Shown: piece by piece, positions 1 to 64,000 of the stretch
Position numbering within the stretch: position 1 is the stretch's first letter
Layout: the number at the start of each line of letters is the position of its first letter
Source of the DNA: Agarivorans albus
Lineage (GTDB): Bacteria; Pseudomonadota; Gammaproteobacteria; Enterobacterales; Celerinatantimonadaceae
Reading direction: 5' to 3'
Assembly (NCBI RefSeq): GCF_019670105.1
Contig: NZ_AP023032.1
Span: forward strand, 3,855,501 to 3,919,500
Length of the DNA: 64,000 nucleotides
Position numbers and translations under genes: made by a program
Notes under the pieces: model-generated
Database searches by the model: none
Told to the model about the DNA's origin: nothing
Seen by the model: only the letters and a program-made list of their open reading frames with translations

Positions 1-1
1 A

Positions 2-148
2 GCAAAAGTGTCTGGCAAGCTATCAAATCAAAAGTTTGTCGCCAATGCACCTGAACAAGTTATTGCTAAAGAACGTGCCAAACTAGACGAAATGGAAAGT
101 GCTAAGGCTAAGTTGGTAGCCCAGCAAGAGACCATCGCCGCCCTTTAG
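2..148 (+). CDS. valS: Valine--tRNA ligase, C-terminal end (partial)
   Basis: The first 48 codons read in frame to a TAG stop at 146-148. They give a charged helical tail containing [16 protein letters not shown], which matches the C-terminal coiled-coil arm of bacterial ValS; this arm contacts the tRNA elbow during charging of tRNA-Val. The 5' part of the gene lies outside the window. A Rho-independent terminator follows 16 bp after the stop, so this is the end of the transcription unit. The identification rests only on the tail motif, but the motif is characteristic. Confidence 0.85.
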
Positions 149-163
149 TTTGCAACTTATGAC

Positions 164-190
164 AAAGTCCTCCAGTGGAGGACTTTTTTA
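164..190 (+). terminator. Rho-independent terminator after valS
   Basis: Hairpin AAAGTCCTCC / GGAGGACTTT with a 3-base loop followed by a T run. It lies just after the valS stop and just before the DUF445 gene, which therefore needs its own promoter or readthrough. Confidence 0.85.
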
Positions 191-208
191 TTTGTGAAAG
201 GATAAACA

Positions 209-910
209 ATGAACAAGAGTTTACTCACTAACTTAGCCACTTTACTACTGGTAGCTGGAGGCTATTTTACTGCCAATGACTTAATCTTCTCGATTGGTTT
301 GTTTGCTCTATCCGGCGCATTTACCAATTGGATAGCGGTGCATATGTTGTTTGAAAAAGTGCCCGGTTTATATGGCTCTGGGGTTATTCCGGCGCGCTTT
401 GACGACTTTAAAGACGGCATCAAGCAGTTAATGTTGACCCAATTTTTTACTGCAGAAAACATCGACCGTTTTCTTTCTGATGCGAGTGGAAAAGCGGTAC
501 AATTAAACCTGCGCCCAGTAATTGATAAAACTGACTTTAGCCCCGCTTATCATGCTTTGGTAGATACTATCGAAAACTCATCTTTTAGCGGAATGCTAGC
601 GATGGTTGGTGGCAAAGAGGCACTCACTCCACTTGAGCAGCCTTTTGTAGAAAAACTTAAAGATGCAGTGATTGAAATTAGCCAAGATGAGCAGTTTAGC
701 GAAGCACTCAGAGAAGAATTAGAGCAACCTGAACACCTAGGCGATGTGCAGCAAAAAATCACCTTAATCATCGAGCAGCGGCTTGCTGAGCTCACTCCGC
801 AATTGGTTAAACAAATCATCCAAGAGATGATTCGCAAGCACCTAGGCTGGCTGGTCGTTTGGGGCGGTGTTTTTGGTGGAGTGTTTGGCCTAATACATGG
901 CTTAGTGTAA
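209..910 (+). CDS. DUF445 family membrane protein
   Basis: A 233-residue protein with a hydrophobic N-terminus (about residues 5-45, containing the typical GAFTNWIAVHMLFEK stretch) and a glycine-rich hydrophobic C-terminal segment (about 212-232). Between them is a charged, helical, probably soluble region. This layout is that of the DUF445 family, whose members are predicted inner-membrane proteins without an established function. The start is preceded by GAAAGGAT, a good ribosome binding site. The gene is isolated between the valS terminator and a repeat element. No catalytic motif is visible and I do not assign a function. Confidence 0.8.
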   Translation: MNKSLLTNLATLLLVAGGYFTANDLIFSIGLFALSGAFTNWIAVHMLFEKVPGLYGSGVIPARFDDFKDGIKQLMLTQFFTAENIDRFLSDASGKAVQLNLRPVIDKTDFSPAYHALVDTIENSSFSGMLAMVGGKEALTPLEQPFVEKLKDAVIEISQDEQFSEALREELEQPEHLGDVQQKITLIIEQRLAELTPQLVKQIIQEMIRKHLGWLVVWGGVFGGVFGLIHGLV

Positions 911-919
911 ATTGTAATA

Positions 920-1078
920 GCAATCACCCTAAGTAAGTGACCAGAAACAACGCAGGAAAAATACTCGAGAATAAGGGCGGATTTTTCGACAAGTAGTTAC
1001 TCTACTCAAAAATTCTAACGCAGTTATCGAGTATTTTAACCAGATAGAATGAACAGTTACTTAGTACGATTGGTGTAA
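920..1078. repeat. MITE-like imperfect inverted repeat
   Basis: The intergenic stretch folds on itself. The left end (CAATCACCCTAAGTAAGTG) and the reverse complement of the right end (CAATCGTACTAAGTAACTG) agree at most positions. A second, inner arm AAAATACTCGA recurs inverted (961 onward, and around 1029-1040). No ORF is present. The size near 150 bp and imperfect terminal arms fit a miniature inverted-repeat element or a large intergenic repeat. Copy number cannot be judged from one copy. Confidence 0.5.
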
Positions 1079-1085
1079 CATCCAG

Positions 1086-1832
1086 CTAGTTGCTGCCAGC
1101 TAGCTGTTTTCCTGCTATCAAGGCGTCTATCTCTCCGCTATCTAACATCGCTTGTAGTAAGTTTGAGATTTCTTGCTCACGCTCAACTAAGGGTGACAGC
1201 TTTGAGATAGCCAAATAAACAGGGCGCTGTGTTTGCTGGCGATAATCAGCATGTTTAAACCATGAAGCAATGCCCTGCTCTTTTAAGAAATAATCCCCCT
1301 CCACGCAAGACATCACCACGGCATCAACTCGCTGACCTTTGAGTAAACGAAACGCTGACAGGTCATCAATGACTTCATGTTTGCTCAGCCCTTGGTCTTG
1401 GTCGAAACGCTTGAAGTAAGCCACCTTGCTTTGTACCGCGATAGTCAAGGAGTACAAATCTTGATAGCTATTTAGATCAAATTGGCTGTCACGCTTCAAG
1501 TAAAAACAATTACTTTGAAAGCTTCGATAAGCAGGCTCCACAAACGTCATATACTGTTCGCGCTCAGCATTTCTATAAAGCCCGGTCATTACGTCGCTTT
1601 CGCCCATCAGCATGTGCTTTAAGCAACGCTTCCAGCCACACCCTTTGGTATGTAATTGTAAATCCAGACGCGCACTTAAAACCTTAAGCAGCTCTATTTC
1701 TATCCCAGTCAAGCTACCGTCGGATTCAATGGTTCGCCATGGCGGCCAATGCGCATTTGCGGTAGTGAGGGTTTGTTGTGCCCACGCTGGGTAGCTAAGC
1801 AGCAAACACAGAAAAATGCGCAACAAAGTCAC
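1086..1832 (-). CDS. Periplasmic solute-binding protein, SBP_bac_3 type
   Basis: A 248-residue protein starting with a clear signal peptide (hydrophobic residues 4-15, cleavage expected after PAWAQ). It continues with the type II periplasmic binding fold of the amino-acid-binding family: an early GSLTGIEIELLKVL segment and a later domain containing DAVVMSCVEGDYFL. No permease or ATPase gene is next to it, so it may be an orphan binding protein or sensor-like protein rather than part of a transporter operon. The ligand cannot be read from sequence. It lies downstream of rraB but is separated from it by a terminator. Confidence 0.75.
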   Translation of the reverse strand: MTLLRIFLCLLLSYPAWAQQTLTTANAHWPPWRTIESDGSLTGIEIELLKVLSARLDLQLHTKGCGWKRCLKHMLMGESDVMTGLYRNAEREQYMTFVEPAYRSFQSNCFYLKRDSQFDLNSYQDLYSLTIAVQSKVAYFKRFDQDQGLSKHEVIDDLSAFRLLKGQRVDAVVMSCVEGDYFLKEQGIASWFKHADYRQQTQRPVYLAISKLSPLVEREQEISNLLQAMLDSGEIDALIAGKQLAGSN

Positions 1833-1872
1833 AGCTAGTCCTTTAGGCTTATGTTGTTAATAGTGTAGTCAA

Positions 1873-1900
1873 AAAAAAAGGCGCTAAATGCGCCTTTTAA
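1873..1900 (-). terminator. Rho-independent terminator after rraB
   Basis: Read on the minus strand, AAAAGGCGC / GCGCCTTTT with a 5-base loop is followed by a long T run (the nine-A run at 1871-1879 on the plus strand). It closes the plsC-rraB unit. Confidence 0.85.
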
Positions 1901-1917
1901 TAATGAATAGTTAAAGC

Positions 1918-2289
1918 TTATTGCTCGTCTGCTTCACCCGATTCGAAGTAGGTGCCCCAACCATCGTAAATCACTTTATGTTTGTCAGCGATTTTGGCTA
2001 GGGTTTCTATATCTTCTTTAATCCCATCGGCTTCAAGAGAGGCTTCAACAATCACGTCGAAACACCATACTTTTCCGCCATCTTCTAATTCAGCTTCTTC
2101 GGCATCACTTACTTCAAAACCTGCTTTAAAAACGTCTACAGCAGCTTTTTCAAGCACTTTAAAGTCTTTACTAGCAATGTGATGCTCAATGGTATATTCG
2201 GCGTCAGGATCGCTGCCATCGGCCAACAACTCTTGAATAATCAGATCGGTTTCTTCTTGCCAATCACTGATAATTTGCTGCATGCTCAT
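1918..2289 (-). CDS. rraB: Regulator of RNase E activity B (RraB)
   Basis: A 123-residue acidic protein matching RraB (formerly YjgD), the small protein that binds the C-terminal scaffold of RNase E and changes mRNA decay. The family features are present: a helical N-terminus, LLADGSDPDAEYTIEHH, the central FEVSDAEEAELEDG segment, and the C-terminal YDGWGTYFES motif. Its length is normal for the family. Its start overlaps the plsC stop by 4 bp (ATGA), indicating translational coupling. Acts in the cytoplasm. Confidence 0.9.
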   Translation of the reverse strand: MSMQQIISDWQEETDLIIQELLADGSDPDAEYTIEHHIASKDFKVLEKAAVDVFKAGFEVSDAEEAELEDGGKVWCFDVIVEASLEADGIKEDIETLAKIADKHKVIYDGWGTYFESGEADEQ

Positions 2290-3068
2290 GCTTGCTCTCC
2301 CACCGCGGCTTGATTTAAATCGACTTGTTTTTTATGAACTTCTTGGTAATCGGCGGCTTCGCCACGCGCTTCCATGGTCAGCTCATAGATGCGTTGTTCC
2401 ATAGTATCGTGCAACTGGCTAATTTCGGCACGTAAATTGTCTTTCCATTGGCTCACATCTAGTGGCTTGCCCACTTCTACAATCACTTTACCGTTATTCC
2501 AACGGTTCAGCTTTACTTGGCCGTGAGTAGACGAGCAGCAAATCGGTAACATTGGTACCTTAGCTTGCATGGCAAGATGAAAAGCGCCGGTTTTAAAGGC
2601 TTGTAAACCGCGACCGTAGCTACGTGTCCCCTCTGGGAACATCCATACCGAAAGATGGCGTTTATCGATGGCTTCGGCGGCTTGTTTAATCGTATCAGCG
2701 GCTTTACTTCGGCGATCACGGTCAATAAGAATGTTACCGGTGATCCAGTAAATTTGGCCAAAAAATGGAATTTTAGCCAAACTCTTTTTGCCTATCGACA
2801 CCACACCTTTGCGCAAAGCAAAAGGTAAGGTGAACATATCGTAGCTGTTTTGATGGTTGGCGATCCACACTGCTTTATCGGGAATATCGTCGCTTAAATA
2901 TCTAAGCTCCACTTCAATACCCACAAAGCGACCACATTTTGCGATAAGTACACCAATTTGATGCACTAAGTCGGGATGGCGAGGTCGCGTTAAACAGTAC
3001 AAAATCACAAACGGAAATGCCGTCAGCATTACCAAGGCAATAAACAAAATTCGAATTACGGCTAACAT
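2286..3068 (-). CDS. plsC: 1-acyl-sn-glycerol-3-phosphate acyltransferase
   Basis: A 260-residue PlsC-type acyltransferase. One N-terminal membrane segment (residues 5-25) is followed by the catalytic HX4D motif NHQNSYD (about residue 70), the FPEGTRSYG glycerol-phosphate binding motif (about residue 145) and the VPMLPICCSS block. It transfers an acyl group to lysophosphatidic acid to make phosphatidic acid at the inner membrane. The length is typical (E. coli PlsC has 245 residues). It is the first gene of the plsC-rraB pair and overlaps rraB by 4 bp. Confidence 0.9.
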   Translation of the reverse strand: MLAVIRILFIALVMLTAFPFVILYCLTRPRHPDLVHQIGVLIAKCGRFVGIEVELRYLSDDIPDKAVWIANHQNSYDMFTLPFALRKGVVSIGKKSLAKIPFFGQIYWITGNILIDRDRRSKAADTIKQAAEAIDKRHLSVWMFPEGTRSYGRGLQAFKTGAFHLAMQAKVPMLPICCSSTHGQVKLNRWNNGKVIVEVGKPLDVSQWKDNLRAEISQLHDTMEQRIYELTMEARGEAADYQEVHKKQVDLNQAAVGEQA

Positions 3069-3142
3069 GGCACCCCCATTAAAACAGCCCGCAGTATACG
3101 CGCTGTCATTTAGGTGAACAAGTGTAAGCTGAAAAACTTAAT

Positions 3143-5434
3143 CTAAGCGTCATCTGTTGTTGGCTCGTCATTTTCTAAGGCAGTGGCCTCAATTTCAATG
3201 CCATCAACACGTTGCAAACCGCGCGGCAGTTTATTACCACGACGACCTCGCTCGCCACGGTAGTGATCTAAATCGCTTGGTTTTAGGGTAAGTTTGCGCT
3301 TACCGGCAAACAAGGTGACCGATGCATCGGCGGGCACCACTTGCAACAGGGTGACGTATTCTTCGCGATTCTTAACCCGCGCCGTTGGAATGCTTATTAG
3401 TTTATTCCCTTTACCTTTTGCCAGCTCTGGCAGGCTGGTAAGTGGGAAAACTAACATGCGCCCTTCGTTGGAAATAGCTAAGCAGCTATCGGTATCGTAA
3501 CTGCGCACTTCAATCGGCGCGAGTACCTTGCTGCCCGCTGGCAGATTTAGGTAAGCCTTACCATTTTTGTTTTTGCTAAGCATGTCGGCATATTTGCCAA
3601 TAAAGCCATAACCAGCATCCGAGGCAATTAAATAGCGCTGTTCATCATCGGCCATCACCACATGGCTAAACATTTCACCAGGTGCAGGATTAAAGCGCCC
3701 AGTTAAAGGCTCGCCCTGACTACGTGCAGACGGCAGAGTATGTGAGTCTAGTGCGTAACTTCGCCCTGCGGTATCAAAGAATACCGCTTGTTGGTTACTT
3801 CGCCCACTAGCACTGCCAAGGAAGCTATCGCCCGCTTTGTAGCTTAGGCCTTGCGCATCTACCTCGTGACCTTTAGCAGCTCTTGCCCAGCCTTTTTCCG
3901 ATAAGACCACGGTAATGGCTTCGTTCGGCATGAGTTCTTTTTCGCTTAAGGCTTTAGCTTCTGAGCGTTCCACTAAAGGTGAACGACGCTCATCACCATA
4001 GGTTTCAGCATCGGCTATGAGTTCTTTCTTAAGCAATGTGCTCATGCGACGCTCACTGCCTAATAGCTTTTCAAGCTTATCGCGCTCTTCAGCAAGTTCG
4101 GCTTGTTCGCCGCGAATTTTAATTTCTTCAAGTTTGGCAAGTTGGCGTAACTTGATTTCAAGAATCGCTTCCGCTTGTTTATTAGATAAACCAAAGCGTT
4201 CCATTAAGGCGGCTTTAGGTTCATCTTCGGTACGAATTATTTCAATCACTTCATCGATATTAAGGAAGGCAATCAACAAGCCATCCAAAATATGTAAGCG
4301 TGCCAGCACTTTATCAAGGCGATACTGGAGGCGGCGGCGCACTACATCACGGCGGTAGCGCAACCACTCACTTAATATTTGCACTAAACCTTTCACTTGT
4401 GGGCGATTATCTAAGCCCAGCATGTTGAGGTTAACTCGGTAATTACGCTCCAGATCTGTAGAAGCAAACAGGTGATTCATCAGCTGATCAACATCTACTC
4501 GGTTTGAGCGCGGAACCACTACGATGCGGGTAGGATTTTCGTGGTCTGATTCATCACGTAAGTCCACCACCATTGGCAGCTTTTTAGCCTGCATTTGCGC
4601 GGCGACTTGCTCCAAGACTTTGGCACCAGACACTTGGTGTGGCAATGCCGTAATAACTACTTCACCATCTTCGGTATGAAATACTGCACGCATCTTCACC
4701 GAACCACGACCAGTTTCGTAAATTTTACGAATGTCTTTGGCTGGCGTGATAATCTCAGCTTCGGTGGGGTAATCAGGTGCTTGAACGTGCTCTAGTAAGT
4801 CTTCAAGTTGCGCTTTTGGGTTATCCAACAAATGCACACAAGCATTAGCGACTTCTTTCACATTATGTGGCGGAATATCGGTAGCCATGCCCACCGCAAT
4901 GCCGGTAACACCATTTAGTAGAATGTGTGGTAAGCGCGCTGGCAGCGTCTTAGGCTCATTCATTGTGCCATCAAAGTTAGGGATCCAATCACAAGTTCCC
5001 TGACCTAACTCGCTCAGCAATACTTCTGAGAACTTAGATAGCTTGGCTTCGGTATAACGCATTGCAGCGAAGGATTTCGGGTCATCTGGAGCACCCCAGT
5101 TGCCTTGCCCATCCACCAGAGGGTGGCGATAGGAGAATGGCTGAGCCATTAATACCATGGCTTCGTAACAGGCCGAATCACCGTGTGGGTGATACTTACC
5201 CAGTACGTCACCCACGGTACGTGCCGACTTTTTGTATTTCGCATTGGCCGATAAACCTAGCTCCGACATGGCGTAAATAATGCGTCGTTGCACCGGTTTT
5301 AAGCCGTCACCAATATGCGGTAAGGCGCGATCCATGATGACGTACATGGAATAGTTTAAATACGCCTGCTCAGTAAAGTTACTCATTGATAGGCGTTCAA
5401 CGCCTTCTAAACTGAGTTCATTGGCATCACTCAT
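3143..5434 (-). CDS. parC: DNA topoisomerase IV subunit A
   Basis: A 763-residue type IIA topoisomerase breakage-reunion subunit. The N-terminal winged-helix and tower regions hold the catalytic tyrosine in [10 protein letters not shown], and the C-terminal half is a beta-pinwheel with degenerate repeats. With ParE it decatenates daughter chromosomes. The quinolone-resistance region reads [11 protein letters not shown], with the serine and glutamate usually changed in resistant strains still wild type. It is separated from parE by a GGDEF-EAL gene, whose stop lies 14 bp upstream of this start. The length is close to E. coli ParC (752). Confidence 0.97.
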
Positions 5435-5448
5435 GCTTTAATAACCTT

Positions 5449-7851
5449 TTATGTTCCTTGCAAAGCTAGCACTGCTGATGCTTTGTCAAATTGCCAGAAA
5501 TAGCGTGCGCTAGCTGGTTTACCGATGTAATAGCCTTGCGAGTAATCCACTCCCAAGTTGATAAGTTCGTTGTTTAATGCTTCCGACTCTACAAATTCGG
5601 CTACTGTTTTATGGCCAAGTTGATTGGCAATATCAACTAGGGCTTGAATAAATACCTTGTCTTCATTCTGATTAAGAATTTCGCGGACAAATGAGCCGTC
5701 GATTTTTAGATAATCAAAGGGCAAATGCTTCAGCGAATGGAACGATGAATAGCCGACACCAAAGTCGTCCAGCGCGATGGCGCAGCCTAAAGCTTTAAGA
5801 CGACGAATATGCTCTTCTGCTTGCTTCATGTTTGGCAGCGCGGCGGTTTCGGTAATTTCGAAGATAATCATATCACCAGCAATATTGCGGCTAACAAACT
5901 CGCGAGCAATGCGCGCAATCACCTTTTCGCTACAGAAAGAGCGTGCCGACAAGTTAATTGCAAGTTTATCGGTAAAGCCGTTACGCAGGTTTGTTTCCAT
6001 TTGTTGCAGGGCTTGCTGTACTACCCATAAATCAATTTTATCAATTTGACCGTTTTTCTCAGCAGCCAAAATAAGCTGATAAGGCGAATGCAATTGCTCA
6101 TTTTCATCGCGCACTCGCAATAGCACTTCGTAGTGTTCAACCTTGTTGAGCTTGTTATTCATGATTGGCTGATAGTGCAGCTCTAGGCGATCACGCTCAA
6201 TGGCATTTTGTGCTAAGTCTAACCAGTAATGTTTTTTAGCCAGTTCAGTATCACTGTTTTCTGCTTGGAAGGTAACCACGCAGTTTTTACCTAGCTCTTT
6301 TGCTTGGTTGTTACAAATGTCTGCCTTAGCCATTAAATCTTCAAAGCCGTTGCCGTGCTCAGGGAAGGCAACGATGCCCACACAGGCCGACGCGGTATGA
6401 ATAATGTTATGTCCTGGTACACTCACCTGCGCCAACATGCTAATGATTCGCTGAGCCACCACTTCGGAATAGGCAAGGCTGGTGCCTTCCAAATAGATTG
6501 CAAACTCGTCACCACTAATACGCGCCAGTAAAGTATCGTTTGGCAGTAAGCGCTCCAAGCTAGAAGATACTTGGCGCAGCATTTCATCACCCGCGCCGTG
6601 ACCACTGATGTCATTTACATATTTGAAGTTATCCAGATCCACCATTAGCAAACAGCCGTAGCGCTTCTCTTTAACCATTTGGGTAATGACTCGCTCAAAC
6701 TTACGGCGGTTAGGTAAATCGGTTAAGTTGTCGTAATTGGCTACCCACTCTAGTTCTTCGGCGCGGCTTTTAAGCTGCTGCTCCAAAGCTTCTAGCTGGT
6801 AGGAAAGGCGAATTAAGGTGTGATTAAGCTCGTCAGATTCATCTTGTAAGAAACGCTTGCTGTTGCTTTCTAGGTTTCGACGGAACAGGTTATGTGACGA
6901 ACGAGCTAATAACGGCAGGTTATCAATGGTGCGGCGGATCCGCCTAAGTGATGGGCTCAATGCAAATACAACAATCGCGCCGGCAAAAAACAACGCGCCA
7001 ATACCAAACAGTAGGTTGTTGTAGTCCGCACGCTTAAGCTGATTTAGCTGAGTATTAATGTCGTTCACAATGGCGTAGTAAACAGGTTTTTGCTGACTGG
7101 TATTATTTACCTTAAAAGCATGCAGCTCGGTAAGGCCCATCTCAGTATTAAACTGCTCCACCCCATGTATTATATTTTCAGCGTTTAAACCTACTAATAA
7201 GTCTTGAACCATTTCACGAAAAGCCGACTCTGCGTAAAGTAATTCAAGGCTGTTATCGTCGTTAAGCTCAACTAAAAAGTGATGGCTACCTTGGCTTGCT
7301 GGGAAAAGCTCCAGCAATCGTAAGGAATCAATACTGTAGAAAATTCGATAGCTGCCCTGCTCTTCCATTTTATCGAGGTCAGTTGCGATGATAATGCGAC
7401 AGCTTAAGGGACAATCGAGTATCCATTTTGCTTGCACGTCGTCGGGATCTTTTAGCATCCACTCTAGCGCTTTCTCGCTATGGGCAATGTAACCAAATTC
7501 GTATTTTAAACCCTCTAGAGGGTCTACCACTGCAATGCTACGCACTGGTAGTTCGGTATTAGCCCGTAGGTCTTGCCAGAAAGAATCGAATATCGCGGGG
7601 AGATTTTCTTGTTGGTAAGAATCAAAACGATAAGACTGGCTTGAGGTTACGCCTTGTAAGCGCGCAAACACATCGCGATAGTATTTTTGCAGTTGGTATT
7701 GTTGGTTGTCGATAACTTGCGCGCGGCCAAGCTGAAAAAAGCTTTTTAAGTTGTCATGGTTGAAGCTGATTAAGCCCACCAAGGTCACTAACAAAACACC
7801 GCATAACAGCAGCAGTGCTTTACTGGCTAAACCTAATCGCAAATCGCGCAT
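5449..7851 (-). CDS. Membrane GGDEF-EAL cyclic di-GMP protein
   Basis: About 800 residues. A first membrane segment at the N-terminus is followed by a periplasmic sensor region of about 250 residues, a second membrane segment (LLFGIGALFFAGAIVVFAL), a HAMP/coiled-coil linker, a diguanylate cyclase domain with signature SGDEF in place of GGDEF, and an EAL phosphodiesterase domain with EVLLR, DDFGVGYSSF and KIDGSF. The EAL metal and catalytic residues look intact, so net c-di-GMP breakdown is plausible; the changed GGDEF may be active or regulatory. I chose the ATG at 7851, 14 bp after parE; the 7908 start would overlap parE and add a charged leader. It separates parE from parC, probably cotranscribed. 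Confidence 0.92.
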   Translation of the reverse strand: MRDLRLGLASKALLLLCGVLLVTLVGLISFNHDNLKSFFQLGRAQVIDNQQYQLQKYYRDVFARLQGVTSSQSYRFDSYQQENLPAIFDSFWQDLRANTELPVRSIAVVDPLEGLKYEFGYIAHSEKALEWMLKDPDDVQAKWILDCPLSCRIIIATDLDKMEEQGSYRIFYSIDSLRLLELFPASQGSHHFLVELNDDNSLELLYAESAFREMVQDLLVGLNAENIIHGVEQFNTEMGLTELHAFKVNNTSQQKPVYYAIVNDINTQLNQLKRADYNNLLFGIGALFFAGAIVVFALSPSLRRIRRTIDNLPLLARSSHNLFRRNLESNSKRFLQDESDELNHTLIRLSYQLEALEQQLKSRAEELEWVANYDNLTDLPNRRKFERVITQMVKEKRYGCLLMVDLDNFKYVNDISGHGAGDEMLRQVSSSLERLLPNDTLLARISGDEFAIYLEGTSLAYSEVVAQRIISMLAQVSVPGHNIIHTASACVGIVAFPEHGNGFEDLMAKADICNNQAKELGKNCVVTFQAENSDTELAKKHYWLDLAQNAIERDRLELHYQPIMNNKLNKVEHYEVLLRVRDENEQLHSPYQLILAAEKNGQIDKIDLWVVQQALQQMETNLRNGFTDKLAINLSARSFCSEKVIARIAREFVSRNIAGDMIIFEITETAALPNMKQAEEHIRRLKALGCAIALDDFGVGYSSFHSLKHLPFDYLKIDGSFVREILNQNEDKVFIQALVDIANQLGHKTVAEFVESEALNNELINLGVDYSQGYYIGKPASARYFWQFDKASAVLALQGT

Positions 7852-7865
7852 GCTCAATCTGTTCC

Positions 7866-10354
<2,489 letters not shown>

Positions 10355-11179
10355 TCAATAACCTTTCGATTTAGGATCAGGAAGAAAACTGCGCTCAGAT
10401 AGACGCCGCAAGCGAGTAGCAATGCGTCCTTCAGCTGTTAATTGCAAGTAACGCCAACCAGGTTGCTGATGATCTAAGGCAAAATTAGCCGATAAAGGCA
10501 AAAACTGAATACAAGTGCTGGGCGTTGCGATAAAAGCAATGCCGTCGAACTGGAACTCATAGTTTTGATGAACATGGCCAAAGATCACCCCACGAACATT
10601 TGGAAAATCAGCAATAACCGCAAAAAACTCATCGGCATTTTTAAGGTTGTGTTGATCTAACCATTTGCTGCCCACGGGAATCGCTTGGTGGTGCATAGCA
10701 ATCAACACATGTTTGTCGGGATACTCAGCCAAGGCTTCAGCTAGGTTATCTAATTGGCGTTGACTCATTATTCCGTGAGGCTCACCTTCTAGCTGAGTAT
10801 CCAACATAATGATTTGCCAATGCTCACTCACCAATTGCTTTGCAGCCAGCACTCCGTGCTGCTCAAGTGTCAGCATATTTTCTTGCATGTCATGATTACC
10901 CGGTAACCAGACACAAGGGCGTTCTAACTCGGCAATTCGTTCAGCAAAACGTTGATAAGAGCGCTTGGTGTGATCTTGAGATAAGTCACCCGTTGCAAGA
11001 ATATAATCGAAGGGGATATTGTCACTTTTAATGTTTTCTATGACTGCACTGAAACTGTCGTTGGTATTAACCCCCAACAAGCCAGTTTGCTCATCGGCAA
11101 ACAAGTGCGTATCGGTAACCTGCAATAAGTGCACACTTCCGTCTGGTGCTGTGTTTATGTTTAATTTATTAAATGCCAC
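10355..11179 (-). CDS. cpdA: 3',5'-cyclic-AMP phosphodiesterase CpdA
   Basis: A 274-residue calcineurin-type metallophosphatase with the ordered metal motifs DTHLF, GDLSQDH, GNHDMQE, MHHQAIP and GHVHQNYE. CpdA hydrolyses cAMP and so lowers CRP signalling. The length matches the family (275 in E. coli). It is followed immediately by yqiA and preceded by the DUF1249 gene, the conserved nudF-yqiB-cpdA-yqiA-parE order. Confidence 0.92.
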   Translation of the reverse strand: MAFNKLNINTAPDGSVHLLQVTDTHLFADEQTGLLGVNTNDSFSAVIENIKSDNIPFDYILATGDLSQDHTKRSYQRFAERIAELERPCVWLPGNHDMQENMLTLEQHGVLAAKQLVSEHWQIIMLDTQLEGEPHGIMSQRQLDNLAEALAEYPDKHVLIAMHHQAIPVGSKWLDQHNLKNADEFFAVIADFPNVRGVIFGHVHQNYEFQFDGIAFIATPSTCIQFLPLSANFALDHQQPGWRYLQLTAEGRIATRLRRLSERSFLPDPKSKGY

Positions 11180-11199
11180 AATTTTTTCTTGTAGTTTGC

Positions 11200-11640
11200 T
11201 TAAGCAAACTCAACTTTAATCCGCTGTTTTAAACAAAATACTAACCAGTCATTAAGAAACTGATTTGTTTGATGCTTTTCATCTTGATGATGCATCTTTT
11301 TATTCGGGTAATCATACCTTGGTTTAAGCTTATAAATCTGCTGACTAGCACACACTTCCGCCAACCGTGCATCGTGATACAAACGCACCAACAGCTGCGG
11401 CTGTAGGTAATTATAGGCTTGAGCACTGGCTTGCCTTATCTCGTAGAGCGCCGTGTAGCGAGTAAGTTCTTTGCTTTCCAGTAAATAATCTTCACCCAAT
11501 TTGGGGACCAAACGTAAAACTTGTCCCACTTCAAGTGGCCCTGGAAATAAACGCGTCATCAAGCTGTAATTGGCAGCATAAAGCTGCATCAATTCGTCGA
11601 GATTGACCCGATAACGGGTGGGGCCAGTATTACTGGGCAT
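11200..11640 (-). CDS. yqiB: DUF1249 (YqiB-like) protein
   Basis: About 146 residues, containing the family start YRVNLDELMQLYAANY, the LTRYTALYEIRQ block and a YPNKKMHHQDEK segment. DUF1249 proteins are small cytoplasmic proteins of unknown function, almost always between nudF and cpdA, as here. I chose the ATG at 11640, which overlaps the end of nudF by 11 bp; an earlier start at 11655 would add MMAMV without family support. Confidence 0.85.
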   Translation of the reverse strand: MPSNTGPTRYRVNLDELMQLYAANYSLMTRLFPGPLEVGQVLRLVPKLGEDYLLESKELTRYTALYEIRQASAQAYNYLQPQLLVRLYHDARLAEVCASQQIYKLKPRYDYPNKKMHHQDEKHQTNQFLNDWLVFCLKQRIKVEFA

Positions 11641-12280
11641 CACCATCGCCATCATTTTGCCACTGCTGGCGTACCTTCTGCAAATTCAACTGCAACCACT
11701 GAATAGCAATAACCGCTGCTGCATTATCTATAATACCTTGCTGCACCCACTCAAAGGCCTGCTCGCGACTCACCACTTTAACCAATATGTCTTCGTTTTC
11801 TTTATCTAGACCATGAACACCGCCCGCTTGGCTGGCATCCACTTCACCTATGTACAAATGAATACGTTCACTTAAGCCACCAGCGCCCGGCAAAAAACTG
11901 TTGCAAGAAAATACCCGATTTACGCTTAAGCCCGCCTCTTCTTCGGCTTCGCGCACTGCCACCTCTAAAGGTGGTTGGCCGCTGTCTAGCATGCCGGCAA
12001 CAATTTCCAGTAACCAAGGGCTAGCGCCAGTTTCAATAGCGCCAATTCTAAACTGCTCCACCAACACCACTTGATCTAGCTTAGGGTCAAATAACAAAAT
12101 ACCGGCAGCGTGACCACGGTCCATCATTTCACGCTGAATCCAGTTACTCCAACCGCCTTGATACAAACGATGGCGCAGAGTATAGCGCTGCATCTTGAAG
12201 AAGCCTTGATATACATCTTCTACATCTTTGATTTCCACATCTTGATGAGAGAATTGACTACTATTTTGCAACTTTGTCAT
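11630..12280 (-). CDS. nudF: ADP-ribose diphosphatase (Nudix)
   Basis: A Nudix hydrolase of about 216 residues. The Nudix box reads G-x5-E-x7-REAxEEAGL (around residues 95-120), and the upstream EIVAGMLD and downstream SERIHLYIGEVD segments are typical of NudF, which splits ADP-ribose into AMP and ribose-5-phosphate. The ATG at 12280 is preferred because AAGGAG lies 11 bp upstream; a TTG at 12289 would sit almost on that site. It is the first gene of the nudF-DUF1249-cpdA-yqiA-parE run and is divergent from tolC. Confidence 0.9.
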   Translation of the reverse strand: MTKLQNSSQFSHQDVEIKDVEDVYQGFFKMQRYTLRHRLYQGGWSNWIQREMMDRGHAAGILLFDPKLDQVVLVEQFRIGAIETGASPWLLEIVAGMLDSGQPPLEVAVREAEEEAGLSVNRVFSCNSFLPGAGGLSERIHLYIGEVDASQAGGVHGLDKENEDILVKVVSREQAFEWVQQGIIDNAAAVIAIQWLQLNLQKVRQQWQNDGDGDAQ

Positions 12281-12525
12281 ATTGACCAAGACTCCTTTTT
12301 GTAACGGTTGGTATAAAAATTGTCAGAACTTATTGATCAAACACAAGATTGACCGTAAATTTATGCTTTTTCTTTGTTATCTAGGTCTTACTCTAGAAAT
12401 AAAGCTGGTATAGACTAGCATTAATTAAACTGTGGTAGTTTTAAACTATTAAGATTTAGTCTACACAAAGTAAATATCTATTCCCGAAATAACCTCGCTA
12501 ACACAGCGACCAAAGGAAAGGCGTA

Positions 12526-13851
12526 ATGAAGCTGAAAATCAAATCGTTAATATTAGCTTGTGGAATGAGCTCTTTAGCATTCCAAGCCCAAGCTGATGAT
12601 TTATTGCAAATTTATCAACTCGCTCAAGAAAAAGATCCTGTAATTTTGCAAAGTAAAGCTCAGCGTGACATCGCCTTTGAGCAAATTACCGAATCTCGTG
12701 CATCACTGCTTCCACAAATTGGTTTTGGTGCCGGAGCTAAATACACTACTACCAGTAACGACACCATCGACAGCATTACCAACACCAATGCATCGGTTGG
12801 CCTTAGCCAGTCGCTTTACTCTAAAACCAACTGGACCAGCTTAAGTATCTCTGAAAAGAATGCGACACGTTCTGAAGCCGTATATGGTAATGACGTACAA
12901 AGCCTGATTATTCGTGTAAGTAATGCCTACTTCAATGTACTACGCGCCATGGATAACGTTACTTTTGTTGAAGCTAACAAAACAGCCGTTGGTCGTCAGT
13001 TAGAGCAAACTAAACAACGCTTTAACGTTGGTCTTACTGCGATTACCGATGTACACGAAGCCCAAGCTGAATATGACCGTACCCTTGCCCAAGAAATTCA
13101 AGCGCGTAACGATCTATCTAACAGCTACGAAGACTTACGAGAGCTAACCGGTTTAGAGCACCGCGAGCTTAACATTCTTAACACCCAGCGTTTTGAGCCA
13201 AACCCGCTTGAGCAAGGCTCAGACTTTTGGTTAGCTACTGCGACCGACCGCAACTTAGAGCTAAACGCTCAACGCATTAGTAAAGAGATTGCCCAAGAGC
13301 AAATCGAATTAGCGCAAAGTGGCCACTTACCAACCCTAGACCTAACAGCAGGTATTGGTTATGACAATAACCAATACGGTAACGACGCCTATGATTCGCT
13401 TCAAGGCGGTAGTTCAAATGCTGGTAATATTGGTCTTGAGTTCAACTGGCCTATCTACTTAGGTGGCAGCATTGATTCACAAGTACGACAAGCGCAGTTT
13501 AGCTACATCGCCTCTTCAGAAGCGCTAGAGCAAACCTTCCGCACAGTGCAAAGCACGGTTAACTCGGTAGTGAATAACGTAAGTGCCAGTATTGGTTCGG
13601 TTAAAGCCTTTGAACAGACAGTAGTGTCTTCACAAAGTGCACTAGAAGCCACCGAAGCAGGCTTTGAAGTGGGTACTCGTACCATTGTTGACGTACAAGA
13701 CGCCACACGTAACTTGTACTCTGCAAAAAGTGATTTAGCTAACGCCCGTTATGATTACATTCTTAACATGCTAGCGCTTAAACAAGCAGCCGGTACTTTA
13801 ACTGAAGAAGACGTAGCCCTGGTTAACTCTGGCTTAATGCCTCCCCAGTAG
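12526..13851 (+). CDS. tolC: TolC family outer-membrane efflux protein
   Basis: A 441-residue TolC. It has a signal peptide (residues 1-23, ending QAQA) and two repeats of the outer membrane efflux domain, visible as QAEYDRTLAQEIQARNDL in the first half and QDATRNLYSAKSDLANARYDY in the second. TolC forms the trimeric outer-membrane channel used by RND, MFS and type I systems. The short C-terminal tail (NSGLMPPQ) is close to the structured core end. The upstream 220 bp is shared with divergent nudF; a strong GGAAAGG site precedes the ATG. Confidence 0.93.
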   Translation: MKLKIKSLILACGMSSLAFQAQADDLLQIYQLAQEKDPVILQSKAQRDIAFEQITESRASLLPQIGFGAGAKYTTTSNDTIDSITNTNASVGLSQSLYSKTNWTSLSISEKNATRSEAVYGNDVQSLIIRVSNAYFNVLRAMDNVTFVEANKTAVGRQLEQTKQRFNVGLTAITDVHEAQAEYDRTLAQEIQARNDLSNSYEDLRELTGLEHRELNILNTQRFEPNPLEQGSDFWLATATDRNLELNAQRISKEIAQEQIELAQSGHLPTLDLTAGIGYDNNQYGNDAYDSLQGGSSNAGNIGLEFNWPIYLGGSIDSQVRQAQFSYIASSEALEQTFRTVQSTVNSVVNNVSASIGSVKAFEQTVVSSQSALEATEAGFEVGTRTIVDVQDATRNLYSAKSDLANARYDYILNMLALKQAAGTLTEEDVALVNSGLMPPQ

Positions 13852-13875
13852 TATCTTTAGTAAAAATTCCGCAAT

Positions 13876-13903
13876 AAAAAAGGCGCCAATTGGCGCCTTT
13901 TTT
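13876..13903. terminator. Bidirectional terminator between tolC and hldE
   Basis: Palindromic AAAAAGGCGCCAATTGGCGC followed by CTTTTTT; A and T tracts on both sides let it serve the convergent tolC and hldE genes. Confidence 0.88.
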
Positions 13904-13918
13904 AAATCAACGACAAAA

Positions 13919-15352
13919 CTAGTCGATTTGATTTTGACGAATAGACTTAATGATTTCTGAAGTTGAACAACCATCTTCGAAATTAAGCACTCGCACTTCT
14001 CCGCCATTGGCAATCACTTCTTGCCCACCAGCAATCTCTTCTGGCTTGTAATCGCCGCCTTTCACCAATAAGTCTGGCAATAAGTTGGCAATTAAACGCT
14101 GCGGCGTGTCTTCACTAAAATCAACCACCCAATCAACCGCACCTAAACCAGCAAGCACCGCCATACGGCGATCGACACTATTTACTGGACGCCCTTCACC
14201 TTTTAGGCGCTTAACAGAATCATCATTGTTTACTGCAACAATTAAACGATCACCCAAAGTGCGTGCGTGATTAAGGTAAGACACATGACCGGCATGCAAA
14301 ATATCAAAACAACCGTTGGTCATCACCACCGTCTCGCCGCGGCGCTTAGCAGCCTCCAAAGCAAACTTAAGCTGTTGTTCACTTAGTACGCCAAAGCCTG
14401 TTTCCTGCGAACCATATACTGCGTTGGCAAGCTCAATGGTAGACACCGTAGACGTACCTAGCTTTCCAACCACAATGCCTGCAGCGGCATTGGCTAAGGC
14501 ACAAGCATCATCTAAACTCGAGCCAGCCGCTAGTGAGCTGGCTAAAGTAGAAATCACTGTATCGCCTGCACCGGTTACATCGTAAACCTCTTGTGCTAGC
14601 GCGGCTAAATGCAACTCTGGTTGGCCCTTACGGATAAGCGTCATACCGTGTTCACTGCGTGTCACCAGTAATGCTTCAAGGTCTAACTGCTCGATTAGTG
14701 CTTCGCCTTTGCTAATAATTTCGTCTTCATCTTTACAGTGACCAACCACCGCTTCAAACTCAGAAAAGTTAGGCGTGAGCAAAGTTGCACCGCGATATTT
14801 ATCAAAGGCACTGCCTTTTGGGTCAACCAATACAGGAACACCGACATCGCGTGCCAGAGCAATTAAATCGCCAACTTGGTTTAATGCGCCTTTGTTGTAG
14901 TCAGATAAAATAACCACTTGATGTTGCTTCACTTGTTCAGCAAAACTAGCGCTTAAGTCTTTACTATCTACTTCATGAAAATTTTCTTCAAAATCTAAAC
15001 GAATTAATTGCTGGTGACGGCTTAGTACCCGTAGCTTGGTAATTGTTGGGTAATCAGCAAACTTAGTAAATTGGCACTCTACACCAACCGCTGCTAACTT
15101 GTTTTCTAAGGCTATGCCTGCTTCGTCTTCGCCGCTCATACCTAATAACGTAGAGCCTGCGCCTAAGGCCACGGCGTTTAAGGCTACGTTAGCCGCGCCG
15201 CCGGGGCGTTCTTCAATTTGTTCAACTTTAACCACTGGAACCGGGGCTTCAGGCGAGATGCGCCCGGTAGGTCCATGCCAATAGCGGTCTAACATTACAT
15301 CGCCAACTACTAACACCTTAGCTTGGGCAAACTCAGGGAGGGTTATTCTCAT
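13919..15352 (-). CDS. hldE: Bifunctional heptose 7-phosphate kinase / heptose 1-phosphate adenylyltransferase
   Basis: A 477-residue fusion. Residues 1-320 form a ribokinase-type kinase ([15 protein letters not shown] near the start, [11 protein letters not shown] as the catalytic motif). Residues about 340-477 form a nucleotidyltransferase ([16 protein letters not shown] with the HxGH motif). It catalyses two steps toward ADP-L-glycero-D-manno-heptose for the LPS inner core. The length equals E. coli HldE (477). It is divergent from the acyltransferase gene at 15471 and convergent with tolC. Confidence 0.96.
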
Positions 15353-15470
15353 TGTTCACTCTCATCGAAAAATAATTATTAACAGTTTATCATAGTTAAA
15401 CTTATGGTCTGCGGCATAATCTCTTGATATCCAGTAGACTTTACACATTATTACAGTGACAAAGTAAAAT

Positions 15471-16397
15471 ATGGCGAAAATTTCATCACCCAAGCTTAAC
15501 GCACAATCTTTTCACCCAAAGAACTGGGGGGCCTGGGTATTAATTGGCTTTATGTTCAGTATTAGTTTGCTGCCTTATCGCGTTCAGCATTACTTGGGTT
15601 TAGGCATTGGCCGCTTAGGCCGAGCATTGATGAAGTCACGTGTACATATTACCCACCGCAATTTGGAAATTTGTTTTCCAGACAAAAGTGAAGCAGAGCG
15701 AGAGCAACTGGTTGAAAGCTGTTTTCGGCATTTAGGGCATTCGGTGGTGGATACCGCCAATGCTTGGTTTTGGCCACAATGGCGCTTTGCAAAACACTTT
15801 AAAGTAGAAGGCCTTGAACACCTTAAAAAAGCGCGTGAGCAACAAGGGGGGATTTTATTAGTAAGTGCCCACTTCTGGACCTTAGAAAGCCACGCTCGTG
15901 CCTATGGCACTTTGGATCCCGGTGTTGGGATCTACCGGCCTAACAAAAACTCGGTTTATGAGTACTATCAATATCATGGTCGCACTAAGTCTAATAAATA
16001 CTTAGTAGATCGCACCGATGTGCGCGGCATGATTAAAGCACTGCGCCAAGACAATGCGGTGTGGTATGCACCCGATCATGACTACGGTACCCACGCCGCG
16101 GTATTTGTACCGTTTTTTGCTCAAGATAAAGCTGCCACTATTACCGGTACCGCCACCTTAGCGAAAGTGAAAAACGTGCAAGTATTGCCAACCTATGCAC
16201 TACGTAATGAAGACGGCTCAGGCTTTACTTTGGTGATAGAACCAGCCCTAGATAACTACCCGCAAGGTGATGATGAACAAGATGCCCACACCATCAACCA
16301 AGTGGTAGAAAAAGCCATTCTACGCGCGCCCGAGCAATATATGTGGATCCACCGCCGCTTTAAATCTCGCCCAGAAGGTGAAAAAGGCGTTTACTAA
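15471..16397 (+). CDS. Kdo2-lipid A acyltransferase (LpxL/LpxM family)
   Basis: A 308-residue lipid A late acyltransferase. One N-terminal membrane segment (residues 20-38), the RNLEICFPD block, the catalytic HX4E motif HFWTLE (about residue 142) and a RNEDGSGFTL region are visible. It adds a secondary acyl chain to Kdo2-lipid IVA or its product at the inner-membrane surface. Which chain (LpxL, LpxM or LpxP role) cannot be decided here. The ATG follows a weak ribosome binding site. The neighbouring hldE also serves LPS synthesis. Confidence 0.9.
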   Translation: MAKISSPKLNAQSFHPKNWGAWVLIGFMFSISLLPYRVQHYLGLGIGRLGRALMKSRVHITHRNLEICFPDKSEAEREQLVESCFRHLGHSVVDTANAWFWPQWRFAKHFKVEGLEHLKKAREQQGGILLVSAHFWTLESHARAYGTLDPGVGIYRPNKNSVYEYYQYHGRTKSNKYLVDRTDVRGMIKALRQDNAVWYAPDHDYGTHAAVFVPFFAQDKAATITGTATLAKVKNVQVLPTYALRNEDGSGFTLVIEPALDNYPQGDDEQDAHTINQVVEKAILRAPEQYMWIHRRFKSRPEGEKGVY

Positions 16398-16398
16398 T

Positions 16399-16438
16399 AA
16401 AAAGGCGCTGACTTTAGCTTAAAAGCAGCGCCTTTTTT
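16399..16438. terminator. Bidirectional terminator between lpx acyltransferase and glnE
   Basis: AAAAAGGCGCTG pairs with CAGCGCCTTTTTT across a 14-16 base loop; it is suitable for both convergent genes. Confidence 0.85.
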
Positions 16439-16462
16439 AAACCTTGAAACTGTTATTTAGTT

Positions 16463-19366
16463 CTAAGTGAACAGCTGTTGCCAAGTATCGGTAACTACAC
16501 TTAAATCTTGCTTAAACTCGGCTTTGTTGGCCAAACGTGGCAAACCTTGCAGACCACAGCGGTGACACTCATCACGAATATCCAAATAGCTTTGGCTTAG
16601 CCCCTGCGCTTGTTCAGGCTTTAATAAATCAAGCTCGGCACAGCTTTCAAATATTCTTACGTTGTCAGTCCATTTACTTAACTGAGGGTACTCTTGGGTA
16701 TGCAGTAATACTAAGTATTGAGCAATGAACTCAATGTCTACCATGCCGCCAGGAGATTGTTTGAGATCCAGAACGTCTTCAGTTTCTCGGCTTAAATGCC
16801 CCTGCATTTTACTGCGCATCTCTTGTACTTGTTTGGCTAGCTCTGCAGCGTCGCGTGGCTGAGCTAAAATTTTATGGCGAACTTGGGCGAAACTCTCTGC
16901 GAGTTCTGCATCGCCATAAATCACTCTGGCACGCACTAGCGCTTGGTGCTCCCAGGTCCACGCTTCCTTCACTTGGTATTGCTCAAAGGCTTCAATGGCG
17001 GAAACCAATAAACCAGAAGCACCGGAAGGACGTAAGCGCATATCTAATTCATACAGTACACCTGAGGCGGTGCGTGTATTAAACAGGTGCATAATTCGCT
17101 GTGCCAGCTTTAGATAAAACTGCTTACTGTCGATTTGCTTTGGCCCATTGGTATAGGTGCTACTATCGCTATTATGCAAAAAGACTAAATCTAGATCGGA
17201 GCTGTAACCTGTTTCAATACCACCAATTTTGCCGTAACCCACTACCGCAAAACCGCGTTGTTGTTCACCTAAATGCTCTGGGTAACCATGGCGCTCTACC
17301 ATCTGACTCCAGGCTTGCTCAACCACCGCGTTTACTATTACTTCGGCTACCGCGGTTAAGTGATCGCTCACTTTCATTAGCGGCAATGCACCAGCAATAT
17401 CGGCCGCTGTAATACGTAGCTGCTGAATTTGTTTGAACTGACGCAGCGCCTCCATTTGCTGTTCCATATCATCGGGTGGAATACGTAACATAAACTCACG
17501 GAGCTGCTGGGCGTAGCTGTCTTCACTGGCCGGGTTATACAGAAGCTTAGGATCAAGTAGTTCATCCAAAAGAATAGGAAAGCTCGCCAACTTTTGCGCC
17601 AACATGGCGCTGCCTGCGCAAAGCCTTAATAGCTGCTGAAGCGACGCTGGGTTTTCAGCTAACAGCTCTAGATAAGCGGTTCTTGATAGAATCCGCTCAA
17701 GCAATACCATTACCCGCGGCAATACCAAACTGGTTTGAGGATGCTCAAACAGCTGCTGCAGTAAACTTGGCATCATCCGCTCTAGGGTTTGCCGACCGCG
17801 CTGACCAATTTGGCGCTTCTCTACGGCGTGCATAAAGTGGTACATGGTTTCTACGCGTTTTTTTTGCTCTTCCTCGCTACAAACATGTTTACTCATCAAG
17901 CTAGCAAGGGCTTCTCTATCAGCGCCGCAATGCCACAAATCATCGTATTCTTGGCCTGCTTGATGCTCTTCTTGTTCCTCTTCACCAATGGCAGATTGGA
18001 AGCAGGCATTCACCTGAGCAAGTCCTTGCTGCAATTGTTGGTAGAAACTCTCCCAATTGTCATGACCCATTACCCAAGCAACGCGCTGCTGGTCACCGCT
18101 TGTATCTGGTAGGGTTTGAGTTTGCTGGTCGTCTATTTGCTGCAGAATGTTTTCCACTTGGCGTAAATACAAATAGTGTTCGCGTAGCATCTTGGTTTGA
18201 GCTTCATTCAACTCACCGTGCTCACTTAGCTGCGACAAAGCCTGCAGTAGTGAACGGGTTTGTAGCACCGGCTCGCGCCCACCACGAATAAGCTGGAAAG
18301 TTTGTACAATAAACTCAATTTCACGAATGCCGCCCGAGCCCAGTTTGATATTGTCGCGCAAGCCTTTACGACGGATTTCGGAGTTAATCATAGCCTTCAT
18401 CGAGCGCAGTGCTTGAATAGCACTAAAATCGATGTAGCGACGATAAACATAGGGTTTAAGCATGGCTTGAATATCTTGGTCAAAGCGCAAGTCTTGGTTA
18501 ATCACTCGCGCCTTAACCATGGCGTAGCGCTCCCAATCTCGGCCATGATGCTGATAATAATCTTCAAAGGCCGCGTAACTTACCGCCAAAGGACCAGACT
18601 CACCAAATGGTCGCAAGCGCATGTCTACGCGAAATACAAAACCATCTACAGTGGTTTGGTCAATCAGTTGAATAAGCCGCTGCCCCATGCGAATAAAAAA
18701 CTGCTGATTGGCAATACTACGGCGGCCACCTTGGGTTTCGCCGTTCTCGGGAAAACAAAAAATCAAATCGATATCGGATGAAAAATTTAGCTCTCGCCCG
18801 CCCAACTTGCCCATACCAATGACCACTAATGGTTGCGCATTTCCTTCGGCATCACTGGGTGTACCAGACTCACTGCAACAGCGTTTGTATAACCATTGAT
18901 TAGCACAATCTACGCAGCTATCAGCCACAGCCGACACTTGGGCAAAGCTGTCTGTTACGGCTTGCTTAAGAAGTAAATCACGCCAAGCAATAAGCACCAT
19001 TTGCAAGCGGCGGAAGTGACGCAGTACCTTTTTGGCACCGTCGTCGGTAATTTGCTCGGCCAACGTGGCACTTAACTGCTCACGCATTTGCTGTTCGTTT
19101 AAAGGCTGCTCTAACAATTGCTGTTGCCAAATATCAGAGAGAAGACCTGGCTGGCTAATGCAGCTTCGGGCGATAAAATCACTCAAAGCAAAGGCGGTTT
19201 TACTCTGCAACTGTTGTTGGGGATCTAGTTGCTCTAATAAATTTGGCGCTAACTCGATAAGGCGCTCCCAAGATTGCTCAGCAATAGTAGAAAGCTCGCT
19301 AGGGACAGGAAGAGTGCTTGGCATGATGAAGAAACCCGAATCCAAAATTTGGCTTAATATCATCAT
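16463..19366 (-). CDS. glnE: Bifunctional glutamine synthetase adenylyltransferase / deadenylase
   Basis: A protein of about 950 residues with two nucleotidyltransferase domains. The N-terminal adenylyl-removing half has FSSDIDLIF and the C-terminal adenylyltransferase half has YSSDLDLVF, each with the GxxD-D metal pattern. GlnE attaches and removes AMP on glutamine synthetase under control of PII. The length matches E. coli (946). The annotated start at 19366 gives an N-terminal MMILSQILDSGFFI leader; an in-frame ATG at 19324 (MPSTLPVP) is a reasonable alternative, and neither has a strong ribosome binding site. Confidence 0.95.
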   Translation of the reverse strand: MMILSQILDSGFFIMPSTLPVPSELSTIAEQSWERLIELAPNLLEQLDPQQQLQSKTAFALSDFIARSCISQPGLLSDIWQQQLLEQPLNEQQMREQLSATLAEQITDDGAKKVLRHFRRLQMVLIAWRDLLLKQAVTDSFAQVSAVADSCVDCANQWLYKRCCSESGTPSDAEGNAQPLVVIGMGKLGGRELNFSSDIDLIFCFPENGETQGGRRSIANQQFFIRMGQRLIQLIDQTTVDGFVFRVDMRLRPFGESGPLAVSYAAFEDYYQHHGRDWERYAMVKARVINQDLRFDQDIQAMLKPYVYRRYIDFSAIQALRSMKAMINSEIRRKGLRDNIKLGSGGIREIEFIVQTFQLIRGGREPVLQTRSLLQALSQLSEHGELNEAQTKMLREHYLYLRQVENILQQIDDQQTQTLPDTSGDQQRVAWVMGHDNWESFYQQLQQGLAQVNACFQSAIGEEEQEEHQAGQEYDDLWHCGADREALASLMSKHVCSEEEQKKRVETMYHFMHAVEKRQIGQRGRQTLERMMPSLLQQLFEHPQTSLVLPRVMVLLERILSRTAYLELLAENPASLQQLLRLCAGSAMLAQKLASFPILLDELLDPKLLYNPASEDSYAQQLREFMLRIPPDDMEQQMEALRQFKQIQQLRITAADIAGALPLMKVSDHLTAVAEVIVNAVVEQAWSQMVERHGYPEHLGEQQRGFAVVGYGKIGGIETGYSSDLDLVFLHNSDSSTYTNGPKQIDSKQFYLKLAQRIMHLFNTRTASGVLYELDMRLRPSGASGLLVSAIEAFEQYQVKEAWTWEHQALVRARVIYGDAELAESFAQVRHKILAQPRDAAELAKQVQEMRSKMQGHLSRETEDVLDLKQSPGGMVDIEFIAQYLVLLHTQEYPQLSKWTDNVRIFESCAELDLLKPEQAQGLSQSYLDIRDECHRCGLQGLPRLANKAEFKQDLSVVTDTWQQLFT

Positions 19367-19548
19367 GATTCATGCTTAAGCACAAGCTGGATCGCAGGGA
19401 GTGTAAGCCATATCAAACTGGTGATTAGCTGATAGCAAAAAACCAAGCAAAAATTGACTTCATCTGCCATTTTTAAGCACCAATAACCGTTGTTTGATAA
19501 AACTGGCGTATAGTAAAATCAGCCGTTCTTATCCTTCGGAATTAATAA

Positions 19549-20295
19549 ATGAAAACGCACATCAATGCCTTCGACTTAGTGATGCTGTTTCTGTCGCTAA
19601 TAGCCATTGTGATTGTTAGCAGCTTGTTCTTTTACCCTGCAGATTCTCAACTTAAAGCCTTACTGATCAACCTAGATACGCTTATTTGCGTTGTATTTAT
19701 TGTGCACTTTATTGTGAGCGCCGCTCGCAGCAAATCTCCACTTGCTTATTGCAAACATCATTGGATAGACCTACTCGCGAGTATTCCTATGGTGGAGGCG
19801 CTGCGCTTATTACGTTTTTTCCATGCGATAAAACTGATTAAAGCTTTAAGTGAGCAGCGCCACCTGCTGGCTAGCTTAAAACATCGTCGAGTAGAATCCG
19901 CCGCGGCAACCGTTTTGTTCTGCTTGCTGGTGATAATCCTGCTGGGTTCTATTGGCATACTGTTGGCCGAGCAAGACCAAGCAGGCAGCCAAATAAGCAG
20001 CGCAGGTGAAGCCTTGTGGTGGGCAATAGTGACAATATCTACCGTGGGTTATGGTGATTTTGTGCCGGTTACAGATGCTGGACGCATTATTGCTGGAGTG
20101 ATGATTTTAACCGGCGTTGGCTTTTTTGGTGCGATATCAGGTTTGATGTCTACTTTTTTACTTCGTGGAAAATCTAATTCAGAGCATCAAATTCAGCAGT
20201 TGCTCGTAGAGCAACAAAAAGAACATCAGCAACTAAAACAACAATTGAGCAATATTCAGCAGCAGTTGAGTGAACTACAAAAGAAGTCTCATTGA
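19549..20295 (+). CDS. Potassium channel of the voltage-gated type
   Basis: A 248-residue membrane protein with about six hydrophobic segments. The selectivity filter TISTVGYGDF (around residues 160-169) is the K+ channel signature. Upstream, RLLRFFHAIKLIKAL resembles an S4 segment with spaced basic residues. The cytoplasmic C-terminus (about 205-248) is a glutamine-rich coiled coil (QQLLVEQQKEHQQLKQQL), likely a tetramerisation helix. It is a single gene between divergent glnE and convergent elyC; no regulatory RCK domain is present. Confidence 0.88.
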   Translation: MKTHINAFDLVMLFLSLIAIVIVSSLFFYPADSQLKALLINLDTLICVVFIVHFIVSAARSKSPLAYCKHHWIDLLASIPMVEALRLLRFFHAIKLIKALSEQRHLLASLKHRRVESAAATVLFCLLVIILLGSIGILLAEQDQAGSQISSAGEALWWAIVTISTVGYGDFVPVTDAGRIIAGVMILTGVGFFGAISGLMSTFLLRGKSNSEHQIQQLLVEQQKEHQQLKQQLSNIQQQLSELQKKSH

Positions 20296-20307
20296 AGCGC
20301 GGTATAA

Positions 20308-21072
20308 TTAACTACCTCGCAGCTTAAGCCAAGCATGGGCTAGCGCTTCGTATGCCGCGGTATCTGCTTTGCCTATATGGCTAAGCCGCGGAATAAAGCT
20401 TTGCCAGGTAAAGCCTGCATGCCAGTTTTTCACCTGATAATAAGTAGGTGCTGCAGTAGGATAAAGCCCCTGCATGGCAAATAGGCGCATCGCTCTTGGC
20501 ATATGAGAAGCTTGAGTGACTAAGGTTAACTGAGTATTCGAGTAAAGCTTGGCAATGTTGGCAGCTTCTTCAGCAGTGTCTTTAAGCTGATAGCTACGAA
20601 TTAATCGAGACTCAGGCACCCCTAAAGACAAGGCCAATTTGGCAAGCATATCGGCATGCTGTACTCCACTGCCTTCATTATCACCCCCCGATAATAATAT
20701 CTTCACTTGCGGTTGCTGGCGCCATAAACGAACCGCTTCCACAACTTTAACTGCGCCACAAGGTAGCACCTGACTAGATAACGGCTGGTTTTCATCTTGA
20801 TAATGCAAACAGCCCAATACCACAATTATTTGCGTATCTGGCGGTAGAGAATGTAAACCGTTGTATTGCTTTTCCCAATGATAAAGAAGTGCGCCACTTA
20901 CCGGGTATAGGCTTAAACAAAACATCAGCAACAAACTAATTACGGCGCAGCTGCGGGCTAGTAGCTTATGACCGCGCAGTCCAAAAAAGAGGGCTAACAA
21001 CAACAGCAGCCATAGTGAAGTACTAGGCATAGCCAACACGGTGAGTAGTTTTTTTAAGGCGAAACCGTCCAC
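20308..21072 (-). CDS. elyC: ElyC/SanA/YdcF (DUF218) envelope protein
   Basis: A 254-residue protein with two N-terminal membrane segments (residues 15-60) and a periplasmic DUF218 domain: IIVVLGCLHYQDE, KILLSGGDNEGSG and LVTQASHMPRAM. In E. coli, ElyC affects peptidoglycan and envelope integrity in the cold. The paired N-terminal membrane segments and length favour ElyC over the shorter SanA. It lies 3 bp downstream of the ygiF stop, so the two are an operon. Confidence 0.8.
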   Translation of the reverse strand: MDGFALKKLLTVLAMPSTSLWLLLLLALFFGLRGHKLLARSCAVISLLLMFCLSLYPVSGALLYHWEKQYNGLHSLPPDTQIIVVLGCLHYQDENQPLSSQVLPCGAVKVVEAVRLWRQQPQVKILLSGGDNEGSGVQHADMLAKLALSLGVPESRLIRSYQLKDTAEEAANIAKLYSNTQLTLVTQASHMPRAMRLFAMQGLYPTAAPTYYQVKNWHAGFTWQSFIPRLSHIGKADTAAYEALAHAWLKLRGS

Positions 21073-21075
21073 GAC

Positions 21076-22563
21076 TTACCAATACACCGCTTGTTGCAGC
21101 GCTTGCTGGCGAGAAAACTCTAAGGCATCTAGTAAGGATTGCTCTTTACGCTGCACCCACTTTTCAATGGCTTGCTGTAACTCAGCATCCAGCTCTGGCA
21201 ATAGTTCTCGCATTGGCTTAAACAAACTCAGTTCTTCAATGCCCGATAGAATATCTACCCAAGGCAAGCGGAATTCTTGGCGCAGCTCTTGGTCAAATAA
21301 CTCACCCACACACATGCCCACCAGCAGGTTACGTCGCAATTTAGTGGCTTGTTTCATATAGGCATTACAATCAAGCTGAGGTTCAGCCAAAGGCGATTGT
21401 TGCAAGTAATCCCAACTAGTTTGCAACATTGCTTTGGCTAAATGCTGAATATTCTCTTTCTGTAGAGCTTGGCTGTGCTGCCATTTAGCTTGATAAAGCC
21501 AACGGGTTATTTTTAACATCAAACTACAATAGCGGGCGCTATGCATTAGTTGATAAACATCATCAGGTTGCGGCAAATCATGCTGACGCTGTTGCAGGGT
21601 TTTCAATAAAGAGCGTTGCTGAGGTAACTTCTTAATCAATGCGCCCCGTTCAGCAGTCAGTTTATTTAAACTGGCAGCTTGGGTTAACCACGCAAACTGT
21701 TGGCGCAGCCAACGTAATTCCTTAAGCCAAGCGCATTCTACTAAATCGCGCTCACTAAACATTTTGCAGGCTTGAAACAACATTTGCACCGCTAGAGAGA
21801 CTTGCTCCAAAGCGGCAAAACTTCGCTGCTCAACAAATAGCTGTTCGTGGTACTGCCAATGTTCGAGTGCACCAGCAAAAATTCGATTTAAGCATTCACT
21901 AGTACTATCAGCATCACTAAGTTTAACTGCGCTTAGGGTTTTAACTTGTTGTACATGAGCGGTAGCCAGCATATATCCACGCTGAGCTTTGCTAATGTTT
22001 GCTAAGCGTAAACCTTCTATTGAAGCAATGTCGCTGGCGAGTTCGAAAAGCTGGCTAATGTCGCCTTTCACAAACTCCAGCTCAATTTCGCATATGGCTT
22101 CGTGCTCGCTTCCTGCGGTAAGCGAACCTTGATCGAAAGCTACTTCAATTAAGGTATCGTTAGGCAAATCAACCAACCAAGTTTGTCTATCAAAGGTGGT
22201 AGTAAATAAAGGGCTTAGCTGATTATTAAGACTGGAAAGTTCGGCGCCGGCTGGCCATTCAACTTCTTCAAACAAGGCTAATTGCGGTTGGTTAGATTGA
22301 AGCACACAATTGTATTCGGGACGCTGGTGTAAACCGCCTACACTTAAACCATCGGTTTTAATGGTTTGAACATTGTCGCCATCGCCACTGCGAATACGTA
22401 AGCCCATGCCCCAACGCATCAGTTGGCGGTCATCAGTATCAAAATAAACACTGGTGAGGGTTTTCACTTCGGTTTGCAGCACACTATACTGATTGAGCCG
22501 AGCCAATAACACCGACGCGCATTGAGGTGTAGCTAAGAGCTTGATTTCAATTTCATTGTTCAT
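21076..22563 (-). CDS. ygiF: CYTH-CHAD inorganic triphosphatase
   Basis: A 495-residue protein. The N-terminal CYTH domain begins with the signature EIEIKLLA and has the tunnel residues in LRIRSGDG and CEIELEF. The C-terminal half is a CHAD domain, helical and rich in histidine and basic residues (for example the ARYCSLMLKI region). E. coli YgiF hydrolyses tripolyphosphate; CHAD domains bind polyphosphate. It is next to glnE in E. coli, and glnE is close here as well. First gene of a two-gene unit with elyC. Confidence 0.88.
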   Translation of the reverse strand: MNNEIEIKLLATPQCASVLLARLNQYSVLQTEVKTLTSVYFDTDDRQLMRWGMGLRIRSGDGDNVQTIKTDGLSVGGLHQRPEYNCVLQSNQPQLALFEEVEWPAGAELSSLNNQLSPLFTTTFDRQTWLVDLPNDTLIEVAFDQGSLTAGSEHEAICEIELEFVKGDISQLFELASDIASIEGLRLANISKAQRGYMLATAHVQQVKTLSAVKLSDADSTSECLNRIFAGALEHWQYHEQLFVEQRSFAALEQVSLAVQMLFQACKMFSERDLVECAWLKELRWLRQQFAWLTQAASLNKLTAERGALIKKLPQQRSLLKTLQQRQHDLPQPDDVYQLMHSARYCSLMLKITRWLYQAKWQHSQALQKENIQHLAKAMLQTSWDYLQQSPLAEPQLDCNAYMKQATKLRRNLLVGMCVGELFDQELRQEFRLPWVDILSGIEELSLFKPMRELLPELDAELQQAIEKWVQRKEQSLLDALEFSRQQALQQAVYW

Positions 22564-22746
22564 GGTTTATCCATGTAGGCTGATGCAGCGACCTGCTCCC
22601 TCTGTTCAGTTTTCATACAAAACCTTTGATTCAGCTCAAGTAAAAAGCAACAAATTGTAAGATAAATGCTTGCACTTAAGCTCCGCTACGTTACCATGCG
22701 CCTCGCAAAAAATATATCCTTTGCATAGCTAATTGGAACAGAGATT

Positions 22747-23424
22747 ATGTCCGGAAATACAATTCTAGGTTTGTTCGCTAAATCGCCGATTAAACCTCTA
22801 GAAGAGCATATCAATGTAGTACACGAATGCTGTGAAGGTCTTGTACCTTTTTTTGAAGCAGTACTTAATAAAGATTGGAAAACTGCGGCAAAACGTCGTA
22901 GAGACATTTCAAACTTAGAAAAAGAAGCTGATCGCATGAAGCGTGAAATTCGCCTGAATCTACCCGGTGGTATTTTCATGCCAGTTGAACGTTCAGACGT
23001 ACTCGAGCTGCTTACTCACCAAGATCGAATTGCCAATAAAGCAAAAGACATTTCAGGTCGCATGTTAGGCCGAAAGATGGAGTTACCACCTAAACTTGCT
23101 GAAATGTTCATGACTTACTTAGCACGTTGTTTAGATGCAACCGGTAAAGCTAAAGAAGTGATCAACGAACTGGAAGATCTACTAGAAACAGGCTTTAAAG
23201 GCCGTGAAGTAGACCTAGTGAAAAAAATGGTACACGAACTCGATATCATCGAAGACGATACCGACGCACAGCAAATCAAAATTCGTCGAAAATTACAAAA
23301 GCTAGAGAAGAAACTAGATCCTATCGACGCAATGTTCCTATATTTCATCATTGAAGCTATCGGCGAATTAGCCGACCAAGCGCAGCGCGTTGGTGCTCGC
23401 TTAGAACTGATGATCTATCGCTAA
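22747..23424 (+). CDS. DUF47 family phosphate-transport accessory protein
   Basis: A 225-residue, highly charged, all-helical protein of the DUF47/TIGR00153 family (PhoU-like). It has the FLNLEKEAD-like ISNLEKEADRMK repeat and a second EDDTDAQQIKIRRKL repeat typical of metal-binding PhoU folds. These proteins are encoded with Pit phosphate transporters and are thought to modulate them. The pit gene begins 26 bp downstream, so this is an operon. Confidence 0.88.
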   Translation: MSGNTILGLFAKSPIKPLEEHINVVHECCEGLVPFFEAVLNKDWKTAAKRRRDISNLEKEADRMKREIRLNLPGGIFMPVERSDVLELLTHQDRIANKAKDISGRMLGRKMELPPKLAEMFMTYLARCLDATGKAKEVINELEDLLETGFKGREVDLVKKMVHELDIIEDDTDAQQIKIRRKLQKLEKKLDPIDAMFLYFIIEAIGELADQAQRVGARLELMIYR

Positions 23425-23450
23425 ACAAAGAAAATACTTAGGTAACTCCA

Positions 23451-24716
23451 ATGGAAATTCTTGCAACTTACGGCACTACGCTGATTATTATTGCGGCCGT
23501 TTTTGGCTTTGTTATGGCGTGGGGTATTGGTGCCAACGACGTAGCCAACGCTATGGGTACATCGGTAGGCTCTAACGCTATTACCATTAAACAAGCGATT
23601 ATTATCGCGATGATCTTTGAATTTGCCGGTGCTTATTTGGCCGGTGGTGCGGTAACCAATACCGTACGTAAAGGCATCATTGATTCTGGTGCGTTTGTTA
23701 ACACTCCCGAGCTATTAGTATTCGGTATGATTGCCGCGCTGCTTGCTGCTGGTACGTGGCTATTAATTGCCTCTTACAACGGCTGGCCGGTATCAACCAC
23801 TCACTCTATTATTGGTGCCATTGTTGGTTTCGCCGCAGTAGGTGTAGGCACAGAAGCTGTAGAATGGGCCAAAGTGGGCGGCATTGTAGGTAGCTGGATT
23901 ATCACTCCGGCGATCTCGGGTGTATTTGCTTACTTAATCTTTGTGAGCGCCCAGAAGCTTATTTTTGAACATGATAACCCACTAGAAGCCGCTAAGCGCT
24001 ACGTGCCAGGTTACATGTTCTTAGCAGGCTTTATGATGGCGCTAGTAACCATCAAAAAGGGCCTCAAGCACATTGGTTTAGAGCTAAGCAGTGTTGAAGG
24101 TTACGTTTGGGCAGTAGCCGTTGGCGTATTGGTTGCTATTGTAGGTAAGGTGATTATTAGCCGCCTAAAAATCGATCCTAAAGCTGACCGTCAAATGCAC
24201 TACACCAACGTAGAAAAAGTATTTGCAGTACTAATGGTAATTACCGCTTGTTGTATGGCTTTTGCTCACGGTTCAAACGACGTAGCAAATGCTATCGGTC
24301 CATTGGCGGCAGTAGTTAGCGTAGTAAACAACAACGGTGAAATTGCCGCTAAAGCCTCACTAGCATGGTGGATTTTACCACTAGGTGGTTTAGGTATTGT
24401 GGCCGGTTTAGCCCTGTTTGGTCATCGCGTAATTGCCACTATTGGTAAAGGTATTACCCACCTTACACCTAGCCGTGGTTTTGCTGCTGAACTCGCTGCT
24501 GCAACAACAGTAGTAGTAGCCTCGGGTACTGGCTTGCCAATCTCTACCACTCAAACCCTAGTAGGTGCGGTGTTAGGTGTGGGTATGGCACGTGGTATTG
24601 CCGCGCTTAACCTCGGTGTAGTACGTAGTATTGTAGTATCTTGGGTAGTAACACTGCCTGCTGGTGCAGCACTATCTATCGTGTTCTACTACATTATGCT
24701 GGCTATTTTTAACTAG
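23451..24716 (+). CDS. pit: Low-affinity inorganic phosphate transporter (Pit)
   Basis: A 421-residue inner-membrane transporter with about ten membrane segments and the two inverted PiT signatures, GANDVANAMGTSVGS near the N-terminus and GSNDVANAIGPLAAV in the second half. It carries metal-phosphate by proton symport. It is shorter than E. coli PitA (499) but within the range of family members paired with a DUF47 protein. It follows its DUF47 partner and ends before a terminator. Confidence 0.93.
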   Translation: MEILATYGTTLIIIAAVFGFVMAWGIGANDVANAMGTSVGSNAITIKQAIIIAMIFEFAGAYLAGGAVTNTVRKGIIDSGAFVNTPELLVFGMIAALLAAGTWLLIASYNGWPVSTTHSIIGAIVGFAAVGVGTEAVEWAKVGGIVGSWIITPAISGVFAYLIFVSAQKLIFEHDNPLEAAKRYVPGYMFLAGFMMALVTIKKGLKHIGLELSSVEGYVWAVAVGVLVAIVGKVIISRLKIDPKADRQMHYTNVEKVFAVLMVITACCMAFAHGSNDVANAIGPLAAVVSVVNNNGEIAAKASLAWWILPLGGLGIVAGLALFGHRVIATIGKGITHLTPSRGFAAELAAATTVVVASGTGLPISTTQTLVGAVLGVGMARGIAALNLGVVRSIVVSWVVTLPAGAALSIVFYYIMLAIFN

Positions 24717-24749
24717 TATCTCGCTAAACTAGTTAACTTTACTCACATT

Positions 24750-24784
24750 AACAACGTTGCTGGTTGAGACTAGCAACGTTGTTT
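24750..24784 (+). terminator. Terminator after pit
   Basis: Perfect 12-bp stem AACAACGTTGCT / AGCAACGTTGTT with a 10-base loop. The U tract after it is short (TTTCG), so efficiency is uncertain. Confidence 0.6.
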
Positions 24785-24826
24785 CGTACACTAACGGCGA
24801 AACTATTCTAAATAAAGAGATACGCC

Positions 24827-25438
24827 GTGATTGTCAGAACATTATCTGCTGCTTTTTTATCGCTTGCCCTCGCCTTCCCTGCTTTTGCTCAAACTCGTTA
24901 CATCTCTGACGACTTATATGTCTTCATGCATTCTGGTCCTAGCAACCAATTTCGAATTGTGGGTAGCGTTAACGCAGGTACTAAGATCAATCAGGTTGAA
25001 TTCAACCAAGAAAACAAATATGCCAAAATTGTTTTAGAGAATGGCCGCGAAGGCTGGGTAGAAGCTAAATACCTTAATCGCTCTCCAGGCTTAGCTGCTC
25101 AATTAGAACAAGTGAAAAGCCAATTAGAAAAAAGCCAAACTGCGCTTAAGCAGCAGCAACAAGACAGCGGCGCAGCCTCTGCCGAACAAGCTGAGCAAAT
25201 TGATGCCCAGCAACAGCAAATAGAACAACTTCAGCTTACTAACGATCAGTTAAACGAGCAGCTAACACAAATTAGCCAGCAAAATAACGCCATCCAACAT
25301 GAGTTAGACACCAAAGATGAAGCGGTGCAAATGCAGTGGTTTATGCGAGGCGCAGGTGTAGCGGGTATTGGTTTAATTCTAGGTATATTGCTGCCAATGA
25401 TCCCTCGTCGCAAAAAGCGCGATAATCAGTGGATGTAA
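24827..25438 (+). CDS. SH3-domain, coiled-coil envelope protein (YgiM/TIGR04211 type)
   Basis: A 203-residue protein. It has a signal peptide (about residues 1-21, ending AFAQ), a bacterial SH3 domain (YISDDLYVFMHSGPSNQF to EGWVEAKYL, residues 23-85), a glutamine-rich coiled coil (about 90-165) and a C-terminal membrane anchor (VAGIGLILGILLPMI) with a basic tail. This is the YgiM/TIGR04211 layout, an inner-membrane-anchored periplasmic SH3 protein of uncertain role. The start at 24827 is GTG. In many genomes the family is next to cca, which lies 2.6 kb away here. Confidence 0.82.
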   Translation: MIVRTLSAAFLSLALAFPAFAQTRYISDDLYVFMHSGPSNQFRIVGSVNAGTKINQVEFNQENKYAKIVLENGREGWVEAKYLNRSPGLAAQLEQVKSQLEKSQTALKQQQQDSGAASAEQAEQIDAQQQQIEQLQLTNDQLNEQLTQISQQNNAIQHELDTKDEAVQMQWFMRGAGVAGIGLILGILLPMIPRRKKRDNQWM

Positions 25439-25457
25439 TCGCTGTTATTTTCCCATT

Positions 25458-25483
25458 AAAAAAGGCGCTTAGTGCGCCTTTAT
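25458..25483. terminator. Bidirectional terminator
   Basis: AAAAAAGGCGC / GCGCCTTTATT with a 5-base loop, between the convergent SH3 gene and gspB. Confidence 0.8.
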
Positions 25484-25502
25484 TGTTAGCCCTACTTTTT
25501 TG

Positions 25503-26315
25503 TTAACCCCAATCTGACAAAGCATTCAGTCGACATAAGTTACCTGCTACCCGCAGCACAATGTCATCAAGACGAATCGCCACCAACTCGATGTTCTTGG
25601 TAACAAAATCGCCTTCTACCAACTCTTTATCATTAAGAGTGACATAACGACGGTTCGGATCTGACGAAAATACATGCGAGTTAAAGGTAATGGCTGGTAC
25701 CAATTTTTGCACCTCTGGGTCGAGCGCCCCAACCATGGGGGCATTGTCATAGGTACTTGGGTCAAGCTCGGCGTCCCAGCTTAAGGTATTGGTTGCTTGC
25801 ACAGCCGCAGCAAAGCGTTGCTCTAAGCCCTTTTCTTCTGCCGAGCTAGGCTTGGCTGGTGCCGACTGCTGCACTGGCGCAGGCTCACTGGCCAGCACAG
25901 TAGAGCGGGCGTTTGGCGTAGCCAGTGGCTCTGGCGCTTGATACTGCGGAATAGGTGCATTTAATAAGGTTTCAAACTGCTTTTGGCGTAGTGCTAGCAA
26001 ATCAACCTTTTCTAGCCCTTCTAATTGAGGCAAAGGCAACAGCTCAATCTCTAACTTAGGCTCAACCACCCGAGAGACCCGCATTATTGGTTTGGTTTCT
26101 AACTCTTTAGTTACAGGCTGAACCGCAGCCTCAACGTTAGCTGGCGCGGTATCCTTGTTTGATTGCTGCCACAACCAAAAACCGCCAGCGCCTAAAGATA
26201 AGGTGAGAACCGAACTTAGCACTGCGGTTAATACTGGATTAACTGGCGAGGGCGCAACTAAAGCAACCGCTTCGTTTGGCTGACTACGGCGCTGTGCGTC
26301 TAAAATACTGGACAT
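25503..26315 (-). CDS. gspB: General secretion pathway protein B (GspB/ExeB-like)
   Basis: A 270-residue single-pass inner-membrane protein: short cytoplasmic N-terminus, one hydrophobic segment (about residues 27-50, VLTAVLSSVLTLSLGAGGFWLW), a proline/alanine-rich periplasmic linker, and a compact C-terminal domain with ITFNSHVFSSDPNRRYVTLN, the type II secretion GspB signature. GspB and GspA form the complex that helps place the secretin in the cell wall. It directly follows gspA, sharing one base. Confidence 0.85.
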   Translation of the reverse strand: MSSILDAQRRSQPNEAVALVAPSPVNPVLTAVLSSVLTLSLGAGGFWLWQQSNKDTAPANVEAAVQPVTKELETKPIMRVSRVVEPKLEIELLPLPQLEGLEKVDLLALRQKQFETLLNAPIPQYQAPEPLATPNARSTVLASEPAPVQQSAPAKPSSAEEKGLEQRFAAAVQATNTLSWDAELDPSTYDNAPMVGALDPEVQKLVPAITFNSHVFSSDPNRRYVTLNDKELVEGDFVTKNIELVAIRLDDIVLRVAGNLCRLNALSDWG

Positions 26316-27937
26316 TAGTTCAACTCCTGCAAGCGCGGTTGATCAACGTAAATCTGTTGGTTAAGACGTAATAAAGTAAATACACCAGCTATGCCATCGG
26401 CACTAAGGCGATTTTGCTGCTGGAACTGCTGCACTTGACGGCTTAACTGGGCATCAAAATTAAAGGTTTTGCGTGGACGCTGTCCTTGAATTAACGACAA
26501 GCTTTGCTCTAGCCAATAAACTGCTTCGCCTTGGTTGCCCTGTTTAAGCACCCCAGTAAAGCCTGGGGGTTGCTTCCAGAGTACTTGAAACTCGCCATTC
26601 CAACGTTGGCCAAACCAAGATCGGCTAACCATAATTGCACGGTCACCCATCCATAGTTCTAATTTAGGTCCCCAATGACGCACCACCGCATAAAAATAGT
26701 GACCATCTTCCTCTAGCTCAACTACAGCGGGAAGGTTCACTTCACGCAAAGCCCGCTCGCCGCCTGTAAGGTTTAAACAATATAGTTCTAAGCTTGTTAC
26801 TAGGTTGCAGTTTGCTTGCGCATTCGCCACATCGTAACCCCAAGTACGCAACAATAATTGCCAAGAGCGCGCTGGCAAGCTGTTGTTCGCTCGTAGTTGC
26901 TGCCACTCTTGCTTAATTGCTTGAATGTCATCTTCGCTTTGTTCCAGCACTGGAGCAGGTTCTACAGCAACAATCTCGGCTGGGCGCTCAACAACTGGCG
27001 CAGCTATCGGCTGGTTTTCTATTTCAACTGCTGGCGTTTGCTGCAAGATAAACCAAGCCGCCACGATCAAGCAGCCTAATAAAGCACCACTCAATACATA
27101 GTTAAGGTTAAAGCCTTGAGACTTCGGCTCGCCCAAGGCCACTTCTTCAATCGCTTGGTTAAGCGCTTTTTTGTCTACCTGCATTTGGTCGCGGCCGTAG
27201 GCGGCTAACAGCGCGCGGTCGCATAGCAAGTTAATCACTCGCGGAATACCGTCAGCAGCCTTAAACAACTGCTTAATCACCGAGGGAGCAAATAGAGGGC
27301 GTTCACACCCCGCCACCATTAAGCGGTGGCGCACGTAGGCTTCTACTTCATTTACGGTTAATGGTAGCAAGTGATAGCGAGCGGTAATACGCTGAGCCAA
27401 TTGGCGTAAAACAGGTTGCTTAAGCTTTTGTTGCAGTTCGGGTTGGCCAATTAATACTACCCGCAATAACTTGCGCGTATCGGTTTCAAAATTGGTTAAT
27501 AGCCGTAATTGTTCGAGGACTTCTACCGACAAGTGCTGCGCTTCATCAATCAGCAGCATAGTATTGCCGCCTTGGAAGTGGTTCTCTAACAAACGCTGGC
27601 GAATAGCATCACCAAAATCTTTTACGCTAAAAGAGTCACGGTCATATTCTATGCTCAACTCGTCACACACTGTGGCTAACAACTCTAGTTCGGTAAGGCT
27701 TGGGTTTAACACCAAGGCCACTTGGGTGTTTTCGGGCACTTGTTTAAGCAAGGCGCGCGACACCGTGGTTTTGCCGGTACCAACCTCACCAGTAAGCAAT
27801 ACAAAGCCACCAGTCTCGCCCAAACCAAAGGTAAGGTGAGCCAAGGCTTCTTTATGACGCTCGCTCATAAACAAGAAATCAGGGTTTGGCGCTATTGAAA
27901 AGGGACTTTCCTTTAAGCCAAAGTAATCCAAATACAT
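26315..27937 (-). CDS. gspA: General secretion pathway ATPase ExeA/GspA
   Basis: A 540-residue protein. The N-terminal AAA ATPase has Walker A GEVGTGKTT (about residue 50) and Walker B LLIDEAQHL. A membrane segment (LSGALLGCLIVAAWFIL, about residue 278) leads to a periplasmic region ending in a peptidoglycan-binding domain (GEAVYWLEQSL to SADGIAGVFTLL). The ExeAB complex remodels peptidoglycan so that the type II secretin can assemble. Starts at ATG 27937; the rest of the type II secretion genes are not in this window. Confidence 0.9.
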   Translation of the reverse strand: MYLDYFGLKESPFSIAPNPDFLFMSERHKEALAHLTFGLGETGGFVLLTGEVGTGKTTVSRALLKQVPENTQVALVLNPSLTELELLATVCDELSIEYDRDSFSVKDFGDAIRQRLLENHFQGGNTMLLIDEAQHLSVEVLEQLRLLTNFETDTRKLLRVVLIGQPELQQKLKQPVLRQLAQRITARYHLLPLTVNEVEAYVRHRLMVAGCERPLFAPSVIKQLFKAADGIPRVINLLCDRALLAAYGRDQMQVDKKALNQAIEEVALGEPKSQGFNLNYVLSGALLGCLIVAAWFILQQTPAVEIENQPIAAPVVERPAEIVAVEPAPVLEQSEDDIQAIKQEWQQLRANNSLPARSWQLLLRTWGYDVANAQANCNLVTSLELYCLNLTGGERALREVNLPAVVELEEDGHYFYAVVRHWGPKLELWMGDRAIMVSRSWFGQRWNGEFQVLWKQPPGFTGVLKQGNQGEAVYWLEQSLSLIQGQRPRKTFNFDAQLSRQVQQFQQQNRLSADGIAGVFTLLRLNQQIYVDQPRLQELN

Positions 27938-28071
27938 TAAACCGCTATCCTTTCACCGATTATGGCTGCCACTTATATTACAAGTCGCAATCCAAGCCCT
28001 ATTGAGCATTGATAGGTGTATAATACCCCCACGCAAGGCGTTTGTGGATATTAGTTAACGAGGAGTGATAA

Positions 28072-29313
28072 GTGGAAACCTATTTAGTCGGCGGAGCAGT
28101 ACGAGATCAACTACTAGGTTTACAAGTAAAAGACCGCGATCACGTTGTGGTTGGCGCCACTCCCGAACAAATGCTGCAACTTGGCTACAGCCAAGTAGGC
28201 AAAGATTTCCCAGTATTTTTGCATCCTCACAGCCAAGAAGAATATGCATTGGCGCGCACCGAGCGTAAACAAGGCACAGGCTACACTGGTTTTAGTTGTG
28301 ATTTTTCCGATGATATTCGCTTAGAAGACGATCTCTTACGACGCGACCTTACCGTAAATGCCATTGCCCGCGCAGAAAATGGTGAGTTAATTGACCCTTA
28401 CGGTGGCCAACGCGACTTAGATGCGAAGCTACTACGCCATGTATCGCCCGCCTTTGTAGAAGATCCGCTGCGGGTATTACGAGTTGCCCGCTTTGCCGCG
28501 CGTTTCCATCACCTAGGATTTACAGTTGCCGATGAAACCATCGAGTTAATGCGAGAAATCGCTCACTCGGGCGAATTAGCCAGCTTAACCCCAGAGCGTA
28601 TTTGGCGAGAACTAGAAAAAGCGCTTGGCAGCCAATCACCACAAGTATTTTTTGCAGTATTGCGAGAAGCAGACGCACTGGCAGCCTTAATACCAGAACT
28701 GGATGATTTGTTTGGTGTACCAGCCAGCCCTAAATGGCACCCAGAAATAGACACCGGTATTCACACCTTAATGGTAATAGAGCAAAGTGCTAAACATGGC
28801 TATAGCAACCTAGTGCGCTTTGCAGCTTTGTGCCACGACTTTGGTAAAGCCTTAACCCCTGAAGAAAAGCTACCTTCTCATCCAGGCCACGGGCCTAAGG
28901 GGGTAAAGTTAATTAAAGCCTTTTGCCAACGCATCAAAGTACCTAACGAGTACCGAGATTTAGCGCTACTTGTCGCTGAGCATCACATTACCATTCACAG
29001 CGCTTTGGAACTTCGTCCCGAAACCGTATTAAAGCTGTTTAACCGCTGCGATGCTTGGCGCAAACCAGAGCGTTTTACCCAAATACTAGAAGCTGGTGTA
29101 GCCGATATTCGTGGTCGTTTAGGTTTTGAACAAAACGATTACCCTGCTTACAACTATTTGCTATCGCAGCTCGAGGTAGCCAACAGCGTGAATATTCAAG
29201 CCATTGTGCAACAAGGTTATAAAGGTGAAGCGATTCGCGAACAGGTGCACCTAGCGCGGCTTAAGCTGATTAAGCAAGAAAAGCTGCGTTATTTACAGCA
29301 TCTTGAGCAATAA
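28072..29313 (+). CDS. cca: CCA-adding tRNA nucleotidyltransferase
   Basis: A 413-residue class II nucleotidyltransferase. The N-terminal catalytic head has [12 protein letters not shown] and KDRDHVVVG; the neck follows with RDLTVNAIA and [18 protein letters not shown]-terminal HD domain ([18 protein letters not shown]) provides the phosphohydrolase and phosphodiesterase activities known in E. coli Cca. It adds or repairs the 3' CCA of tRNA. Start is GTG at 28072 with a strong GAGGAG site. Length matches E. coli (412). Confidence 0.95.
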
Positions 29314-29353
29314 GCTGACTGAACAGTAACCAAGCCAAGCAGTTCATTACAAT

Positions 29354-29385
29354 AAAAAAAGCACGCCCATTGGCGTGCTTTTTTT
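29354..29385. terminator. Bidirectional terminator between cca and uppP
   Basis: AAAAAAAGCACGCC / GGCGTGCTTTTTTT hairpin with A and T tracts, serving both convergent genes. Confidence 0.9.
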
Positions 29386-29403
29386 GTTCAAACTTAAGGT
29401 CGT

Positions 29404-30204
29404 TTAACTTAAGACTAAAAAGGCAAACAAAGTAATTCCCAGTAGCATGCGGTAGATAACAAACGGCTTCATACCTACCTTGTTAACCCACTTAATAAAC
29501 AAGTGAATACAAGAATAAGCACTGATAAACGACACCAATATACCCAGCGACATAGCCGACCAATCGATATCCACCGGATTATCAGCCATATCTTTGCCCA
29601 TAAGAACACAAGCGCCAACAATTACCGGTATAGACATTAAAAATGAAAAACGCGCCGCGGCTTCACGGGTTAAGCCCAACATTAAGCCTGCTGTAATTGT
29701 TATACCACTCCGCGAAGTACCAGGAATAATCGCTATCGCTTGTGCAACACCCACAAACAGCGCTTGTTTCCAGCCAATTTTGTACTCGTCGTGCACTAAC
29801 TTAGCTTGCGAATCGGCCCACCATAACAAAGCACCAAATACGATGGTGGTAGTTGCAATCACATACGCAGAGCGCAAGTACTCTTCAATCAACGATTTAA
29901 ACAAGCCGCCAAACAGTACCGCAGGAATAGTGGCTAAGATAATTAACCAAGCAAGCACAGCCTCGGGGCTGCGGTTACCAGTAAACGAGCTTAACCACGC
30001 TTTAAGCATGGCCCATACTTCTTTTCTAAAGTAACCCAATACGGCAAACAAACTACCTACGTGCACCGCTACATCAAAGGCAATCCCCTGATCATCCCAA
30101 CCAAAAATCTGCGAGGGCAAAATTAAATGGGCAGAACTGGAAATAGGTAAAAACTCGGTCAAACCTTGGATCAAAGCCAAAAAAATGGTCTCAAATGTAC
30201 TCAT
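29404..30204 (-). CDS. uppP: Undecaprenyl-diphosphate phosphatase
   Basis: A 266-residue, multi-spanning BacA/UppP. The two active-site motifs are present: [13 protein letters not shown] (residues 17-29) and [12 protein letters not shown] (about 160). It recycles the lipid carrier undecaprenyl pyrophosphate to the monophosphate for cell-wall and LPS synthesis and confers basal bacitracin tolerance. It follows folK by 24 bp. Confidence 0.94.
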
Positions 30205-30228
30205 TCTTGGTTCCTTGCTGCTAAAAAA

Positions 30229-30717
30229 TTAAAAGTTGAAACTCTCTACAAGAGTGAGCACTTGGCTACTATGATCAAAATCTTGCCATAGTTGCGTGTA
30301 AGTTTGATGAAGCGTTGGATGTACCAACTCGCCAGCAATATCTGCCAGCGGCTTTAATACAAAAGCACTTTTACTTATCTCGGCTCTGGGTAATACACAG
30401 GGTGAATCTACCACTAAGTGGTTATATAAAAGAATATCGATATCTAAGGTGCGTGACGAGTACTTTTGCGCATCCATTGCCCGCCCGTGTTCAAATTCTA
30501 TCCGTTTAATCGCTTCAAACACCGCTTGTAAGGATAAAGGGCTAGTAAATTTAGCCACCAAATTGTAGAACTCGGGCCCATCAAAACCCAAGGCTGGGCT
30601 TTCATAAACTGGGCTTAAAGTTAACTCGCCAAATTGTGCGCGTAATGCAGCCACTCCTTGTTGGATGTATTGCTCACGTTCAATGTTACTGCCAATGCCT
30701 ACAAAAATATCGGCCAT
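30229..30717 (-). CDS. folK: 2-amino-4-hydroxy-6-hydroxymethyldihydropteridine pyrophosphokinase
   Basis: A 162-residue HPPK: GIGSNIEREQYI at the N-terminus, VYESPALGF, and the signature SRTLDIDILLY plus LPRAEISKSAFVLKPL. It transfers pyrophosphate from ATP to the pterin in folate synthesis. Its start overlaps the folB stop (TAATG), so the two successive folate steps are translationally coupled. Confidence 0.95.
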   Translation of the reverse strand: MADIFVGIGSNIEREQYIQQGVAALRAQFGELTLSPVYESPALGFDGPEFYNLVAKFTSPLSLQAVFEAIKRIEFEHGRAMDAQKYSSRTLDIDILLYNHLVVDSPCVLPRAEISKSAFVLKPLADIAGELVHPTLHQTYTQLWQDFDHSSQVLTLVESFNF

Positions 30718-31082
30718 TACGAAGCGTAATCCTTTTGCTCACGTTCAATCTGCACACCCACGTTGCTAGCAAATGGAACGGCTCCGGGTTTATTGATAGT
30801 GACCTTAAGCCACGGCACAGAAAACTGCTGAATCACTAAGCTCGCCACTTTTTCGGCCACGGTTTCAACTAACTCGTGGGCTTGCCCAGTAACGAGATCA
30901 CTCACCGCTTGACTCACCGAGGCGTAATCGAGCGCTAGCGATAAATCATCATTTTGGGCGGCAGGTTTGTTATCCCACGCCATTTCTAAATCGATAAGCA
31001 ACTTTTGCTTAATCTCTTTTTCCCACTCGTAAGCACCGATGGTGGCTAATACGGTGAGATCTTTAATAAATACTTTATCCAT
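30717..31082 (-). CDS. folB: Dihydroneopterin aldolase
   Basis: A protein of 121 residues starting MDKVFIKDLTVLATIGAYEWE, the conserved FolB start, with KPGAVPFASNVGVQIER at the end. FolB converts dihydroneopterin to the HPPK substrate used by the next gene, folK. The longer open frame to 31175 adds 31 residues with no family similarity, so I use the ATG at 31082. Divergent from plsY. Confidence 0.94.
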   Translation of the reverse strand: MDKVFIKDLTVLATIGAYEWEKEIKQKLLIDLEMAWDNKPAAQNDDLSLALDYASVSQAVSDLVTGQAHELVETVAEKVASLVIQQFSVPWLKVTINKPGAVPFASNVGVQIEREQKDYAS

Positions 31083-31205
31083 AGTTCTGGCTGCTGTGCT
31101 GCAAACGTGCTTATTAGCCTTAGCTAAAAAAACAGCGTATGATTTGACCTTTGAGAGAGCGCGATAATACCGCAATTCGGCAATTGGTGGAATGCTTCTA
31201 AGCTA

Positions 31206-31799
31206 ATGGGTTTACTCGGTTTATTTTTTATTACGGCAGCTTATTTGCTGGGTTCTATATCCAGTGCCGTACTAATATGTCGAATTTACCGCTTACCCGA
31301 CCCTCGCCAACACGGCTCAAACAACCCAGGTGCCACCAACGTTTACCGCATCGGCGGCAAAATTCCTGCAGCATTAGTATTAGTATGTGACCTATTAAAA
31401 GGCATGGTGCCAGTTTGGATGGGTTACTACGCGGGACTAGCACCAATAGTATTGGGATTTGTAGGTATAGCTGCATGCTTAGGCCACATGTACCCCATCT
31501 TCTTTCATTTTGAAGGTGGCAAAGGTGTCGCAACAGCCTTAGGTGGCGTACTGCCAATTGGCTTAGACTTAGCAGCTTTACTGATAGTAACTTGGATTAT
31601 TACCTTAAAACTGCGCGGCTATTCATCGTTAGCTGCTATTGTGAGTGTAAGTTTAGCGCCTTTATACACTTGGTTAATCAAACCTGAATACACTCTCCCC
31701 GTAGCGATGCTAGCCTGCCTTATTATTATTCGCCACCAGGGCAACATTACCCGCCTGCGCAATCACACCGAAAGCAAAGTAGTCAATAAAGACCAATAA
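31206..31799 (+). CDS. plsY: Glycerol-3-phosphate acyltransferase PlsY
   Basis: A 197-residue, five-segment membrane protein with the three PlsY loops: [26 protein letters not shown], and [13 protein letters not shown]. It acylates glycerol-3-phosphate from acyl-phosphate, the first step of phospholipid synthesis. It is divergent from folB, the usual folB-plsY-tsaD neighbourhood of gammaproteobacteria. Confidence 0.95.
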
Positions 31800-31826
31800 A
31801 AAAGCGCCTATTTAAGGCGCTTTTTA
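31798..31826. terminator. Bidirectional terminator between plsY and tsaD
   Basis: AAAAAAGCGCC / GGCGCTTTTT hairpin with a short loop, lying directly at the plsY stop and just before the tsaD 3' end. Confidence 0.85.
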
Positions 31827-31830
31827 ACAT

Positions 31831-32853
31831 CTAAATCGCTTTAGCAGGCGGTAACTCATCAAGCGGCCAACGAGGCATCGCTTTTACTGATAAACCTTCG
31901 GTTTGGCCTGCTTTAAAACGCTGCATACCTGCGTAAGCAATCATAGCGCCATTGTCGGTACAAAACGCTGGCCGCGGGTAATACACTTTACCCCCACGCG
32001 ATTCTAGTAACTCACCGAGCTGCTCTCGCAATGATTTATTGGCGCTTACACCACCGGCAATCACTAAGCGTTTTAAGCCAGTTTGCTTTAAGGCGCGACG
32101 ACACTTAATGATTAAAGTTTCAACCAAGGCTTGTTGGAATGCTAAGGCAATATCTGCTTGGGTTTGTTCATCTTTGCCTTCGGCATCGATGGTGTTTTTA
32201 GCAAAGGTTTTAAGGCCGGAAAAGCTCATATCTAAACCAGGGCGATCAGTCATTGGCCTAGGAAAAGTAAAGCGGCCTGGTGTGCCCTTTTCAGCCAAAC
32301 GGCTTAGCGCTGGGCCACCTGGATAATCTAAACCTAATAACTTGGCGGTTTTATCAAAGGCTTCTCCAGCTGCGTCATCAATAGATTCACCGAGAATTTG
32401 ATATTCACCAATGCCGTCCACTTCTACTAATAGAGTGTGACCACCGGAAACCAGCAAGGCTAAAAAAGGAAACTCTGGTGGGTTGTCTTCTAGCATTGGG
32501 GCTAACAAATGCCCTTCCATATGGTGAACCGGCACAGCAGGTTTGTTCCACGCCATCGCAATACTGCGCGCTGTTAGCGAGCCAACCAATAAAGCCCCTA
32601 CTAAACCTGGGCCAGCGGTGTATGTTACTGCATCAATATCATCTGCCGTGCATTTGGCATTCGCCATCGCTTCTTTTATAAGAGGAATGGTTTTACGAAT
32701 GTGGTCGCGCGAGGCCAACTCTGGTACTACTCCACCATAATCGGCATGTAATTTAACCTGACTGTAAAGAACGTCGGCCAATAAACCTTGTTGGTCATCA
32801 TAAATGGCCACGCCCGTTTCATCACACGACGTTTCAATACCTAGTACACGCAT
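31831..32853 (-). CDS. tsaD: tRNA threonylcarbamoyladenosine transferase TsaD
   Basis: A 340-residue ASKHA-fold protein with the metal-binding HMEGH motif (about residue 111), [10 protein letters not shown] at the start and SFSGLKTF and [12 protein letters not shown] later. It transfers the threonylcarbamoyl group to A37 of ANN-decoding tRNAs. Length is normal (E. coli 337). Divergent from rpsU, the standard gammaproteobacterial arrangement. Confidence 0.96.
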
Positions 32854-32975
32854 AATCTTGCTTTTCCTGCTTAGTTACTGGCTTAAAAATAGGTGTTTTT
32901 AATGCTTAAGCCCGCTTAAAATCGCAGCTATATTACTTGCTAGCGGCTTATTTCACCAGAGGATTACAAATAGGC

Positions 32976-33290
<315 letters not shown>

Positions 33291-33306
33291 GCGCTGTTAA
33301 TAACCT

Positions 33307-33750
33307 ATGTCATTAAAAGCAACCTTACAAGATGAGCAAAAAGCAGCAATGCGCGCCAAAGACAAGTTTCGTCTTGGCACACTGCGTATGTTGCTTGCGG
33401 CTGTTAAACAGGTAGAAATTGACGAGCGCATTACTTTAGATGATGACCAGATCCTGAGCATCATTGTTAAACAAGTAAAACAGCGTAAAGACGCAGCTGA
33501 ACAATTTACAGCTGCCGAACGTCAAGACTTAGCTGATAAAGAACTTGCCGAGATTGAAATCTTGGAAGCGTTCCTTCCTCAAGCGCTTAGCGAACAAGAA
33601 GTAGCCTCGTTAATCGAAGCTGCTATTGCTCAAACCGGCGCTGCAGGAATGCAAGATATGGGTAAAGTGATGGGCATCCTGAAACCTCAGGTACAAGGCC
33701 GTGCAGACATGGGTGCTATTAGCGCCGCTGTCCGCAGTAAACTAGCCTAA
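33307..33750 (+). CDS. yqeY: GatB/YqeY domain protein
   Basis: A 147-residue YqeY: an N-terminal helical part (LKDxxKxAMRAKDKFRLGTLRMLLAA) and a C-terminal GatB-like tail domain with GMQDMGKVMGILKPQVQGRADM. The domain resembles the tRNA-binding tail of GatB, but the function of stand-alone YqeY is not established. It lies between rpsU and dnaG as in Vibrionales and Alteromonadales. Confidence 0.92.
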   Translation: MSLKATLQDEQKAAMRAKDKFRLGTLRMLLAAVKQVEIDERITLDDDQILSIIVKQVKQRKDAAEQFTAAERQDLADKELAEIEILEAFLPQALSEQEVASLIEAAIAQTGAAGMQDMGKVMGILKPQVQGRADMGAISAAVRSKLA

Positions 33751-33771
33751 GCTCGTCCCTTAGAATACTCG

Positions 33772-33814
33772 AACAAGCCGTGTTCTCATTGAGTTCACGG
33801 CTTGTTTGTTTTTA
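33772..33814 (+). terminator. Internal terminator/attenuator before dnaG
   Basis: Stem AACAAGCCGTG / CACGGCTTGTT with a 13-base loop and a following T-rich run (TTGTTTTT). It lies between yqeY and dnaG. A partial terminator at this place is known in the E. coli operon, where it keeps primase levels below those of S21 and sigma-70. Confidence 0.85.
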
Positions 33815-33837
33815 ATTTTCGCTGAAGATGGTAGTGA

Positions 33838-35598
33838 ATGGCTGGAAGAATACCGCAACAGTTTATCGATGATTTATTGGCTCGTACCGATATCGTAAGC
33901 CTTATCGACCAACGTGTGCGTTTAAAAAAAGCCGGCAAAAACTACTCAGCGTGCTGTCCTTTTCATAATGAAAAATCCCCCTCTTTTACCGTAAGCCAAG
34001 ACAAACAGTTTTATCACTGCTTTGGTTGTGGTGCCCACGGCAATGCCATCAGCTTTTTAATGGAATACGACAAACTGGAGTTTGTCGATGCCATTGAAGA
34101 TTTAGCCAGCCAAATGGGTGTGGAAGTAGAGCGTGAAAACAGCAACAACAGTAAATTTGATAAAGAAAAAAGCCAACAACAACGCCAAGCCAGTAAAGAC
34201 TTATACGAACTGATTGGTCACGCCAGCCGCTTTTTTCAGCAGCAACTACGTACTAACCCCAACAAACAACAGGTTATCGACTACCTAAAAAGCCGTGGCT
34301 TAAGTGGCGAGGTAGTACAACGCTTCTCCATTGGGTATGCGCCCGATGAGTGGGACGCGCTAGGCAAAGCTCTTGGTGGCTCTAAGCAGGCCAGCCAACA
34401 ACTTGTTGATGCCGGATTATCGATAGAAAACGACAAAGGCCGCCGCTACGATCGTTTTCGCGATAGAGTTATGTTTCCAATTCGTGATAAACGTGGCCGC
34501 TATATTGGCTTTGGCGGGCGAGTATTTGGCGACGGCACACCAAAGTATCTAAACTCACCAGAGACCAGCGTATTTCATAAAGGGCGTGAACTCTACGGCC
34601 TTTACGAAGTGCGCCAAGCGCATAAGCAAATACCACAAATACTAGTGGTAGAAGGCTATATGGATGTGGTGTCTTTAGCCCAATTTGAGATTGACTATGC
34701 GGTTGCCTCACTAGGTACCTCTACTACTCCAGAGCACCTACAAACGCTATTTAGAACTAGCAACCAAATTATTTGTTGCTACGATGGCGACCGTGCAGGC
34801 CGCGACGCAGCATGGCGCGCCCTAGAAAACGCCCTACCGCATTTACGCGACAACGTAGAACTTAAGTTTATGTTTTTACCTGACGGGGAAGACCCAGACA
34901 CTTTGGTTCGCCAAGAAGGTAAAGACGGCTTTGAACAACGCATGCACAAGGCCATGCCTTTATCACGCTTTATGTTTGAGCGTTTAAGCCAAGAAATCGA
35001 CGTCACTACAGATGCGGGCAAAAGCCATTTAGCAGCCCGCGCTTCTGAGCTAATTAAGCCGGTCCAAGCTGAATTTTATCGCGAAATGCTCAAGGGCGAG
35101 TTGGCCAAATGGTTGCGCTGGGATAGTAACCGCTTAACTAAGTTTTTTGCCGCAAGCGACCCCAAGCCCCAAAACACGCAGGCCAACACCCTCAAAATCA
35201 CCCCAATGCGAAAAGCTATTGCGATGATTTTGCAACGACCTGATATTGCTAATGAGTTGCCGCCTTCAGAACAACTAAAGCAAGTTAACATTAAAGGCAT
35301 GCCACTGTTATTGGCGCTCATTGGCGAGATACACAAAAAGCCCGAGATAACCACTGGCCAGCTGCTAGAACGCTGGCGCGAACAGCCTGAGCAAAAACAT
35401 TTGAGTGCACTGGCAGGCTATAATTTAGAAATTGACGAATCAGGCTACCCAGACGAGCTGCAAGATATTATTGCCAGTTTTGTGGAGCAACTGCTGTTGC
35501 AGCGTTACGAGCAACTCAATGTTAAGTCACTGCAAGGTACACTTAGCGTAGAAGAGAAATACGAAATGCAGCAATTGGTAGTGGAATTAAAGCCTTAA
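33838..35598 (+). CDS. dnaG: DNA primase
   Basis: A 586-residue primase. The N-terminal zinc-binding domain is CCPFHNEKSPSFTV with a second cysteine pair in YHCFGCGAHG. The Toprim core has VVEGYMDV and CYDGDRAGRDA with the metal-binding DxD, and the C-terminal region is the DnaB-binding helicase-interaction domain. It lays RNA primers at the fork. Length is near E. coli DnaG (581). It follows an internal terminator. Confidence 0.97.
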   Translation: MAGRIPQQFIDDLLARTDIVSLIDQRVRLKKAGKNYSACCPFHNEKSPSFTVSQDKQFYHCFGCGAHGNAISFLMEYDKLEFVDAIEDLASQMGVEVERENSNNSKFDKEKSQQQRQASKDLYELIGHASRFFQQQLRTNPNKQQVIDYLKSRGLSGEVVQRFSIGYAPDEWDALGKALGGSKQASQQLVDAGLSIENDKGRRYDRFRDRVMFPIRDKRGRYIGFGGRVFGDGTPKYLNSPETSVFHKGRELYGLYEVRQAHKQIPQILVVEGYMDVVSLAQFEIDYAVASLGTSTTPEHLQTLFRTSNQIICCYDGDRAGRDAAWRALENALPHLRDNVELKFMFLPDGEDPDTLVRQEGKDGFEQRMHKAMPLSRFMFERLSQEIDVTTDAGKSHLAARASELIKPVQAEFYREMLKGELAKWLRWDSNRLTKFFAASDPKPQNTQANTLKITPMRKAIAMILQRPDIANELPPSEQLKQVNIKGMPLLLALIGEIHKKPEITTGQLLERWREQPEQKHLSALAGYNLEIDESGYPDELQDIIASFVEQLLLQRYEQLNVKSLQGTLSVEEKYEMQQLVVELKP

Positions 35599-35669
35599 TT
35601 GGCTTGTTTAAGGAATAAACAAAAAGTTTTTGGTTAAATGCCCTTGATATAGAAATTTTAACCCATACT

Positions 35670-35678
35670 TGATATAAT
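35670..35678 (+). promoter_or_regulatory. Extended -10 promoter element upstream of rpoD
   Basis: TGATATAAT (35670-35678) is an extended -10 (TGN then TATAAT) 68 bp upstream of the rpoD start. No good -35 is at 17 bp. It would give rpoD its own promoter in addition to operon readthrough. Confidence 0.4.
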
Positions 35679-35745
35679 TCTTCGTTTGCGCTTGCAGCGC
35701 TTACGTTTATGGTTTTGCTAGCTTAATCTACTTCGGATGACATCT

Positions 35746-37569
35746 ATGGAACAAACCCCACAGTCTCAACTCAAACTCCTTCTCGCAAAAGGTAAAGAGC
35801 AAGGCTACTTAACTTATGCAGAGGTAAACGACCATTTACCTGCTGATATCGTAGATTCCGATCAAGTTGAAGATATCATTCAAATGATCAACGACATGGG
35901 TATTCAGGTACATGAAAATGCACCCGATGCCGATGACTTATTGTTGGCCGAAAATACTACCGACGAAGACGCCGCCGAAGCGGCAGCCCAAGCACTTGCT
36001 ACGGTAGAATCAGAATTAGGCCGCACCACTGACCCAGTGCGTATGTACATGCGTGAAATGGGTACCGTTGAACTACTTACCCGCGAAGGCGAAATCGACA
36101 TTGCCAAGCGCATTGAAGAAGGTATTAACGAAGTTCAACGCAGTGTTTCTGAGTATCCAGAAACCATTTCTATCTTGCTTGAAATGTACGACCAGTACCA
36201 AGCAGAAGAACTAAAAATTAGCGATATTGTAAACAGCTTCATCGACGAAGACGAAGTAGCCGAAGCCGCACCAACTGCGACGCACATCGGCTCAGAGCTT
36301 GAAGAAAAAGATCTTGAAGACGAAGATGAAGATGAAGACGAGGAAGAAGAAGACACCGGTCTTGACCCAGAATTGGTAAAAGAGCGCTTCGACACCTTAC
36401 GTGAGCAGTACGAAAAAACTCACGCCGCTATCGAAAAGCACGGCCGTATGTCTGCCCGTGCCACTAAAGAGATTTTTGAGCTAAGCGAAATTTTCCATAC
36501 TTTCCGCCTAGTGCCAAAACTGTTCGACAAGCTAGTAGCCAGCATGCGTACCATGATGGAACGTGTGCGTACTCAAGAACGCCTAATTCTTAAGCTGTGT
36601 GTAGAGCAAGGCAAAATGCCAAAACAAGCATTTGTAAAAGCCTTCTCTAAAGACGAAACCAGTGAAGAATGGTTTAACGAGCACAAAACCTCTGCTAAAG
36701 ATTACGCCCCCGCGTTAATGGAAGTAGACGAAGAAGTGCGCCGTTGTATCTTCAAACTAAAAAGTGTTGAAGAAGAAACTGGCTTAACCATTAACAACAT
36801 TAAAGACATCAACCGTCGCATGAGCATTGGTGAAGCAAAAGCTCGCCGCGCTAAGAAAGAAATGGTTGAAGCTAACCTGCGTTTGGTAATTTCTATTGCG
36901 AAGAAATACACCAACCGTGGTTTGCAGTTCTTAGACCTTATCCAAGAAGGTAACATTGGCCTAATGAAGGCCGTAGATAAATTTGAATACCGTCGTGGTT
37001 ACAAATTCTCTACTTACGCGACTTGGTGGATCCGTCAGGCGATTACTCGTTCTATTGCGGACCAGGCACGTACTATTCGTATTCCGGTTCACATGATCGA
37101 AACCATTAACAAGCTAAACCGTATTAGCCGTCAAATGCTTCAGGAAATGGGTCGCGAGCCTACTCCAGAAGAGTTGGCAGAGCGCATGTTAATGCCAGAA
37201 GACAAGATCCGTAAGGTACTTAAAATTGCTAAAGAGCCAATCTCCATGGAAACACCAATTGGTGATGATGAAGATTCGCACTTAGGTGACTTTATTGAGG
37301 ATACCACCCTGTCGATGCCAGTAGATGCAGCAACAGGCGAAAACCTCAAGTTTGCCACTCAAGAAGTACTAGCAGGCCTAACCCCGCGTGAAGCTAAAGT
37401 ACTACGCATGCGTTTTGGTATTGGTATGAACACCGACCATACGTTAGAAGAAGTTGGCAAACAGTTTGACGTAACCCGTGAGCGTATTCGTCAGATTGAA
37501 GCCAAAGCACTGCGTAAGCTTCGTCACCCTTCTCGTTCTGAGCAGCTACGTAGCTTCTTAGACGAATAG
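35746..37569 (+). CDS. rpoD: RNA polymerase sigma factor RpoD (sigma-70)
   Basis: A 607-residue primary sigma factor. Region 1.1 starts [20 protein letters not shown], close to E. coli, which supports the ATG at 35746 over 35737. The non-conserved region holds an acidic run (around 36300-36356). Region 2 has [21 protein letters not shown], region 3 follows, and region 4 ends with the [21 protein letters not shown]. It is the last gene of the macromolecular synthesis operon. Confidence 0.98.
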
Positions 37570-37612
37570 GCGAGCTAAACGGCGAATAAATAAGCGCTTA
37601 GTTTCAAACGCA

Positions 37613-37641
37613 TAGACAAGGCTGATATGATTTTTTATAAT
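37613..37641 (+). promoter_or_regulatory. Candidate promoter of tRNA-Ile2
   Basis: TAGACA (37613-37618) and TATAAT (37636-37641) with a 17-bp spacer, 43 bp before the tRNA gene. Confidence 0.55.
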
Positions 37642-37683
37642 CCAGCCTCTCGTTGTTTGAGCTAAGCTCGCAACACCCAATTT

Positions 37684-37760
37684 GGCCCTTTAGCTCAGCT
37701 GGTTAGAGCACACGACTCATAATCGTTAGGTCCACAGTTCAAGTCTGTGAAGGGCCACCA
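37684..37760 (+). tRNA. tRNA-Ile2 (anticodon CAU)
   Basis: A 77-nt cloverleaf. The acceptor arms GGCCCTT / AAGGGCC pair, the D-arm has TAGCTCAGCTGGTTAGAGCA, the anticodon loop is CTCATAA with anticodon CAU, the T-arm follows, and CCA is encoded. The sequence resembles E. coli ileX (GGCCCCTTAGCTCAG, GACTCATAATCG) more than elongator tRNA-Met, so the wobble C is presumably changed to lysidine for AUA decoding. It is the boundary between core genome and the accessory island. Confidence 0.9.
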
Positions 37761-37765
37761 TATAC

Positions 37766-37802
37766 AAAGGCGTAGAAGGTTAGTAACCACTACGCCTTTT
37801 TT
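37766..37802 (+). terminator. Terminator after tRNA-Ile2
   Basis: AAAGGCGTAG / CTACGCCTTT with a 14-base loop and six T residues. Confidence 0.85.
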
Positions 37803-37938
37803 CTGTGCCGGCCCTGTGCCGTATATAACCCGTAAAGACCTATTCTCAATACCAATACCCTAGTGAGATAATAGAGAGATTTTCCTTATTTTTCACTCGA
37901 AAAGCTCAAACCAAATACTTTCAACCCCAAGGCTAAAA

Positions 37939-37954
37939 TGTGATCAAAATCACA
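37939..37954 (+). promoter_or_regulatory. Perfect CRP-type site upstream of the first AlpA-like gene
   Basis: TGTGATCAAAATCACA is exactly TGTGA-N6-TCACA, the CRP consensus, 65 bp upstream of the TTG start at 38019. Confidence 0.65.
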
Positions 37955-38018
37955 TTGTGTGCCAGATGAATTTACCCTTTTCATAAGCAAATCTTAAAAA
38001 TCTATTGGAGAATTTGTT

Positions 38019-38243
38019 TTGAAAGAAAAATCATTCGGTACTCAAATATTGGCTAAAGCCGGTTATTCAGCTGGCGAAAAACTAACACCCTCACAGACTG
38101 CTGACGTCTTATCTTTACAAGTGAGCACATTAGCAACTTGGCGCTGCAACAAACGTTATACGTTGCAGTACATGAAAGTTGGCGGACGCATATACTACCC
38201 TGCAGAAGCGGTCATTGCTTATCTTGATAGCCAAATCAGGTAA
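38019..38243 (+). CDS. AlpA/Xis-like HTH protein, copy 1
   Basis: A 74-residue protein with a MerR/AlpA-type helix-turn-helix and winged part: LTPSQTADVLSLQVSTLATWRC, then YMKVGGRIYYPAEAVIAYLDS. This is the pattern of small excisionases and phage-type regulators that bind DNA as short winged helices. The start is TTG, with GGAG 8 bp upstream. It is a close paralogue of the gene at 38476. A hairpin terminator follows at once. The role is inferred as island excision control or local transcription control; no adjacent integrase is seen. Confidence 0.75.
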   Translation: MKEKSFGTQILAKAGYSAGEKLTPSQTADVLSLQVSTLATWRCNKRYTLQYMKVGGRIYYPAEAVIAYLDSQIR

Positions 38244-38260
38244 AATTAATACCCAGGAAG

Positions 38261-38294
38261 GCTTATAGAGTTGATACGGCTCTATAAGCTTTAT
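38261..38294 (+). terminator. Terminator after AlpA-like copy 1
   Basis: GCTTATAGAG / CTCTATAAGC with a 9-base loop followed by TTTATTTG. Confidence 0.75.
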
Positions 38295-38396
38295 TTGCAT
38301 TATTCCATTCAAGCCTAGATACACTAACCACCTCAGCAAAAACTAGTTAAGCCTGCGCCTCCACTAAATACGCCAAAATAGTAAACAAACCAAAAG

Positions 38397-38412
38397 TATG
38401 ATCGGCATCACA
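38397..38412 (+). promoter_or_regulatory. CRP-like site upstream of AlpA-like copy 2
   Basis: TATGATCGGCATCACA is one mismatch from TGTGA-N6-TCACA and lies 64 bp upstream of the ATG, almost the same distance as the site before copy 1. Confidence 0.45.
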
Positions 38413-38475
38413 CCGAAGAACCCAAAACATTACCCCATGAGTTTTGACCTTATAAAAACAACCTAAGGACCACCC

Positions 38476-38700
38476 ATGGAAAATAATACTTTCGGTACAA
38501 ATGCATTACTCTCGGCAGGCTTTCATTCAGGAGACATTCTCACCCCCGCGCAGGCAGCTAGGGTTTTATCGGTTCGCATAAGCACCTTAGCCAATTGGCG
38601 ATGTGCAAAACGCTATGACTTGCACTACTTAAAAGTGGGTTCGCGGATCTATTATCCCGCTGATGCACTGATCGCATTTCTGGATAGGCAAACTCGATGA
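38476..38700 (+). CDS. AlpA/Xis-like HTH protein, copy 2
   Basis: A 74-residue paralogue of the protein at 38019, aligned without gaps: LTPAQAARVLSVRISTLANWRC, LKVGSRIYYPADALIAFLDR. About 60% of residues are shared, so the duplication is old rather than recent. It starts at ATG with AAGGA upstream, has its own CRP-like site and its own terminator. The two genes are independent units rather than an operon. Confidence 0.75.
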   Translation: MENNTFGTNALLSAGFHSGDILTPAQAARVLSVRISTLANWRCAKRYDLHYLKVGSRIYYPADALIAFLDRQTR

Positions 38701-38709
38701 AAGACGCAT

Positions 38710-38745
38710 AAAATCTATCGAGCTTTTAGCTCGATAGATTTTATT
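38710..38745 (+). terminator. Terminator after AlpA-like copy 2
   Basis: AAAATCTATCGAGC / GCTCGATAGATTTT, a perfect 14-bp stem with a 5-base loop, then TTTATTC. Confidence 0.85.
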
Positions 38746-39378
38746 CATTGAAGTATCACCCTGAGCACAATCTATCGATTCAAACTGTTTCTTGGCTTAA
38801 TTCGAATAATTTTTTTTGGGGCCTTGAAAAAGATAAATTTCCAGCTGAAAAATAGCTCTGCACAATCCCCTGCACAATCCCCTGCACAATCCCCCCCAGG
38901 ATTTAACTTGAGCACATTTTTCTCATTACTTGGGACTAATTTGACTGTGTTTTTCTCATGGGTGTGCAGGGGGGATTGTGCAAATCGGTTAGAACAGCGA
39001 TAAAACTGTCGTCTATTTTTGTATCCAAAATCGATAAGGAATTTGCAGACAAAAAAGCTCGTTCAACAGATTAACGCTATTCAACGATTTACATGTGTTA
39101 GAGTTTGATTGTTGCTGTAAAAAGCTTTTTACTTAGAACTAAATCGTTCAATCGATATCAGTTCAATTTTCTAAATAATGAGATTTTAGTTAGTAATTGC
39201 GCGACTAAAAACTCAACTATTCGTATACCAGAATCAAAGCCTATTAGCGCAAACTGAATCCGTTATACTTTTTAATCTGATTTGCAAAACAGGCATAACA
39301 TACTTTTGGACAAAAGCGTGTTTGGGAGATGACTTATTCAATGGTGTTTCGGATTAGCGAAAGTATGGAACAGTTGGT
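38746..39378. other. Gene-free stretch between HTH pair and cassette array
   Basis: No convincing ORF on either strand. It holds the 12-bp tandem repeats at 38858-38893 with an inverted copy at 38964-38983, a repeated TTTTTCTCAT (about 38917 and 38950), and a 16-bp palindrome GTAAAAAGCTTTTTAC at 39117-39132. The right end is the outer edge of the last integron attC site, so part of this may be ORF-less cassette DNA. Confidence 0.5.
38858..38893 (+). repeat. Three tandem copies of CTGCACAATCCC
   Basis: CTGCACAATCCC occurs three times without gaps. An inverted counterpart (TGCAGGGGGGATTGTGCA at 38965-38982) lies 71 bp downstream, so the direct and inverted copies could form a stem-loop or be a protein-binding array. 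Confidence 0.85.
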
Positions 39379-39459
39379 GTTAACGCTCCTAAGTTGCGGC
39401 GAACCGATGCCCGCCACGGAGCGTTTTTTGGCGGGCATGCCCAACCTTGGTTTGTTACA
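39379..39459 (-). repeat. Integron attC site 5 (HIT cassette)
   Basis: On the minus strand it opens with TAACAA (containing the HIT gene stop), has paired inner arms around GGGCATGCCCGCC / GGCGGGCAT, and closes with AGCGTTAAC. About 81 bp, at the far end of the array. Confidence 0.7.
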
Positions 39460-39862
39460 AGTCTGCGATTGACTCTCTAAGGCTTTTGACCGTTTGAATA
39501 CCTATTTCGCTAGTAACCCAACCATATTTATCTCCCTTAAATCTTGGGAATATATGTAGATGATAATGGTCGAGTGCATTAAAGTCAGGATAGGTACCGT
39601 TATTTTGCATGAAGCCAATACCATCTGGGCTGTACTTAGCCTCTAACCTTTTATAAAGATCCTTTGCAACTTCGTTAATTTCACCAAATACTTCTGCTGG
39701 TAATTCTAAGAATGTTTTATAAGGCTTCTTAGGTGCGATCAATATATGACCGAAATTAATTGGATCGTGGTCAGCAAATGCAATTACAGCATCGGACTCA
39801 TAAACAATGGCTGCAGGTAATTCTCTACTAACAATTTTTTCGACAATAGTGGATTCTTCCAA
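39455..39862 (-). CDS. HIT-domain nucleotide hydrolase (integron cassette 5)
   Basis: A 135-residue histidine-triad protein. It begins MEESTIVEKIVSRELPAAIVYE, has HILIAPKKPYKTFLELP in the middle and the catalytic DHYHLHIFPRF triad (HxHxH) at about residue 100. HIT proteins hydrolyse AMP-linked substrates such as AMP-lysine or dinucleoside polyphosphates in the cytoplasm. As the last cassette before the gene-free region it is furthest from the cassette promoter and may be weakly expressed. The stop codon lies inside the attC end box. Confidence 0.85.
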   Translation of the reverse strand: MEESTIVEKIVSRELPAAIVYESDAVIAFADHDPINFGHILIAPKKPYKTFLELPAEVFGEINEVAKDLYKRLEAKYSPDGIGFMQNNGTYPDFNALDHYHLHIFPRFKGDKYGWVTSEIGIQTVKSLRESIADL

Positions 39863-39880
39863 GCTAACCTCATAATGACT

Positions 39881-39987
39881 TGTAACGCCCGCAACACCGG
39901 ACGGATTTGAGGTGGCTGCGCTTTTTGCGGCCCTTTTGCAAAAACGAAGACAGCTTAAATACGGTCCGAGTGATTGCGATTGTTATA
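39881..39987 (-). repeat. Integron attC site 4
   Basis: Minus strand: TATAACAATCGCAATCACTCGGAC pattern at the start pairs with GTCCGGTGTTGCGGGCGTTA at the end (start shown here in parts: TATAACAA, CGCAATCACTCGGAC). About 107 bp. Confidence 0.8.
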
Positions 39988-39992
39988 AATTC

Positions 39993-40238
39993 CTACTGAA
40001 GTAGCAGAAGTGTTATTAAAGCTACTATACCAACAATAAATACGAATGATATATAGGTTATTACTCTTGGATAATAATACGACACAGCAAGAACAACCAG
40101 CGAGATTGTAGCTATACCTGTAGCGCCAACAAACCTATTGCCAAACGAATCATCCATGGCATACCTGATAGCAGATTGCCCCCACACAATTAATGCGACA
40201 AAGTATAAAATCTGCTGAATTCTTACTAGATATATCAT
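39993..40238 (-). CDS. Small membrane protein (integron cassette 4)
   Basis: An 81-residue protein with three hydrophobic stretches: YFVALIVWGQSAI, FVGATGIATISLVVLAVSYYY and YISFVFIVGIVALITLLLL. No family is recognised. It fills one cassette between attC sites 3 and 4. Start is the ATG at 40238 directly after the upstream attC end box, the usual compact cassette layout. No function is assigned. Confidence 0.6.
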   Translation of the reverse strand: MIYLVRIQQILYFVALIVWGQSAIRYAMDDSFGNRFVGATGIATISLVVLAVSYYYPRVITYISFVFIVGIVALITLLLLQ

Positions 40239-40241
40239 GAT

Positions 40242-40324
40242 TTATAACGCTTTTTGTTTTGAGGAATTTGCGTCTTTTGCAAATTTCCTAGCCGTTTTAT
40301 GGCGACAAGAACTAATTGTTATAC
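40242..40324 (-). repeat. Integron attC site 3
   Basis: Minus strand starts GTATAACAAT and ends AAGCGTTATAA. It contains a strong inner hairpin AGGAAATTTGC / GCAAATTCCT. 83 bp, immediately after the 100-residue cassette gene. Confidence 0.85.
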
Positions 40325-40326
40325 GT

Positions 40327-40629
40327 TTAGGAATCAATTAACTCTATCTTCGCCTGTATAATTAATCGAGCAGTGGCTCTATCATGTTCGTTGTTATCTG
40401 TAGCAGACAGACCAATGCTTTGATTTATTGTCGCTGTAAGAGAAGCTGCAATTCGGTACTCATCTGCACCTTCTATTGCGAGTCTAAAAATGTTAGGGAC
40501 ATATGAATCATATTCATCATCCCACTCATCATCTTCGTTATAAACGCCTATAGGATCCCAATTCTTCCAAAGTATCTTGGATATTCGATTCCATAGCGCT
40601 TTTTCTGCCTGAGTCAGTTTCCGGCTCAT
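40327..40629 (-). CDS. Uncharacterised cassette protein (integron cassette 3)
   Basis: A 100-residue acidic, soluble-looking protein (KILWKNWDPIGVYNEDDEWDDEYDSYVPNIFRLAIEGADEYRI in two parts: acidic centre, helical ends). The WDPIGVY pattern followed by an acidic run is found in hypothetical proteins; I cannot name a function. It lies between attC sites 2 and 3. Confidence 0.6.
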   Translation of the reverse strand: MSRKLTQAEKALWNRISKILWKNWDPIGVYNEDDEWDDEYDSYVPNIFRLAIEGADEYRIAASLTATINQSIGLSATDNNEHDRATARLIIQAKIELIDS

Positions 40630-40640
40630 TGTCTTTCTAC

Positions 40641-40698
40641 GTATAACACTTCAAGAAACGGCGCGCTTTTCAGCGTCCGATTTGCTTGACTTGTTATG
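40641..40698 (-). repeat. Integron attC site 2 (short, overlaps gene end)
   Basis: Minus strand CATAACAAGTCAAG pairs with CTTGAAGTGTTATAC. Only about 58 bp. It begins inside the end of the 132-residue cassette gene, so the last 15 or so codons (NKSSKSDAEKRAVS) are attC sequence. Confidence 0.8.
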
Positions 40699-41049
40699 TT
40701 TAAAATTTGCCACCAAGGCTACAAGCATCGGGAGCCCCAAAACGAAGTAAAAGGCTATTGCTGCGATGTACTCTTGTTCGGAGAGTATGGGGTGACTGAA
40801 AGTTTGCAGAATAGTTCTGAGTGCGTAGACGCTGTAAACGGCGAATGAAAGACCGAGCAGCATCCGGTTTCGGGTAACTAGGAAAGCCACATATCCAGCA
40901 AAGAAGGCAGTAGCCAGCACGGCAGAAACCAGGTCTGGTATCCGAGGCGCCGGCATTTCACTCAGTTGTGTAAGCACGATTGTGCTTCGGTCCCAAACCA
41001 AGAACCCCAGAATCAAAGCATATATCCCTTTGAGAGCTTTGGTTACCAA
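40651..41049 (-). CDS. Membrane protein (integron cassette 2)
   Basis: A 132-residue protein with four hydrophobic segments (ALKGIYALILGFLVW, LVSAVLATAFFAGYVAFLV, LLGLSFAVYSVYAL, AAIAFYFVLGLPMLVALVANF) and a short basic tail. The tail is encoded by the attC site that ends the cassette. No recognised family; plausible role in membrane stress is not testable from sequence. Confidence 0.6.
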   Translation of the reverse strand: MVTKALKGIYALILGFLVWDRSTIVLTQLSEMPAPRIPDLVSAVLATAFFAGYVAFLVTRNRMLLGLSFAVYSVYALRTILQTFSHPILSEQEYIAAIAFYFVLGLPMLVALVANFKHNKSSKSDAEKRAVS

Positions 41050-41066
41050 TACAACTTCCTTTTAAA

Positions 41067-41164
41067 CATAACGCCTCATTAAGAGGCAAAAAATTGTTGG
41101 CTAAAATTAGCGACGAAGGAGAAAAAGCCAACTGTTTTTTGTCCTGCTTTAATGACTTGTTAGG
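41067..41164 (-). repeat. Integron attC site 1
   Basis: Minus strand begins CTAACAAG and ends GGCGTTATG, with inner arms GCCTCTTAATGAGGC and AAAAAGCCAAC / GTTGGCTTTT. About 98 bp, after the first cassette gene. Confidence 0.85.
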
Positions 41165-41167
41165 TTT

Positions 41168-41809
41168 TTATTTGCTTATCTCAGGGGGGATTTTTGAACC
41201 TAATAATGAATAAGAGTGTACAACGGAATCAATTAACCACGGAATAGAATTAGCAAAACCAATAAAAATTTCCTTAGCAATATCAGGCGCAAAAATTGTT
41301 GCAACACTGAAATTGCAGACCAACCCCATTGTTTGAAGGATTATATCTTTCTTCGTAATGCCAGCTCTTCCAGCAAATGCTATCAAATAATCTACTTGAG
41401 CAGACAAGTAAGAAAACTCTTCTTTTGATATATTAGTGTTATTAGAAAAGTCTTCCTTCAATTTAGTTAAGTTTGAAACGTACTGTTCATATTCATCTTC
41501 AGATATTGGAACATCTCCAGCTATTGATTCAGGGTCCATTCCAAAAAAAATATTTGAAGGAGATACATTGCTAACTTTTACTTTAATTTCATCCCTATCT
41601 ATCTCGAAGATCCTTACTTCTTTCAATCCGAAGCTTTCTGTTTGAAAAAGCAATGCATCGTTTATACCTAGTTCTTTTTTAACAGTTCTTCCTGGTGATG
41701 ATCCTACTGATATGGTGCATTTATAAGTTATGTCACTGCAGTTTAAATTTCCTAATGTTATTCCATGTTTTGTTACATCTAACGTTTTATTTTTAGGGAC
41801 TATTTCCAT
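41168..41809 (-). CDS. Uncharacterised protein (integron cassette 1)
   Basis: A 213-residue protein; the first half looks beta-rich (VTKHGITLGNLNCSDITYK), the second is helical with a hydrophobic end (AKEIFIGFANSIPWLIDSVVHSY). No family recognised. It sits next to attI, so it is the most recently gained cassette by integron logic and should have the highest expression. Start is ATG at 41809, with the attI-attC junction about 40 bp upstream. Confidence 0.65.
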   Translation of the reverse strand: MEIVPKNKTLDVTKHGITLGNLNCSDITYKCTISVGSSPGRTVKKELGINDALLFQTESFGLKEVRIFEIDRDEIKVKVSNVSPSNIFFGMDPESIAGDVPISEDEYEQYVSNLTKLKEDFSNNTNISKEEFSYLSAQVDYLIAFAGRAGITKKDIILQTMGLVCNFSVATIFAPDIAKEIFIGFANSIPWLIDSVVHSYSLLGSKIPPEISK

Positions 41810-41846
41810 ATTAGTTCTCGTAAATTTGATGATTGGTTAGCTAAAA

Positions 41847-41945
41847 CCTAACGCTAAGTAGGAAGCACGTGCTTCCTATCCCATTCAATGTGCACGCTTC
41901 CCATCACCGAAAATGTGATGTGACGCACATTTATCCCATCAGCGT
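41847..41945 (-). other. Integron attI recombination site
   Basis: GCGTTAGG (minus strand, 41854-41847) is the simple crossover box at the junction with cassette 1. Next to it lies a 20-bp perfect palindrome (41859-41878) and then two imperfect direct repeats, GCACGTGCTTCCTATCCCA and GTGCACGCTTCCCATCACC (about 41865 and 41890), a layout like the DR1/DR2 integrase-binding repeats of known attI sites. Boundaries on the intI side are approximate. Confidence 0.7.
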
Positions 41946-42027
41946 GTCTTCTATCTTAAGCTATTGTCTACTTTCACTTTTTATCAATAATCAATCAATA
42001 GCTGTAACTATTTTTCTGTTGACTACT

Positions 42028-42056
42028 TTGACAAAAGAAGCATACGAAACTACAAA
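42028..42056 (+). promoter_or_regulatory. intI promoter
   Basis: TTGACA (42028-42033) and TACAAA (42051-42056) with a 17-bp spacer. The LexA box starts 2 bp after the -10, so repressor binding would block it. Confidence 0.65.
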
Positions 42057-42058
42057 TG

Positions 42059-42074
42059 CTGTATATACATACAG
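42059..42074 (+). promoter_or_regulatory. LexA (SOS) box controlling intI
   Basis: CTGTATATACATACAG matches the gammaproteobacterial LexA consensus CTGT-N8-ACAG with an alternating TA centre. It lies 16 bp before the intI ATG. SOS control of integron integrases by LexA is established for several integrons. Confidence 0.9.
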
Positions 42075-42090
42075 ACAATAAGTGCGCAGC

Positions 42091-43071
42091 ATGACAAAAT
42101 CACCTCCGCGACTCCAACAGCGTTTCAGAAATACGATTTATCAACATCATTACAGTATTCGTACCGAACAAACCTATTGGCATTGGATAAAACGTTTTTT
42201 GTACTTTCACCACAAGCAACACCCTGAAAAATTGGCCGCGGGAGATATCGAAGATTTTTTAACGCACCTAGCGGTAGATAGGCAAGTCGCTCCGGCTACT
42301 CAAAACATCGCGTTTAATGCCTTAATGTTTCTCTATAACAAAGTACTACGTATCGAAATGATTGGAATTCAGGCGAAACGCGCGAAGAAACGAGTCAACA
42401 TTCCCATGGTTTTTACTCGAGGTGAAGTAAGCCAAGTGATTGCGAATTTACCCGCGGATTATCAGATCATGGCTTCACTGCTTTACGGGTCGGGACTAAG
42501 ACTTTGTGAATGCTTGCGATTACGGATTAAAGACTTAGATTTTGATCAAAATACAATCACCGTACGGCAAGGCAAAGGAAATAAAGATCGCGTGACTTTG
42601 TTACCCCCTAACTTGATCCCAAAGCTTCGTGATAGCATTCTCCTGAGCAAAAGTGTTTTTGCCCATGATATGAGTCTACATTACGCTGGAGCAACGATGC
42701 CTTACGCGTTAGCCCGTAAGTATCCACATTCTCAACGATCGTTTTCTTGGCAGTTTTTGTTTCCTTCAACTCGCCTGTGTATCGACGCTAGAACAGGTGA
42801 GCTCAAACGCCATCATATTCATCATAGTGTGCTCCAAAAAGCTGTGAGAAAAGCTGTGCGCGTTGCAGGTATACATAAACCTGCAAGTTGCCACACCTTT
42901 AGGCACAGTTTTGCCACCCACTTATTAGAACAAGGGACGGATTTAAGAACTATACAAGAATTACTTGGTCATCAGGATGTAACAACGACTGAGATTTATA
43001 CGCATGTTATAGGTCGTCATACCACGGGCGTCAAAAGCCCTTTAGAGGGCTTGGTTCAAGCTGCAAAATAG
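42091..43071 (+). CDS. intI: Integron integrase IntI (tyrosine recombinase)
   Basis: About 326 residues. The N-terminal SAM-like domain (LQQRFRNTIYQHHYSIRTEQTYW) is followed by a catalytic domain with all tyrosine-recombinase residues: GSGLRLCE (Arg), GKGNKDR (Lys), HTFRHSF (His, Arg), GHQDVTTTEIYTH (His, Tyr). The extra segment between the Lys and His-Arg motifs (ALARKYPHSQRSFSWQFLFPS) is the IntI-specific patch. ATG at 42091 is preferred over GTG at 42082. It is divergent from its five cassettes, the normal integron layout, and no frameshift is present, so it should be active. Confidence 0.93.
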   Translation: MTKSPPRLQQRFRNTIYQHHYSIRTEQTYWHWIKRFLYFHHKQHPEKLAAGDIEDFLTHLAVDRQVAPATQNIAFNALMFLYNKVLRIEMIGIQAKRAKKRVNIPMVFTRGEVSQVIANLPADYQIMASLLYGSGLRLCECLRLRIKDLDFDQNTITVRQGKGNKDRVTLLPPNLIPKLRDSILLSKSVFAHDMSLHYAGATMPYALARKYPHSQRSFSWQFLFPSTRLCIDARTGELKRHHIHHSVLQKAVRKAVRVAGIHKPASCHTFRHSFATHLLEQGTDLRTIQELLGHQDVTTTEIYTHVIGRHTTGVKSPLEGLVQAAK

Positions 43072-43101
43072 ATGACTTACTAAAAGAGCATCAAGGCGCT
43101 T

Positions 43102-43209
43102 ATGCATTCTAGTTGGCGATTCAACTTGGCTCGTAAAATCAGATTCAAAACCATTAGTTTTGGTATGGAAAGAGCAGAGGGAAATTTTGCTGTTCGCAAT
43201 AAGGCCTAA
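43102..43209 (+). CDS. Possible 35-residue ORF after intI
   Basis: ATG at 43102 opens 35 codons to TAA at 43207-43209, with a basic N-terminal half (SSWRFNLARKIRFK). No clear ribosome binding site and no recognised family. Reported because small ORFs of this kind are common beside integrons; it may equally be chance. Confidence 0.2.
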   Translation: MHSSWRFNLARKIRFKTISFGMERAEGNFAVRNKA

Positions 43210-43329
43210 AGCATTTTGGGGCAAAGCTTGTTACGAACTTTATATTACAAAGTTAACTCGAATAACCTCGGTTACTGTACCCGCCCCCTCAAAATCGGCC
43301 CCAAAGCCATGGCAGATATGATTTATCCA

Positions 43330-44571
43330 CTACACTGATAGCGCTTTAAATTTTTCTAACATATCCTTATCAATCTCTTTGATTAGATTAGGTGACAAGC
43401 CCAGATGTTTGGCCTCATGACTAAACGAACGTGTTGTTTCAAATATTTCCTCAGCCATAACCATAATTGCTTTCTTTGAAGATAATCCCGACTGAGCAGC
43501 TAACTGGTCTAGTGCGCTCTTTGGCGTTCGCCCATTGCCACCGAATGCCGTCATATGCTCTTTGTAAGGGTTAGGGCTGTAAACAATGTCGTAAAAAGGC
43601 GATAGAGTCCAGCTATCTGTGTCACTGGCAAGGAAACTGAAGTTCTTGCTGTGATCATCTTGGTTAACAGTTAAGTAGTTAAACATGCAGCGCTTAATGA
43701 GCTTCTGAGATTCAGTGACACTACACATGATGCGCGTAGCTTTAACTAAATCCACATAGTCCAAAGAAGGCTCTCGAAACGGTGCATCTAACAACCCACA
43801 CGCAGAAATCATATGGACTCGACCGTCTTGCTCGGTGCAATCAAATCGTTCCTGTTCTAGCCAAAATCGTCCATTACCCACATCTATCAAATCAAAGTTA
43901 GGAACTTCAATGCCGACATTACTGGCCATCTGCATGTAGCAATATTCGACTAATGATTCAGAGTGCTTCAAGTCAAACTTTTCAGATGTAAGCTTTACGA
44001 TAAGCTTTGTTCCTGGTGAGTCATCTAATGTTGAATATTGCCCATTTAATAAACGTGTAACGTTCATTTTGGGCCTAGCACCACCCGAACCACCAGTATT
44101 CATCAAGTGTTCAAGCAAAGCAGACTCAGTGCCTTCAAACTCTTCAATCGCAGCTCGTCCAAGGGTAATGATATCAATCGACTGCTTTAACTCATCAAGT
44201 AAATCTAATTCTGGCTCATAGCTCAACGCCCCCATACATCTGTCCCCTAGGTAAGCCAAACGCTCTAGGGCGGTGACTTCCTTTGGGTTATGATCGTTCT
44301 TTCTAAATACACGATCCATGAGATAAAGGCCCCAACCATCAGGAAGGCTATCTCCAAAAACTCCATGAATACCGTAATGCGGCCCTCTAGGCGCAACTTG
44401 CAGGCTTGTATCAGCCTTTAAATTGAACGGAGCCAAAGAGGTGGAATGATTACTTAAATAAGACTCATCAAACTGAAAGAAGCTTTGCGTACTATTTTCA
44501 ACGAGCTTTCCGACCAGTACCTTTTCACCTGTGCTAAGCGTTCGTTTTACGGTTAGGGCAGATTTAAGCAT
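43330..44571 (-). CDS. hipA: HipA-type serine/threonine kinase toxin
   Basis: About 413 residues, the usual HipA length. The N-terminal subdomain has FGDSLPDGWGLYLMDR, the activation-loop region GGSGGARPKM resembles the HipA P-loop-like segment, and the catalytic core NQDDHSKNFSFL plus SPFYDIVYS carries the Asp/Asn metal residues. HipA kinases phosphorylate targets such as GltX and cause dormancy when the antitoxin is lost. I chose the ATG at 44571, which overlaps the hipB stop by 8 bp. hipB lies directly upstream. Confidence 0.88.
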   Translation of the reverse strand: MLKSALTVKRTLSTGEKVLVGKLVENSTQSFFQFDESYLSNHSTSLAPFNLKADTSLQVAPRGPHYGIHGVFGDSLPDGWGLYLMDRVFRKNDHNPKEVTALERLAYLGDRCMGALSYEPELDLLDELKQSIDIITLGRAAIEEFEGTESALLEHLMNTGGSGGARPKMNVTRLLNGQYSTLDDSPGTKLIVKLTSEKFDLKHSESLVEYCYMQMASNVGIEVPNFDLIDVGNGRFWLEQERFDCTEQDGRVHMISACGLLDAPFREPSLDYVDLVKATRIMCSVTESQKLIKRCMFNYLTVNQDDHSKNFSFLASDTDSWTLSPFYDIVYSPNPYKEHMTAFGGNGRTPKSALDQLAAQSGLSSKKAIMVMAEEIFETTRSFSHEAKHLGLSPNLIKEIDKDMLEKFKALSV

Positions 44572-44839
44572 GTCGAAGCACATCCTCAATTGACTTAAAT
44601 TCAGGCTCGGACGACTTGGTCAGCTCTTTCACTTTTTTCAAGTCACCGACTGCCTCATAAAGCATGAGGAACTGACGTAGTGAGATGTTGCCAGATGACT
44701 CAAACTTTCGGATCGTCGCGTAAGGTACGCCTGAGAGTTCGGCCATCTTTTGAACACTGAGTTTATCTTTCTTCCGAGCAGACTTGATAAACTCTTTTAG
44801 TTCCATCTGCAAATCATAAGCGGTATAAAGAGATAACAT
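44564..44839 (-). CDS. hipB: HipB-type XRE antitoxin
   Basis: A 91-residue helix-turn-helix protein (ELKEFIKSARKKDKLSVQKMAELSGVPYATIRKFES). It is expected to bind HipA and autoregulate. The ATG at 44839 is preferred because GAGG lies at 5-6 bp upstream; the GTG at 44845 would be inside the Shine-Dalgarno spacing. The C-terminus, rich in charged residues, is the likely toxin contact. Three operator copies lie upstream. Confidence 0.85.
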   Translation of the reverse strand: MLSLYTAYDLQMELKEFIKSARKKDKLSVQKMAELSGVPYATIRKFESSGNISLRQFLMLYEAVGDLKKVKELTKSSEPEFKSIEDVLRHA

Positions 44840-44850
44840 ACACACCTCAA

Positions 44851-45034
44851 AATTGTCACCATAATAGCAATTATAGCAAAATACATGACTTATTTGCTAT
44901 CCTTGTAACAAACTAAAAGCACTGGTAGTCATTAATTCAGTAACACGAAGGATAAAAGGCAACAGATGGGCATTTATAGCTACCATAATGACAATTAAAC
45001 ATTGTTTTGGCATTAATTGTTATCATGGTAGCAA
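44851..45034. promoter_or_regulatory. Three-copy 20-bp operator upstream of hipB
   Basis: Copies: plus strand 44851-44870 (AATTGTCACCATAATAGCAA), minus strand 44996-44977 (AATTGTCATTATGGTAGCTA) and plus strand 45015-45034 (AATTGTTATCATGGTAGCAA). Consensus AATTGTYAYYATRRTAGCWA. The last two face each other as an 18/20 inverted repeat around a 14-base centre. The first touches the hipB ribosome binding site. The remainder of the 44846-45262 gap shows no ORF. Confidence 0.75.
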
Positions 45035-45262
45035 ATAAATAAAGGCTGACATCCTTCAGGTATACGCACTTTCCACAGCACAAAAAGAAATCCCCCTAAT
45101 GATGCAATAGCAGATATGCTACAAGTCCCAGCCTATCATCAGAATCCCCTACCAATCTGCATGAAACTGCTAAGAGAGAGCAAGTCTAGTTGATATCAAT
45201 CAAGATTATTGATTGATAACTTTGTATAGAATTAGTCACAGCTCAGGAATACGGTAGATAAA

Positions 45263-45850
45263 ATGGAAACAGGCGTATTAAAAAAATGGGATGATGCCAA
45301 AGGGTTTGGCTTTATATCAGTAACTGGAAAGCCCAACGATGTGTTTATCCATATTTCATCTTTAAAATTAATGCCCAGAAAGCCACGAGTTGGCGACACC
45401 ATTTTATTTCAGATCGAGCACCAGTCGAATGGAAAAACCAAAGCATACAATTGCAGTATTCAAGGGCTAACGCCCATAAGCTCTAAGAAGCCTTTTAACC
45501 ATTCACAGCAAAGGAAAGTAGCTCGCAATAAAAAGCCAAGTGTATTGGCAAAATTGATTCCGGTTCTTGCGGTTATAGGCGCTATTTTTCTGTATCAATC
45601 TTTTGCTCCTCAATACTCGACTACTAAGAGCGCATCACATACCCCCAATATAGAAAGTTCTGCATTGGATAGTTCTTCAAGCTTTTCTACCAGCAGTAAC
45701 TTTAGCTGTGAAGGCAAAACGCACTGCAGCCAAATGAATTCGTGTGAGGAAGCCAAATTCTACTTAGCAAACTGCCCTAATACTAAAATGGACGGTGATG
45801 GTGATGGAGTGCCATGCGAGCGGCAGCACTGTAATTCATTCTGGAATTGA
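45263..45850 (+). CDS. Cold-shock domain plus Excalibur domain membrane protein
   Basis: A 195-residue protein in three parts. Residues 1-70 form a cold-shock OB fold (GVLKKWDDAKGFGFISV, VFIHISSL, the RNP1/RNP2 motifs). Residues about 92-112 are one membrane segment (LAKLIPVLAVIGAIFLYQSF). The C-terminal 45 residues are a cysteine-rich Excalibur-type calcium domain (CSQMNSCEEAKFYLANCP, DGDGDGVPCERQHC). It would tie a nucleic-acid-binding domain on the cytoplasmic side to a periplasmic calcium-binding module. Plausible as an RNA or DNA sensor, not proven. Confidence 0.85.
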   Translation: METGVLKKWDDAKGFGFISVTGKPNDVFIHISSLKLMPRKPRVGDTILFQIEHQSNGKTKAYNCSIQGLTPISSKKPFNHSQQRKVARNKKPSVLAKLIPVLAVIGAIFLYQSFAPQYSTTKSASHTPNIESSALDSSSSFSTSSNFSCEGKTHCSQMNSCEEAKFYLANCPNTKMDGDGDGVPCERQHCNSFWN

Positions 45851-45917
45851 GCTAAGGGTAAGTACGAGTCTTCATCCTTAACAGCTAAAGACTCACTTTT
45901 AGAGAGTGAGTTAAAAT

Positions 45918-46343
45918 CTATTTACCTAATGCTTCCACAATTAGAGATTTGGTTTCTACCAACTCGCTAGAAAGGTCTCCCATTGTAAACCCCTCTTTAG
46001 CCATTTCCTCTAGTTCGTGAACATTTTTATCGAAATAGTTTATTGCAGCTGTATATTCAACATACCTGAAGTCTTTTTCCAAAGCCTCATCAATTGGATA
46101 AGCAGCTTCTAACTCTTCTAAAGGTGCATCCTTGTAAACAACAACCTTAACAGGGTATTCACGAGGTCTTGAGCCACCATGCGACTGCCACTGAAACCAT
46201 TCCACACCCAGTAAATGGCCGCTCATAGAAGGTGGACCAAAAGCCTTGTAAGTTAAAACAAGAGTCTTATCTTCTATCGAAGGCTGGGTGCATCCCAAAA
46301 TAAAGAATATGCTAGCAATGACAATGAGCAAGATTTGTTTCAT
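45918..46343 (-). CDS. Lipoprotein of unknown function
   Basis: A 141-residue predicted lipoprotein with lipobox IFFILGC (cysteine at residue 18). The mature part has no recognised family; WFQWQSHGGSRPREYPVKVVV may form the conserved core. It is the last gene of the minus-strand operon with the 353-residue protein. An immunity or accessory role is inference. Confidence 0.6.
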   Translation of the reverse strand: MKQILLIVIASIFFILGCTQPSIEDKTLVLTYKAFGPPSMSGHLLGVEWFQWQSHGGSRPREYPVKVVVYKDAPLEELEAAYPIDEALEKDFRYVEYTAAINYFDKNVHELEEMAKEGFTMGDLSSELVETKSLIVEALGK

Positions 46344-46376
46344 GCGAGTCCTTATGACGCATTTAGCTTGGCCAAG

Positions 46377-46874
46377 TCAGTTAACAAAAAGCCTTACAAA
46401 AATTTGATTGCTTTTGGCATCTTTAACCAACACTCCATCTGGTAAAGCACTAGACCGAAACCTACATGCATCAAAAACATCTATAGGAGTACTAACAAAT
46501 TTAGGATTACTGGTTAGCTTTCTTATAGTGTCGTTTACGAAATCAGAATCGATATTTCCAACACCAATGGAGTATAGAAACTCGCAACCTTTCGTTATCT
46601 CTTCGATCTTTTGCTCTCCGGAGATATCTAATACCGCGCTAAGCCACCAATCATTGCTAGAAGGCAAAAAGCTATCATGTTCATTTTCACGAATAACTGG
46701 CCCAGAAGTCCAATGTACTGATTCAATTTCTAATCCATCAAGATTCACAAATAGTGCTAATTTTTCAACACTACGAGAGTACTCAATAAAGTTACTTTCT
46801 TTGGGTTTATTGCTATAGCAACCTGATAACCCCAAAAGTCCCCCTAAAAACAGTAATCCAACCTTTACCCTCAT
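46377..46874 (-). CDS. Lipoprotein of unknown function
   Basis: A 165-residue predicted lipoprotein (lipobox LGLSGC, cysteine at residue 19) with a DDxxxR-poor soluble remainder including FLPSSNDWWLSAVLDISG. No family is recognised. Spacing to the neighbouring genes is 7 and 33 bp, consistent with an operon. Periplasmic lipoproteins of this size often serve as immunity proteins for secreted toxins. Confidence 0.6.
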   Translation of the reverse strand: MRVKVGLLFLGGLLGLSGCYSNKPKESNFIEYSRSVEKLALFVNLDGLEIESVHWTSGPVIRENEHDSFLPSSNDWWLSAVLDISGEQKIEEITKGCEFLYSIGVGNIDSDFVNDTIRKLTSNPKFVSTPIDVFDACRFRSSALPDGVLVKDAKSNQIFVRLFVN

Positions 46875-46881
46875 ACCTACC

Positions 46882-47382
46882 TTAATTTAGCGACCCTGTT
46901 TTAGGAATGTACTGATCATTAGCATGCCTGAAAAACACATTGCACTCTGTTAGCTCAAAATTATCGCCCGTCATTTGAACATAAGGGTTTAGCTCGATGT
47001 AAACATCAACATTACTCCCCTCACTTTTTGACGCATCTACGATCGCTTTGTATACATTGTATTTTTCATCAATGAAAAGCTTAGCAGCACTTAAGTCTGA
47101 ATTTGTCCAAGGCATTCTGAGGATCAAATCACCTTTACAGTTAGGGGCTTTTATCGGGAAAGAGCTTTGTTAAACCTTCACCTCGAATTGCCCGCCGTTC
47201 ATAACAAACTGATCTTCGTTAAACTCTTTGATTGAACTAATGCTTTGCTCATCCAATGAAACCTTCATGTGGTAATAGCTTTTGCCATTAGCCGTGGAAG
47301 TAATGACATCTTCATCATTTGCAAAACTAAAGCAGCTAAGTACTACTCCCACACTAATACAGCCTATTTGCAGCTTTGTCAT
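46882..47382 (-). pseudogene. Periplasmic protein gene interrupted by an in-frame TAA
   Basis: The 70-codon frame from 47382 (signal peptide ending CFSFAND, then DEDVITSTANG) stops at TAA 47172-47170. The same frame then continues without further stop, reading QSSFPIKAPNCKGDLILRMP and onward to 46882. The spacing, direction and continuous protein-like content suggest one protein of about 166 residues broken by one nonsense codon at position 71, a live gene with a recoded stop, or reinitiation at the TTG (47127) with AAAGGTGAT in front. No family is recognised. Confidence 0.65.
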
Positions 47383-47392
47383 AACAACACGT

Positions 47393-47740
47393 TCAATATA
47401 GGAACACTAGGATTACCATTCCTACTAATGAGCACCAAAGCCACAGTGATATGTACCAGTCTTTTTTCGTAGCTAGCTTACGGGTGGCATCCACAGGAAC
47501 GAAAGGATAGTTACTGTCATTAAGCAACTTTGTTTGAAACAAAATAATCGTTGCATAGCTCAATACACGAAAACCAGGTCCATCCCAGCTTCCACAACTG
47601 AAGCCCTGCTTTTTTAATTCAGGCTCAATTCTTCTCATAGTGAACTTTGCACTTAATAGCCAAGCTACCATTGACGACACAAAAGTAATCATGAAAAAAA
47701 GTGAACGCCAATCCTCATAACTTAAAGGTGGATGCTCCAT
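47393..47740 (-). CDS. Membrane protein of unknown function
   Basis: A 115-residue protein with three hydrophobic segments (FFMITFVSSMVAWLLS, VLSYATIILFQT, LWLWCSLVGMVILVFLY). Its ATG overlaps the stop of the 353-residue gene (TAATG), so the two are translationally coupled. Membrane immunity protein of the effector is a natural guess from this coupling, but no family supports it. Confidence 0.6.
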   Translation of the reverse strand: MEHPPLSYEDWRSLFFMITFVSSMVAWLLSAKFTMRRIEPELKKQGFSCGSWDGPGFRVLSYATIILFQTKLLNDSNYPFVPVDATRKLATKKDWYISLWLWCSLVGMVILVFLY

Positions 47741-48801
47741 TACAATGACCTTGGGATACGGTTAAAGATACCATTTCGCTCATAAAGGTTTTTAACCTCG
47801 CGCTGAGCTACCTCATCAGCTTTTGTTGCAGCAACATAAGCTGCACCGATTCCAATACAAACTACGATAGCCCATCCAACTGGAGTCATAGTTAGTCCAA
47901 TACTCAAAGCAGCCGCTCCAGCACCAGAAATAACGCCCTTAGCTACCACAGAACCTGTAATAACCGCAGCTGACAGGCCAGCAGCTTGCACCGAAGCCGT
48001 TTTCCCCCAATCCTTACCTTGATCAAAATCAGCTTTAACCTTTTGCCCTCTATCAGCCACATCAGCAGCAAGAAGGATATTGCCCCCCAACTTTAAGCCC
48101 GTGGACATATGCTTGAGATTTTTTAATTCTTTTGCGTTACTTAGTTTAATTGATGCGTCAGTTCTATTTCCTTTCGCCTTGTCGATAGCTCTTTGAGGGT
48201 TAGTAAATACAGTGCCCTTTCTCGCTTTTACTTTCGCGGTAGCTTTAATCAATTCAGCTTTGAACAAATCATTTAACGCTTTCCAAGCCGCGCGAGCATC
48301 TGATTCCAGTTTCATCAGTTGCAATCTTGGTAGCTTGGCTTTATAGCCTCTACGCACTTCCATTAATGATTTTTCATAAGCACTTACTTTGTCCCCAAAC
48401 TGCGCACTACGACTTTGTAGTATCCCAGCAGCAGCACTAGATAGATTAACCTTCTCTTCACCCACCCACTGATTAAGTTGGCTAGCCGCTGGAGCAATTT
48501 GTTGGTCAAACAGCTCAGCTAATCCAAGTGTAATGTCGCTACCTAATTGAGCATTTACATTGGCTAACGAACGACGATGACAAGACGGGATATTTTGCAG
48601 TTGCCTGCATTGCTGCATTAAATTGGTAGGTTTTTCACTCCCGCTTGGGCGAACAATGTAAGGAGTTCCCGCATGTAAAAAACTGCCAGATTGCAAAGAG
48701 TTGTCATTTAAGAATGCATTAAATGCTGCTTCATTTTCAAAATCATTCGATTTTAGCTGGCGACTCTTTGTACTGAGAAAAATCTCGGCTTGTTCACTCA
48801 C
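47740..48801 (-). CDS. Candidate pore-forming effector protein
   Basis: A 353-residue protein. Residues about 36-52 (LQSGSFLHAGTPYIVRP) resemble a LysM-like or similar entry motif. The centre is a long charged helical stretch. The last quarter has two long glycine- and alanine-rich hydrophobic segments (AAVITGSVVAKGVISGAGAA and ALSIGLTMTPVGWAIVVCIG) that could insert in membranes. No signal peptide. The layout recalls colicin-like or type VI pore-forming effectors, and the coupled membrane gene plus lipoprotein genes downstream fit immunity. No database match can be claimed. Confidence 0.5.
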   Translation of the reverse strand: MSEQAEIFLSTKSRQLKSNDFENEAAFNAFLNDNSLQSGSFLHAGTPYIVRPSGSEKPTNLMQQCRQLQNIPSCHRRSLANVNAQLGSDITLGLAELFDQQIAPAASQLNQWVGEEKVNLSSAAAGILQSRSAQFGDKVSAYEKSLMEVRRGYKAKLPRLQLMKLESDARAAWKALNDLFKAELIKATAKVKARKGTVFTNPQRAIDKAKGNRTDASIKLSNAKELKNLKHMSTGLKLGGNILLAADVADRGQKVKADFDQGKDWGKTASVQAAGLSAAVITGSVVAKGVISGAGAAALSIGLTMTPVGWAIVVCIGIGAAYVAATKADEVAQREVKNLYERNGIFNRIPRSL

Positions 48802-48928
48802 AGTTTGTTCCTTTTACTGCTACAACAGATAGTAGGGCTATAAGGTAAATTTAAATAACAAAGCAGTCAATAGCTGTTAGGGTAAAACGATCTTAGTAAT
48901 CACTTGCTTAGCAAAATTACTGAACAAC

Positions 48929-49300
48929 TTAAGAGAAGAACCAAATACCTACCCCAAAAAGTAAAATCAAAAATATGGGAATAGCTATAAACAAGATTAA
49001 ATAGTAAACGTATTTATTTGCTTCTTTGAATTGATCTAAAGCTTTATGCGTCTTGCTGTAAAAAGGAAACTCAAACTTAGATAAAAAAATAAGAAAAATC
49101 ACACAGTAACATTGAAAAGTAATCCACTCCCAGTACTGTTCAGGGTCATCAACCAGAGACACCTCGCTATAGTTCATACCGTAAGCCCCAACCATATACG
49201 CGGTACCAGTCATTAAGCTTATAAGAGGAAAGGAAGATGCGAACGAGGCAGTAATTAACATTCCTACCTCTAACTGTTCTCGTTTTTTTATCAATTTCAT
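48929..49300 (-). CDS. Four-segment membrane protein of unknown function
   Basis: A 123-residue protein with hydrophobic stretches at about residues 13-40, 58-74, 97-110 and 112-123. Start ATG at 49300. It is upstream of the candidate effector with a 128-bp gap and may be a separate unit. No recognised family. Confidence 0.55.
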   Translation of the reverse strand: MKLIKKREQLEVGMLITASFASSFPLISLMTGTAYMVGAYGMNYSEVSLVDDPEQYWEWITFQCYCVIFLIFLSKFEFPFYSKTHKALDQFKEANKYVYYLILFIAIPIFLILLFGVGIWFFS

Positions 49301-49366
49301 TTAACTATTCACTTCGTCCAGCGCATGGCTTTAAGGTTTGGTCATTTAACAGCGCTACTTTTAGTA

Positions 49367-49756
49367 TCAGTCTTTTAGATTGTATTTATTTGAAGGCGTA
49401 AGCAAGGCGTCGCGCAGAACATCCTGATGACGAGGGATAATCCCAACCTGTAGCCCCACCGGCCTAAACACTTTATTAATGATCGAAAAAGAGAAATTCC
49501 CTTTATCATTTTCTATTTGCGATAGCACCTTACGACTCACCCCAACCATACTAGCGTATTGTTCTTGCTTTAGATTAAGCACCTTAAGGCGCAATTCTTT
49601 TAAAGCCTGTCCTTGGGTTAGATGTCCCTCTAACAAACCGGAAGTCACTTGTTTGAGAAAAAGATCACGCCCAGCGGCATCAACTTCAGGTCTACCTTTA
49701 GTAGGCTTAACACGTTCTGAAGTAATCTTTGCTTTTTTAATCTGAGTGTTAGCCAT
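49367..49756 (-). CDS. XRE-family transcriptional regulator
   Basis: A 129-residue protein with a basic N-terminus (KKAKITSERVKPTKGRP) and an HTH (LKQEQYASMVGVSRKVLSQIENDKGNFS) followed by INKVFRPVGLQVGIIPR. This is the type of XRE regulator found alone or beside HipA- and HigB-like toxins. No toxin gene is adjacent; it may regulate itself through the repeats at 49815-49896. Confidence 0.8.
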   Translation of the reverse strand: MANTQIKKAKITSERVKPTKGRPEVDAAGRDLFLKQVTSGLLEGHLTQGQALKELRLKVLNLKQEQYASMVGVSRKVLSQIENDKGNFSFSIINKVFRPVGLQVGIIPRHQDVLRDALLTPSNKYNLKD

Positions 49757-50204
49757 TACATACTCCTATCAAAAACTATCTTGGAACAATTCAACTGTTA
49801 ACTCTTCCCCGGCCATGTGTAATAAACCACATTAATGAGTCCATATTGGCCACATTAATCAAAAAAAGCCACATTAACGTACCTTATATTACACATAAAT
49901 TAACTCAGGTTTATTTGCAAATTCGCGCGTCTAAAATGCAAAGCGATACATTGGAGAGTACTCCCTCGAATGAAAGTATCAAAAATCAAAGGAGCTATAT
50001 AAGGCAGCCTATGCAAGTGGCTAAATTATGCAATAAACAACATTTGTTTGGCTCTCATCTGTTTCTAAACATTCAGCTGAAAAACCTATCAGTTGGGCAT
50101 GGTCTTAGAAGAGAACACCAGAAAGCTATCATATGACTCATTAGTCAGCCTAAAAGATAGGATTATCATATAAGCCCCTAAATGTTAGATCTGGAGTACC
50201 TGCG
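49757..50204. other. Regulatory region with operator cluster, no gene
   Basis: It holds three direct repeats of CCACATTAAY (49827-49836, 49850-49859, 49869-49878) bracketed by the inverted 9-mers ATGTGTAAT (49815-49823) and ATTACACAT (49888-49896). A 96-codon frame crosses it but looks random. The rest shows nothing clear. Confidence 0.65.
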
Positions 50205-50762
50205 ATGAAGTACATTTATGCTCGAACCTCTACCACCGACCAAAATGTTGACCAACAAGCGGAACACCTACTAACACTTCACAACGATGCTGAAGTATTC
50301 AAAGAACAAACGAGTGGAAAATCACTCGATAGGCCAGTTCTCAATAAGCTCACCAACATAGTCTCAGCCGGAGATATCATCATTGTATTGTCAATGAGTC
50401 GACTTGGCCGTAATACCGAAGAGGTGTTGGCTTTCATCCGACTGATGAAAACCAAGAATATATCGGTGCTTGTAGAAGACTTAGGCTGCATAGATGTGAC
50501 AAGTTCAATGGGCAAGCTAGTGTTAACCACCCTTGCAGCGGTGGCTGAAATGCAACGCGAAGATACCCTCGATAAACAACATATCGGTATTGCTCGGGCT
50601 AAGGCAGAGGGTAAGTACAAAGGCAAACAACAATCGTTAGAAACAATTCAAAAGTGCAAAGAAGCACTCACCTATGTTGAAAAAGGACTTAGCAAAGAAA
50701 AAGCGGCCAAGGCTGTAGGGATCGGTGTTGCTACGCTGTATAGGTACATCAAAACTAATTGA
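50205..50762 (+). CDS. Serine recombinase (resolvase/invertase family)
   Basis: A 185-residue serine recombinase. The catalytic domain has YIYARTSTTDQNVDQQ (serine in the ARTS position), SGKSLDRPVLNKL, MSRLGRNTEEVLAFI and an E-helix TLAAVAEMQREDTLDKQ. The C-terminus is a short HTH (EKAAKAVGIGVATLYRYIK). It is a Hin/Tn3-resolvase-size enzyme; its target sites are not evident here. GGAG lies 8 bp upstream of the start. Confidence 0.9.
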   Translation: MKYIYARTSTTDQNVDQQAEHLLTLHNDAEVFKEQTSGKSLDRPVLNKLTNIVSAGDIIIVLSMSRLGRNTEEVLAFIRLMKTKNISVLVEDLGCIDVTSSMGKLVLTTLAAVAEMQREDTLDKQHIGIARAKAEGKYKGKQQSLETIQKCKEALTYVEKGLSKEKAAKAVGIGVATLYRYIKTN

Positions 50763-50917
50763 GCGCACTCATTGTTTAGCATTTTTTTGTTTTGGCAATT
50801 TTAGATTTTTTGCTCCACTCCAAAAGGATGTTAATTTGATATTGTCTCTTTTAGTTCCGTAACTGTTAAGCCATGGCTAAGTCACCGAAACTTCATATAC
50901 TTTTCGAGGTAGTATTC

Positions 50918-51470
50918 ATGAAAGTAATAATATCAACAATTACACTAACCCTTACTACTTTGGCCATCATCGTAAAACTATCTTTCAGTAGCTTGTTGTC
51001 TTTTGCAGGTTACGCCGCCATTCCTATCAATGAGCTACAAAAGTTAACTGCATCGAATATAGCAATAGAAAAGTTAAAGAATAACCATGCGAATAAAAAA
51101 TCTAGAGTTACTAAGCGCTTTGCTAAGAAGACAGCCAAGAAAAAAAGTTGGTGCAACAGCTGTATCAGCGGCGACAATTGGCACAGTCGCAGTCATAGGT
51201 ACGATGACCTATATTGAGATTAATGAGTTTTGTGAAGATCAGCGACAATTATCAGAAGAGGAAAATATTTTATTTAATATGAATCTTACTTTTGATTTCA
51301 GTACATGCGTCGAATCGGCTAAAGAAGACTCCACAAAGATAGCCCAAGAAGCTTGGACGATGGTAAAACAATCGGGGATAAGTGCCGTTGAATCTGTCGA
51401 TGAAACTATAGAGCCTAGTAGAAGAGAACTGATTAAAGCCTTTGAAGCAATCGACCAATTCTTCAATTAG
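50918..51470 (+). pseudogene. Small membrane protein gene split by a frameshift at an A7 run
   Basis: Frame one from ATG 50918 (GAGG upstream) gives a membrane segment and a basic stretch ending TKRFAKKTAKKK. At the seven-A run (about 51141-51147) the sensible continuation (VGATAVSAATIGTVAVIGTM) is in the +1 frame and runs to 51470. One A fewer would restore a single protein of about 183 residues with two membrane parts. This could be a true mutation, transcript slippage on the A run, or a sequencing error. Confidence 0.65.
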
Positions 51471-51641
51471 ATTTAGGAAGTTTTACCTAAGTTGAAGTCT
51501 TTTGTAAAAATGTAAATTTCAAGTTTACCTGTTATTCAATCATGAGCTTTTCTAGAATGCGCCACAGCAAAGAAAGTTTAACTTAAATACTGGTTATAAT
51601 TAACTCCGATGCCTTCAAACCTACCGAATTGATTACGATAA

Positions 51642-52163
51642 ATGAATTTAATAAACTGGTATAAGACTCGACATCCGAATTACTTAGGACATAACCAACC
51701 CAATATGGACTCTATGGCCTACCTTGAAAGGCTACAAGAAACCATTTTGACCCCTATATCCGGGGCATTGGGGCAAACGACGGTTACTTATGGCTTTACT
51801 AGTTTTGAACTTCTTCGGTACATAAAAAAAAACTCGCCTGGTGATATGGCTCCTGATATTGACCAGCATGCCGCAATGGAGTTGAATTCGCGAAACAACC
51901 ATATATGCAAACGCGATGGAGCGGCTTGTGATATTTTAGTAGAAGGCTACGAACACCAAATGCACCTTGTAGCTAAATTTATTTGTAAAGAATTGCAATT
52001 TGATAGGCTATATTTCTATGGAAAGTGTCGCCCTTTGCACGTCAGCGTTGGTCCTGAAGAATCCAAATATGCATTGATACGTATGCCGAATACCCGAGGT
52101 GTTCGAGTCAATTCAAAAAGTGCGACCGACGATGCCACTATTCGCCTTTTTGAACATCTATAA
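51642..52163 (+). CDS. M15-peptidase-like protein upstream of PT methyltransferase
   Basis: A 173-residue protein without signal peptide. VTYGFTSFELLRYI (residues 48-61) parallels the S-G-Y-R-S opening of M15 peptidases, NNHICKRDGAACDI parallels the SxHxxGxAxD zinc motif with an insertion (His87, Asp97), and PLHVSVGP gives the last His133. The His-Asp-His zinc set is therefore present. It is 26 bp upstream of the methyltransferase and probably cotranscribed. A cytoplasmic M15-fold protein in a phosphorothioation locus is unusual. The fold assignment is by motif only. Confidence 0.55.
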   Translation: MNLINWYKTRHPNYLGHNQPNMDSMAYLERLQETILTPISGALGQTTVTYGFTSFELLRYIKKNSPGDMAPDIDQHAAMELNSRNNHICKRDGAACDILVEGYEHQMHLVAKFICKELQFDRLYFYGKCRPLHVSVGPEESKYALIRMPNTRGVRVNSKSATDDATIRLFEHL

Positions 52164-52189
52164 TAGATGTTCAAAGACAGAGGGCATAC

Positions 52190-54211
52190 ATGGACGCACA
52201 ACGTTACTCGCAACTGGTGAAACACGCTAAAATCGGCAAACAACTACCCGACGCTGTTTATTTACACAAAGACGCGATGTTTAGCTTGCCGAGTGAGCTA
52301 CAAAGCTTTATCCCCGCCGTGGCAAACGCGGTAAAGTTAGGGCCTGAACAATGGAATATCATCAAGCTATTTAAGCGCGATTTTCGCCTATCATTGCTGC
52401 ATTACCCTAACTTTTATGATGACCCGTACCCAGCCTTATCACAGAGCTTAAATGTCGACTTAGCTCGTTTGAATCACAAGATCACCAGCTACATAGGGAC
52501 AGATAACCCGCCAATACTGCACCGCAAAGAAACTATGATTGACCCAAAGCATCCAGAATTTGAAACCTTTAAAATGATTACCCAAGAAGGTGAAAACGCC
52601 GGATTATATGAGAACTCTCGCTTAATCGGGTTTAAAAGCTCTTGGATGCATCTAATTAAGCGGCACGGCTACGAGTTAGTCGATGGCCGATTATTTAGAG
52701 CTTCAGCCATAAGCAACAGTATTGAGGCTACAGGGATAGATAGACACCGTACCGCTATTGTACGTCATGAGCTATCAGCTCCAATGAAAACCTTAGTTAA
52801 ACACGGCTATCTTGAAGGTGAATACTCCATTTTTGATTATGGTTGCGGCCGTGGCGATGATTTAAGAGAGCTCGAAGCTCATGGCCTAGATGCCATAGGC
52901 TGGGACCCTAATTTTTATCCCGATACCGAAAAGCTTAACTCAGATATTGTTAACCTTGGCTTTGTGCTTAACGTCATTGAAGACCAGCACGAGCGCCTAG
53001 ATGCACTGCTTGGCGCTTGGGAGTTAAGTGACAAGTTACTGGTTATTTCTGTGATGTTGGCTAACGAGAGTTACATTGCTCAGTTCAAGCCATATAAAGA
53101 TGGGGTAATTACCTCCCGTAATACCTTCCAAAAGTACTATGCCCAATCTGAAGTTAAGTCCTATATAGAACGCAGTTTACAAGAGCAAGCGATCACCGTT
53201 GCCCCTGGCATTTTTTACGTGTTTAGAGACAAACTAGAAGAACAAAGCTATCTGCAACGTAAATACAAACGCAACCAACGTTGGGAGCAATTAACAAGCC
53301 CACAAACCCTAGAGTCAAAAGACAAAGCCAAGTTAGTCATAGCCCAGCAGCAAGAGCTTTTCACTAGCTTCTGGATTCAGTGCCTAGCCTTAGGCCGTAT
53401 CCCTGGCAACGATGAGTTTGCAGAGTCTGAAACCATCAGGGGCTTGGTTGGCTCCCATAAAAAAGCCTTTGACCTGCTTAAAGAGCTTTACGACACTAGC
53501 GAATTTGAAACAGCAGAGAAAAGCCGTAAAGAAGATTTACTGCTTTACTTTGCAATGGAACTGTTCGAAAAAAGAAAACCCTATACCCAACAGCCCGAAA
53601 ACCTAAAGCGCGACATCAAAGCATTATTTGGTGAATACAGGTCAGCTATTGAACTAGCAACAGAACTGCTTTTTGCTATCGCTGATACTGAGCTGATTAA
53701 TCGCCAATGTGAGAAAGCCCATAAAACCATGACAGCGAGCCTTCTCAACCAAGGCCACTCTCTTATCTTCCACAAACAATTTGTTGATGAACTTCCGATA
53801 CTACTACGTACCTATGTAGGCGCGGCTTTGCAAATGTATGGTGAATTAGGCGAGGACATAGATCTTATTAAGATCCACAGCACCTCAGGCAAACTTACGC
53901 TCACTGCTTATGATGACTTTGAAAAGTCAGTGCCGTTTTTAGTAGAACGTATAAAAATAAAAATGGCCGAACAGGATATCGACTTTTTTGATTATGTTGA
54001 GGAAATGCGAAGGCCCCCTTTAGTAAACAAACATTTATATTTATCAAACGACGACATAAACAAAAATAAACAAGAGAACTTCGATAAACGTCTCGCCAGA
54101 ATACTAGAGATCACACCACAAAAAGAGGCTCTTATACAAAGAGTTGAGCTAGAAACCAGTCTAGACAAAGCTAATAAGAAAATTAGAGGGTTTACTCTCG
54201 TTAAGAAATAG
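52190..54211 (+). CDS. DNA phosphorothioation-associated putative methyltransferase
   Basis: A 673-residue protein. The centre holds an AdoMet-binding motif I, SIFDYGCGRGDDLRELEAHG (about residues 214-232), followed by the acidic motif in WDPNF and NLGFVLNVIED. The N-terminal part has YFTG-free KFRDxLH-type blocks of unknown role and the long C-terminus is helical. It matches the TIGR family of methyltransferases that accompany dnd genes. Whether it modifies DNA or another target is unknown. It is second in the operon after the M15-like gene. Confidence 0.85.
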   Translation: MDAQRYSQLVKHAKIGKQLPDAVYLHKDAMFSLPSELQSFIPAVANAVKLGPEQWNIIKLFKRDFRLSLLHYPNFYDDPYPALSQSLNVDLARLNHKITSYIGTDNPPILHRKETMIDPKHPEFETFKMITQEGENAGLYENSRLIGFKSSWMHLIKRHGYELVDGRLFRASAISNSIEATGIDRHRTAIVRHELSAPMKTLVKHGYLEGEYSIFDYGCGRGDDLRELEAHGLDAIGWDPNFYPDTEKLNSDIVNLGFVLNVIEDQHERLDALLGAWELSDKLLVISVMLANESYIAQFKPYKDGVITSRNTFQKYYAQSEVKSYIERSLQEQAITVAPGIFYVFRDKLEEQSYLQRKYKRNQRWEQLTSPQTLESKDKAKLVIAQQQELFTSFWIQCLALGRIPGNDEFAESETIRGLVGSHKKAFDLLKELYDTSEFETAEKSRKEDLLLYFAMELFEKRKPYTQQPENLKRDIKALFGEYRSAIELATELLFAIADTELINRQCEKAHKTMTASLLNQGHSLIFHKQFVDELPILLRTYVGAALQMYGELGEDIDLIKIHSTSGKLTLTAYDDFEKSVPFLVERIKIKMAEQDIDFFDYVEEMRRPPLVNKHLYLSNDDINKNKQENFDKRLARILEITPQKEALIQRVELETSLDKANKKIRGFTLVKK

Positions 54212-54276
54212 CTCCACTCATCATCTAGCATTTATCAAATAAAACATAGAATTTACTTAGTCAAATATGTAAAATT

Positions 54277-54401
54277 ATGACATACCAAAAAACATTTTAC
54301 GTCATTAATCTTAAAATATAACAAAGTCACATGAATATTTGTCGGAAATGACATACTAACTAGACTCAACGTACTCAAACGTCATTTTTCATAGGTGTCA
54401 T
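54277..54401. promoter_or_regulatory. Repeated ATGAC half-sites upstream of dndB
   Basis: ATGACATAC (54277), ACGTCATT (54299), ATGACATAC (54348), ACGTCATT (54379) and GTGTCATA (54395) alternate in orientation, giving two inverted pairs in the 190-bp gap before dndB. The last one touches the dndB start. This pattern suggests operators. DndB homologues are known to repress dnd transcription in Salmonella, so a DndB site is possible. Confidence 0.6.
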
Positions 54402-55481
54402 ATGCAAAATCAAGATTCTGGATACTGTTACTCTTTCCCTGCAGTACGTGGAATTCAAGCAGGGCGAACTTTCTTCATTGCAACTTGCCCACTAAGAATC
54501 ATTCCAAAAATATTCAGCTATAACGAAAACGATGTTCCACCTGAACTTCGCGCACAACGAACGCTAAACAAAACTCGTATTCCAGATATGGTGAAATACC
54601 TATTAGACAACCCCAAAGAGTACGTTTTTTCAGCGCTAACAGCCTCTGTTGGGGTAGATATATCATTCGATGATCATGATAGTGCACCAAACCTGGGTAC
54701 CTTAAAAATCCCTATGGATGCTCAGATACTCATTAATGACGGTCAACACCGCCGCAAAGCGATCGAAGAAGCTCTTTTAGAAAACCCAGATCTAGGGCAA
54801 GACAATATTCCGGTTTTATTTTTTATAGATGAAGGATTAACGCGTAGCCAACAAATGTTTGCTGATTTAAATAAGTATGCAGTAAAACCCAGCCCATCAC
54901 TTGGAATTCGCTATGATCATAGAGACTCTAGTTCAGAACTAGCGCGTTACTTGGCAGATACTGTTACCCCATTTGTCGGATTCACTGAAATGGAAAAATC
55001 CAACATCAGCCCTAAATCAAACAAGCTGTTTACTTTAAGCAGTATCAAGCAATCAACTAAGGCTCTTTTGAGCAAAGGACCCAAAGACGGCTTTAGTGAA
55101 GAAGAGCAGCAAATTGCATCTGAATTTTGGCAGGAAGTAACAAAGAATATTAAAGACTGGCAGCTCGTTATTAGAAAAGAAGTGTCACCAGCTCAATTGC
55201 GCCAAGAGTACATCCATGCACATGGTGTCGGGTTACATGCGATTGGCGTTTTAGGTAAGCACCTGTTGTGCCAGGAGCCAAAACAGTGGAAAAAGAAGCT
55301 TCAACTACTAGGGAAAGTTAATTGGCTAAAAACCAACCCAGAATGGATCAAACGCAGCATGAATCACGGCAAGCTGAGTAAGTCGAACATAAACATTCAG
55401 CTAACCGCCAACGCACTTAAAATCGAACTTGGGTTACCACTAACCCCAGAAGAAAAAGCTCTAGAGAAGCAGTTATCATGA
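54402..55481 (+). CDS. dndB: DNA phosphorothioation protein DndB
   Basis: A 359-residue protein with the DGQHR motif (INDGQHRRKAIEEAL, about residue 110) that defines DndB. DndB is dispensable for sulfur insertion but affects modification frequency and site choice, and acts as a transcriptional regulator in Salmonella. Its stop overlaps the dndC start by 4 bp (ATGA), so the dndBCDE genes are a coupled operon. Length is typical. Confidence 0.95.
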   Translation: MQNQDSGYCYSFPAVRGIQAGRTFFIATCPLRIIPKIFSYNENDVPPELRAQRTLNKTRIPDMVKYLLDNPKEYVFSALTASVGVDISFDDHDSAPNLGTLKIPMDAQILINDGQHRRKAIEEALLENPDLGQDNIPVLFFIDEGLTRSQQMFADLNKYAVKPSPSLGIRYDHRDSSSELARYLADTVTPFVGFTEMEKSNISPKSNKLFTLSSIKQSTKALLSKGPKDGFSEEEQQIASEFWQEVTKNIKDWQLVIRKEVSPAQLRQEYIHAHGVGLHAIGVLGKHLLCQEPKQWKKKLQLLGKVNWLKTNPEWIKRSMNHGKLSKSNINIQLTANALKIELGLPLTPEEKALEKQLS

Positions 55482-57301
55482 TACACGAGCTAAAAATGGC
55501 TGAAGACCTAGCCGAAGAATACCAAGAATTCATCAACGCTGAAGAGTTCGCAAATAATAACCTCAGCCACTATGTTGCTGACGTTCAACGCGTCTATTGT
55601 GCAGACAACCGCCCATGGGTGATAGGCTATAGTGGCGGTAAAGACTCCTCCGCAGTAATGTCTCTAATTTATATGGCTCTGCTTGGGTTGGAAAAAGAAC
55701 AGCGCCACAAGCCTGTGTTTGTCGTTTCATCAGACACCTTGGTTGAGACTCCCGTCGTAGTTAACCACATTAAAGACTCCTTAGCTGCGATAGAGAAAGG
55801 AGCCAAGCGCGACGACTTACCAATCAGCTGCCACAAAGTTGTACCTAAGTCAGATCAAACGTTTTGGTCAAGTCTTCTTGGAAAAGGCTACCCAGCACCA
55901 ACTCGCTCTTTCCGTTGGTGTACTGAACGAATGAAGATCGACCCAGTGAGTGACTTTATTAAAAGCAAAGTTTCTCAATTTGACGAGGTGATCGTGGTCT
56001 TAGGCTCTCGCAGTCAAGAAAGTGCCTCGCGTGCTCAAGTTATCGCTAAGCACAAAATTGATGGTTCTCGTTTAGCTCGCCATACAACTTTAGCCAACGC
56101 ATTCATTTACACGCCGATTGATACTTGGGCTGTCGATGACGTATGGAAAATCTTACGTCTATGTCACCTAGAGACAAAAGAAACACCATTAGGTACTAGA
56201 AACATCTGGAAAGATAACTATGACCTAGAGTGGGAAAACCCATGGGGTGGCAAAAACCTTGTGCTTTGGAATCTTTATAAAGACTCTTCAGGCCAAGGCG
56301 AATGCCCAATGGTTATTGACGAAACAACACCTTCTTGCGGTAACTCTCGTTTTGGCTGTTGGACGTGCACGGTTGTAACGAAAGACCGAGCCATGGAAAG
56401 TCTCATACAAAATGGCGAGGAGTGGATGGCTCCGTTACTAAAATTTAGAAATAACCTCGCCGATACAAATGTCCCTAGAGACAAAGATATTTTTCGAAAC
56501 TTCAAGAGAAGAACAGGCCGAGTGCATGATCAACTTAAGAAGTTACCCTATGACATAAAAACTCCAGAAGCGGCTATCAATTACATAAAATCAGAGAAAC
56601 ACGATGAACTATATGAAACACAAGAGTTCCGTGTAGTAAATGATTCAAAGAATCAACCATATATGATCGAAATTTTTGACGGTGAAATTGTTGTTGAGAC
56701 TGCCAGCTATCAGATTGACTCAAAAGATGAAAAAAAGAGAAAAGCTTGGTTTTGGTCGCGATACACTCCAGGTCCTTACTGGCTTAAATACCGCCGCCAA
56801 TGGCTGCGTGAACTACTAGAGCTAGATAAGAAATTTAAGGCAGAAGGCCGAGAAATTGAACTAATCACAGTACCTGAGCTGCACGCTATTCGCCAAGAGT
56901 GGATTCATGATCCAAATGAACCAGACTGGGATGACTCTCTACCGACACTCTTCAGAGATGTTTATGGTTATGACCTAGATTGGGTATACGACGATAACGC
57001 AAGTTTTGGTAAAGATGACGCACAGTTAATTCATGAACTTTGCGACAATTTCGATGTAGAGCCAGAGATGATCATGAAACTGATCGAGCTGGAAATCTCT
57101 ATGGAAGGCTTAAGTCGTCGCAGTGGTATCACCAACAAAATCGCATCGCTATTGAAACGAGATTGGGGAAGTTTAGAAGACATCAAACAGAAACACGCGG
57201 CCCTGCAAAGTAAAGCCGAATTCGACATACACTCTCAGGAAATAGAACGTTACAACCAACAACTCGCTGAAGTCGATAAACAGCTACAAAAAGAGTTTTA
57301 A
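55478..57301 (+). CDS. dndC: DNA phosphorothioation protein DndC
   Basis: A 607-residue PAPS-reductase-like ATP pyrophosphatase. The PP-loop SGGKDS is at residues 52-57. Four cysteines for the [4Fe-4S] cluster lie in CGNSRFGCWTC and a preceding CPM. DndC carries sulfur from the cysteine desulfurase to the DNA backbone complex. Somewhat longer than many DndC (about 500-540) because of its C-terminal helical part. No dndA is present, so a host cysteine desulfurase such as IscS must provide sulfur. Confidence 0.95.
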   Translation: MIHELKMAEDLAEEYQEFINAEEFANNNLSHYVADVQRVYCADNRPWVIGYSGGKDSSAVMSLIYMALLGLEKEQRHKPVFVVSSDTLVETPVVVNHIKDSLAAIEKGAKRDDLPISCHKVVPKSDQTFWSSLLGKGYPAPTRSFRWCTERMKIDPVSDFIKSKVSQFDEVIVVLGSRSQESASRAQVIAKHKIDGSRLARHTTLANAFIYTPIDTWAVDDVWKILRLCHLETKETPLGTRNIWKDNYDLEWENPWGGKNLVLWNLYKDSSGQGECPMVIDETTPSCGNSRFGCWTCTVVTKDRAMESLIQNGEEWMAPLLKFRNNLADTNVPRDKDIFRNFKRRTGRVHDQLKKLPYDIKTPEAAINYIKSEKHDELYETQEFRVVNDSKNQPYMIEIFDGEIVVETASYQIDSKDEKKRKAWFWSRYTPGPYWLKYRRQWLRELLELDKKFKAEGREIELITVPELHAIRQEWIHDPNEPDWDDSLPTLFRDVYGYDLDWVYDDNASFGKDDAQLIHELCDNFDVEPEMIMKLIELEISMEGLSRRSGITNKIASLLKRDWGSLEDIKQKHAALQSKAEFDIHSQEIERYNQQLAEVDKQLQKEF

Positions 57302-57309
57302 CTTAAGCC

Positions 57310-59319
57310 ATGCTAATAACTAAATTAACGCTTAACAACTTTAGAGTATTTCGTGGTGTTCACGAAATAGATTTGATGCCAGCCCCAGCTCAAGTAAATA
57401 GAAAAGGTCAAGAAATAACATTCCCACGACCTATCATTCTATTTGGTGGTCTTAACGGTGCTGGTAAAACATCGATCCTGACAGCTGTACGACTCGCTCT
57501 TTTTGGCCGTCAATCATTCAGCCAAGTGCTATCCAATGGCGAGTATGTAGATGCCCTATCCGAGCTCATCCATAAAGGTGTCGGCCACGGTGGGGGTCAA
57601 GATAACGCATCTATCGAGCTCGACTTTAAATACAGCCAAAACGGTGAAGAAAGTACTTATAAAGTGATTCGAAGCTGGAAACTTGGCAAGAAAGACAACC
57701 TATGTCTTGAAAAAGATGGCATCCAAATTCCAGAGCTTAATTACGAGCAATGCCAAGGCTTTCTTAATGAGCTTATTCCAACAGGTATTGCTGACTTATT
57801 TTTCTTTGACGGCGAAAAAATCGCTGAACTAGCGGAAGATGAATCAGGTAGCGTGCTTAAAACGGCTGTGCGTCGCCTGCTCGGTTTGGATGTAATTGCG
57901 AAACTTAAAAGCGACCTAAATATCTTCTTGAAAAAGCAAGGTTCAGAAGCTTTAAGCCAATCTCTAAAAGAAGAGATGAATGCATTAGATGAGCAAAGAA
58001 TTGATCACGAACGTAAAGCTGAGAAGCTTCGTGGTGAGGCTGATATTGTTGATGCTCAAATTGAGCTAGTATCACGCGATATTCTTACTCTGGAGAACAA
58101 GCTTTCACAGAATGGTGGAGCTTGGGCAAAAACCAGAGAAGATGAACAACACAAAGTTACGAGCTTGCTTAGAGAGAAAGTCGAGCTTGAGAAGCAGATT
58201 CGAATGGAAATGGAAACCAACCTTCCATTTTCACTTGCTCCGAAGGCGATGCAAAGGCTTCAAACTCAGATCAAGCAAGAACAACAAGTTAAGAAGAAGC
58301 AGAACTTTAGTAATGAGCTAGATTCCTTCCTAGAAACTCTATGCTCAAAATACCCAAGCTTTGATACCGAGATGGCGCAAAACGCAATCACAGACAGCTT
58401 CAAAGCACACGTCGGTGAATTCGATTCAACTCTGCTTATGTTGGATATATCTGATCGCCAAGCGAACACCATCGACTACCAGTTATCAAACTTATCACAA
58501 GATTCTTTCTCTCGTTTCGACAAAGCACGAGTACGCCTTCAAAAAGTCGAAGACGAAATCGACAACGCTTCAAACAATATCGCGCGAGCACCAGAGCAAG
58601 AGCAAGTGCAGGAGTTGTTTGCAGATGTCCGCGCTTTAGATAAGAAGAAAGAAAAGCTGATTATCAAATATCATGACTTGCTGGAAAAGGCTAAGCAAGA
58701 ACTTCGACTAGCTTTAGAAACAGCGCGCCAAATTCAGAAGCTACACGATAAGCACAAAGATCAATCGAATAAAGATCAAAGCATTAGCAACGCTCAAAAC
58801 TCTATCTTATTGCTAAAGATGTTTGGTGAGCAGTTAACTAAAGCTCGTGTTAATCAGTTAGAAAATGAGTTCGTTCAGTCATACAAAAAGCTTGCTCGTA
58901 AGGAAGATTTACAGCTAACTGCTTCAATCAACCCAGCAACATTCGATGTTGAATTAGTTGATGAACACGGTATTAAGATCAACCGTAAGGCGATGTCTGC
59001 GGGTGAAAAACAGATTTATGCGATCTCGATTCTAGAGGCTCTTGGTCGTACATCTGGTCGTAAGCTACCTATCATCATTGACACTCCGCTAGGCAGATTA
59101 GACTCACATCACCGTGACAAACTGGTAGAGAACTATTTCCCAACTGCAAGCCACCAAGTGGTAATTCTATCGACAGATACAGAAATCGATAGAAACTACA
59201 CAAGTCTCATTCAAGACGATATTGCTCGCACTTACGAGATCTGTTTCGACGGTACAACTAAGGCTTCAACATTGAAAGAAGGTTACTTCTGGAAAGAATC
59301 GATAAAGGAGGCTCTTTAA
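57310..59319 (+). CDS. dndD: DNA phosphorothioation ATPase DndD
   Basis: A 669-residue SMC-like ATPase. Walker A is GGLNGAGKTS (residues 46-55), the middle is a long coiled coil with a hinge-like centre, and the C-terminus has the ABC signature AMSAGEKQIYA and Walker B LPIIIDTPLGRLD. It is thought to alter DNA structure or nick DNA during sulfur insertion. It starts 8 bp after dndC, and its stop overlaps the dndE start. Confidence 0.96.
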   Translation: MLITKLTLNNFRVFRGVHEIDLMPAPAQVNRKGQEITFPRPIILFGGLNGAGKTSILTAVRLALFGRQSFSQVLSNGEYVDALSELIHKGVGHGGGQDNASIELDFKYSQNGEESTYKVIRSWKLGKKDNLCLEKDGIQIPELNYEQCQGFLNELIPTGIADLFFFDGEKIAELAEDESGSVLKTAVRRLLGLDVIAKLKSDLNIFLKKQGSEALSQSLKEEMNALDEQRIDHERKAEKLRGEADIVDAQIELVSRDILTLENKLSQNGGAWAKTREDEQHKVTSLLREKVELEKQIRMEMETNLPFSLAPKAMQRLQTQIKQEQQVKKKQNFSNELDSFLETLCSKYPSFDTEMAQNAITDSFKAHVGEFDSTLLMLDISDRQANTIDYQLSNLSQDSFSRFDKARVRLQKVEDEIDNASNNIARAPEQEQVQELFADVRALDKKKEKLIIKYHDLLEKAKQELRLALETARQIQKLHDKHKDQSNKDQSISNAQNSILLLKMFGEQLTKARVNQLENEFVQSYKKLARKEDLQLTASINPATFDVELVDEHGIKINRKAMSAGEKQIYAISILEALGRTSGRKLPIIIDTPLGRLDSHHRDKLVENYFPTASHQVVILSTDTEIDRNYTSLIQDDIARTYEICFDGTTKASTLKEGYFWKESIKEAL

Positions 59320-59666
59320 TGCTACCTAACCGCATGAATTTAACCCGCTCTACAGAAGAGCAGCTCAAAAAGCTAAAGGGTTATACTGGAATCACTCCAA
59401 ACGTATCGGCTCGTATCGCTTTCTTCCGCTCTATTGAAAGTGACTTTCGATACCAAGGGCAAGAAACTAAGCTAGACGGCTCACTTGTACTAGATAAGTA
59501 CACATGGCTTGGTGAGACTGGTGAAGTAACTGAGCTAATGCTGAAAATGTACTATCCAGAACTTGATACAAAAGAGTATCAACAGGCTTGGGCAGCACAT
59601 GTTGAGGACGGGATTGCACCAATTAGAACTCACAAAACTCTCAATAACTTATCATTAAATATATAA
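59319..59666 (+). CDS. dndE: DNA phosphorothioation protein DndE
   Basis: A 115-residue protein with the DndE features: RMNLTRSTEEQLKKLKGYTGITPNVSARIAFF and a lysine-rich basic helix face. DndE is a small tetrameric DNA-binding protein with preference for nicked DNA. Start ATG overlaps the dndD stop (TAATG). It ends the modification operon. Confidence 0.93.
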   Translation: MLPNRMNLTRSTEEQLKKLKGYTGITPNVSARIAFFRSIESDFRYQGQETKLDGSLVLDKYTWLGETGEVTELMLKMYYPELDTKEYQQAWAAHVEDGIAPIRTHKTLNNLSLNI

Positions 59667-59672
59667 TACACT

Positions 59673-59704
59673 TTAGTCTTCTAGTGATGCCTCTAGAAGA
59701 CTAA
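59673..59704. terminator. Convergent terminator hairpin between dndE and the Mrr-like gene
   Basis: TTAGTCTTCTAG / CTAGAAGACTAA is a perfect 12-bp stem with an 8-base loop. The U tracts are poor on both strands (TTTATAAT), so it may rely on the stem. Confidence 0.7.
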
Positions 59705-59723
59705 TTTATAATGTATAGCTAGC

Positions 59724-60557
59724 CTAAAATTCACTATCCCTTTGGTAGAGTTTATTTACATACCAAGAATCAAGCTTATCTAATACATCTTGATAATTCA
59801 TACTTGATAAAATAGCTTGTGAAATCAAGAATGAATCACGCAAGCAAATATTATTTCTTATTGCATAATCTCTGATAGTATTAGTTAACTTCCCATTGGT
59901 TACGAATAAATAGGATAAGTCATATGACGGACTGGCGGCATTAACATTTAATCTATTGAAATATTTCTCTCTTATTCCAGAGTTCGACTTTATTCTATCT
60001 TGAAAAAATGCATCCTCATAAACAACCAATTTCTTATCTAATGTCTTACCACATTTCTTTGATTGAATAAAAAGCACTCTTTGCTCTACAGCAGTTCTAG
60101 AGTTTGATAGTTTAGCAATTATATCAATTCCGCCATCATTATTACCATCAACAATAATAACTCTTTGGTAACCTTGACATAAAACATATAGTACAGATAC
60201 AAGAAGAAGTTTATCAGGGCAAAACCCCCTAATTAATTCATTTAGTTTCTTTGATTCAATCCAGTCGAACTTCAATTCAGCTTGCTGATGCTTGTGAGTT
60301 GCGACCTTGTCTTTTGAAATCCAAAATATTGGTGGAGAAACTCCGAGGCAATTATAGCTATCTATGATTTTATCAATTCTATTTTCGATAGCAGCATCGC
60401 AACGTTTTGCCAACTTCTCTGCATCTAAAGGCTTGTAGTGCTCTTGGTCTTTTAAGTAACGGTATGCCAAAGAGTATGGCGTAAAACTTTTTACGCCAAT
60501 ATCCTCAAAATTGTCAGTAAACTCGTCAAGTTTTTTAACTAATTCAGAAGGAGTCAT
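59724..60557 (-). CDS. Mrr-like PD-(D/E)xK nuclease
   Basis: A 277-residue protein. After a helical N-terminal half there is DGGIDIIAKL (Asp145) and VLFIQSKKCG (Gln165-x-Lys167), the D...QxK pattern of the Mrr/PD-(D/E)xK family, and DLSYLFVTNGKLTNTIRDYAIRNNI, similar to the last part of Mrr domains. It would cut DNA. It starts 5 bp after the ParB-like gene stop with GGAAGAG upstream, so the two are an operon. The base composition here is AT-rich. No published name is claimed. Confidence 0.72.
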   Translation of the reverse strand: MTPSELVKKLDEFTDNFEDIGVKSFTPYSLAYRYLKDQEHYKPLDAEKLAKRCDAAIENRIDKIIDSYNCLGVSPPIFWISKDKVATHKHQQAELKFDWIESKKLNELIRGFCPDKLLLVSVLYVLCQGYQRVIIVDGNNDGGIDIIAKLSNSRTAVEQRVLFIQSKKCGKTLDKKLVVYEDAFFQDRIKSNSGIREKYFNRLNVNAASPSYDLSYLFVTNGKLTNTIRDYAIRNNICLRDSFLISQAILSSMNYQDVLDKLDSWYVNKLYQRDSEF

Positions 60558-60562
60558 GGAAG

Positions 60563-61651
60563 CTACTCTTCCAACATACTATTAATAACTTCTCGTAATT
60601 GCTTCAAGCTAGAAAACACATCGTCTCTAGATTTTCGTATGGTAGCATAAGGTATATTAGTTATTGCTTTCTCCGCTCTTAAAACTTCTGTTTTCCAATC
60701 GTATTCTTTCGTCTGTTCAGCTCTTCCCCAAGCCTGCTCTATAGATATGTCAAAATTATCAACTTCTGCGATTAGATCATCTCTTTTTCTATTTACTAGA
60801 TTACCGATATACCTAACATGCTTAGGATCATGTATTCTTCGTCCAGTACTGCCAAGTTCAGTATTTTCCTCATCTGGACTTATCCATTCACAAAACTGCC
60901 TAAAGTTATCCTCATTCTCGTAACGATATTCATCATCATTCCACTGCATCCATACTCTTACATCTTTATTTTTATAAGCTTGCTCAAAAAGTGAAAAGTA
61001 TTCATTCTTCGCTTTGTAACGAAGTTCAGGATGATTTTCCATCTGTTGCAACCCTTTATAGCCTCTATATAAGCTACCAACAGCTTTTGCAGACAAACCA
61101 AACTGTTTGCCCACCTCTGTAAAACTTTTATTCTTAATTTCTATTTGGTCGAGTATCAATTTAGCTCGTTGAGTAGGCGACCAGTCTTTTATCCCCGAAA
61201 TATGCCTTATACCTTGCAGCATCCATGAAATATCTTCATCAGTCCCTGAATACTCTAGCACTTTTAAGCTTTTTATCGATTCAATTAGTTTTTCAACATA
61301 ATCTTCACCTAACTCTGCATCATCAATATCACCTGACTCATACCTTTCAATGCAAGTTTTTATTGCAGATATTCTTCGGTTTCCTTCAAGTACGTAGTAT
61401 TGATCATCTTGACCTTCTACTTTTTTAACAACTACTCGATCCATTGGTAAAAAGCCATTAATCAGAATGCTGTTTACTAATTCTTCTATATTGTATCTTT
61501 GAATTAAACGTAGGGAGTCTTTCTGAACCTTATCGGAAGTATACTTACTAAATGGTACTCTCTTATCTTCTTCAAAAAACCTAGGGTTATTTGGATCAAG
61601 AAATATTTTATCAATAGGTAATTCTTTTTCTTTTAGATAGTCACTGTACAT
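60563..61651 (-). CDS. ParB/Srx-fold protein in the PT locus
   Basis: A 362-residue protein with a ParB N-terminal (Srx-fold) domain: LPIDKIFLDPNNPRF, NIEELVNSILINGFLPMDRVVV and VLEGNRRISAIK (EGNRR at residues 89-93). An HTH-like region with TEVGKQFGLSAKAVGSLYRG (residues about 180-200) follows as in ParB. The C-terminus is unknown. ParB-fold proteins bind DNA and CTP, and the related DUF262/DGQR fold is used in SspE and DndB. A strong GAGGT lies 5 bp before the ATG, and the Mrr-like nuclease is translated next. Confidence 0.75.
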   Translation of the reverse strand: MYSDYLKEKELPIDKIFLDPNNPRFFEEDKRVPFSKYTSDKVQKDSLRLIQRYNIEELVNSILINGFLPMDRVVVKKVEGQDDQYYVLEGNRRISAIKTCIERYESGDIDDAELGEDYVEKLIESIKSLKVLEYSGTDEDISWMLQGIRHISGIKDWSPTQRAKLILDQIEIKNKSFTEVGKQFGLSAKAVGSLYRGYKGLQQMENHPELRYKAKNEYFSLFEQAYKNKDVRVWMQWNDDEYRYENEDNFRQFCEWISPDEENTELGSTGRRIHDPKHVRYIGNLVNRKRDDLIAEVDNFDISIEQAWGRAEQTKEYDWKTEVLRAEKAITNIPYATIRKSRDDVFSSLKQLREVINSMLEE

Positions 61652-61806
61652 GTATACCTCAATAGATTAATTAATTTATATAAAATTGATGATAATCCAC
61701 CATCATCTAAAATTTATTTAGTACCCGATAGTCATTTTTAAAACCTGAAATACTATTCTTATATATCGTTCGTATTTCTAGCCTGTCGATATAAAACGAC
61801 TTAATA

Positions 61807-62676
61807 TTAGATAAGCTTGAAAACCTCTCTTACATGCCATTCACACGCCTTTTCAGATGGATATAAATACGTATCTCTTGGTAGGTAAATCTGCTTGTTC
61901 TCATAATCCCAAATCATACGCTCTACCATACTCCCGCCTGTCACAGCTGGAGATACCTGTACTTTGAGTTCACTATTGAAAGTAATTACGCCTCTATCAA
62001 GTGCCTTATGGTGAATACTGCAAAGAGCAATACCATTCGAGACCTCACAAGGGCCAAAGTACTGCTTCCATTTTATATGAGCAGCTTCAATACCCACAGG
62101 GACAGTATCTAAAGCTAAATCAAAACCACACACTGCACAGCGATAGTTATAAGCACGTAGAACATTTTTACGAAAACTAGGATCACGTTGCTTAGTTGAT
62201 GTATCAACTTCAAAACCAAAACGAACAAACAATTCTTCCTGTAACGTATCAGGGAAGTTGTCTTGGATTAGCTTAGAAGCAATTTTTTCTATCAACTCTG
62301 GATTAGAAATTAAGCTCTGATACGAGGAAGCGTCAAACCCCGCCATTACATTGTATTTAATGAGCTCTGACTTTTTCGGGTCTGTATTGCTTTTGCGAGG
62401 AATGCACTCTTCACCATTTTTTAATTCCCAAAATGGATCCTTCTCATTAGCCAAGCGCCAAAATGAATACTCCGGATGGTAGGCTTTTCGCGAAGGGCCA
62501 TACTGAACAAGTAGCTCTTTAACCTGGTAGTCCACTTCCTTCTCAAACTGGAACAAGCGCTCATGGCCTTGCTTGTACTGAGATAAGGCATACAACAACA
62601 TTAGGGGTTTGTTCGGAGCGCGTTGATCTCCGCGTCGCCATCGTGAAATCATTTGAATTTTTTCGAGTAGATCCAT
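61807..62676 (-). CDS. Sulfur-binding-domain HNH restriction endonuclease (type IV)
   Basis: About 289 residues. The N-terminal half resembles the sulfur-binding domain of PT-dependent McrA-type nucleases: RAPNKPLMLLYALSQY, then YGPSRKAYHPEYSFWRL. The C-terminus is an HNH nuclease with zinc cysteines: YRCAVCGF, IEAAHIKW, NGIALCSIHHKALD. Such enzymes cleave phosphorothioated DNA. I chose ATG 62676, with GGAAG 6 bp upstream; the longer frame to 62715 adds MYNRTGFLLWKLL without family support. It follows the dptH stop by about 105 bp. Confidence 0.85.
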   Translation of the reverse strand: MDLLEKIQMISRWRRGDQRAPNKPLMLLYALSQYKQGHERLFQFEKEVDYQVKELLVQYGPSRKAYHPEYSFWRLANEKDPFWELKNGEECIPRKSNTDPKKSELIKYNVMAGFDASSYQSLISNPELIEKIASKLIQDNFPDTLQEELFVRFGFEVDTSTKQRDPSFRKNVLRAYNYRCAVCGFDLALDTVPVGIEAAHIKWKQYFGPCEVSNGIALCSIHHKALDRGVITFNSELKVQVSPAVTGGSMVERMIWDYENKQIYLPRDTYLYPSEKACEWHVREVFKLI

Positions 62677-62781
62677 CAGTAACTTCCACAATAAAAACCC
62701 AGTGCGATTATACACACTGAGTCATATGTTAGTATTTATGAGATCAAAAAACGCCCACAAAGGTCTTTTAAAATCAGATAT

Positions 62782-64000
62782 TTATTGAAGAAGCTCCCAG
62801 AATGCTTTATCTCTCATAGGAAGTATCTTCTTCCCTCCATCAATGTATAAGCTATAGTGCTTCTCTAGCTTGTTGATAGTTTCCATTAGTTTCTCTTGTT
62901 CAGCTTTCTCATTGACACCAAACATCGCTTTTAGCTCTTGTGGACGAATCTTCGCTACGCGGTGGATTACCCATGTAAGCACGTAGCTTGAGTAATCGTT
63001 CTCGCCTGTTTGGAAGTGGGTAATGTCTTGTGTGGAAAGGATCACACCAACACCGTATTCACGGCCTTCCTTCAAGATCTTACGCAAGCTTGGGAAGTTT
63101 TGAGACATGAAGTTATCGGCTTCATCCACCAAGATCATTTTAGTGATTTGGCGGAAGTCGCCCTGCACTTCTGGCTTACCCTTCTTCTGCATCTGTGAGT
63201 AAAAGAGATCTAACGTAAGCGCAACAACAAGGTTCTGAATCTCTGCTGGGTAACCTGCTAGCTCTACGACAGTGATACCATCAACCAAGTCATAAAGGCT
63301 CATGCACTTGGTGTTGTCATCTTCAAAAATCTCTAACTCATACAGGCTCTCGAGTGCCGCATATAATGAATCTTCATCTGGGTCTGTCTCAATGAACAAG
63401 TCCCATACTTGTGAGATTGTAGGCGCTGGTTTTGACCAAGTACTTGGATCTGCTTTGCGAATACCCGCTAACTCATACGCTTCACCCACCAACTTACGTA
63501 AGCGCAGTTGCTGCTTTTGACCTAAACCAAAGGCTTTACCCATGGTTTCAGAGAAGCCTCGTGCGGTATGCACTGGCAACATCGGTGTATCACCAAACAG
63601 GCTAAGTGGGTTATATGGCAGCTTGTGAAGGTTGAACTTCTTACCCGTGGTTACTTGTTGGAATTTGTCGTCTACATAATCGGATTTGTAGTCGAAAATA
63701 AGCATACCAATTGGCGCGCCGTTTACGTTGTCAGCTTGATTGCGGTAAAGCTGAGTAATCACCGATTTGGTAAACTGCGTTTTACCTGTACCCATGGTGC
63801 CGATAATACCGGTATTGGTATTCATGAATTTGGCAGTATTGGTTGGCTCCCAGTTCAATGGTGCTTGTGTTAGCGCATTGTGGCCAAATAGCACGTTTAG
63901 GTTGCTGTTAGCCTCAACCTTCATAGGCTCAACTGCTGGCATTACTTGCTCTTCAACAACTGGTTGTTCAAGCTGCACTGATTCTGTAGTGTCAACCTCA
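62782..64000 (-). CDS. dptH: DNA phosphorothioation-dependent restriction protein DptH, C-terminal part (partial)
   Basis: At least 405 codons, open to the window edge. The visible part is a HerA/FtsK-like ATPase: Walker A GTMGTGKTQF (about residue 56 of the visible frame), Walker B KMILVDEADNF, then an arginine-finger-like EGREYGVGVILSTQD. This is the C-terminal region of DptH of the DptFGH PT-dependent restriction complex. The frame continues upstream of the GTG at 63978 with no stop, so the start and dptF, dptG are expected beyond the right edge. Confidence 0.85.
   Translation of the reverse strand, partial: EVDTTESVQLEQPVVEEQVMPAVEPMKVEANSNLNVLFGHNALTQAPLNWEPTNTAKFMNTNTGIIGTMGTGKTQFTKSVITQLYRNQADNVNGAPIGMLIFDYKSDYVDDKFQQVTTGKKFNLHKLPYNPLSLFGDTPMLPVHTARGFSETMGKAFGLGQKQQLRLRKLVGEAYELAGIRKADPSTWSKPAPTISQVWDLFIETDPDEDSLYAALESLYELEIFEDDNTKCMSLYDLVDGITVVELAGYPAEIQNLVVALTLDLFYSQMQKKGKPEVQGDFRQITKMILVDEADNFMSQNFPSLRKILKEGREYGVGVILSTQDITHFQTGENDYSSYVLTWVIHRVAKIRPQELKAMFGVNEKAEQEKLMETINKLEKHYSLYIDGGKKILPMRDKAFWELLQ

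What the first reader, a model, noticed from the sequence alone, without database searches (positions are those of the whole stretch)
59724..61651. ParB-like plus Mrr-like gene pair inside a phosphorothioation locus
Two tightly coupled genes (5 bp apart) sit between dndBCDE and the SBD-HNH/dptH genes. One has a ParB/Srx-fold EGNRR motif and ParB-type HTH, the other a D-x-QxK nuclease core. Known PT restriction modules are DptFGH, SspE, SspFGH and SBD-HNH; I know of no ParB-Mrr pair. A CTP- or DNA-sensing ParB partner could license the nuclease on unmodified or PT DNA, a possible new restriction module. AT-rich composition suggests separate acquisition.
Basis: partly seen in the sequence, partly recalled or inferred. 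Interest (0 to 1): 0.75.

Follow-up and report, generated by a model that had tools for sequence, protein, structure and literature searches.

The report
ParB-Mrr restriction cassette in phosphorothioate island
Two adjacent bacterial genes, a ParB-like protein and a probable DNA-cutting enzyme, form a swappable defence cassette inside an island that marks DNA with sulfur; many relatives of the pair sit beside DNA-methylating enzymes instead, so the same kind of cutter may work with different self marks.

Summary
60563-61651(-) is a 362-aa ParB-superfamily protein (EGNRR); 5 bp downstream, 59724-60557(-) is a 277-aa Mrr-type nuclease (Pfam over cut-off; G143/D145/Q165/K167 invariant in 7 of 7 aligned partners). 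They lie between dndBCDE and HNH-dptHGF. A Colwellia PT island has the same pair in the same place (ParB 82%, Mrr 47%). In a related island with 79-83% identical flanks the segment is replaced by a membrane-protein + DGQHR pair.

The pair is not PT-specific. It belongs to an apparently unnamed family of ParB + PD-(D/E)xK pairs. In the larger branch 61 of 67 loci have a DNA methyltransferase beside the pair; in the window's branch 5 of 8 readable loci have neither methyltransferase nor dnd. PT islands hold such pairs in two branches (window/Colwellia, and G266), both in the dptH-dndE slot.

Best reading: a ParB-switch plus nuclease restriction cassette in a PT-island cargo slot, probably using or tolerating PT as self mark. 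PT gating is inferred, not shown. The Mrr structure model was unusable; a ParB model was never run. New variant of a known kind.

The parts
60563..61651 (-). ParB/Srx-superfamily protein, 362 aa (EGNRR motif at 89-93), predicted nucleotide/DNA-sensing partner
   Evidence: (PDC-M38A 154 bits)
59724..60557 (-). Mrr-type PD-(D/E)xK nuclease, 277 aa; core G143-x-D145 ... Q165-x-K167
   Evidence: Mrr_cat over cut-off; 7 of 7 rows
59656..61820 (.). exchangeable segment: DNA identity to the related island L163 (G178) stops at 59655 and resumes at 61821; L163 has a membrane-protein + DGQHR pair here
59673..59704 (.). terminator-like hairpin between the converging dndE and Mrr genes (12 pairs, reported on both strands)
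   Evidence: 6 terminator-like sites in the region, shuffles 1.3 +/- 1.0
61807..62676 (-). HNH endonuclease with a match to the McrA chain 5zmo at residues 14-141 (probable sulfur-binding domain); same slot, upstream gene
54402..59666 (+). dndB, dndC, dndD, dndE phosphorothioation genes, converging on the cassette
62782..64000 (-). 3' part of dptH (1701 aa; runs past the window, followed by dptG and dptF)
52190..54211 (+). 673-aa protein, Methyltransf_23 below cut-off; a homologue in L169 is annotated 'DNA phosphorothioation-associated putative methyltransferase'

Best explanation
A two-gene restriction cassette (ParB-fold sensor/switch plus Mrr-type nuclease) inserted in the cargo slot between dptH and dndE of a Dnd-Dpt phosphorothioation island. 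SHOWN: gene anatomy, the conserved EGNRR and G-x-D...Q-x-K signatures, the same pair in the same slot in Colwellia, swapping of the segment between related islands, and membership in a family of ParB + PD-(D/E)xK-like pairs whose larger branch adjoins DNA methyltransferases. INFERRED: the ParB protein binds NTP through its EGNRR motif and contacts DNA; its state licenses the separately encoded nuclease to cut invading DNA; the host is spared because its DNA carries PT (compare DndI and SspE) or because the ParB state otherwise blocks cleavage. I put 'nuclease-based defence pair' at about 0.85 and 'PT is the mark that spares or licenses it here' at about 0.45.
For: Mrr core. Pair with 5 bp spacing, 29 bp behind dptH, in the Colwellia PT island. 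All 7 clade-I rows of the first tree have partners with the Mrr signature (the HMM was built from these seven), and an eighth partner outside that HMM, L177, matches it at 3e-32. A clade-II pair occupies the same slot in G266/L152. Clade II is arranged like restriction-modification: methyltransferase at gene offset +2 in 55 of 63 and at -1 in 5 of 66, 0 or 1 at every other offset from -8 to +8; 61 of 67 loci within -3..+4. 10 of 10 such neighbours given to Pfam pass a DNA methyltransferase cut-off. The two partner types are related (hhalign, one comparison, probability 94, E 1.2e-7; D in 64 of 64, Q in 63 of 64, following K in 59 of 64). Window genome: 0 PF00145, 0 PF01555, 1 PF02086 that looks like Dam. 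ParB strongly constrained: dN 0.13 against 0.26-0.52 for 8 other genes of the island, synonymous sites near or at saturation in all 9. Precedent for ParB-like + nuclease PT effectors.
Against: Most clade-I relatives lie away from PT genes and without an adjacent methyltransferase (L018, L019, L020, L119, L177). DndC was not found in 7 of 7 records searched, though that call's control genomes did not ring either. L152's nearest relative, on a Persicobacter plasmid (L196), has neither dnd nor a methyltransferase within 12 kb, nor a DndC or PF00145 match on the whole plasmid. Slot capture may reflect only general clustering of defence genes. The Mrr structure model is useless. No activity, NTP binding or PT sensing was tested.
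Confidence: 0.55

Rival explanations
1. Autonomous defence pair: ParB-Mrr needs no cognate modification (it senses phage DNA, modified phage DNA or infection) and merely occupies a defence hotspot inside the PT island, as PDC-M38 (ParB fusion + TOPRIM-like partner) lies beside P2-like phage genes.
For: Clade I is mostly stand-alone: 5 of 8 unfused loci with readable context lack both dnd and an adjacent methyltransferase (for L177 the methyltransferase was looked for by eye). Fused PDC-M38A relatives, which fall in clade I, sit beside P2-like phage genes. The Mrr partner resembles 4f0p, by recall the modification-dependent enzyme MspJI. The slot holds many unrelated cargos.
Against: The two closest members, from different genera and with saturated synonymous divergence, both stay in the dptH-dndE slot of PT islands. 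A methyltransferase-type pair was captured in the same slot.
Confidence: 0.32
2. Restriction half of a restriction-modification system that lost its methyltransferase and is now silent or decaying.
For: The sister branch mostly has a methyltransferase (61 of 67); none is beside the window pair, and the genome has no PF00145 or PF01555 match.
Against: Both ORFs are open here and in Colwellia. ParB is the slowest-evolving of nine compared island genes. Clade I mostly lacks linked methyltransferases, so there may have been none to lose.
Confidence: 0.06
3. ParB is a regulator or DNA-binding factor of the PT island (like DndB) and the Mrr protein acts alone; the coupling is only operonic.
For: DndB is a ParB-superfamily regulator (PMC10853773 and PMC12704722 passages). 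ParB is far more conserved than Mrr.
Against: ParB proteins of this family are followed by a nuclease-like partner gene in phages, plasmids and chromosomes, away from PT loci.
Confidence: 0.07

Closest known systems
DndI (IscS-DndBCDE-DndI) and SspE: DUF262 (ParB-like) + HNH
   Same: ParB-superfamily nucleotide motif coupled to a nuclease at a PT locus; DndI is adjacent to dndBCDE and cotranscribed with dndFGH, apparently the same slot (passages)
   Different: one polypeptide with DUF262 and DUF1524-HNH; here two genes, a different ParB family (EGNRR) and a PD-(D/E)xK Mrr nuclease; no PT sensing shown
PADLOC PDC-M38 (phage defence candidate)
   Same: N-terminal ~360 aa is the same ParB family (154 bits for the window protein, 160 bits for L007); falls in clade I
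   Different: 724-752 aa with a long C-terminal extension, followed by a ~180-300 aa TOPRIM-like gene (recognised by eye) instead of Mrr
PD-lambda-5
   Same: ParB-like N-terminal region (PADLOC PD-Lambda-5_A matches); described as a compacted prophage RM+Abi system (passages)
   Different: longer ParB-type protein (438-576 aa in the loci seen); in 6 of 7 such loci with wide flanks the next gene carries a methyltransferase motif; no Mrr pair seen
Clade-II ParB + PD-(D/E)xK-like + methyltransferase loci (e.g. phage Wphi gp98-gp96-mth)
   Same: homologous ParB gene and remotely related partner, same order and tight coupling
   Different: the lysine lies further on (Q....W..K) and a methyltransferase is usually present; only G266 (L152) lies in a PT locus
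Mrr / MspJI-type modification-dependent enzymes (MspJI recalled)
   Same: Mrr-type catalytic core
   Different: no fused modification reader was recognised in the window protein; recognition presumably lies in ParB

Membership tests
Mrr / PD-(D/E)xK nuclease | Pfam Mrr_cat over the curated cut-off | tested here: met
   23.9 bits against 21; Colwellia 21.3; L007 49.6
Mrr / PD-(D/E)xK nuclease | catalytic D ... Q-x-K conserved | tested here: met
   G143, D145, Q165, K167 invariant in 7 of 7
Mrr / PD-(D/E)xK nuclease | alpha-beta core in a structure model | tested here: inconclusive
   model mean pLDDT 41
ParB/Srx superfamily | ParB_N over the Pfam cut-off | tested here: not met
   17.5 against 26.3 bits
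ParB/Srx superfamily | GxRR-type nucleotide motif | tested here: met
   EGNRR in 8 of 8 and in 25 of 25 rows not fetched by this motif; that it is the nucleotide motif is recalled and by analogy
ParB/Srx superfamily | HTH after the ParB domain | tested here: inconclusive
   only sub-significant second-domain alignments; HTH otherwise judged by eye
ParB/Srx superfamily | NTP binding and hydrolysis | not testable with these tools
   needs biochemistry
PT-dependent restriction module | genetic linkage to dnd/dpt genes | tested here: met
   window, Colwellia L005, and a cousin pair in G266 L152
PT-dependent restriction module | restricted to PT genomes or loci | tested here: not met
   6 of 8 unfused clade-I loci with readable context lie elsewhere; no DndC in 7 of 7 records, control silent
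PT-dependent restriction module | PT-dependent activity or self-protection | not testable with these tools
   needs assays
PDC-M38 | fused ~700-aa ParB protein plus TOPRIM-like partner | tested here: not met
   window ParB 362 aa, Mrr partner
PD-lambda-5 | long ParB protein with a methyltransferase as partner gene | tested here: not met
DndI / SspE | DUF262 + DUF1524-HNH in one protein | tested here: not met
   GmrSD_N 14.3 bits, below the 33.2 cut-off; no HNH match in either protein

The most novel reading that the evidence does not exclude
ParB + PD-(D/E)xK gene pairs are a mark-agnostic restriction core: one sensor-nuclease design that natural systems combine with C5-, N6- or N4-methylation or, in the dptH-dndE slot, with DNA phosphorothioation, a backbone sulfur mark, with the ParB fold as the interchangeable reader that gates the nuclease.
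Probability: 0.3. Interest if true: 0.82.

Novelty: new variant of a known kind. Interest (0 to 1): 0.6.

Why it matters
If PT gating holds, this is a further architecture for reading sulfur marks, beside DptFGH, SspFGH, DUF262-HNH and SBD-HNH (the list is partly recalled), built from a split ParB switch and an Mrr nuclease. It would also show that a restriction module can trade base methylation for backbone phosphorothioation. Even without PT gating, the survey defines an apparently unnamed ParB + PD-(D/E)xK family found in phages, plasmids and chromosomes, and identifies the dptH-dndE junction of PT islands as a cargo slot in which a ParB-superfamily gene is common (9 of 13 islands found by dptH search alone; the DGQHR members are counted by recalled kinship). 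A 2015 E. coli study saw this place as 1 to 3 hypothetical proteins (PMC4373003 passages).

Tried and rejected
Mrr query: no relative in plasmids. One weak match besides the own genome among 295 order genomes (E 3.6e-4). No relative among 55 pattern hits in genome contigs. No match of the pair's DNA in 5,426 E. coli genomes at blastn sensitivity.

PF04471 searched in the own genome gave 0 matches although the protein itself passes the cut-off. This is a sensitivity limit of the six-frame search and a warning for the other zero counts.

ParB against DGQHR profiles: no significant match beyond the motif. Their kinship is recalled superfamily knowledge, not shown here.

Mrr structure model: mean pLDDT 41 from 5 rows; not used for a fold search. 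The ParB model was never accepted because the machine was busy.

dptH search over the class sample found only the own genome (1 of 369 at E 1e-100), so the slot survey rests mainly on the order sample (18 of 295).

Circularity that I allowed for: the 80 viral-contig loci (80 kept of 108) were fetched with a pattern holding EGNRR, so the motif's invariance was checked on rows fetched otherwise. The Mrr HMM was built from the seven partners it then finds. The methyltransferase HMMs were seeded with 58 motif-bearing neighbours at offsets +2 and -1, so an unrelated methyltransferase at another offset could be missed; Pfam confirmed 10 of 10 neighbours given to it.

Considered and set aside: recent transfer of ParB alone to explain 82% identity (synonymous sites saturated); 'PT replaced methylation in G266' as proof (its sister L196 lacks both nearby; G266 has a C5 methyltransferase elsewhere, with a Vsr-like gene beside it recognised by eye).

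Literature: no paper on this pair in the listings of searches, in an open-access library that lacks most subscription papers and preprints.
Full report
WHAT IS THERE. The window has an open Mrr-type gene (59724-60557, minus, 277 aa) 5 bp downstream of an open ParB-type gene (60563-61651, minus, 362 aa). On the plus strand dndB, dndC, dndD and dndE run towards them (54402-59666). On the minus strand an HNH gene, dptH, dptG and dptF lie upstream. A terminator-like hairpin (59673-59704, reported on both strands) separates the converging dndE and Mrr genes. The nuclease passes Pfam Mrr_cat (23.9 against 21 bits). ParB_N is sub-threshold (17.5 against 26.3), but the PADLOC candidate family PDC-M38A gives 154 bits.

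SAME PAIR, SAME PLACE. One close relative came from the genome contigs (1 of 12 pattern stretches): Colwellia sp. C2M11 (L005). There dptF-dptG-dptH-ParB-Mrr run in one direction (ParB 29 bp after dptH, Mrr 5 bp after ParB) against dndE-D-C-B; there is no HNH gene between. ParB is 82% and Mrr 47% identical. Synonymous sites are near or at saturation in all nine compared genes (proportion differing 0.71-0.87). The nonsynonymous distance is 0.129 for ParB and 0.518 for Mrr, against 0.26-0.50 for the other seven: DndB 0.260, DndC 0.266, DndD 0.452, DndE 0.306, DptG 0.499, DptH 0.376, and the 673-aa methyltransferase-like protein 0.487. ParB is therefore the most conserved protein compared and its partner the least. 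A recent transfer of ParB alone is excluded by the saturation. That ParB reads something invariant while the nuclease diversifies is my inference.

AN EXCHANGEABLE SEGMENT. Against G178 (L163) the island is 78.9% identical at DNA level through dndB-dndE and 82.8% through dptH-HNH. Identity stops at 59655 and resumes at 61821. In between, L163 has a small membrane-protein-like gene and a DGQHR (Pfam DndB, 37.8 bits against 29.1) gene instead of ParB-Mrr. I surveyed islands found by dptH alone: 18 of 295 order genomes matched, the own genome included. I fetched 15 of the other 17; the two not fetched matched only the C-terminal part. Thirteen of the 15 show dptH and dnd genes with a slot between (in L165 and L166 the dndE gene was recognised by eye). 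One of 13 has a ParB + nuclease-like pair (L152). Eight of 13 have a DGQHR/DndB-like gene: L157, L158, L159, L162, L163, L164 and L165 beside a gene with 1-4 hydrophobic segments (crude hydropathy, by which the window Mrr also scores one), and L160 in another arrangement. Four of 13 have other cargo (L154 AIPR/AbiU, L155, L156, L166); the L156 cargo has a sub-cut-off DndB match. Dropped: L153 (contig end) and L161 (no dnd genes in the stretch). Three plasmid islands, of 17 plasmid records with a DptH match, were also read: two have the membrane + DGQHR pair (L167, L169); in the third, dnd lies on the other side of dptFGH (L168). Of 204 E. coli genomes with a dptH match three were read: the slot is empty in L170 (284 bp), dptH is truncated in L171, and L172 has DUF262 + an ATP-dependent nuclease. 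PMC4373003 (passages) already noted that dpt and dnd clusters in E. coli are often separated by 1 to 3 hypothetical proteins found only in dnd-positive genomes. The DGQHR-ParB kinship is recalled; my profile comparison did not show it.

THE FAMILY. Profile and pattern searches of phage, plasmid, viral-contig and genome loci gave many ~360-aa ParB proteins followed by a same-strand partner. I built a tree of 74 rows, kept from 94 after removing near copies; before that I had dropped hits outside 340-450 aa and 14 loci, nearly all second copies of the same places. It splits with full support. Clade I (7 rows): window, Colwellia, L018, L019, L020, L119 and L114; all 7 partners share G143, D145, Q165 and K167, and an eighth, L177, matches their HMM at 3e-32. 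Clade II (67 rows): 64 same-strand partners of 280-400 aa were aligned; they have a conserved D (64 of 64), Q (63 of 64) and, instead of Q-x-K, a lysine in W..K (59 of 64). Their profile matches the Mrr partners (probability 94, E 1.2e-7, one comparison). In clade II a methyltransferase lies two genes on in 55 of 63 loci, or just before ParB in 5 of 66, and in 0 or 1 locus at every other offset from -8 to +8; 61 of 67 loci have one within -3..+4. The HMMs for that count were seeded with 58 motif-bearing neighbours at +2 and -1, so other kinds elsewhere could be missed; Pfam of 10 neighbours given to it DNA methyltransferases over cut-off (5 PF00145, 4 PF02086, 1 PF01555). Of the 6 misses four are cut by a contig end (17-1046 bp left), L016 has two annotated cytosine methyltransferase genes about 6 kb upstream, and L152 lies in a PT island. 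By motif labels the 67 are C5 40, N6-like 14, N4-like 5, none 7, PT 1. Rows related by descent (P2-like phages) are not independent. The PT label needs two changes on the tree; L152 is a long branch there.

AGAINST A PT-ONLY READING. Of 8 unfused clade-I loci with readable context, 2 are in PT islands, 1 is beside a 911-aa methyltransferase-like gene (L114) and 5 have neither (L018, L019, L020, L119, L177; L177 by eye for the methyltransferase); L173 is cut and not counted. No DndC was found in 7 of 7 such records, including two whole genomes, but that call's control genomes were silent too. C5 methyltransferases occur in 3 of 6 records searched; in the two viral ones they lie tens of kb from the pair. 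L152's nearest relative, on a Persicobacter plasmid (L196), has neither mark system within 12 kb and no DndC or PF00145 match on the plasmid. Fused relatives (PDC-M38A type, 724-752 aa, with a TOPRIM-like partner recognised by eye) fall in clade I and some stand beside P2-like phage genes. Autonomy of the window pair therefore remains a serious rival.

MECHANISM. The known parallels are SspE and DndI: a ParB-like DUF262 domain senses PT, NTP hydrolysis through DGQQR follows, and the HNH nuclease is licensed (SspE) or released from self DNA (DndI) (passages of PMC13251355 and PMC11662687). ParB folds bind CTP, ATP or GTP, and binding was lost when a conserved P-motif arginine was changed (PMC12704722 passages). 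The window protein keeps EGNRR, present in 25 of 25 relatives and own rows that were not fetched by that motif. From memory, canonical ParB has an E-N-x-x-R motif where this family has R-H-x-x-G, so a classical CTP clamp should not be assumed. In the window genome the only match of three DNA methyltransferase families searched is one PF02086 gene beside DamX-, rpe- and gph-like genes (judged by eye), probably Dam; PF00145 and PF01555 gave none. Other families such as type I HsdM were not searched, and one search shows that such searches can miss. PT is thus the likeliest self mark if one is needed.

NOVELTY. PMC10853773 (abstract and passages only) reports many nucleases beside Dnd genes and systems with cytosine methylases instead of PT; the word Mrr does not occur in its held text, and the 5 occurrences of ParB (4 places, all shown) concern DndB, the ParB superfamily in general, or a reference. 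No paper on the ParB-Mrr pair appeared in the listings of searches. I rate it a new variant of a known kind.

Noticed in passing
L157, L158, L159, L162, L163, L164, L165, L167, L169 (between dptH and dndE): The most common cargo of the dptH-dndE slot in the islands read is a small membrane-protein-like gene plus a DGQHR (DndB-family) gene, possibly a membrane-effector defence pair.
   Followed up: partly
L178-L184: PDC-M38A-type fused ParB proteins (744-752 aa) with a TOPRIM-like partner gene (by eye), several beside P2-like terminase or portal genes.
   Followed up: partly
L154:11732-13570: A same-genus genome (G163) with a related PT island carries an AIPR/AbiU-type protein in the slot instead of HNH-ParB-Mrr.
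   Followed up: partly
window 61807-62676: HNH protein with a match to the McrA chain 5zmo next to dnd genes: a probable PT-binding nuclease in the same island that makes PT.
   Followed up: partly
L069, L022, L186: Vsr-like short-patch repair genes (recognised by eye) near C5 methyltransferases, in two clade-II loci and at the unlinked C5 gene of G266.
   Followed up: no
L002:1267-2787: Integrase-like gene (by eye) just beyond the dptF side of the island; no tRNA found in L001 or L002, so the attachment site is unclear.
   Followed up: no
L005:12049-13452: Extra 467-aa protein with a SAM methyltransferase domain in the Colwellia slot, between Mrr and dndE; Pfam gives general methyltransferase families, not DNA methylases.
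   Followed up: partly
L196:12001-14070: ParB + nuclease-like pair on a Persicobacter (Bacteroidota) plasmid without a linked methyltransferase or dnd, among many small hypothetical genes.
   Followed up: partly
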